Shown here: positions 1-21,399 of the stretch, one piece after another
Position numbering within the stretch: the first letter of the stretch is position 1
How the letters are laid out: each line of letters starts with the position of its first letter
IMG/VR virus record: IMGVR_UViG_3300004448_000054
Coordinates: 1-21,399 of that record
Length of the DNA stretch: 21,399 nt
From: a virus
Reading direction: 5' to 3' (one strand)
Notes under the pieces: generated by a model
What the model was told of the DNA's origin: nothing
What the model saw: the letters and a program-made list of their open reading frames with translations, nothing else
Databases searched by the model: none
Position numbers and translations under genes: made by a program

Positions 1-1
1 T

Positions 2-637
2 GAGCAAGGTCGTGAAGCATTGGCAACCCAATTGGCTAATTCGGGTATACCCGTAGGTTCTGAAGCCTATAAGCGAGCAATGATGACGCAAGGTCAAAAA
101 GAAAATGATTTATTGGCGGCCGCAACTACAGCAGGTTTTGGTGTTGGTCAACAAGCCCGTCAACAAGGATTTAACGAATTGGCTTATCAACGCAATGAAC
201 CTATCAATACGCTTAATGCGGTGCGTTCAGGTGCTCAAGTTCAAAGTCCTACTTTTGTAAATCCTGCTATGCAAGCGAATACTGCTGGTGCTGATTTATT
301 GGGTGCATCACAAATGGGTTATAACGCCCAATTAGGAGCATCAAACGCTCAAAATGCCGCTAATAACTCAATGACAAGTGGTTTATTTAGTCTTGGCGGT
401 GCTGGTCTAATGATGATGTCTGACATTCGCACTAAAGAAAACATTGAGCCAATTGGTATTGCACAAAACGGTTTAACTGTCTACCGCTACGAATACAAAA
501 ATGAATTTAAAGACCATGAATTAGCTGGACATGGAGTTCATTACGGCTACATGGCTCAAGAAATAGAACAAGTCTACCCTTACGCAGTTAGAACCTTAGA
601 TGACGGCTATAAAGTCGTAGATTACGGATTGCTATGA
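2..637 (+). CDS. Virion protein with C-terminal S74 intramolecular chaperone domain (5' end missing)
   Basis: The frame is open back to the first bases of the window, with no start codon, so the gene begins upstream; the TTG at 20 is internal. The visible part opens with a Gln/Asn/Ala-rich, probably helical stretch, then a Gly-rich turn (FSLGGAG), then a C-terminal S74 domain starting SDIRTKEN. S74 domains help phage fibre proteins trimerise and then cut themselves off with a Ser-Lys dyad. The Ser (codon 419-421) and the Lys five residues later both keep the family spacing, and the YRYEYK and GYMAQEIEQVYPYAV blocks typical of the domain follow. Its last bases overlap the next start (ATGA). 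It is probably a tail or ejection-related virion protein. The S74 call is firm; the role of the rest is inference. Confidence 0.85.
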   Translation, partial: EQGREALATQLANSGIPVGSEAYKRAMMTQGQKENDLLAAATTAGFGVGQQARQQGFNELAYQRNEPINTLNAVRSGAQVQSPTFVNPAMQANTAGADLLGASQMGYNAQLGASNAQNAANNSMTSGLFSLGGAGLMMMSDIRTKENIEPIGIAQNGLTVYRYEYKNEFKDHELAGHGVHYGYMAQEIEQVYPYAVRTLDDGYKVVDYGLL

Positions 638-969
638 ACCCATATATCCTACCACCCCAGCAAATGCAGGATGTTAGTGGACTGCAACCTGTATTTCAAA
701 ACTTTGGTCAGCAACAAGCTAATCAACAAGCGGCACTTGCACAACAGGCTCAATTAGCAGGTCAAGCTGGTCAGTCCCAAAGTAGCGGAATGAGCCCGTT
801 AGCTTTAGCCCAAGCATTGCGTAATAAAGATCCTAACGAACAAAGTTTAGGTAGCAAAATTGGTGCTTATGCAAAATCTATTCCTGCAATCATGCAATAC
901 GGTTCTGAAAATGTGTACGGTGGTTTTGGTCAAGGTCAAACGCCTACAGGCTGGAATGGAGAGCCTTAA
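634..969 (+). CDS. Small Gln-rich protein of the virion module
   Basis: This 111-aa protein has about 20 glutamines concentrated between residues 8 and 50 and a Gly-rich tail. No catalytic motif, signal peptide or membrane segment is visible. It starts on an ATG overlapping the S74 gene stop (ATGA) and ends two bases before the next gene, so it is translated with its neighbours. Similar low-complexity proteins sit beside ejection or tail genes in podophages. A minor virion component or assembly factor is the reasonable inference, but the function is not recognised. Confidence 0.7.
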   Translation: MNPYILPPQQMQDVSGLQPVFQNFGQQQANQQAALAQQAQLAGQAGQSQSSGMSPLALAQALRNKDPNEQSLGSKIGAYAKSIPAIMQYGSENVYGGFGQGQTPTGWNGEP

Positions 970-971
970 TT

Positions 972-2048
972 ATGCCAACTGATATTGGAACACTTACTCC
1001 CGAACAGATGTTGCAACAGCAACAGATTTTACGCCAGCAAAAGATGGCTGAAATGCTATTGCAAAAAGGCATGGAACAGCCACAAGGTCAAATGATTAGT
1101 GGTCATTATGTAAGACCTAGCATATTTCAAAATTTAGCTGGATTGGCTAATACTTATGTTGGTCAGCAAGGCATTAAAGAAGGTGAACAAGCCCAAGTAG
1201 AGTTAGCCAAAGCTATACGAGCACAACATACTGACGAACTTAATCAATTCAATCAGTTATTGTCTAAAAATCCTATGGAAGCATATAGTTATGCGGCACA
1301 AGCCTACAATCCTAAATTGCAAGAAGTAGGCATGAAAAAGATGATTCCACAAGAATTTGATTTGCCTGAAGGCGGTAAACGCTTTATGACAATGCCCGAT
1401 GGTACTGTTAAAGAAATTGCCGCAGGTGGTGAAAAAGTACATCCTGTAAAAGGCAATTTAGTCACTTCTAGCGGAAAAGTTCTTTATTCTGCTCCACTTA
1501 CAGGCGAAGAAAAAGTAAACCCTGCTGAAGCTCCATTGCGTACTTCATTTTTGGGTCAAGCAACACCACATATTCAGATTAGCCAAGCATATCGCAAGAT
1601 TGAATCTGCTCCTGATACTGCCGCTGGTGATATGTCTAAGATATTTGGTTTTATGAAGATTCTTGATCCAAGTTCTACAGTTCGTGAAGGCGAATATGCT
1701 TCTGCTGAAAATGCAAGGGGCGTTCCTGATACTGTCAAGGCTCAATACAACAAAGTCATTAGTGGTCAAAGGCTTACCCCAGCACAAAGAACACAATTTA
1801 CACAAGCGGCTGGTGATTTGGTTGGAAGTCAAAAACAACAATTTGAAGGTCAAAAGAAGTTTTTTGAAAATATTGCTATTAAAAATAAAATTGCACCTGA
1901 AAGCGTTATTTATGACCCTTATGAAGGTTTAAATTTACAGACTACACCGCCAAAAGCACCTAAACAACCTGTTAATGTTGGTCAACAATTAGGCGTTCCA
2001 CAAGTCAATAGTGGATGGAACATTATTAGCGTGACACCTACAAAATAA
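972..2048 (+). CDS. Putative internal virion / ejection protein (358 aa)
   Basis: The start ATG is preceded by GGAG about ten bases upstream. The N-terminal 45 residues are a Gln/Met-rich helix, followed by a long Gln/Ala-rich helical stretch to about residue 120. A short mixed region has a FMTMPDGTVKEI hairpin-like motif, and a helical C-terminal half ends in a Pro-rich tail. No enzyme signature or membrane segment is visible. The place between the S74 protein and the larger helical protein 2052-3953, and the composition, resemble the ejected internal proteins of P22- and BcepC6B-like phages. This assignment is by context and composition, not by a recognised domain. The overlapping reverse-strand frames at 1257-1442 and 1545-1853 are shadows. 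Confidence 0.7.
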   Translation: MPTDIGTLTPEQMLQQQQILRQQKMAEMLLQKGMEQPQGQMISGHYVRPSIFQNLAGLANTYVGQQGIKEGEQAQVELAKAIRAQHTDELNQFNQLLSKNPMEAYSYAAQAYNPKLQEVGMKKMIPQEFDLPEGGKRFMTMPDGTVKEIAAGGEKVHPVKGNLVTSSGKVLYSAPLTGEEKVNPAEAPLRTSFLGQATPHIQISQAYRKIESAPDTAAGDMSKIFGFMKILDPSSTVREGEYASAENARGVPDTVKAQYNKVISGQRLTPAQRTQFTQAAGDLVGSQKQQFEGQKKFFENIAIKNKIAPESVIYDPYEGLNLQTTPPKAPKQPVNVGQQLGVPQVNSGWNIISVTPTK

Positions 2049-2051
2049 ACT

Positions 2052-3953
2052 ATGGCTCAATACACCGTACAAGCCCCTGATGGACAAACAATTACGCTAG
2101 AAGGCCCTAATGGTGCTTCTCAAGCAGATGTTATTGCTCAAGCCCAAAAGTTGTATCAACCACAAGGGTCTGTTCAGGTCATGTCACCTGATGGAGCACC
2201 CTTAACTACTGAATTTGGACAAACTGGTGGCGGTGCGGCTGTTGGTAGACCGCAAGGCATCAATCGTACAAATGTATTAGAACAACCACGCCCATTAGAA
2301 TCTGCAATGGCTGGTGCTACTAAATCTGTTATTGACCCTGCTATTGCTGGTGCTCAAGTTCTTACTGGTGGCCGTCTTGGAACTAGCGAACTTGCTAAAA
2401 AACTAGGCGAAGAAGCCCAAGTTTATTCTGATGAAAATCCAGTATGGTACGGAACAGGTCGTGTAGCTGGTGCTGTTGCTCCTGCAATGGGTATGGCTAA
2501 AGGAATTGGTGTAATACCTAGTCTTGCTAAATTAAACCCTTACGCACAAGCGGCTGGAATTGGTGCGGTGCAAGGTATATTAACTCCTGAAGAAACAGGC
2601 AAAAAAGATTTAGCCCTATTTAAACAACAGATGTTTAATGCTGGCACAGGGGCGGCTATTGGTGCTCCTACGCCATTATTAGGAAAAATTGCTAATACTG
2701 CCTACGGTGCTGGTAAAGCCGCTTTAGAGCCGTTTAATGAATCAGGTAGAAACCTTATTATTGGTCGTGCTTTACGCCAGTTTTCAGGCAACGATGCAGA
2801 AAAAGCTATTGCTAATCTTAGAAACCCACAACAATTAGTTGCAGGTGTTCAACCTACAGTTGGTGAAGTTGCTGGTGTTCCTAGTTTAGCGGCAGTACAA
2901 AGGGCTGTAGGTGGAAACCCTATAACCACTAACGCATTTGCCGAAAGAAAAGCACTTAACGATATTGCTAGAACAGAAGCATTGCAAAATATTGCATCAC
3001 CCACAAGACTTGCTAAATACCAAGATTTGCGTGGTCGTGTAGCAGAAGATTTGTATTCTGATGCTTTAAAGCCATTAAATTTAGGCAAACTTACTCCTGA
3101 AATGACTGATGAAATTACTGGTTTGGTTAAAACACCAGCAATTAAAAAAGCAATGGATCAAGCCAAAGAAAATGCGGCTAACAGAGGTATTGAAATAAAC
3201 AATCCCGAAGGATCAATGCGTGGATTGCATGAAACCAAAATGGCTTTAGATGATCAAATTGCTAGAGTTAAAGCATTGGCTGAAAAAAATGGTGGTTCTG
3301 CAAGTGCTGAATTAAACAGCTTGCAAACAGCAAAATCTAGACTTTTAAGTTTTATGGAAGATGTAAGTCCTGAATATAAAACAGCCCGTATTAATTATGC
3401 TCGCTTATCTAAACCAGTAGAACAATTAGAATCTATTGCCAAATTAGCTGAAAAGTCTTTAAGCCCTAAAGATTATTCTGTTTATTTAGGTAACTTTTCT
3501 AGAGAACTAGAAAAAGTTAAAAAAGAAGGTCATCTTTCTGCTCAACAAGTTAAGCGGTTAGAAAATATTAAAGAAGATTTAATGCGTACCGATTTTGCCA
3601 ATAATGCAGGTCGTGGCGTTGGTTCTAATACTATGCAAAACCTTGCCTATAACAATATGTTGCAAGAAGTTAATTTGCCAAACTTGTTAAGAAGAAGGGG
3701 TATGGCTGAAACCGCAGGTAACATTGCGGCAAGAGTTAAAGATGTTGCTTATGGAAGTGCTAATAAACAATTAACAAGTGAAATGGCTGAAGCATTGCTT
3801 GATCCTAGAAAAGCGGCCGCTTTAATGAAATTGGCTGGCAAAAGACCATTAGAAGCACAAGTACCAACCGAACAATCAAACCTAGCTAAATTATTATTTA
3901 CGCAAGGTGGTGTTAATGCAGTAAACGCTATAAGAGGACAATCAAATGAGTAG
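2052..3953 (+). CDS. Large helical internal virion protein (633 aa), putative DNA-ejection protein
   Basis: It begins three bases after the previous stop. The first 37 residues (MAQYTVQAPDGQTITLEGP, then ADVIAQAQKLY) form a small domain found at the N-terminus of several phage virion proteins. Residues about 80-215 are Gly/Ala-rich with possible membrane-active helices (for example VAGAVAPAMGMAKGIG), and residues 220-633 are charged and strongly helical with coiled-coil character. This pattern of a membrane-active segment plus long helices fits a protein ejected with the DNA to help form a conduit across the host envelope. It overlaps the tail fibre gene by eight bases. The virion role is fairly secure; the ejection function is inference. 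Confidence 0.75.
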   Translation: MAQYTVQAPDGQTITLEGPNGASQADVIAQAQKLYQPQGSVQVMSPDGAPLTTEFGQTGGGAAVGRPQGINRTNVLEQPRPLESAMAGATKSVIDPAIAGAQVLTGGRLGTSELAKKLGEEAQVYSDENPVWYGTGRVAGAVAPAMGMAKGIGVIPSLAKLNPYAQAAGIGAVQGILTPEETGKKDLALFKQQMFNAGTGAAIGAPTPLLGKIANTAYGAGKAALEPFNESGRNLIIGRALRQFSGNDAEKAIANLRNPQQLVAGVQPTVGEVAGVPSLAAVQRAVGGNPITTNAFAERKALNDIARTEALQNIASPTRLAKYQDLRGRVAEDLYSDALKPLNLGKLTPEMTDEITGLVKTPAIKKAMDQAKENAANRGIEINNPEGSMRGLHETKMALDDQIARVKALAEKNGGSASAELNSLQTAKSRLLSFMEDVSPEYKTARINYARLSKPVEQLESIAKLAEKSLSPKDYSVYLGNFSRELEKVKKEGHLSAQQVKRLENIKEDLMRTDFANNAGRGVGSNTMQNLAYNNMLQEVNLPNLLRRRGMAETAGNIAARVKDVAYGSANKQLTSEMAEALLDPRKAAALMKLAGKRPLEAQVPTEQSNLAKLLFTQGGVNAVNAIRGQSNE

Positions 3954-4704
3954 AAACGGAACGGGAGTTTATTCACTTCCAGCTGGCAATCCAGTAGTAA
4001 CTGGCACAACTATTAGCACTACATGGGCTAATACAACTCTTACAGATATTGCTACAGCCCTTACAGGCTCATTAGCGGCAGACGGACAAACTACCGCTAC
4101 TGGTAGCCTTAATTTAGGTAGCAACAAGATTATTAATGTTACCGACCCTACTTCTGCACAAGAAGCCGCTACAAAAGCGTATGTAGATGCTTCAAGTTTT
4201 GCTGTAGCACCTAGTACCGCTGGTAATGTTTTAACTTCTAATGGTACTGCTTGGACTTCTGCCGCCCCTTCAATTCCTTCTGGCACGGTAATTTTATTCT
4301 ATCAAGCTACTGCACCTACTGGTTGGACACAAGTAACCACTCAAAATAATAAAGCATTAAGAGTTGTATCAGGTACTGGGGGTGGTACTGGCGGTACAAC
4401 GGCATTTAGTACTGTATTTGCAAATCAAACACCGACTATTACTACAAGTGGTTTAAGTGCTGGTGCTACAACGCTGACTACTGCACAAATGCCAGCCCAT
4501 ACACACTCATATGCTGTGGTAAGTGGTACTGTTGGGGTTCCTACTGGCTTTGATGCGTCTTCTTATTCTAGCACGACTTCAGCCACAACTGGCTCACAAG
4601 GTGGTGGTGGTTCACATACCCATGCTATTTCTGGTTCAGCAACATCATCAGCTATTACATTAGATGTTCAATATATTGATATTATTCTTGCGAGTAAAAA
4701 TTAA
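3946..4704 (+). CDS. Tail fibre / collar-type receptor-binding protein
   Basis: This 252-aa protein starts with a conserved phage fibre head (NGTGVYSLPAGNPVVTGT, residues 4-21) that probably docks on the tail. A repeat-like shaft with DPTSAQEAATKAYVD follows (residues 67-81), as in many fibres. The C-terminal half has the tail-collar signature APTGWTQV (123-130), Gly/Thr-rich loops and two HTH motifs (PAHTHSY, His 185 and 187; GSHTHAI, His 224 and 226). Such HxH motifs coordinate metal in the T4 gp12/gp37 type fibre tip. It is Ser/Thr-rich with almost no charged residues, as expected for a beta-structured trimer. AGAGGA precedes the ATG, which lies inside the previous gene. Host-receptor binding is the likely job. 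Confidence 0.85.
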   Translation: MSRNGTGVYSLPAGNPVVTGTTISTTWANTTLTDIATALTGSLAADGQTTATGSLNLGSNKIINVTDPTSAQEAATKAYVDASSFAVAPSTAGNVLTSNGTAWTSAAPSIPSGTVILFYQATAPTGWTQVTTQNNKALRVVSGTGGGTGGTTAFSTVFANQTPTITTSGLSAGATTLTTAQMPAHTHSYAVVSGTVGVPTGFDASSYSSTTSATTGSQGGGGSHTHAISGSATSSAITLDVQYIDIILASKN

Positions 4705-5012
4705 TGCAAATTGAATCAAAAGCAAATTGCCCTTTAGACGGTTTTAAGCCTTGTAGACAATTAGAATGTGCTTGGTTTATGAAAGTTGTTGGTACTAACC
4801 CTAATACTGGAAAAGAAGTTGATGAATGGGGTTGTTCAATGGCTTGGCTACCTATATTAACTATTGAAAATAGTCAGCAACAGCGTCAAACAAATGCGGC
4901 AGTTGAATCATTTAGAAATGAAATGGTTAAAAATAATGAAGTTGGTCAAAGAGTGTTATTAGCGGCTGTTGGAGTTTCTCCGCAAGCACAAACAATGATT
5001 TTGGAGAATTAA
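4704..5012 (+). CDS. Conserved small phage protein with four-cysteine motif
   Basis: This 102-aa protein begins one base inside the fibre stop (TAATG). The N-terminal half has four cysteines, Cys9, Cys17, Cys22 and Cys44, in the pattern CPLDGFKPC, ECAWF and GCSMAW. This suggests a zinc or iron-sulfur site. The C-terminal half is a charged helix with ENSQQQRQTNAAVESFRNEM. From memory, this pattern recurs in aquatic podophages immediately after the fibre gene, with no assigned function. By analogy with the iron-sulfur protein at the lambda tail tip it could be a tail-tip component, but that is speculation. Confidence 0.8.
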   Translation: MQIESKANCPLDGFKPCRQLECAWFMKVVGTNPNTGKEVDEWGCSMAWLPILTIENSQQQRQTNAAVESFRNEMVKNNEVGQRVLLAAVGVSPQAQTMILEN

Positions 5013-5013
5013 T

Positions 5014-5295
5014 ATGAAATTAACAATTATTCCTAATGATGGAGCTGTTTACAAAGATGGCGTAGCTTATTCTGGTTTAGATTTATCTGTAGTTCCAACC
5101 AACATTCATGCGTTGCAATGGTATGACTATGAAGGAGAAGTTGAATTTAATGGTAAACCAAAGCCCCAAAACGAATTAATTACTGTTTTACCAGATTGGG
5201 TAAATGTTTGTTTAACTAAATGGGATGAAGCTAAAGCCGCTGAAGAAGAACAAATTGCTAAATTACAAGAACAAATAAACTCATTAAACAACTAA
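5014..5295 (+). CDS. Small conserved phage protein, possible fibre assembly factor
   Basis: This 93-aa protein has a good GGAG ribosome site eight bases before the ATG. The first 65 residues look beta-rich, with KLTIIPNDGAVYKDG, a LHALQWYDYEGEVEF-like core (IHALQWYDYEGEVEF) and a Trp-containing LPDWVNVC segment. The last 25 residues form a Glu/Gln-rich coiled coil ending in asparagines. The layout resembles small proteins downstream of tail fibre genes that act as fibre chaperones, but no family signature settles it. It is the last gene of the virion module before the membrane and lysis genes. Confidence 0.7.
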   Translation: MKLTIIPNDGAVYKDGVAYSGLDLSVVPTNIHALQWYDYEGEVEFNGKPKPQNELITVLPDWVNVCLTKWDEAKAAEEEQIAKLQEQINSLNN

Positions 5296-5296
5296 T

Positions 5297-5464
5297 ATGT
5301 CTACCATTGATAAAAATGAAGCGGCATTATCCGCACACGAACAAGTCTGTGCTTTTCGTTATGAAACAATTAATGCTCGCTTAAAAAGACTTGAGCAAAT
5401 ATTAATTGGTTCTGCTGGCTTTATTATTGCCGCACTTTTGTCTATAGCCTTTAAATTAAATTAA
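5297..5464 (+). CDS. Small single-membrane-span protein (55 aa), possible lysis accessory
   Basis: The reading frame starts at the ATG one base after the previous stop and ends in TAA. Residues 1-34 are charged and helical (HEQVCAFRYETINARLKRLEQ), and residues 35-52 are one hydrophobic span (ILIGSAGFIIAALLSIAF). A charged coiled coil followed by a C-terminal span resembles the XhlA type of phage membrane proteins that help holin and endolysin act. No Shine-Dalgarno is obvious, so translation is probably coupled to 5014-5295. The gene is real by spacing, composition and location; the lysis role is inferred from position next to holin and endolysin. Confidence 0.65.
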   Translation: MSTIDKNEAALSAHEQVCAFRYETINARLKRLEQILIGSAGFIIAALLSIAFKLN

Positions 5465-5470
5465 TGAGTA

Positions 5471-5917
5471 ATGTCCGATCCTTTTGGAATTACAAATGGT
5501 GTCAAACAAGTCACCAGTTCAATTAATGAATCGGTAAAGGCTAGTCAAGAACTTAGCAAGGCAATAGAAGGCGTATTAGAAGTAGCGGATAAAGCGGCAA
5601 AAGATAGAGCAATTTCAAGAAAAAAAGCAAGACAGGTTAATCCTGATACCACTACGATTATTGAAGCGGTAGACGAATGGCAAAGGCTTTTAATAGCTAG
5701 GCAGTCAGAAACAAAGATACAAGAGCAAATAACCAAGAAATATGGCAGTCATGCTTGGGATGAAATACAAGGTATTAAAGCAAGAAAACAATGGGAAGAA
5801 CGGCAAGATAAATATTTAGAACAGCATGACCGTAGGGTAATGAAAAGCGTTATGTTGCTATGTTATATATTTTCCGCTTGGATTGCTTACGAATTGACTT
5901 GGGGTATGTGGAAATGA
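5471..5917 (+). CDS. C-terminally anchored membrane protein with long helical domain (148 aa)
   Basis: Residues 1-120 are soluble and strongly helical, with a Lys/Arg-rich middle (AKDRAISRKKARQVNPD) and a Trp/Gln-rich charged stretch (QWEERQDKYLEQHDRR). Residues 123-143 form a single hydrophobic span (VMKSVMLLCYIFSAWIAYEL), with only five residues after it. Topology is therefore likely cytoplasmic N-terminus and tail anchor. It lies between the 55-aa membrane protein and the holin, so it belongs to the lysis block by position. No spanin features (lipobox, Rz pairing) are seen. The function is unknown. Confidence 0.7.
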   Translation: MSDPFGITNGVKQVTSSINESVKASQELSKAIEGVLEVADKAAKDRAISRKKARQVNPDTTTIIEAVDEWQRLLIARQSETKIQEQITKKYGSHAWDEIQGIKARKQWEERQDKYLEQHDRRVMKSVMLLCYIFSAWIAYELTWGMWK

Positions 5918-5960
5918 TTGCTTATTTAGGGTTTTGTTATATTTATTTTGGGAGCGTAAT

Positions 5961-6374
5961 GTGTTTGGCGTAGACAATATTATTAGCGTAGGAATGAAGA
6001 TTCTTGATAAAGTTATTCCTGATCCTGTTGCCAAAGCAGAAGCACAAGCGAAACTGCTAGAACTCCAACAGCAAGGACAGATAGCACAGCTACAAGCAGA
6101 TACGGCTGAAGCACAAGAATTGACCAAGCGTCAACAAGCGGATATGGCATCGGATTCTAGTTTATCTAAAAACATTAGACCTTTGACCCTTGTTTTTATC
6201 CTTATTGTCTATTCCACTTTTGCTATGATGTCTGCGTGGGATATTGAGGTAAACAACAATTATGTAGAGTTGTTAGGCCAATGGGGTATGCTCATAATGT
6301 CGTTTTACTTTGGCGGCAGAACCCTAGAAAAAATCATGGAAATGAAAAAGAATGATAAACAGCCGATCTCTTGA
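5961..6374 (+). CDS. Holin, 3TM type (GTG start)
   Basis: A GTG at 5961 with GGGAG six bases upstream is the best start, giving 137 aa (FGVDNIISVGMKILDKVIPDP). The TTG at 5934 would add nine residues but has no ribosome site. After an amphipathic N-terminus and an Ala/Gln-rich coiled coil (residues about 25-65), two clear hydrophobic spans follow: IRPLTLVFILIVYSTFAMM and LLGQWGMLIMSFYFGGR. The ending FGGRTLEKIMEMKK is typical of the 3TM holin family also known from gene-transfer-agent release. Holins open the inner membrane to let endolysin out. The endolysin gene starts inside its last 23 bases, supporting a paired lysis cassette. Confidence 0.8.
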   Translation: MFGVDNIISVGMKILDKVIPDPVAKAEAQAKLLELQQQGQIAQLQADTAEAQELTKRQQADMASDSSLSKNIRPLTLVFILIVYSTFAMMSAWDIEVNNNYVELLGQWGMLIMSFYFGGRTLEKIMEMKKNDKQPIS

Positions 6375-6771
6375 TGACCTGATAGCCCCTGCAAAAGAGC
6401 GTGTAGAGCATTTTATAGAGTTATGCAAGGCTGAGGGTATAGATTTGCTTATAACGTCTACATACCGTGATAATGAATCACAACAGGCTTTATACGAACA
6501 AGGTAGGACTACAGCAGGAAAGGTGGTAACTAATGCTAAAGCAGGTGATTCTTGGCATAACTGGCGTTGTGCTGTTGATGTCGTACCTATGGTCAATGGC
6601 AAGCCTGACTGGGATGGTTCTCACCCTGTATGGGCTAAAGTAGGGGAACTAGGAAAACAAGCTAATTTGGAATGGGCTGGAGAATGGCGTACATTCAAAG
6701 AATTAGCCCATTTTCAATACACGGGGGGTCTTACCCTTACCGACCTTAAAAACGGGCGTCAAATTGCTTAA
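6352..6771 (+). CDS. Endolysin, L-alanyl-D-glutamate (M15/VanY-like) peptidase
   Basis: This 139-aa protein has the zinc peptidase core: STYRDNESQQALYEQG (residues 36-51), SWHNWRCAVDVVP with His69 and Asp76, and ELAHFQY with Glu117 and His120. The His-to-Asp spacing of seven and the Glu-to-His spacing of three match the phage T5 endolysin (H66, D73, E130, H133), so metal ligands and catalytic base all appear intact. It should cut the L-Ala-D-Glu peptide bond of Gram-negative peptidoglycan. There is no signal peptide, so it depends on the holin, whose gene it overlaps by 23 bases in another frame. Its stop overlaps the convergent gene 6768-7235 by four bases, leaving no room for a terminator. 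Confidence 0.92.
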   Translation: MINSRSLDDLIAPAKERVEHFIELCKAEGIDLLITSTYRDNESQQALYEQGRTTAGKVVTNAKAGDSWHNWRCAVDVVPMVNGKPDWDGSHPVWAKVGELGKQANLEWAGEWRTFKELAHFQYTGGLTLTDLKNGRQIA

Positions 6772-7235
6772 AACTGGCTTATGGGGTTAAGTCGTTTGCG
6801 GTCATACCTATAGGATGGATGATTGCCGCCCTGTAGGGTTGCAAACTGAAATAACTCATCTTTATCCACCCAGCCAATAATATCGCCACCAGCATCGTCT
6901 AAAACGGTCAGGATGTAGAAATCACAAGGACTTTTGCGGTGGTATTCGGTTACAAAAACATCACCTTGTTTATTACGGGTAGATTTGACATCAATAGTCT
7001 TGCCACCAGCTGTCTTTAAATCGGCAGGGTTTTTCTTTTTATTAATAGAAAAGTCGGGCATTAAGTTTAAATATTTGGCTACGATGTATTCACCCTTAAA
7101 CCCGTCTATATCCATTTCGTAGGGGTCTTGCTGGCTAACCTGACGGTCAAAGTTAAACTGCATAGCGTTTTTCCTACGCATAGTACCGAAATACTCGCAT
7201 AGGAAAAGTTCGTGTTTGCTTAAATCAACTCTCAA
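6768..7235 (-). CDS. PD-(D/E)XK nuclease-like phage protein (155 aa, TTG start)
   Basis: The motif pattern is Glu49 in GFKGEYIVAKYL, Asp72 in NPADLKTAGG and Asp82-Val-Lys84 in TIDVKST, followed by a strand FYILTVLDD. This is the arrangement of the restriction-endonuclease-like PD-(D/E)XK fold, which cuts or processes DNA with metal ions. The start is most likely the TTG at 7235, overlapping the stop of the 30-aa gene upstream (TTGA) and so translationally coupled. The next in-frame ATG at 7181 has no ribosome site and would remove the N-terminal helix. It is last in an early minus-strand operon, so a role in host DNA attack or phage DNA processing is plausible. The fold is inferred; the substrate is unknown. 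Confidence 0.75.
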   Translation of the reverse strand: MRVDLSKHELFLCEYFGTMRRKNAMQFNFDRQVSQQDPYEMDIDGFKGEYIVAKYLNLMPDFSINKKKNPADLKTAGGKTIDVKSTRNKQGDVFVTEYHRKSPCDFYILTVLDDAGGDIIGWVDKDELFQFATLQGGNHPSYRYDRKRLNPISQF

Positions 7236-7324
7236 ATTGCATTACCGTGCATTAAATAATTAGTGCCAAAAATAATGACGCAAATAAAGATGGCCATTAA
7301 ACCGCCTAAAATAAAATCTCTCAT
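7232..7324 (-). CDS. 30-aa single-span membrane peptide
   Basis: A frame of 30 codons starts at ATG 7324, just downstream of a strong AGGAG (seven bases spacing). It encodes a short Met-Arg-Asp start, one hydrophobic span of about 20 residues (FILGGLMAIFICVIIFGT) and a short polar tail. Its stop overlaps the TTG start of the nuclease-like gene. The strong ribosome site, the clean span and the operon overlap argue that it is translated. Its function is unknown; very small phage membrane peptides often inhibit host proteins or support lysis. Confidence 0.6.
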   Translation of the reverse strand: MRDFILGGLMAIFICVIIFGTNYLMHGNAI

Positions 7325-7333
7325 ATCAATCTC

Positions 7334-7585
7334 CTAGTGAAATATTTTGTAGCGTGGGTTGCAAGTAACTTCTACTGGAACATCTGTGGTAACACCGTTA
7401 ATCTTACGCTTTGCCGTAATAACGATAGGGCGTGTACCAGCATCTTCACACTCATTGATGCCTAATATGACTTGGGCACGGGTCATGTGAAACGCTTGTT
7501 TATCTGTTTCTAGCGTTACATTTGGTGGTTCAAAAGAACTGCAACCAACTAGGGCTAATGGTGCTAATAGGTATAAATATTTCAT
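7334..7585 (-). CDS. Small lipoprotein (83 aa) in early operon
   Basis: The N-terminus is a classic lipoprotein signal: Met-Lys, hydrophobic core YLYLLAPLALVG and lipobox LVGC with Cys15 as the lipidated residue. Ser follows the Cys and there is no Asp at +2, which predicts transport to the outer membrane. The mature part is about 69 residues and looks beta-rich, with two further cysteines (46 and 75) that could form a disulfide. ATG overlaps the upstream stop (ATGA), and TAG lies nine bases before the next gene. It is not Pro-rich like Rz1-type spanins. Because it is expressed with early genes rather than lysis genes, an early surface role such as receptor blocking is a reasonable guess; a spanin is the alternative. 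Confidence 0.8.
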   Translation of the reverse strand: MKYLYLLAPLALVGCSSFEPPNVTLETDKQAFHMTRAQVILGINECEDAGTRPIVITAKRKINGVTTDVPVEVTCNPRYKIFH

Positions 7586-7755
7586 GATAATTCCTTTGTT
7601 TTGTTATCGATTTTTTCCCAAAGGTCTAGTTCATAAACCATTTCGGTAATGTCGTTGTCACCAATGTAGGCGTAAGAGATTTCGTTGTTGTAACCACGCA
7701 ATTCGATTTGAGTATTGCCGTAAGTTACTGAATCTATGTAATGACCGTCTTTCAT
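7582..7755 (-). CDS. 57-aa acidic protein, first gene of early operon
   Basis: This short frame starts at ATG 7755 behind a strong AAGGAG and ends in a TGA overlapping the lipoprotein start. The product is acidic and beta-like (SVTYGNTQIELRGYNNEISYAYIGDND), ending in a charged helix (YELDLWEKIDNKTKEL). No family is recognised. As the first gene after the promoter at 7794-7822 it is probably made early and in quantity. Small acidic early phage proteins are often inhibitors of host enzymes, but nothing here identifies a target. Confidence 0.65.
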   Translation of the reverse strand: MKDGHYIDSVTYGNTQIELRGYNNEISYAYIGDNDITEMVYELDLWEKIDNKTKELS

Positions 7756-7793
7756 TCTGTTTCTCCTTTTTCACTCCCCAATGGAGTAACACC

Positions 7794-7822
7794 AGTTTAT
7801 TAAGCTACCTTAACATTGTCAA
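7794..7822 (-). promoter_or_regulatory. Sigma70-like promoter for the 7755-6768 operon
   Basis: Reading the minus strand, a perfect TTGACA (7822-7817) is followed by a 17-base spacer and TAAACT (7799-7794, four of six to consensus). The transcript would have a leader of about 30 bases with AAGGAG before ATG 7755. The -35 box sits in an imperfect dyad TTGACA-A-TGTTAA, a possible operator. Confidence 0.6.
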
Positions 7823-7993
7823 CACATTTATCTAAGGAAAACCCTAATATGTGCAAAAAAGCGACAGGCTGTATTTGGCAGTTGCTATCAATGGGTCAGA
7901 AAGCCGCAAAATTACCCAATTACTGCATCCTACATTGGCGGCTTAACGCCCTAAAAAGGTGGGGTACTTGCTCCGTGATGCTTTCCCCCATGA
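7823..7993. other. Gene-poor stretch between two minus-strand operons, with an inverted repeat
   Basis: Together with the promoter this leaves about 238 bases (7756-7993) without a convincing gene. It contains a perfect seven-base inverted repeat, AAGCCGC at 7901-7907 and GCGGCTT at 7938-7944, with an inner CAAT/ATTG. A G-run and C-run (GGGG near 7963, CCCCC near 7984) flank a loop followed, on the minus strand, by a CCTTTTT run at 7955-7961. This could be a weak terminator for the exonuclease operon. A plus-strand frame starting at ATG 7849 behind AAGGA is Cys/Trp-rich, overlaps the exonuclease gene and is not convincing. Confidence 0.35.
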
Positions 7994-8758
7994 TTACAGG
8001 TTATTTTTTACTTGATAAAACCTTAATAAATGCTGAAAGCACTCCCAACCCTTTTGAAGCTGGGGTTCTTCTACTTCTACTAATTTTACTTGGTTAGTCA
8101 TGCCGTTGACAAACACGATGGCACAGCGAGCGTTGGGCAAGTTTAAGCCTTCACGATATGCCGCTAACTGTAGTTCATGTTCGAACCATACATCAATTTT
8201 ATCAAGATCGGTGGTCTTAGTCTTAAAATCTACTATAAAACCTTGACCCTGACCGTTGATGGGTTTAGCCATTAAATCGCATTTGCCACCAAACCCTAGC
8301 GGATGCCCAAAAGACTTCTCTGCAAGCCACGGTTGCTCTCCAAAGGCATCTTTAAGTACCTTGTCAATCTCATCAAGATAAGCTGGCTTTTCAGGCATAT
8401 ACACCTGCTCAAAGTAGCTTTCAATGATGTTATGAATAGCCGTACCACGCTCTGCCGCTTCCCTGCCTGTGGCTTTGCTATCTTTCATTACCCTAGATAG
8501 CCAAACCCCTTCTTCTTCCCCTTCTAAGCGAGGTAGTGTAAGTGCGGCAAGGATAGCCTGTTCTGCAAGCCATCGCTGTAGCCCTTCACCTTTGTTTGCG
8601 ACATTGATGATAGTGGTAACTGAGGGCAATAAACCAAGTTTTTTGGCATCCCTGAGTGTTGTCGGTCTTTCGCCAGTTTTGCCGATGGTTGTATAGGCTG
8701 GAGTTCCTTGGGAAGTGTACCAATGACCATTTTGTTCTACCTTTTCAGTAATTATCAT
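7994..8758 (-). CDS. RecB/Cas4-like PD-(D/E)XK exonuclease
   Basis: This 254-aa protein has the RecB-family nuclease motifs in order: GTAIHNIIESYF with His109, GFGGKCDLMAKP with Asp161, FIVDFKTKT with Asp177 and Lys179, and ELQLAAYREG with Gln197 and Tyr201. An N-terminal segment (LPSVTTIINVANKGEGLQRW) is common in phage versions. It likely degrades DNA ends for recombination or host genome breakdown. ATG overlaps the methyltransferase stop (ATGA), and it is last in the minus-strand operon after the SSB-like protein, fitting a phage recombination system. No annealing protein or helicase is visible nearby. All active-site residues are intact. Confidence 0.88.
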   Translation of the reverse strand: MIITEKVEQNGHWYTSQGTPAYTTIGKTGERPTTLRDAKKLGLLPSVTTIINVANKGEGLQRWLAEQAILAALTLPRLEGEEEGVWLSRVMKDSKATGREAAERGTAIHNIIESYFEQVYMPEKPAYLDEIDKVLKDAFGEQPWLAEKSFGHPLGFGGKCDLMAKPINGQGQGFIVDFKTKTTDLDKIDVWFEHELQLAAYREGLNLPNARCAIVFVNGMTNQVKLVEVEEPQLQKGWECFQHLLRFYQVKNNL

Positions 8759-9270
8759 TTTTTACCCCAAAAATACAAATCTTGACTATCAGAATTCATT
8801 GAAAACCCAAAGTGTTTAAAAATGTTATGAAAGTCAAAATTGTCTACAAAATCGTTTATAGAAAGATTTGCATAATAATTGTTGGTAAACGGTGATACAT
8901 CTGCGTTAGTGTCTGAAGTCCCATGTTTAGGTCTGCCAGTAGTGGCACAAGTCATAATCACCAAATCTTTAGATAACTCGCACATTTTTTGAAAAGTCTT
9001 TTGCCAATGGACATCGTGTTCAAGACATTCACAAGAAATAACGGTATCAAAAGACAAGTTAGGAAAAGGTAATTCATGGCCTTTGCAAACCATGTCTACA
9101 TCTTTACCTTCCCCAATGTCTACACCTAAATAATTGCAATTATTAAAAAATTGGCGAACCGAGCCATTAATGTTTAATGACCCGATTTCCAACACCTTTT
9201 TGTTTGTGAAGCTGTCAGGAAAAAAACTCCTAACAGATTGCACAAATACCATTTGATTAGGATGGCTCAT
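8755..9270 (-). CDS. Class I SAM-dependent methyltransferase
   Basis: This 171-aa protein matches the Methyltransf_11 pattern. A motif I variant VLEIGSLNINGS lies at residues 26-37. The acidic end of strand 2 follows in YLGVDIGEGKDVDMV (Asp51), then LPFPNLSFDTVISCECLEHD at 67-86. Cofactor binding therefore looks intact. The DNA-methyltransferase motif DPPY/NPPY is absent, and the family usually acts on small molecules, glycans or proteins. It is wedged between the exonuclease (ATGA overlap) and the SSB-like gene (TAATG overlap). The substrate cannot be read from the sequence. Confidence 0.85.
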   Translation of the reverse strand: MSHPNQMVFVQSVRSFFPDSFTNKKVLEIGSLNINGSVRQFFNNCNYLGVDIGEGKDVDMVCKGHELPFPNLSFDTVISCECLEHDVHWQKTFQKMCELSKDLVIMTCATTGRPKHGTSDTNADVSPFTNNYYANLSINDFVDNFDFHNIFKHFGFSMNSDSQDLYFWGKK

Positions 9271-9884
9271 TAGAAAGGGATGTCCGATAAGTTGTCATCT
9301 TCAATCTTAGGTGCGTTCTTTTCACGCTCTTGCTGACCACGCCATTCAGATGATTCTGCAATCTTTTCTTTGTAATATTTTGGCAGGGCATCGTATTTAG
9401 CTTGGTCAAATTCTGCTAACCAAAAATGAACTGGTGCGTTAATACCTTCAGGCTGGGCGTTACGCAACGCTGTTGGCACAGGGCTAATACCACTGATGTT
9501 AGCGTAACGGCCATCTTCTGAATGGGTAATATTGACCATACAGAATTTCCCTAATAGGTTTTTAAGGTCAAAGTTCTTTCTATCTTCTGCGGTCATCTTT
9601 TTGTTAGACCACGCTTCTAGGTCTTGACGCAACCGTGCCTGATCTCCAAGGCTAACGGTATATCGTTTAGACACAATTAACGGTTTGCCATCGTCTGTCT
9701 TTAATGGAGCACCGCTATCGTCATCACCATGCAATTCCCAAGTCAATACGACCTTGTGCATGATTTTGGTTTCGCCAGCCCATTCGGTAGCCTGATGCCC
9801 TAGGTCAATGCATTGGTATAATCTCGCCATGTGGTTGCCAGCAGGGGCTATTTTAAATTCTTTACTGTTGTCTGAAATAATCAT
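9270..9884 (-). CDS. Single-stranded DNA-binding protein, phage DUF669-like
   Basis: The ATG at 9884 is chosen as start: GGAG lies seven bases upstream and the ATG overlaps the previous stop (ATGA). A TTG at 9896 would add four residues but has no support. The 204-aa product has a beta-rich core (residues about 8-140, including HKVVLTWEL and KFCMVNITHSEDGRYANISGI) and a charged linker. It ends in the acidic tip DDNLSDIPF, like the DDDIPF tail by which bacterial SSBs recruit partners. It should coat single-stranded DNA during replication and recombination, matching its place next to the exonuclease. Confidence 0.8.
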   Translation of the reverse strand: MIISDNSKEFKIAPAGNHMARLYQCIDLGHQATEWAGETKIMHKVVLTWELHGDDDSGAPLKTDDGKPLIVSKRYTVSLGDQARLRQDLEAWSNKKMTAEDRKNFDLKNLLGKFCMVNITHSEDGRYANISGISPVPTALRNAQPEGINAPVHFWLAEFDQAKYDALPKYYKEKIAESSEWRGQQEREKNAPKIEDDNLSDIPF

Positions 9885-10114
9885 TTTTTTCTCCAAAATG
9901 TAGAATGTTGCGTTCCAAATGCTTTGTTAAAATCATTAATAACATCACGCAAAACAGGGTTTACATGGGTGTTGCGGATTGGTGATGGCAAACCACACGC
10001 ATAGCGTAGGTCACCAATTTCATCTGCGGTTAAGAAAACCCCATCATCGAGGTCTTTAAAGATGCGTTCCAAATGTTGTTGGAAGCTGTGAAAGTCTTGA
10101 TCTTGCTCACTCAT
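9881..10114 (-). CDS. Small acidic protein heading the recombination operon (77 aa)
   Basis: The start ATG at 10114 has AAGGAG upstream. The N-terminal half is acidic and helical (QDFHSFQQHLERIFKDLDDG), then a segment TADEIGDLRYACGLP, and the C-terminal part is basic and aromatic (FGTQHSTFWRKK). No catalytic motif or known family is recognised. It is the first gene after the strongest promoter in the window and overlaps the SSB-like gene by four bases. This suggests an abundant early protein, perhaps an accessory factor for the recombination genes or a host-directed inhibitor. Confidence 0.7.
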   Translation of the reverse strand: MSEQDQDFHSFQQHLERIFKDLDDGVFLTADEIGDLRYACGLPSPIRNTHVNPVLRDVINDFNKAFGTQHSTFWRKK

Positions 10115-10154
10115 ACGAGTTCTCCTTAATTAACACGGCACATACCGTAAGACC

Positions 10155-10183
10155 ATATTAAGCCAGCTTAAATACAATGTCAA
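10155..10183 (-). promoter_or_regulatory. Consensus-like sigma70 promoter for the recombination operon
   Basis: On the minus strand a perfect TTGACA (10183-10178) is followed by exactly 17 bases and TAATAT (10160-10155, five of six). Transcription would start near 10148, giving a leader with AAGGAG before ATG 10114. It shares the string GTGTTGACA with the promoter at 7794-7822. This is the strongest promoter seen in the window. Confidence 0.8.
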
Positions 10184-10186
10184 CAC

Positions 10187-10217
10187 TTTATTTGTAAATT
10201 TGTTGTTTATTTGTTAA
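10187..10217 (+). repeat. Direct repeat TTTATTTGTWAA, candidate operators
   Basis: TTTATTTGTAA at 10187-10197 and TTTATTTGTTAA at 10206-10217 are spaced 19 bases apart, nearly two helical turns. They cover the -35 and reach into the -10 of the plus-strand promoter and lie just upstream of the divergent minus-strand promoter. This is where the Cro-like protein encoded next door could bind. Operator function is inference. Confidence 0.45.
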
Positions 10218-10220
10218 GAT
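10192..10220 (+). promoter_or_regulatory. Promoter for the Cro-like gene, predicted leaderless transcript
   Basis: TTGTAA (10192-10197), a 17-base spacer and TAAGAT (10215-10220) form a sigma70-like promoter. The usual start, seven bases after the -10 box, falls on the A of ATG 10227, and there is no ribosome site. The mRNA is therefore predicted to begin at its start codon, as with lambda cI from PRM. Confidence 0.6.
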
Positions 10221-10226
10221 AGCTGA

Positions 10227-10457
10227 ATGGATAAAACTTCAACAAGAGCAATGATTGCCCTATTAGGTGGGCCTACAAAAGTAGCAAACCTAGTAGGAGT
10301 AAGCGTTCCAGCCGTATCTATGTGGCAAAACGGCATTATTCCCTATGACAAGCTGGTAATCCTAGCCGCCACGCTAGAAAAGCAAAGCCATGGTTTATGG
10401 TCAAGAAAAAGCCTTTTTCCGCTTTCTTACAAAATGATATGGCCTGAAATTGAATAA
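10227..10457 (+). CDS. Cro/YdaS-like helix-turn-helix regulator
   Basis: This 76-aa protein has a helix-turn-helix in residues about 8-45: MIALLGGPTKVANLVGVSV, then PAVSMWQNG, then IPYDKLVILAATLEK. The pattern GGPTKVANLVGVSVPAVSMW is typical of YdaS/Cro-type phage regulators. The C-terminus is basic then aromatic. It lies beside divergent promoters and a direct repeat that could be its operator, so it likely switches early minus-strand transcription against its own. It has no dimerisation or cleavage domain of the CI type. The TTG start of the next gene lies within its last eight bases. Confidence 0.85.
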   Translation: MDKTSTRAMIALLGGPTKVANLVGVSVPAVSMWQNGIIPYDKLVILAATLEKQSHGLWSRKSLFPLSYKMIWPEIE

Positions 10458-11223
10458 GCCACACATTGTTGCTTTTGGTGGCGGTGTAGATAGTACAGCC
10501 ATGATTTTAGGGTTATACGAAGCCAACAGACCAATAGATTTAATTCTTTTTGCTGATACTGGCGGTGAACGCCCTGAAACTTACAACCATATTGAAAATT
10601 TTAGCAATTGGTTAGCAAGCAAAGGTTTGCCTGTAATCACAATAGTAAAGCGTGTTAGAAAAGATGGAAGCCTAGAAACCCTTGAAGAAGAATGTCTTAG
10701 GTCAAACACTTTGCCGTCTATTGCTTATGGCTACAAAAGGTGTTCTCAAAAACACAAAATAGCCCCACAAGACAAATATTGTAACCATTGGCAACCAGCA
10801 GTTGATTGGTGGAAAACAGGCTCAAAATGCGTTAAATACATTGGCTATGACGCTGGTGAAACCCGTAGGGCTGATAATGCCGCCAAGCGTGACGATCCCA
10901 AATACGAGTATGAATATCCATTAATTGAATGGCAATGGGAACGAGAAGATTGTTTAGAAATTATTGCAAAACATGGAATTACCAATGTTGGTAAATCAGC
11001 TTGCTTTTTTTGCCCATCGTCACGGCCTAAAGAAATTGTTGATTTATATGAAAAACATCCTGATTTGCTTGAAAGAGCGTTAACAATAGAAAAAAATGCT
11101 GAATTAAATGTAATTCAAGGTTTAGGCAGAAATTACGCATGGTCAGAAATAATTTTGATGCACAAATCTCAAATGACGCTACCTTTTGTGGGTTTTGATA
11201 CCCCATGTGAATGTACTGAATGA
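10450..11223 (+). CDS. PP-loop ATPase of the PAPS-reductase-like superfamily
   Basis: The PP-loop is at residues 8-17 (AFGGGVDSTA), followed by the family block LILFADTGGERPETYNHI (31-48). PP-loop enzymes activate a substrate by adenylation, often before adding sulfur. Nine cysteines include Cys98 (KRCSQKHK), Cys185 and Cys188 (ACFFCPSS) and Cys253/Cys255 (CEC). Cys98 plus the CxxC could hold an iron-sulfur cluster, as in assimilatory reductases or DndC/TtcA-like enzymes. The start must be the TTG at 10450, because the first ATG lies after the PP-loop. Its stop overlaps the glycosyltransferase-like gene (ATGA). The superfamily is certain; sulfate reduction, nucleic-acid thiolation or another adenylation all remain possible. 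Confidence 0.85.
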   Translation: MNKPHIVAFGGGVDSTAMILGLYEANRPIDLILFADTGGERPETYNHIENFSNWLASKGLPVITIVKRVRKDGSLETLEEECLRSNTLPSIAYGYKRCSQKHKIAPQDKYCNHWQPAVDWWKTGSKCVKYIGYDAGETRRADNAAKRDDPKYEYEYPLIEWQWEREDCLEIIAKHGITNVGKSACFFCPSSRPKEIVDLYEKHPDLLERALTIEKNAELNVIQGLGRNYAWSEIILMHKSQMTLPFVGFDTPCECTE

Positions 11224-11774
11224 ATAACATTACCCTGTGCTGTATTGATTCGGCACAACCTGACAAAGCCTTAAAAGCGATGGAAAGGTGCAAGAAATAC
11301 TTTAATTTTGGCGGTGAAATCTTTATAAATGACCCCAAAATCAATAGCCGCCAAGCGTATAGCAAATTCATCCTTCAGGAACTGTATAAACAGGTTTATA
11401 CGGACTTTGTTTTAATAGTCCAATGGGATGGGTTCATTATCAATCCTGACGCTTGGAATGACCAATTTTTAAATTATGACTACATTGGGGCGGTATGGCC
11501 GTGGCATCAAGAAGGTAGACGAGTAGGCAATGGTGGCTTTAGCCTACGTTCAAGGGTGCTTTGCGAACTAACCGCCAGCCCTGAGTTTGTCTATACAAAT
11601 GAAAACGAAGATGACCAAATTTGCCATGTAAACAGGGATTTTTTAGAAAGTCAGGGCATGAAGTTTGCACCTGAAGAAATAGCCCGTTATTTCAGCTTTG
11701 AGCGTGAATTGTCCAATATTAAGACTTTTGGCTTTCACGGGGATTTTAATTTTGAAAGACTTGGGTTATACTGA
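11220..11774 (+). CDS. DUF5672 glycosyltransferase-like protein
   Basis: This 184-aa protein has the DUF5672 motifs: VLIVQWDGFIINPDAW (64-79), YDYIGAVWPW (86-95), VGNGGFSLRSR (102-112), NEDDQICH (129-136) and FGFHG (170-174). This family is a nucleotide-sugar glycosyltransferase group usually found in polysaccharide clusters. Here it is full length or slightly short and overlaps the PP-loop gene by four bases, so the two are probably co-translated. It may sugar-modify phage DNA, a virion protein or host surface glycans. The sequence does not show which. A stable hairpin and T-rich run follow the stop directly. Confidence 0.82.
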   Translation: MNNITLCCIDSAQPDKALKAMERCKKYFNFGGEIFINDPKINSRQAYSKFILQELYKQVYTDFVLIVQWDGFIINPDAWNDQFLNYDYIGAVWPWHQEGRRVGNGGFSLRSRVLCELTASPEFVYTNENEDDQICHVNRDFLESQGMKFAPEEIARYFSFERELSNIKTFGFHGDFNFERLGLY

Positions 11775-11803
11775 CGGGGCAGATTCGACCCTGTTTAGTT
11801 TTA
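11774..11803 (+). terminator. Probable intrinsic terminator after the DUF5672 gene
   Basis: ACGGGG (11774-11779) can pair with CCCTGT (11789-11794), six pairs with one G-U, around a nine-base loop, followed by TTTAGTTTT. It starts on the last base of the stop codon. The T-run is interrupted, so termination may be partial. The loop bases also form a stem of the RNA described next. Confidence 0.4.
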
Positions 11804-12180
11804 CTAGCCTAGACCCTTTAGGGTTGCTTTGAGCGTTTTGGAAAGGCTGGCTGGTCTTTTCTAAAGCGGGTCGAACTTAGAGCAACCTTAAGGGGTTTTT
11901 CTATTTCTGCCTAGCCCGTACTCATTGGTGTTGCTACGGTAAAGGCTGTAAATACCCCTAGAAACTACTAGGTGCTTATGCACCCTTCCCTATCCGTTAT
12001 TGCTTGGATAGCTAGAAGAACCGTCCTGTATGGATAGACCGATGATGTGATAAAGACAGACCTAGGCACGACAAAGACATCGAAGCAATAATTTGAGCCA
12101 AGAACTCAGCAAGACTGACAAGCTATTCCTCATAGTAGGGATAGCTATGTCCTGAATCTTGCAATCCTGACAAAAAAACA
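11774..12180 (+). ncRNA. Candidate structured non-coding RNA region (about 390 nt), family unknown
   Basis: No frame of useful length lies between 11775 and 12233 on either strand, yet the block is full of complementary segments. (a) 11784-11791 TTCGACCC with 11868-11875, 8 pairs. (b) 11820-11833 with 11876-11889, 14 consecutive pairs including three G-U and one U-G; a and b interleave as a pseudoknot. (c) inside b, GGAAAG with CTTTTC (11840-11861), then a T5 run at 11896-11900. (d) CCTAG/CTAGG hairpin 11957-11972. (e) GGTGC/GCACC hairpin 11971-11984. (f) CTATCC/GGATAG 11990-12011, whose loop (11997-12005) pairs nine of nine with 12083-12091. (g) a 19-pair long hairpin 12109-12162. GC for 11881-12120 is about 45 percent by hand count, slightly above neighbouring genes. 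No tmRNA, tRNA, hammerhead or group I intron core was recognised. One or two RNAs are possible, the first ending near 11900. Confidence 0.55.
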
Positions 12181-12195
12181 ACAGTTATAAATAAT

Positions 12196-12226
12196 TTGTT
12201 ATTATTAAGCCTACTTAACATATACT
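12196..12226 (+). promoter_or_regulatory. Promoter for the 12234-14286 gene chain
   Basis: TATACT at 12221-12226 is a good -10 box, with TTGTTA 19 bases upstream (12196-12201, four of six). The expected start is near 12233, one base before ATG 12234, so the transcript would again be leaderless or nearly so. The long spacer lowers confidence. Confidence 0.45.
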
Positions 12227-12233
12227 TTCTTAC

Positions 12234-12332
12234 ATGGAAAACTTAATGTTAATTTTCTCTGTTGGAATCTTTGCCATACTTGGTGCGGTATTGCTTCTTT
12301 TGTTCATCATTCTTTATTGGGTAAAAACATGA
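12234..12332 (+). CDS. 32-aa membrane peptide at the head of the replication-gene chain
   Basis: A 32-codon frame from ATG 12234 encodes Met-Glu-Asn and then one long hydrophobic span (LMLIFSVGIFAILGAVLLLL, continuing FIILYW), ending in Lys-Thr. Its stop overlaps the next ATG (ATGA), matching the overlaps throughout this chain. No ribosome site precedes it, but the promoter places the transcript start at or beside its ATG. It is probably translated. The function is unknown. Confidence 0.55.
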   Translation: MENLMLIFSVGIFAILGAVLLLLFIILYWVKT

Positions 12333-12565
12333 CTTGGAACTTACGATTAGTAAATATGAGTAACCCCTATGAGGATTACTTTGAAATCCGTGAAGTGTAT
12401 TACGACAACATGGGTAAACCCATTGCACACAGTCAAGCATCTATTGGTGGGGAAGATAGACTAGAAGTTGATAGATACATTGAACTGGCTAAACTGGCAC
12501 TTGATAAACCTATTATAAAGTTTGCTGATGCAGAAAAAAGCGAAATTAGTAAAGACGAAGAATGA
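12329..12565 (+). CDS. Small hypothetical protein (78 aa)
   Basis: The ATG at 12329, overlapping the membrane peptide stop, is preferred over the upstream TTG at 12317, which would run further back into that gene. The protein begins TWNLRLVNMSNPYEDYFEIR, looks beta-rich and reads like a small domain of the form strand-loop-strand (EVYYDNMGKPIAHSQASIGG). It ends in a helix with an acidic tail (EISKDEE). Such proteins occur in phage replication blocks without known function. No catalytic motif is seen. Confidence 0.7.
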   Translation: MTWNLRLVNMSNPYEDYFEIREVYYDNMGKPIAHSQASIGGEDRLEVDRYIELAKLALDKPIIKFADAEKSEISKDEE

Positions 12566-12717
12566 TTGAAACTTTAATTAAACCCCAGCCGCTAGACAAC
12601 GACATTGCCGTAATGAAAATATTGCAATTAATGGGTCAGCTATCTTTAAACGACATTGAATACATTACCAAACTAACCTCACAAGTGAGCAGTTTAATAA
12701 GCGAGAAATCACAATGA
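12562..12717 (+). CDS. 51-aa hypothetical helical protein
   Basis: This frame starts at an ATG overlapping the previous stop and ends with a TGA overlapping the next ATG, so it is tied into the chain on both sides. The product is helical with a Pro-containing start (IETLIKPQPLDNDIAVMKIL) and an amphipathic end (YITKLTSQVSSLISEKS). It has no cysteines, and no motif is recognised. The exact overlap pattern is the main evidence that it is a real gene. Confidence 0.6.
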   Translation: MIETLIKPQPLDNDIAVMKILQLMGQLSLNDIEYITKLTSQVSSLISEKSQ

Positions 12718-13085
12718 CCTTTGCCCTTTTCTATGGTTTATATCCCCGTAAAATGGCTCGTAAAGACGCTGAAAAGGCTTGGAATAAGCTAACCCCTACG
12801 GAGCAAGCAGAATGTCTTGAAGCTATGCCTAATTACCTTAAATACTGGAAGATTAAGGAAACGGCTAAAGATTACATCCCATACCCTGCGTCATTTTTAA
12901 ACGCTCAACGGTGGACTGATGAAATTGACATTGAGCCTTTAAAGAAACCTGAGTTGCCTTGGTATTCCAGCGAAGAATTAACGGCTAAAAAAGCCCAAGA
13001 GGTTAATTGCCCTGCTTATGCTGGAGAAGCGTGGGCGGCATGGCGGTCTAGGATTGCACAGAAAATAAAGCAAATTGAAGCCTGA
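12714..13085 (+). CDS. Replication-protein-like (DnaT / O-protein C-terminal type) domain protein
   Basis: The pattern FYGLYPRKMARKDAEKAWNK (residues 6-25), then YIPYPASFLNAQRWTDE (54-70), is widespread in phage replication initiators and primosomal DnaT-like proteins. In those it often forms the part that contacts single-stranded DNA or the helicase loader. At 123 aa this protein carries only that module. No N-terminal origin-binding winged helix is present, so a separate initiator would be needed, or it acts as an accessory to host DnaB. The tail is helical and basic. Motif recognition is good; the mechanism is inference. Confidence 0.75.
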   Translation: MTFALFYGLYPRKMARKDAEKAWNKLTPTEQAECLEAMPNYLKYWKIKETAKDYIPYPASFLNAQRWTDEIDIEPLKKPELPWYSSEELTAKKAQEVNCPAYAGEAWAAWRSRIAQKIKQIEA

Positions 13086-13272
13086 CCCGTTTAAGGGAAT
13101 GATTTACGGAATCATACAAAGACCTAAAGCAGTAAAACAAATGTATCTTGTAGATTGGTACATTGGTGTAGCAAAGAAGCGTGGCTGGGATGCGGTGGTT
13201 AAGTTAATACAACAAAACCCCGACACCGAAGCGGAAATAAAAATGTTAATTAAAAAGAGATTAGGAAAATGA
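13075..13272 (+). CDS. Small basic helical phage protein (65 aa, probable TTG start)
   Basis: The frame opens with TTG at 13075 inside the previous gene; an in-frame ATG at 13099 has AAGGGA directly abutting it, too close to act as a ribosome site. The core MYLVDWYIGVAKKRGWDAVVKLIQQNPD, read from residue 23, is a conserved look of small phage proteins found in replication regions, with a basic tail (KMLIKKRLGK). Its function is unknown; nucleic-acid contact is plausible from the charge. It overlaps the next gene by four bases. The start is uncertain by eight codons. Confidence 0.65.
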   Translation: MKPDPFKGMIYGIIQRPKAVKQMYLVDWYIGVAKKRGWDAVVKLIQQNPDTEAEIKMLIKKRLGK

Positions 13273-13598
13273 GAGAGATAGACCCCAATAAATGTATAGA
13301 CTTTATTCTTGAAAACGCAGGTAAGTACGCACAAGCTAAGGGTGAATTAGCCCAGCTAGAAACTTTTAAGAGTTCACTCAAATCCATTATGATGAAGAAG
13401 TCAGGTGAACAAACCATCGGAGCACAAGAGCGTGAAGCCTACGCCAGCCAAGAATACCAAGATTTATGCAATTCTATTGGCACGGCTACAGAAAACGCAG
13501 AAAAACTCAAGTGGGAACTAGAAGCCGCAAGGCTTAGACATTCCACATGGCAAACCCTAGAAGTATCTAACCGCAATCAAGATCGGATATTGAAATAA
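13269..13598 (+). CDS. Coiled-coil phage protein of unknown function (109 aa)
   Basis: Nearly the whole protein is charged helix: IDFILENAGKYAQAKGELAQ, then LKSIMMKKSGEQTIGAQERE, then an AYASQEYQDLCNSIGTATEN segment and KLKWELEAARLRHSTWQTLE. Proteins with the ERE-AYAS-EY block and a C-terminal RLRHxxWQ sequence occur in the replication regions of many phages without a known role. It starts with an ATGA overlap and ends sharing one base with the next gene. Dimerisation through the coiled coil is likely. No enzyme motif is visible. Confidence 0.75.
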   Translation: MREIDPNKCIDFILENAGKYAQAKGELAQLETFKSSLKSIMMKKSGEQTIGAQEREAYASQEYQDLCNSIGTATENAEKLKWELEAARLRHSTWQTLEVSNRNQDRILK

Positions 13599-13765
13599 TG
13601 TTAAAACTAACCGAAGAATTTTTAATCCTTAAACTGCTTTGCAAAATGTATGACGATGCCCTAAACCGCAAAGACTATACCCAAATGTTAGAAATCAGCG
13701 TAGACATTGCTGAATCTGCGGAAAAGCTAGAACAAATGACCGTAGACCACATTAATGGCCACTAA
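13598..13765 (+). CDS. 55-aa hypothetical helical protein
   Basis: The ATG shares its A with the previous TAA, and the stop lies 11 bases inside the next gene. The product is helical and acidic (EEFLILKLLCKMYDDALNRK, then EISVDIAESAEKLEQM), ending in His-Ile-Asn-Gly-His. The tight coupling on both sides and coding-like composition support a real gene. No function can be assigned. Confidence 0.6.
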   Translation: MLKLTEEFLILKLLCKMYDDALNRKDYTQMLEISVDIAESAEKLEQMTVDHINGH

Positions 13766-14027
13766 GCATGAAAAACAAAAATACAGAAAAATTGCTGAAT
13801 TGGGATGCTCATTATGTAGGCATCAAGGCAACGAGGGAACGCCAGCAGAACTGCATCACATTAGACGAAGTGGCGTTAGAAGCAAGTCGCCTGTTATTCC
13901 GCTCTGTACCTACCACCATCGAGGATCAAATACCAGTATTCACGGAATGGGTCGTAAACGGTTCGAGCAAGAATACGGAATCACGAAAGAACAGTTGCTG
14001 GAGAAAACGGAAAGTCTTATTGCATGA
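13755..14027 (+). CDS. Ref-like HNH nuclease (RecA-dependent nuclease family)
   Basis: This 90-aa protein has zinc-binding and HNH elements: GCSLCRHQG (Cys18, Cys21), AELHHIRR (His34, His35), PLCTYHHRG (Cys51, His54, His55) and SIHGMGRKRFEQEYG (His63). The order and the ending FEQEYGITKEQLL are typical of phage P1 Ref-type recombination nucleases, which cut at RecA-formed D-loops. It sits in the replication chain with 11- and 4-base overlaps. P1 Ref has a longer N-terminus; many phage relatives are this short. All visible metal and catalytic residues are present. The 13768-14031 plus-strand frame is a shadow. Confidence 0.85.
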   Translation: MATKHEKQKYRKIAELGCSLCRHQGNEGTPAELHHIRRSGVRSKSPVIPLCTYHHRGSNTSIHGMGRKRFEQEYGITKEQLLEKTESLIA

Positions 14028-14167
14028 GTAGTTGGCTAATCATCCTTACAGGGGCTATATACGCTTACATAGGAATTGAACAGGTTGTAAAAGGCAACCT
14101 ACCTATGGGAATAACCTATATGTCCTACGCAACCGCCAATATTGGTCTTTACTTCATGGCTAAATGA
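14024..14167 (+). CDS. 47-aa membrane protein with two spans
   Basis: Starting with an ATGA overlap on the Ref-like gene, this frame encodes two hydrophobic stretches, SWLIILTGAIYAYIGIE and MGITYMSYATANIGLYFMA, joined by a short polar turn (QVVKGNLP). Both ends overlap neighbours by four bases. Similar small two-span proteins recur in phage genomes without a known role. It could affect host membranes or superinfection; nothing in the sequence decides this. Confidence 0.65.
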   Translation: MSSWLIILTGAIYAYIGIEQVVKGNLPMGITYMSYATANIGLYFMAK

Positions 14168-14286
14168 GTTTTACTATTTATCAAGCCGATGGAATGAAAA
14201 TAATTCAATGGTTTAGCACAATTGATGATTTATTAAAATCCATGTTGGCTAATCCAAATGACGCTTATCACCGAAATCCTATATAA
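14164..14286 (+). CDS. 40-aa hypothetical protein, end of gene chain
   Basis: The ATG overlaps the previous stop (ATGA), and the gene ends at TAA 14284-14286. The product has a beta-like start (SFTIYQADGMKIIQW), then a helix (STIDDLLKSMLANPND), and ends YHRNPI. It is the last gene of the overlapping chain. Its 3' end contains the -10 box of the following promoter. The function is unknown; the evidence is overlap and plausible composition only. Confidence 0.5.
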   Translation: MSFTIYQADGMKIIQWFSTIDDLLKSMLANPNDAYHRNPI

Positions 14287-14287
14287 T
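14258..14287 (+). promoter_or_regulatory. Promoter for the 41-aa helical protein gene
   Basis: A perfect TATAAT (14282-14287) lies 18 bases after ATGACG (14258-14263, four of six). The start is expected near 14294, giving a leader with AGGAG before ATG 14320. This suggests separate and possibly strong expression of a very small protein. Confidence 0.55.
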
Positions 14288-14319
14288 TATTGCACCGCAA
14301 CATTTAATAGGAGATTGCT

Positions 14320-14445
14320 ATGTTTACATTTGATGAGCAAATTAAAAAGTATGAAGAAGTTTTAGATCGCACCAAGCAAATGTATGAATTTTGGTACAAC
14401 TGCGTATTGTCTACTATGAAAGACTTTTACAAGTTTGGTAAGTAA
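14320..14445 (+). CDS. 41-aa phasin-like helical protein
   Basis: This frame has its own promoter and a strong AGGAG seven bases before the ATG. The product is one long amphipathic helix rich in aromatics: FTFDEQIKKYEEVLDRTKQM, then YEFWYNC and a basic-aromatic end KDFYKFGK. The pattern resembles phasin-like peptides, which coat polyhydroxyalkanoate granules and bind proteins non-specifically. A coiled-coil inhibitor peptide is the alternative. Its stop abuts the convergent SprT gene with no room for a terminator. The gene call is good; the phasin comparison is weak. Confidence 0.65.
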   Translation: MFTFDEQIKKYEEVLDRTKQMYEFWYNCVLSTMKDFYKFGK

Positions 14446-14793
14446 TTACAGTTCGTGACCGTCAAACCCCAGTTCTTGGCCCACAAGCATCTTTCTACGC
14501 TTAAATGTAGCATCGTGCAGATTCCATTTACCTGACTTATGTCGGGAACAATGGATCATTTCGTGGGCCATAGACCTAGTGACGGTATCGTAATGACCGC
14601 ATTTGGCTTTAGATATACAAAAAATATGTGGTCTTGCTAAAGATTCATCGTATTCGTAAGTTGCCATGACGGTATGGTCATCTACAACTAAAAAACGACA
14701 TAGTTCGCTGGGCGGCAAATCCCACTTTGTAAACGGATAGCACTTAGCAAGCGTTAAGTAAATGCCCTCAAGATTTTTTGGCGAAATTTTCAT
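14446..14793 (-). CDS. SprT-like zinc metalloprotease
   Basis: This 115-aa protein has the zinc site SMAHEMIHCSRH, with His77, Glu78 and His81 in the HExxH form, and a third probable ligand His93 in LHDATFKRR, as in the SprT/Spartan family. The C-terminal GQELGFDG also fits. Eukaryotic Spartan cleaves proteins crosslinked to DNA; bacterial and phage SprT proteins are poorly understood. This version is short and lacks the C-terminal zinc ribbon of longer family members. It starts with an ATGA overlap on the phosphoesterase gene, so the two are probably made together, suggesting a joint role in DNA or nucleoprotein processing. Confidence 0.82.
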   Translation of the reverse strand: MKISPKNLEGIYLTLAKCYPFTKWDLPPSELCRFLVVDDHTVMATYEYDESLARPHIFCISKAKCGHYDTVTRSMAHEMIHCSRHKSGKWNLHDATFKRRKMLVGQELGFDGHEL

Positions 14794-15755
14794 ACACCGT
14801 GTATTTTCCCACGAAATTCAACTTCATCCTCGCCCCAAACCCTAATCATTTCAGGCTGTAAAAGACGGCTTCTTTCAAAGGAAAGCATCACAAATCCGCT
14901 ATTCCAATCTTTAGGAGTATCTTCTGTGTAGGCAAATTGCTGTCCATTAATATCGGCTAATGTGCCTGTTTGAACACCCCAGCGAGTACCGTTGTAATCA
15001 TTAAAAGGAATGACCGACAGCACATGGGTATGTCCTGTAATCATATTAACCCCTGAATTAAGAGTATTGTTTCTACCCCCTGTCCAACCACCTTTCCAGC
15101 GATGCTTAATACAAGTATCCTCATTTACCCAAAATGACCAACAAGGAAGCCACGCAGGGAAGTATTCTTTGAGAGTTGTACCCCTCATACCCTCAAAGGC
15201 TGGAAGGTTCTCTATGATCCGCATTTCAAGCCTAGCGTCATGATTACCTAGCGGCCAATACAACTTAGCCCCTTTAGCTATAGCTTCAATTTCACCTAAA
15301 AAGTATTGACAGGCTTCAAGTTCTTCTTTGACAGTTGGTATTTTGTCCCAATCACCTCTAGGAAACCGACTAATGGAAGCCCCATCTAATGCGTCACCAT
15401 TACAGACAATGGCAGTAGGCTTGTATTCCTTAATCATTTCTAACAACGCTTTAAACGCTGTAGTAGTTTGGTCAGGCCAAAAGTGAGCGTCAGAAAATAC
15501 AATAATGCGACCTTTTTCTAAATCCATACCCCTACGGGTATTCCCTACTGTTTGTTCTGTTTTTTTGTAATCGTTTACTCGTTGATCTTTAAAGCTAGGA
15601 AGGGGTATTTGAAGTCTTGTTTCTATTGACCGTCTGCGGTTATATACTGCTCTTTCCGACATTGCATGGATTTTGGCAAAAGATAATGGTGATCCTATCT
15701 TGTTCCATTCATCTATAAATTGCTCATCCGTCAGATAATATCCGCCCATATACAA
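14790..15755 (-). CDS. Calcineurin-like metallophosphoesterase with N-terminal helix-turn-helix
   Basis: Residues 8-50 look like a homeodomain-type helix-turn-helix (TDEQFIDEWNKIGSPLSFAK then RAVYNRRRSIETRL), suggesting DNA binding. The catalytic part from residue 80 has every metal motif: FSDAHFWP (Asp89, His91), CNGDALDG (Asp121), PLGNHDAR (Asn171, His172), IKHRW (His218) and TGHTH (His242, His244). The domain is that of phage phosphoesterases related to SbcD/Mre11 nucleases and other phosphatases. AAAGG precedes ATG 15755; a second ATG two codons on is possible. DNA end processing is the likely role, by the DNA-binding domain and the SprT neighbour, but a phosphatase cannot be excluded. 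Confidence 0.88.
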   Translation of the reverse strand: MYMGGYYLTDEQFIDEWNKIGSPLSFAKIHAMSERAVYNRRRSIETRLQIPLPSFKDQRVNDYKKTEQTVGNTRRGMDLEKGRIIVFSDAHFWPDQTTTAFKALLEMIKEYKPTAIVCNGDALDGASISRFPRGDWDKIPTVKEELEACQYFLGEIEAIAKGAKLYWPLGNHDARLEMRIIENLPAFEGMRGTTLKEYFPAWLPCWSFWVNEDTCIKHRWKGGWTGGRNNTLNSGVNMITGHTHVLSVIPFNDYNGTRWGVQTGTLADINGQQFAYTEDTPKDWNSGFVMLSFERSRLLQPEMIRVWGEDEVEFRGKIHGV

Positions 15756-15779
15756 CCTTTATAATGGTAAAGTTAGCCA

Positions 15780-15807
15780 ATACTAATCTATTTTAATGGA
15801 AAATCAA
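15780..15807 (-). promoter_or_regulatory. Possible promoter for the phosphoesterase-SprT operon
   Basis: On the minus strand TTGATT (15807-15802), a 16-base spacer and TAGTAT (15785-15780) each match four of six positions. It lies in the 51-base divergent gap before ATG 15755. It is a weak match, listed because a promoter is needed here. Confidence 0.25.
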
Positions 15808-16091
15808 TGACATACGCACGAATTGATAGTAACCACAAAGAAATAGTGGCGGCATTAAGACAAGTTGGTGCTACTGTAGTGTCACTTGCCGCTATGAAAC
15901 ATGGATGCCCTGACCTACTGGTTGGCTATGCTGGCGAAACATTGCTCATGGAAATTAAAAAAGATTCAAAAGCCAAGTTCACACCTGACCAATTAGATTT
16001 TATGGGCAAGTGGAAAGGCGGTGCAGTCAGTCGTGTAGATAGTGTGGATGCCGCATTAAGAGCACTAGGAGTAATCAAAAAAGTGTTATAA
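15807..16091 (+). CDS. VRR-NUC-like PD-(D/E)XK nuclease (94 aa)
   Basis: The short fold core is complete: Glu12 in SNHKEIVAALRQVGA, Asp36 in HGCPDLLVGY, and Glu49-Ile-Lys51 in LLMEIKKDSK, followed by FTPDQLDFMGKWKGG. This matches stand-alone phage VRR-NUC domains and small Holliday-junction-resolvase-like nucleases, which act on branched DNA. It opens the long plus-strand block leading to the terminase. Resolving branched replication intermediates before packaging is a fitting role, by inference. GGAAAATCA precedes the ATG as a weak ribosome site. Confidence 0.85.
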   Translation: MTYARIDSNHKEIVAALRQVGATVVSLAAMKHGCPDLLVGYAGETLLMEIKKDSKAKFTPDQLDFMGKWKGGAVSRVDSVDAALRALGVIKKVL

Positions 16092-16099
16092 AATACACT
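16082..16099 (+). promoter_or_regulatory. Inverted repeat AGTGT-N8-ACACT enclosing a TATAAA box
   Basis: AGTGT (16082-16086) and ACACT (16095-16099) form a perfect dyad around TATAAAAT. It lies at the end of the nuclease gene and just before the AAGGAG of the Dps-like gene. It may be a regulated -10 region, but no -35 box is visible. Confidence 0.25.
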
Positions 16100-16113
16100 A
16101 AAAGGAGCGTTTC

Positions 16114-16473
16114 ATGGAAAAGTCGATGGCATTATTTTTAGCAACATTGCTACATTCGGGTACAAACACCCACTTTTTCCATTGGGCTACCAAGTCCTAC
16201 GCTAAACACAAGACACTTGGCCATTTTTATGAAAATATTATCGATCTGACCGATCAGTTGGCCGAGTGTTATTTCGGCATATACGGGCAGATTACCCAGT
16301 TTCCAAGCACATACCACCAGCCAAAAGAACCGCTGGCATACCTACAATCCCTACAATCTTTTGTAAAAGATGCTCGCCTAGACTTGCCACAAGATTCAGA
16401 AATTGTGCAATTAATTGACAATATCGCTCAAGAGATTGACACAACCATCTACTTACTTAAATTTAAAGGTTAA
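16114..16473 (+). CDS. Dps/ferritin-like phage protein (DUF5856-like)
   Basis: This 119-aa helical protein has a first helix with SGTNTHFFHWATKSYAKHK and a second with FYENIIDLTDQLAECYFG. His20, His32, Asp47 and Glu51 show the spacings 12, 15 and 4 of the Dps ferroxidase centre (Listeria Dps H31, H43, D58, E62). The extra aspartate four residues after the second His is absent (Gly36). It is smaller than bacterial Dps (about 155-165 aa) and lacks its N-terminal tail. A mini-ferritin that protects DNA or handles iron is suggested; loss of iron activity with retention of the fold is the alternative. AAGGAG lies ahead of the ATG. Confidence 0.7.
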   Translation: MEKSMALFLATLLHSGTNTHFFHWATKSYAKHKTLGHFYENIIDLTDQLAECYFGIYGQITQFPSTYHQPKEPLAYLQSLQSFVKDARLDLPQDSEIVQLIDNIAQEIDTTIYLLKFKG

Positions 16474-16475
16474 TC

Positions 16476-16661
16476 ATGCCACTTAATAAATCAGGTTCAG
16501 CCAAATCAGTAGGCGAAAACATTAAAACCGAAGTTAAAGCTGGTAAGCCTAAAAAACAGGCACTTGCTATTGCCCTTAATGTTGAGCGTGAAAACGCCAA
16601 AGGTGCAAGAAAAGCTAAGTTAGAAGATGCTTACGCTAAGTATGTGGAAGAAAAAGCGTGA
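16476..16661 (+). CDS. Small basic phage protein, DUF6496-like
   Basis: The 61-aa product starts PLNKSGSAKSVGENIKTEVK and continues AGKPKKQALAIALNV, then a Lys-rich helical tail. The AGKPxKQAxAIAL string is a hallmark of a widespread small phage family of unknown function that sits in packaging regions. The strong positive charge suggests DNA or RNA contact. It starts two bases after the Dps-like gene and its stop overlaps the GTG of the next gene. Confidence 0.75.
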   Translation: MPLNKSGSAKSVGENIKTEVKAGKPKKQALAIALNVERENAKGARKAKLEDAYAKYVEEKA

Positions 16662-16837
16662 AAAACGGACTTTACGCTAATATCCATGCCAAGCAGGAAC
16701 GCATTAAACACGGTTCGGGCGAAAAGATGAACAAAGTTGGCAGTAAAAACGCCCCAACCGCCCAAGACTTTAAAGAATCTGCCAAGACTGCAAAGCCACG
16801 CAGACAGATGATTTCTGACGCAATGAAGGATATGTAA
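16658..16837 (+). CDS. Small basic phage protein (59 aa, GTG start)
   Basis: A GTG overlapping the previous stop (GTGA) opens this frame, ending at TAA 16835-16837. The sequence KNGLYANIHAKQERIKHGSG, then APTAQDFKESAKTAK, is a familiar conserved pattern of small proteins near phage terminase genes, with unknown function. It is highly basic and probably partly disordered. Recognition of the pattern, plus overlaps of four and one base with its neighbours, makes it a real gene. Confidence 0.75.
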   Translation: MKNGLYANIHAKQERIKHGSGEKMNKVGSKNAPTAQDFKESAKTAKPRRQMISDAMKDM

Positions 16838-16986
16838 TGCAACACATGAACCACAAATACCCTAAAGGTAACGCTTTATTGCGTGAGCATAAACAATCTA
16901 CGCTAGAAAAGAACCAGCAACAGCGTCTAGACCGTAGAAAGCTAATCGCCAATAAACTTAAAGACTTGGATAAAGAAGTTAAGTAA
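16837..16986 (+). CDS. Small basic protein (49 aa)
   Basis: The ATG shares one base with the previous stop, and its TAA shares one base with the next ATG (TAATG at both ends). The product is a strongly charged helix (HKYPKGNALLREHKQSTLEK, then QQQRLDRRKLIANKLKDLDK). No family is recognised. Like the two genes before it, it is basic and sits just ahead of the packaging genes, so DNA binding or a minor virion role is possible. The two exact junctions support the call. Confidence 0.65.
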   Translation: MQHMNHKYPKGNALLREHKQSTLEKNQQQRLDRRKLIANKLKDLDKEVK

Positions 16987-17978
16987 TGGCTTTAACGCTT
17001 GCTGACGCATTAAGGCAAACTGGATACGCTAAAGACGGTCAGTTACAAGCCCCTGCCCCAACGCAACCAAATCTGTCCACAATGGCGGCTGATTACCTCA
17101 GACAACTGCCTGAAAAAACAGCACAAAACGCAATAAACACCAATAAAATGGTTCAAGGTGTTTTTCCAACCGACCCATTTGGCAAGCCAAATCCTGATTA
17201 TTACCCTGAAGCAATGAGTGAGTTTGCCAATTTTGTACCTAATTTAATGGGTGCTACTGCATTTCACGGCACACCACACAAGATTAAAGGTTTGTTTGAT
17301 ATAAGCAAAGTAGGAACTGGCGAAGGAGCACAGGCTTATGGGCATGGTATGTATTTTGCTGAAGCCCCTGATGTAGCAAAAAGTTACATGGGAAGAACTG
17401 TATTTAATGAGCCAAGTAGAGAAAAGTTTACAAATGGCCCAAATTACTACATAGACGCATCAGGCAAATACATGAAGGTTAGGGATTATGTAAAAAATGA
17501 TACGCCTATAGAAGTTACATCAAATGAATACAACTCTAAATTAAAAGAAGTTTCTGATTTATTTAAACAGCAAAATCAAGGCAATCTTTACAAAGTAGAT
17601 ATACCTGACGAACACATCCCTATGATGTTGGATTACGACAAACCAATCAAAGATCAACCTGAATTGTATGAATTGGTGCGTAGCAACATTAAAGACCCTG
17701 ATATATTAAAAACATTTGAACACAATGCAGAAAAAGGTATTACAGGGGCTAATGTATATAAAAATTACATTGGTGGCAAAACCGATGCCGATAGATCTGC
17801 AAATGCTTTAAATATTGGAATTAAGGGAATACGATACAAGGATGCTATGTCTAGGAGTGCTGATGAAGGCACAAGTAATTTTGTAGTGTTTGAACCATCT
17901 AATGTAAAGATACTAGAAGAAAACGGCATACCTACCCGTAAAGAGTTAATACAACAACAAATAGACAAAATAGAGTAG
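16986..17978 (+). CDS. ADP-ribosyltransferase-like protein (ART-PolyVal type)
   Basis: An N-terminal region of about 90 residues (Pro/Gln-rich, mostly helical) leads into TAFHGTPHKI (His94), then FDISKVGTGEGAQAYGHGMY (104-123) and FAEAPDVAKSYM. This is the signature of ART-like domains carried by phage polyvalent proteins: the His of FHG and the Tyr of GMYF hold NAD. The C-terminal part NIGIKGIRYKDAMSR, then GTSNFVVFEPSNVKIL, completes the fold. The product could transfer ADP-ribose to a host protein or nucleic acid. The position before the terminase genes may mean it is packed into virions and injected. The third catalytic residue (usually Glu) could not be placed, so activity is uncertain. 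Confidence 0.7.
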   Translation: MALTLADALRQTGYAKDGQLQAPAPTQPNLSTMAADYLRQLPEKTAQNAINTNKMVQGVFPTDPFGKPNPDYYPEAMSEFANFVPNLMGATAFHGTPHKIKGLFDISKVGTGEGAQAYGHGMYFAEAPDVAKSYMGRTVFNEPSREKFTNGPNYYIDASGKYMKVRDYVKNDTPIEVTSNEYNSKLKEVSDLFKQQNQGNLYKVDIPDEHIPMMLDYDKPIKDQPELYELVRSNIKDPDILKTFEHNAEKGITGANVYKNYIGGKTDADRSANALNIGIKGIRYKDAMSRSADEGTSNFVVFEPSNVKILEENGIPTRKELIQQQIDKIE

Positions 17979-18013
17979 AATTAACCTATCTTAATCAACC
18001 ACTTGGGTAAGGT

Positions 18014-18310
18014 ATGGAATCTAAAGTAGAAAAAACTAGAAATAAGACAGGCGGTCGTACTGTAGGTACTCCTAATAAGTCCACAGCACTCGCTAGAGAA
18101 GCGATCGCTAAGTTCGTGGATGGTAACGCAGACAAACTACAACAATGGCTTGACGAGATCGCTATGAACGAAAAGCTAGGGCCAAAGGTAGCGTTTGATT
18201 GCTTTATGCAAGTCGCTGAATACCATGTGCCTAAGTTAGCTAGGACAGAACATACTAGCCCTGAAGAACAGCCAGTTAAGATAATCCACGAACATAAGTT
18301 CCTAGATTGA
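18014..18310 (+). CDS. terS: Terminase small subunit
   Basis: This 98-aa protein starts with a basic GGRTVGTPNKSTALAREAIA stretch (residues 13-32), then FVDGNADKLQQWLDEIA and AEYHVPKLARTEHTSPEE, a pattern common to small terminases of this phage group. Small subunits recognise the packaging site and stimulate the large-subunit ATPase. It follows a 35-base gap, and its stop overlaps the TTG of the large subunit. No classic helix-turn-helix is obvious in this short version, so the assignment rests on pattern and position. Confidence 0.85.
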   Translation: MESKVEKTRNKTGGRTVGTPNKSTALAREAIAKFVDGNADKLQQWLDEIAMNEKLGPKVAFDCFMQVAEYHVPKLARTEHTSPEEQPVKIIHEHKFLD

Positions 18311-19656
18311 AAGAATTAGTAAAGAAGTATGAATATCCCTATAAGGCTAGGGATGCGTTCTTAGACTTCCATAGACGGGATCAACGCTGGGCGGTATTAG
18401 TTTGTCACCGAAGGGCTGGGAAAACGGTAGCCACGATTGCAGATACTATCCGTAGGGCTATCATGGAAAAGAAAGAAAACGCCCGATACGCTTATATTGC
18501 CCCATTCTATGCACAGGCTAAGAACATTGCGTGGGATTATCTTTTAAAGTTTGCAGAACCAGCCATTGTTAAGGCTAATCAATCAGAATTGTGGGTAGAA
18601 CTTGTCAACGGAGCAAAAATTAGACTGTTTGGTGCTGATAACCCTGACGCTTTGCGTGGTCTTTATCTTGATGGCGTGGTATTAGACGAATACGCTGACA
18701 TGAAACCAAGGCTTTGGGGCGAGATTGTGCGGCCATTATTGACTGACAGACAAGGATGGGCTACCTTTATTGGCACTCCTAAAGGACATAATGCGTTTTA
18801 TGACATCTATAACGAAGCCCAAAAGAACCCTAATTGGTATGTCAAGACGCTTAGAGCCGATGTTTCAGGATTATTGCCTGAAGCTGAATTACGGGATGCC
18901 CAAGCTACCATGTCTGATAACCAGTATGAACAAGAGTTTTTATGCTCATTTGAAGCGGCTATATTAGGAGCGTTTTATGGTCAAGAAATGCGTAGGATCA
19001 CGGATATGGAACGGATTACTACTGTTGACTATGACCCTATGTTCCCTTGCCATACTGCTTGGGATTTGGGTTTTAATGATTCCACTTCAATATGGTGGTT
19101 TCAGGTGGTTTATGGGGAAATACGGGTTCTAGACCATCACTCTAGTAATGGTCAAGCTGTGCCTTATTACACAGGTTTATTGGCACAAAAAGAAGATGAG
19201 TTTGGATACAAATATGGCTATCATTACCTGCCCCATGACGCTAGAGCAAAAACTATGGCTAGTGGCGGTAAGAGCATAATCGAGCAATTTTCTGCAAAAA
19301 TCGACATAAAACATCTAAAAATCGTTCCAAATCTGTCATTACAAGACGGAATTCAAGCAACACGACTTGCATTAACTCGCTGTTGGTTTGATAATAGATG
19401 CGAAGAAGGCATCGAATGTTTACGACAATATCAACGAGAGTGGGATGATGATAAAAAAGTATTTAGGGATCGCCCAAAGCACGATTGGACAAGCCACTCA
19501 GCGGATGCGTTCCGCTATCTCTCAATTGTATGGAAAGATGAGGACAGCCCTATCCTTAAAGATACAAGAGTTAAAGGACTTCATGTCGGGCAAACTGATG
19601 TAAGTCTTGATGAATTATGGAAGCAAACCCCCAAATCAACCATTAGAAGGATTTAA
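18307..19656 (+). CDS. terL: Terminase large subunit (ATPase-nuclease, TTG start)
   Basis: Walker A is CHRRAGKT at residues 33-40 and Walker B is GVVLDEYAD at 123-131 (Asp127, Glu128). A coupling motif lies in ATFIGTPKGHNAFYD (152-166). The nuclease half has CHTAWDLGFNDS (Asp253), YLPHDARAKT and WTSHSADAFRYL, whose acidic residues cut concatemeric DNA. At 449 aa it is near usual length. The start must be TTG 18307 (TTGA overlap with terS), since the first ATG in frame is after Walker A. It translocates phage DNA into the prohead through the portal encoded two genes later. Confidence 0.95.
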   Translation: MKELVKKYEYPYKARDAFLDFHRRDQRWAVLVCHRRAGKTVATIADTIRRAIMEKKENARYAYIAPFYAQAKNIAWDYLLKFAEPAIVKANQSELWVELVNGAKIRLFGADNPDALRGLYLDGVVLDEYADMKPRLWGEIVRPLLTDRQGWATFIGTPKGHNAFYDIYNEAQKNPNWYVKTLRADVSGLLPEAELRDAQATMSDNQYEQEFLCSFEAAILGAFYGQEMRRITDMERITTVDYDPMFPCHTAWDLGFNDSTSIWWFQVVYGEIRVLDHHSSNGQAVPYYTGLLAQKEDEFGYKYGYHYLPHDARAKTMASGGKSIIEQFSAKIDIKHLKIVPNLSLQDGIQATRLALTRCWFDNRCEEGIECLRQYQREWDDDKKVFRDRPKHDWTSHSADAFRYLSIVWKDEDSPILKDTRVKGLHVGQTDVSLDELWKQTPKSTIRRI

Positions 19657-19658
19657 TT

Positions 19659-19961
19659 ATGTCAGGCGTTAATCAACCATTTGGAACATTCTACGAAACC
19701 GTACTCGCATCACAAACTGCTCAAGTTTTAGGCGTTACAGGCGGTACAGGTGATACTTTAATGCGTTTAGTCATTACTGTAAGCACAGCGGCATCTTCTA
19801 CTGTAGCCCTATTAGACAATGCAACTTCCTACCCAATCATGGCGGCAAACACCCCAATTGGCGTATATAACATCGATATTGGTGCTGTATCTGTAAGCGG
19901 TGCATGGAAGATTACTACTGGTGCTGGTGCATCTGTATTTGCTGTAGGTAACTTTACTTAA
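19659..19961 (+). CDS. Small structural protein between terminase and portal (100 aa)
   Basis: AAGGA precedes the ATG, three bases after the terminase stop. The protein is Thr/Ala/Ser/Gly-rich and beta-like throughout (AQVLGVTGGTGDTLMRLVIT, then VALLDNATSYPIMAANTP and IGAVSVSGAWKITTGAGASV), with hardly any charged residues. This composition suggests a head decoration or stabilising protein, or a small beta-barrel attachment domain. No family is firmly recognised. Its TAA overlaps the ribosome site of the portal gene. Confidence 0.75.
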   Translation: MSGVNQPFGTFYETVLASQTAQVLGVTGGTGDTLMRLVITVSTAASSTVALLDNATSYPIMAANTPIGVYNIDIGAVSVSGAWKITTGAGASVFAVGNFT

Positions 19962-19969
19962 GGATTTAT

Positions 19970-21399
19970 ATGGATCACACATACCAAGATTGGTATAACT
20001 GCATTGCCCAGTACGAGCGTACATTCAAGGAATGGGAAGGTAGAGCCGACAAGATTGTCAAACGGTATCGTGATGACCAACGCAGTCGCAACAATCCTAA
20101 CGCTAAGTTCAATATTCTTTGGTCTAATGTCCAAACCATAACCCCTGCGGTATTTGCTCGCTTACCTAGACCTGACATTTCACGCAGGTTCAGAGATAAC
20201 GATCCTATTGGCAGAGTAGCGTCTATGATGCTTGAGAGAGCATTAGAGTACGAAATTGAGCATTATGGTGACTACGCTAGTGCTATGAAACAAACTGTTC
20301 AAGACCGTCTTTTAGGTGGTCGTGGCACAGCTTGGGTTCGTTATGAACCACACATTGTCGGTGAAATGGCTGATGAAGGCGAAGGTGCTCCTGATGATGG
20401 CTATCAGATTACAGAAGATATTGATGAAGCCGAAACAGAAGGTGGCATCCATCGTGAGAACCAAGAGCGTATCGAATACGAATGTGCTCCAGTAGATTAT
20501 GTTCATTGGCGTGACTTTGGTTTGACTGTTGCCCGTACATGGGAAGAAGTCACAGCAGTATGGCGTAAAGTCTATATGGGCAGACCTGCCCTTGTTGAAC
20601 GCTTTGGTGAAGATTTAGGCGGCAAGATTCCGCTTGATACTAAACCTGAGAGTTCTAAAACCTTTGCTGAAAAGATGGGCGAAGGTTCACACGAAGCCGT
20701 TATCTATGAAATATGGGATAAAACTAGCGGTCAAGTCCTATGGTTATCTAAATCAATGGGCAAAATCCTTGATGTCCGTGATGATCCGCTACAACTAGAA
20801 AACTTTTGGCCATGTCCAAAGCCAATGTTTTCCACCCTTACGACTGACAGCCTAGTTCCTGTTCCTGACTTTGTTCTATATCAAGACCAAGCAAGACAGC
20901 TAGACACGCTGGCAGACCGTATTGATGGATTTATTCAAGCACTCAAGGTTCGGGGTGTCTATGACGCTTCTGAGCCATCTCTTGCCCGTTTATTCTCTGA
21001 AGGCGAGAACAACGCATTGTTACCAGTTAAAAACTATGGTGCATTTAGCGAAAAAGGTGGTTTACAGGGTGCTATTAACCTTGTAGACATCAAGCCGATA
21101 GCCGAAGGTCTAAACATGGCTTATCAGGCTATGGAACAAGTCAAAGGTCAAATCTACGAGATTATGGGTATTGCTGACATTCAGCGTGGACAGACAGACC
21201 CTAACGAAACTTTAGGTGCTCAGATTATCAAGTCGAACAACGCTTCAGGGCGTTTAAAGACTATGCAACACGATGTAGTGAACTTTGCTACAGCCCTATT
21301 GCAGATTAAGGCACAGATTATTTGCCAGCACTTTACTGACGATACTATCGTTAAGATTAGCGGTGCAATGCAATTATCCCCACAAGATCAACAACTTAT
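19970..21399 (+). CDS. Portal protein, P22-like (3' end beyond window)
   Basis: The frame starts at ATG 19970 with AAGGA seven bases upstream and stays open for 476 codons to the window edge. It begins DHTYQDWYNCIAQYERTFKE and has NVQTITPAVFARLPRPDIS (about residues 46-64), VQDRLLGGRGTAWVRYEPH and, later, QIYEIMGIADIQRGQTDPNE followed by LGAQIIKSNNASGRL. These are hallmarks of the large P22-type portal. The portal forms the dodecameric ring through which DNA enters and leaves the capsid and on which terminase and tail assemble. Usual length is 600-750 aa, so roughly a third is missing here. Confidence 0.93.
   Translation, partial: MDHTYQDWYNCIAQYERTFKEWEGRADKIVKRYRDDQRSRNNPNAKFNILWSNVQTITPAVFARLPRPDISRRFRDNDPIGRVASMMLERALEYEIEHYGDYASAMKQTVQDRLLGGRGTAWVRYEPHIVGEMADEGEGAPDDGYQITEDIDEAETEGGIHRENQERIEYECAPVDYVHWRDFGLTVARTWEEVTAVWRKVYMGRPALVERFGEDLGGKIPLDTKPESSKTFAEKMGEGSHEAVIYEIWDKTSGQVLWLSKSMGKILDVRDDPLQLENFWPCPKPMFSTLTTDSLVPVPDFVLYQDQARQLDTLADRIDGFIQALKVRGVYDASEPSLARLFSEGENNALLPVKNYGAFSEKGGLQGAINLVDIKPIAEGLNMAYQAMEQVKGQIYEIMGIADIQRGQTDPNETLGAQIIKSNNASGRLKTMQHDVVNFATALLQIKAQIICQHFTDDTIVKISGAMQLSPQDQQL

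Follow-up and report, generated by a model that had tools for sequence, protein, structure and literature searches.

The window analysed here, i.e. the whole stretch of 21,399 bases of a freshwater virus record, harbors a gene-free stretch bounded by the stop of a DUF5672 gene (11774) and by the next possible start (12234), within which no open reading frame of at least 50 amino acids exists on the + strand. The initial annotation had described about 450 bases devoid of usable frames, and this was borne out: over the six frames of 11774-12180 the longest open stretch counts 45 amino acids, on the - strand, each frame contains at least seven stops, and a hidden conserved reading frame is absent. 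The GC content of 11881-12120, previously put at about 45%, is 44.6% (40.5% in the window). The fold of the + strand beats all shuffles (z = -4.5), the value for the - strand being z = -3.0. The Rfam covariance-model search of the window, tmRNA included, revealed no family at cut-off, and ARAGORN found no tRNA or tmRNA in it, nor any tRNA in 44 scanned loci. A replication-initiation-like gene lies downstream of the block, at 12714-13085. On the basis of sequence and covariation, we regard this block of about 410 nt as a structured RNA element, which probably encodes a functional viral RNA and consists of two domains (boundary at about 11911, 3' limit at about 12171). Its features are the following:

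11767..11772, + strand: candidate -10 box TATACT, from sequence, sharing bases with the stop codon of the preceding DUF5672 gene
11773..11911, + strand: domain A, predicted 5' double-pseudoknot domain, from covariation; model R1 detects type B modules as well
11778..11783, + strand: GGCAGA, pairing either locally (Pa, 11779-82/11791-94) or with UCUGCC at 11906-11911 (P0)
11784..11790, + strand: P1 5' strand, hypervariable pseudoknot helix, pairing with 11869-11875
11803..11809, + strand: P4 5' strand, second pseudoknot, pairing with 11849-11855, from alignment-free complementarity
11811..11833, + strand: P2 5' strand, 23 bp with 11876-11898
11834..11868, + strand: P3 and its loop, 13 bp (11834-11846/11856-11868)
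11849..11855, + strand: P4 3' strand, in the P3 loop
11869..11875, + strand: P1 3' strand, fitting exactly into the gap between P3 and P2
11876..11903, + strand: P2 3' strand followed by TTTTT, terminator-like, from sequence
11911..12171, + strand: D1, predicted 3' domain, with hairpins Q1, Q3, Q4 and Q6-Q9 and pseudoknot Q5
11952..12098, + strand: divergent EGFOA-like core within D1
12205..12218, + strand: operator-like palindrome TTAAGCCTACTTAA of the next promoter, bounding the unit

A search with the upstream gene yielded 41 viral loci, and a similar gene-free block was found behind it in all of those with enough sequence; three pattern scans raised the set to about 160 distinct blocks. 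Four loci (L004-L007) were discarded as carriers, since their match is confined to a 16-mer pattern and the element itself is missing. The 5' module occurs in three types (A, B and C), with a few blocks carrying unrelated stems instead, and the 3' module in at least four (D1-D4). As the types were called by sequence patterns, the numbers of their combinations are approximate: A+D1 38, A+D2 43, A+D3 29, A+D4 1, A'+D1 2, B+D1 5, B+D2 22, C+D1 11, C+D3 2 and other+D1 7, ten rows of "other+D4" being left out as presumed chance occurrences of a 10-base pattern. This distribution shows that domains A and D recombine as units. Model R1, for which type A alone was used, detects type B modules with E values between 1e-10 and 1e-17 and, at the correct place, some type C modules with 0.001-0.009; this makes types A and B homologous and type C a probable homologue. 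Isolated phages and plasmids gave no noteworthy match to the block; A+D2, A+D3 and C+D1 blocks had no phage match, and R1, RF02932 and RF02955 had none in 369 bacterial genomes of one class. A D1 19-mer gave 14 matches in bacterial genomes, scattered over unrelated phyla and close to the number expected by chance; the one inspected (L279) is unrelated. In six loci (L050, L068, L073, L099, L102 and L110) D1 is accompanied by unrelated 5' stems closed by CTAGG/CCTAG and lies behind a Ref-like HNH gene; these loci are a second phage group with the same 3' domain.

The TATACT at 11767-11772 had been proposed as the origin of a transcript starting at about 11779; the hexamer is present, and the sequence is consistent with a candidate start near 11773-11779. 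It recurs immediately 5' of domain A in 86 out of 105 type A relatives, with TATAAT in six more, these 105 having been chosen by requiring such a box (three of about 125 candidates had none of the listed forms). No clear -35 box is present in the window, and a consensus promoter scan did not report this promoter. In L050, L102 and L073 a terminator lies upstream of the RNA, together with a good sigma70-like promoter. The gene upstream is a cro-like HTH gene in most relatives, DUF5672 in others and Ref-like HNH in a separate group, and many different genes follow downstream, so that the predicted unit begins just 3' of the -10 box whatever the identity of either neighbour. The presence of its own -10 box between varied neighbours on both sides argues for an autonomous phage RNA rather than for a gene-specific leader.

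As sequence comparison shows, the + strand folds into domain A, a double pseudoknot in which nearly all bases of the window sequence are pairable, and into the 3' domain D1, with a pseudoknot of its own. The elements of domain A follow one another in the order Pa or P0, P1 5', P4 5', P2 5', P3 5', the P3 loop with P4 3', P3 3', P1 3' and P2 3'; the position of P1 3', exactly between P3 and P2, implies that these helices can stack. Among 60 sequences, 33 of 56 pairs show changes on both sides, with 385 compensated cells (136 for the shuffled mean, 51-86 for slid controls) and a covariation score of 0.336 (0.138 shuffled, 0.05-0.08 slid). Pairing is kept in 98.3% of the cells of P1 (six of seven pairs double-changed), 96-100% of those of P2 (ten pairs) and 97.3% of those of P3 (eight pairs). 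Pa and P0, which exclude each other, are paired in 100% and 91.7% of cells, respectively, and AGCGGA/UCCGCU variants exist. P4 was misaligned by MAFFT and was therefore evaluated with an alignment-free test, which gave a mean complementarity of 7.3 within a sequence vs 4.5 between sequences (69 unique pairs). The G.U cells of domain A far outnumber the A.C ones (381 vs 33); therefore, the structure belongs to the + strand as RNA.

The helix P1 deserves a separate comment. When nearest relatives are compared, its rate of difference is 5.1 times that of the rest of domain A, the corresponding values being 0.8 for P2 and 0.2 for P3; the mostly unpaired linker J, whose alignment is uncertain, reaches 5.5 and is as fast as P1. 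Nevertheless, P1 remains paired at six or more of its seven positions in 41 out of 41 pairs of near-identical sequences (pairs that are mutually non-independent), and L016 and L064, identical outside P1, both keep its pairing. On the whole, P1 and P4 are kept through at least 14 different sequences. It is tempting to speculate that these RNAs represent a modular phage superfamily, in which the fast-diversifying, always-paired P1 would act as a self-recognition tag (e.g., in dimerisation or superinfection exclusion) and the interchangeable 3' domains would be effectors against different host functions or defences; we consider this idea rather doubtful.

In D1, 27 of 59 pairs are double-changed among 30 sequences, with 113 compensated cells vs a shuffled mean of 31 and at most 40 in slid controls. 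Its pseudoknot Q5 joins the Q4 loop to 12083-12091 (11997-12005/12083-12091). Thus, the pseudoknots anticipated by the initial annotation find a counterpart in P1 and P4 of domain A and in Q5, all backed by covariation (Q5 with few compensated changes), and its proposal of a structured phage non-coding RNA is supported by significant covariation among homologues. Near the 3' end of D1 lies an imperfect direct repeat, AGCAAGACTGACA/TGCAATCCTGACA (12108-12120 and 12160-12172), whose two copies change in step (e.g., in L057, L058, L002 and L080), though they do not pair fully with each other.

The same annotation had stated that the block has no recognisable match. This holds for Rfam families at cut-off and for tmRNA. 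Below the cut-off it does not hold, since the 3' domain gives a weak yet consistent match to EGFOA (RF02955), which ranks first among the sub-threshold families both in the window (18.3 bits, E = 0.006) and in L052 (E 0.033); in addition, a relative carries another Rfam family in the same slot (see below). Searched record by record, EGFOA falls at the same place in 18 of 20 D1 records (six of the matches being short and partial) and in none of ten others. D1 keeps the order of the EGFOA core, that is, ACCGUCC, a small hairpin and an outer helix enclosing an inner hairpin with the loop RUAAMGnnAGACCU (conserved part GUAAAG..AGACCU), and both the outer helix and the inner hairpin covary in the D1 alignment. 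Unlike EGFOA, D1 is about 260 nt long (vs 108) and adds a 5' hairpin, the pseudoknot and a 3' hairpin, and domain A is no part of EGFOA. All scores stay below the gathering cut-off of 37.7 bits, the best being 29.1 bits in L091; we therefore read D1 as a distant relative of EGFOA, outside the family by curated score. Among the other 3' modules, D2 covaries as well (20 of 43 pairs). In the related phage contig L034, a Betaproteobacteria-1 RNA (RF02932; 3703-3824, 104.7 bits) occupies the 3' slot behind a type A domain (R1, 99 bits), so that this Rfam family, whose model covers the 3' domain only, may be half of a larger RNA. Its cut-off of 49.4 bits is reached in L034 only; RF02932 has no match in D1 of the window, nor in the D2 and D3 loci.

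If the block were decayed coding DNA or folded by chance, an idea for which only the absence of an ORF speaks, then double changes at 33/56 and 27/59 pairs, far above the shuffled and slid controls, and a P1 pairing kept in 41/41 comparisons would not be expected; we regard this explanation as refuted for all practical purposes. It is also improbable that the block is a replication or recombination DNA element (an origin or a primer RNA) that folds incidentally: its location upstream of the replication-initiation-like gene and the D1 3' direct repeat, co-varying as a repeat, would fit such a role, but the G.U-rich, strand-asymmetric covariation points to RNA, and the neighbour genes differ in the Ref-like-HNH contexts.

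A more serious competitor, although we hold it to be the less likely reading, is that of a cis-acting leader, in which domain A would be a conditional terminator (P2 plus U-run) or, together with D, an antitermination element controlling the downstream early/replication operon. The put RNAs of phage HK022 are antitermination RNAs of this sort, structured early phage transcripts located near early promoters; the RNA described here is much larger and pseudoknotted, and in most cases it has an operator and a further promoter-like sequence behind it. The GC-rich P2 followed by the U-run TTTTTCTATTT at 11899 has the form of a terminator-type hairpin, and the U-run is found 3' of P2 in types A, B and C. 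Moreover, block and downstream genes share the same orientation, D1 has no terminator at its 3' end, and in L067, L068, L073, L110 and L121 the RNA leads directly into a ribosome-binding site and ATG. Because the U-run is present and a 3' terminator is lacking, a cis role keeps some probability. However, in most relatives a TTAAGNNNNCTTAA palindrome, operator-like and usually accompanied by a promoter-like sequence, lies downstream of the RNA before the next gene, the downstream genes vary, and the loss of the U-run in L091, L097 and L105 (all type C) argues against a universal terminator role. Furthermore, no conserved alternative partner of P2 and no antiterminator strand overlapping it were noticed by non-systematic inspection, Pa and P0 being the only exclusive pairings found.

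Hence, we favor an autonomous phage RNA that has two domains, measures about 400 nt and acts in trans; to this reading we assign a probability slightly above one half (about 0.55). The host RNA polymerase might start at about 11778 and read through the U-run after P2. Domain A would fold co-transcriptionally, Pa and P1 forming first and P0 closing once its 3' strand has been made; it might protect the 5' end and present the 3' domain, which, in turn, would do its work in trans, bound to a partner from the host or the phage. The 3' domain might belong to an interchangeable set of modules that includes the EGFOA-like and Betaproteobacteria-1 RNAs, both of which Rfam types as sRNA genes, in agreement with an autonomous RNA. 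Against the autonomous RNA speak P2 and its U-run, which look like a terminator that would cut A from D, and the finding that D1 lacks a 3' terminator and in some relatives leads directly into an SD-ATG. If this is correct, EGFOA-like and Betaproteobacteria-1, both of them orphan candidates in Rfam, would become alternative 3' modules within a single larger phage RNA, and a new pseudoknotted 5' domain would be gained, strongly supported by covariation and represented by about 160 distinct examples. The swapping of modules and the hypervariable, always-paired helix would offer testable clues to function, in an RNA short enough for structural work.

As for the known large phage RNAs, the element resembles GOLLD and ROOL in being phage-encoded and pseudoknotted, and GOLLD combines a conserved 3' part with a variable 5' part (PMC12286853). 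Unlike these RNAs, which often, though not always, occur with tRNA islands, it has no tRNA in the window or in the 44 loci, and at about 410 nt it is shorter than many GOLLD members, which exceed 800 nt. The GOLLD and ROOL covariance models, like those of every other large ornate family, do not match the window either at gathering cut-off or with E up to 5; the suggestion that it falls into their size class was therefore not upheld. Other candidates were rejected as well: the 5' end resembles tmRNA by eye (GGGGCAGATTCGAC), which neither ARAGORN nor Rfam detects; the element is neither a 6S RNA nor a group I intron; and sub-threshold miRNA matches to the hairpin P2/P3 are attributed to chance. 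HDV-like ribozymes have a P1/P2/P3 topology resembling the present one, but here P1' abuts P2' without J4/2 or P4, so that no catalytic C can be placed.

Lastly, some observations concern the flanks of the RNA. In the window, PAPS-reductase-like and DUF5672 genes (10450-11774) separate it from a cro-like gene; both are absent from L002, L003 and L008, where the RNA lies directly behind the cro-like gene. A small ORF (12234-12332), directly after the operator-like site, encodes a 32-residue hydrophobic peptide (MENLMLIFSVGIFAILGAVLLLLFIILYWVKT). Exact copies of the palindrome TTAAGNNNNCTTAA lie at 7800, 10158 and 12205, and one with a single mismatch at 10214, the operator-like site being common to the region before the cro-like gene and to the promoter after the RNA.

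What the first reader, a model, noticed from the sequence alone, without database searches (positions are those of the whole stretch)
16986..17978. ADP-ribosyltransferase-like protein placed right before the terminase genes
Seen: FHGTPHKI, YGHGMYFAEAP and a C-terminal NFVVFEPSNVKIL typical of ART domains from polyvalent phage proteins, with an extra Pro/Gln-rich N-terminal 90 residues. Known: T4 injects ADP-ribosyltransferases that modify host RNA polymerase and other targets. Inference: possibly a virion-carried host-takeover enzyme, the N-terminal part serving for packaging.
Basis: partly seen in the sequence, partly recalled or inferred. Interest (0 to 1): 0.55.

Follow-up and report, generated by a model that had tools for sequence, protein, structure and literature searches.

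The report
Swappable phage effector gene beside terminase
Just before its DNA-packaging genes this bacterial virus carries an exchangeable gene for a probable host-modifying enzyme, whose two ends look like address labels that may load it into the virus particle for delivery into the next cell.

Summary
ORF 16986-17978 (330 aa) has an ADP-ribosyltransferase (ART) fold and lies directly before the putative small and large terminase genes. A predicted model of residues 86-317 matches a cyanophage A4 pre-ejectosome chain best, then diphtheria toxin, cholix, exotoxin A and tankyrase. His94 and Tyr123 are invariant in 98 of 98 relatives. The expected catalytic Glu is not: the strand-5 position is Asn298 in 98 of 98.

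The larger finding is the locus. It is a cassette between conserved DNA flanks. It is empty in 9 of 64 loci. Elsewhere it holds unrelated proteins: other ARTs, a zincin-like peptidase, zeta-toxin-like kinases, ParB-like and unknown domains. Many share an N-terminal leader (LAxxLR), and about a quarter share a C-terminal tail (RKELIQQQIDKIE-like). A second phage clade has the same arrangement with other end motifs, and one middle domain carries either tail according to the phage. In each clade the end motif recurs mainly in the phage's own putative ejection proteins.

Best reading: a virion-loaded, ejected effector with exchangeable cargo and short phage-specific docking motifs. Packaging, enzyme activity and target are inferred, not shown.

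The parts
16986..17978 (+). ART-fold effector gene, 330 aa
16986..17255 (+). exchangeable N-terminal leader (residues 1-90), core LADALR at residues 5-10
   Evidence: L062 keeps residues 1-89 at 79% identity in front of a zincin-like domain; L089 keeps residues 4-92 at 70% in front of a different ART; motif test
17253..17924 (+). ART domain (residues 90-313): His94, Tyr123, Tyr134, Asn298
   Evidence: 98-row alignment A2; model pLDDT 82.6, pTM 0.74
17934..17975 (+). C-terminal tail TRKELIQQQIDKIE (residues 317-330)
   Evidence: same kind of tail on unrelated slot proteins; 3 of 1775 background ORFs score as high
16837..16986 (+). small ORF ending KLKDLDKEVK, stop overlapping the effector start (TAATG); constant left flank of the cassette
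16658..16837 (+). 59-aa ORF (GTG start), conserved small gene of the cassette region
   Evidence: homologue in G001
17979..18013 (+). conserved spacer between effector stop and terminase start, constant right flank
   Evidence: one site in the window, none expected in shuffles; 48 of 300 loci hold TATCTTAATCAACYACTTG
16114..16473 (+). DUF5856 / phrog_858 protein, upstream neighbour
16476..16661 (+). phrog_2423 protein, upstream neighbour
18014..18310 (+). putative small terminase (by position)
18307..19656 (+). large terminase
   Evidence: PF03237 7.6e-11; phrog_2 5e-42
19970..21397 (+). portal-like gene, cut by the end of the record
   Evidence: named from its place after the terminase
634..969 (+). 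small protein of the putative ejection cluster with LAQALR at residue 58 ('p110')
   Evidence: motif in 6 of 6 orthologues of relatives
972..2048 (+). putative ejection protein A (phrog_13634), LAKAIR at residue 78
2052..3953 (+). putative ejection protein B (phrog_5880); homologue annotated 'putative DNA transfer protein' in phage DSL-LC05

Best explanation
The gene is the cargo of an exchangeable effector cassette at the head of the DNA-packaging genes of a tailed phage. The protein has three parts: a leader with the short helix motif LAxxLR, an ART-fold enzyme, and a C-terminal amphipathic tail. Proposed mechanism: the protein is made with the packaging proteins. Its leader, and probably its tail, dock it on the internal (ejection) protein complex of the new capsid. 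It is ejected with the DNA into the next cell, where the ART uses NAD+ to modify a host target or blunt a defence early in infection. Shown here by computation: ART fold and invariant H-Y pair, cassette structure with empty slots, exchange of unrelated cargo behind the same leader and before the same tail, tails that follow the phage clade, and the leader motif's confinement to slot proteins, one small cassette gene and putative ejection proteins in six relatives. Inferred: packaging, ejection, catalysis, target.
For: Fold: VIA-align best 9k3a_B, cyanophage A4 pre-ejectosome, Z 10.5; then diphtheria toxin Z 8.5, cholix 7.5, tankyrase 2 7.0. Catalytic pair 98 of 98. Swapped cargo. Tail: 11 of 44 distinct non-ART slot proteins reach a score that 3 of 1775 background ORFs reach, all 3 in the same cassette region. 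Leader: 25 of 42 non-ART slot proteins score >=10.2, as do 27 of 1854 background ORFs, the top ones mostly cassette genes. Tail follows clade. Same middle domain with the other clade's ends. Tail conserved as protein: codon identity given same residue 0.50, expected 0.46. Empty slot in 9 of 64 loci. Motif [LM]A..[LM]R: 22 hits in 9,273 residues of slot and putative ejection proteins, 1 in 56,741 others; 0 of 300 shuffles reach the total. Clade 2 has its own motif shared in the same way. The ART homologue of lytic podovirus phiGT1 lies between portal and scaffold genes.
Against: No proteomics for this phage. The phiGT1 mass-spectrometry table was not readable here, and the motif is absent from the phiGT1 stretch held. 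31 of 44 clade-1 and 50 of 55 clade-2 non-ART slot proteins lack the tail; many are DNA methylases or other genes with no leader either, so the place also takes ordinary accessory genes. L055 has a clade-2-type leader in a clade-1 phage. The Pfam score of the window protein is below cut-off, and Foldseek finds no PDB match at E<=0.001. The canonical Glu is replaced by Asn, so catalysis is uncertain.
Confidence: 0.55

Rival explanations
1. An ordinary accessory gene at a recombination hot spot, expressed in the infected cell and not packaged. Leader and tail are constant because exchange happens just inside the ends of the gene, next to conserved DNA.
For: Conserved DNA flanks on both sides, overlapping start codon, conserved spacer; genes without leader or tail also sit there.
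Against: Tail codons are as different as codon usage predicts while residues are kept; leaders of several kinds keep LAxxLR although the rest differs; the same motif lies in distant putative ejection genes; tail differs by clade on one and the same middle domain.
Confidence: 0.25
2. The ART domain is catalytically dead or does other NAD+ chemistry (for example NADase or binding only), because the strand-5 Glu is Asn; the protein acts by binding or NAD+ depletion.
For: Asn298 in 98 of 98; the top but weak Foldseek line is MbcT, a toxin whose ART-like fold is recalled.
Against: His94, Tyr123 and the loop GTGEGAQAYGHG are invariant or nearly so, unlike a decaying site; PARPs without the Glu are still mono-ARTs (recalled, not tested).
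Confidence: 0.15
3. A structural or assembly protein needed for packaging.
For: Place among the packaging genes.
Against: Empty slots in 9 of 64 loci and replacement by unrelated proteins; a copy broken by a stop in G013.
Confidence: 0.03

Closest known systems
Phage polyvalent proteins and their ART domains (Iyer et al. 2017, PMC5512222, passages read)
   Same: Same ART family by sequence and fold; in bacterial genome contigs the homologous domain is often buried in open frames of 1000-4154 aa; predicted to be injected.
   Different: Here one enzyme domain of about 220 aa with a short leader and tail, not 2-15 domains; strand-5 residue is Asn, not the Asp given for polyvalent ARTs.
MuF polymorphic toxins of temperate phages (Jamet et al. 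2017, PMC5576092, passages read)
   Same: Constant part plus exchangeable effector (ARTs, metallopeptidases), encoded next to packaging genes, proposed to be injected.
   Different: No MuF match; gene before the small terminase, not after the portal; cargo is held between two short end motifs.
T4 Alt
   Same: Virion-carried ART is the functional precedent.
   Different: Alt is R-S-E (PMC5512222, passages read); this is H-Y-N.
ARTs near terminase or portal genes (PMC9503650, passages read)
   Same: That survey reports ARTs next to terminase and portal genes and proposes head packaging.
   Different: The passages read report no shared leader or tail and no match to ejection proteins.
P1 Dar internal proteins (PMC12810830, passages read)
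   Same: Several internal proteins loaded into the head and ejected with DNA against host defence.
   Different: No sequence relation tested here.

Membership tests
ART superfamily, H-Y clade (PARP/diphtheria-toxin-like) | ART fold | tested here: met
   model pTM 0.74; Z 7.0-8.5 to diphtheria toxin, cholix, exotoxin A, tankyrase 2; BFVD match named ART-PolyVal-like at 1.4e-12
ART superfamily, H-Y clade (PARP/diphtheria-toxin-like) | His in strand 1 and Tyr in strand 2 | tested here: met
   His94 and Tyr123, 98 of 98 each, in predicted strands
ART superfamily, H-Y clade (PARP/diphtheria-toxin-like) | acidic catalytic residue at the start of strand 5 | tested here: not met
   Asn298 in 98 of 98; register with PARP1/diphtheria toxin is by strand position and recalled sequences, not by a residue-level structural alignment
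ART-PolyVal PF18760 | curated score cut-off | tested here: not met
   22.2 bits full protein, 24.1 domain alone, cut-off 31.2; slot proteins L010, L089, L099 pass
Tox-ART-HYD2 / polyvalent ART | Asp in strand 5 | tested here: inconclusive
   Asn at 298; D or E at position 303 in 86 of 98; which position the authors mean is not settled here
polyvalent protein | two or more unrelated domains in one chain | tested here: not met
   one domain found by Pfam
MuF toxin | MuF domain | tested here: not met
   no MuF match at E<=0.1
T4 Alt clade | R-S-E active site | tested here: not met
   invariant H-Y instead
virion-packaged ejected protein | present in the virion | not testable with these tools
   no proteomics at hand; phiGT1 Table S3 (PMC10386132) not readable

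The most novel reading that the evidence does not exclude
These phages use a plug-in effector system. Any of several unrelated enzymes becomes virion cargo by carrying short, phage-clade-specific end motifs (LAxxLR leader and RKxLIxQQIxKI tail in one clade, [GS]LL[DGEN] motifs in another) that copy motifs of the phage's own ejection proteins, so the motifs act as docking labels for the ejection complex.
Probability: 0.4. Interest if true: 0.78.

Novelty: new variant of a known kind. Interest (0 to 1): 0.6.

Why it matters
How phages choose which proteins go into the head and out through the tail is open for most phages. If the end motifs are docking labels, they would predict injected effectors from sequence in many uncultured phages, and they give a direct test: move the labels to a reporter and look for it in virions. 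The slot is also a catalogue of unknown effector domains for host takeover or counter-defence.

Tried and rejected
Profile search of the PDB with A2 gave only coiled gp41 constructs with repeated weak stretches (best stretch E 0.23-0.29 each in the top row); taken as chance. The single-protein PDB search gave nothing credible. Foldseek against PDB gave no E<=0.001, so the fold claim rests on the second look and BFVD. The full-length AlphaFold model was poor over residues 85-121 (mean pLDDT 65) and was replaced by the domain model. NCBIfam and PADLOC gave no match for P0001 and 9 other slot proteins. Rfam: none. Promoter and terminator scans were not above shuffles.

Cautions on counts. The 73-row alignment and the first ART profile included L062, which is not an ART; it was removed for A2. 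In one search L040 was put in clade 2 only because its terminase is cut; one search shows 92% identity to the window terminase, so I count it in clade 1. L091 was called tail 'RK' by the pattern but is doubtful. 'Clade 2' means not nearer by score to the window terminase than to the L010 terminase, and includes some distant phages. Clustering of middles merged unrelated proteins by single linkage and was not used. Clade-2 groups and motif were chosen after looking (two duplicate fragments of grouped genes fell among 'other'), so that test is weaker; too the leader motif came first but the ejection genes were grouped after the hits were seen. Control motifs: reversed 1 hit against 3.2 expected; [LM]A..[LM]K 12 against 4.0, 9 of the 12 outside these genes.

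Papers: searches showed no description of the shared end motifs in the listings and passages that I read; absence is claimed only for those. The cyanophage A4 paper (PMC12002296) is not held; only the PDB title and a reference entry were seen. PMC8594841 was checked for a pre-terminase hot spot; its passage concerns receptor-binding proteins.

Full report
OBSERVATION. The window is a whole linear virus record of 21,399 bases. ORF 16986-17978 encodes 330 residues with the quoted motifs. Its neighbours are, upstream, DUF5856 (16114), phrog_2423 (16476), a 59-aa ORF (16658) and a 49-aa ORF (16837) whose stop overlaps the effector start, and downstream a putative small terminase and the large terminase. 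The closest named terminases are mostly those of Pelagibacter phages of the HTVC010P kind at about 42% identity.

THE ENZYME DOMAIN. A search of viral contigs gave 129 relatives, of which the best 80 were kept. Together with two further scans a 98-row alignment of the domain was made. His94 and Tyr123 are in 98 of 98, Tyr134 in 95, Glu113 in 97, Glu126 in 94, Thr296 and Asn298 in 98 of 98. AlphaFold2 on this alignment gave pLDDT 82.6 and pTM 0.74. Against solved structures the best alignments are a chain of the cyanophage A4 pre-ejectosome (Z 10.5, 146 residues, rmsd 4.2), then diphtheria toxin (8.5), cholix, exotoxin A, tankyrase 2 and ParT. The tool warns that Z near 7-8 can be common, but these rows are almost all of one superfamily. 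Foldseek alone has no PDB match at E<=0.001 and 32 BFVD matches at that level, several named ART-PolyVal. By strand position Asn298 stands where PARP1 and diphtheria toxin have the catalytic Glu (their sequences recalled). So the fold and the H-Y pair are shown and the canonical triad is not.

THE SLOT. Among the 80 loci and the window copy the gene lies before a terminase in nearly all where the terminase is in reach. Scanning by terminase and taking the nearest upstream ORF of at least 150 aa gave 122 slot proteins, 110 distinct, 75 ART and 47 other. L062 has the same first 89 residues at 79% identity before a zincin-like metallopeptidase domain. L089 shares residues 4-92 at 70% and no more. 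Others carry zeta-toxin-like kinases (L088, L092), other ARTs (L089, L099), a weak ParB-like match (L091), or unknown domains. Both flanks are constant: the small ORF ending KLKDLDKEVK with TAATG overlap, and a spacer of about 35 nt. In 9 of 64 loci with that small ORF only 41-63 nt separate it from the terminase gene; the 64 include some near-duplicates. The gene is therefore dispensable cargo.

SHARED ENDS. A matrix from 27 ART tail 12-mers, applied to the last residues of other proteins, gives 11 of 44 distinct non-ART slot proteins at 11.3 or more and 3 of 1775 background ORFs; these 3 lie in the same cassette region. For the leader, 25 of 42 non-ART slot proteins with complete starts score 10.2 or more; 27 of 1854 background ORFs do, and the highest are mostly small genes of the same region. 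Given the same residue, ART and non-ART tails use the same codon in 0.50 of cases, 0.46 being expected from codon usage (451 pairs), so the tail looks kept as protein and not only as recently exchanged DNA.

A SECOND CLADE. A scan with a distant terminase gave 80 loci; I left out 9 whose terminase starts within 900 bases of the locus start, and 68 of the other 71 had a slot ORF. These phages use other leaders (MASLLDLAQARLGGLL...) and the tail EGLLD. In one search, with L040 put right, ARTs of clade 1 have the RK tail in 45 of 47 and ARTs of clade 2 the GLLD tail in 22 of 22; among other slot proteins 13 of 44 and 5 of 55 have the tail of their own clade and none that of the other. Relatedness makes these rows non-independent, so the p-values printed there are not used. 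The stronger point is a single middle domain with both kinds of ends: L085 (clade 1, tail RKELIQQQIDKLE) and L251 (clade 2, tail EGLLD) are 51% identical over residues 41-341 and differ at both ends; L084 and L283 are 58% identical from residue 106 on with different leaders. Exception: L055, a clade-1 phage, has a clade-2-type leader.

LINK TO EJECTION PROTEINS. In six relatives held nearly whole (G001, G002, G003, G004, G006, G010) the pattern [LM]A..[LM]R occurs 23 times: 8 in slot proteins (6 of 6 at the leader), 6 in p110 (6 of 6), 4 in ejection protein A, 4 in B, and 1 in another small cassette gene; that is 22 hits in 9,273 residues of these groups and 1 in 56,741 other residues. Within-protein shuffles give 3.3 on average and at most 9 in 300. 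The three genes lie between tail-tube genes with an S74-type virion protein and the tail fibre, where podoviruses keep internal virion proteins (PMC10386132, sections 19 and 40 read, passages elsewhere); a homologue of B is annotated 'putative DNA transfer protein'. The naming as ejection proteins is by position and that annotation. In four clade-2 genomes the motif [GS]LL[DGEN] shows the same company: 31 hits in slot, small cassette and ejection-type genes (2.6 expected, at most 10 in 200 shuffles), 14 in 39,157 other residues, while [LM]A..[LM]R has none in those genes. Rhodoferax phage P26218, which has no such slot protein annotated, lacks the leader motif in its ejection-type genes.

READING. 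The best explanation is a virion-loaded effector with exchangeable cargo, its ends docking it to the ejection complex. Closest kinds are polyvalent proteins and MuF toxins; this is neither by their defining features, but would work like them. It is rated a new variant of a known kind.

Noticed in passing
L331:6921-8285 (G013): ART slot gene of a clade-2 phage interrupted by a TAG stop, in line with a dispensable gene.
   Followed up: no
L118:2202-3410, L249, L250 and others: The same pre-terminase place often holds a gene that reads as ParB-like plus DNA methylase (named from sequence by eye), without leader or tail.
   Followed up: partly
L083:380-2107, L228:1430-3307: Unknown 575-625 aa slot protein family (phrog_3170 for L083) with a conserved VHDYYGHGP motif in clade 1; related by clustering to a clade-2 family.
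   Followed up: no
L085:3591-4676, L251:204-1289: Unknown slot effector family with ...EVFD[VI]RE...YP...GD..., no Pfam, PHROG, NCBIfam or PADLOC match for L085.
   Followed up: partly
window 10450-11223: PAPS-reductase-like gene (phrog_424, host-takeover category).
   Followed up: no
window 17979-18013: Conserved spacer TTAACCTATCTTAATCAACCACTTGG before the small terminase, also kept in empty slots; may be a regulatory or exchange site.
   Followed up: partly
L301:2-1156: Same cassette (terminase 68% identical) in a contig binned with an uncultured bacterium; host not settled.
   Followed up: no
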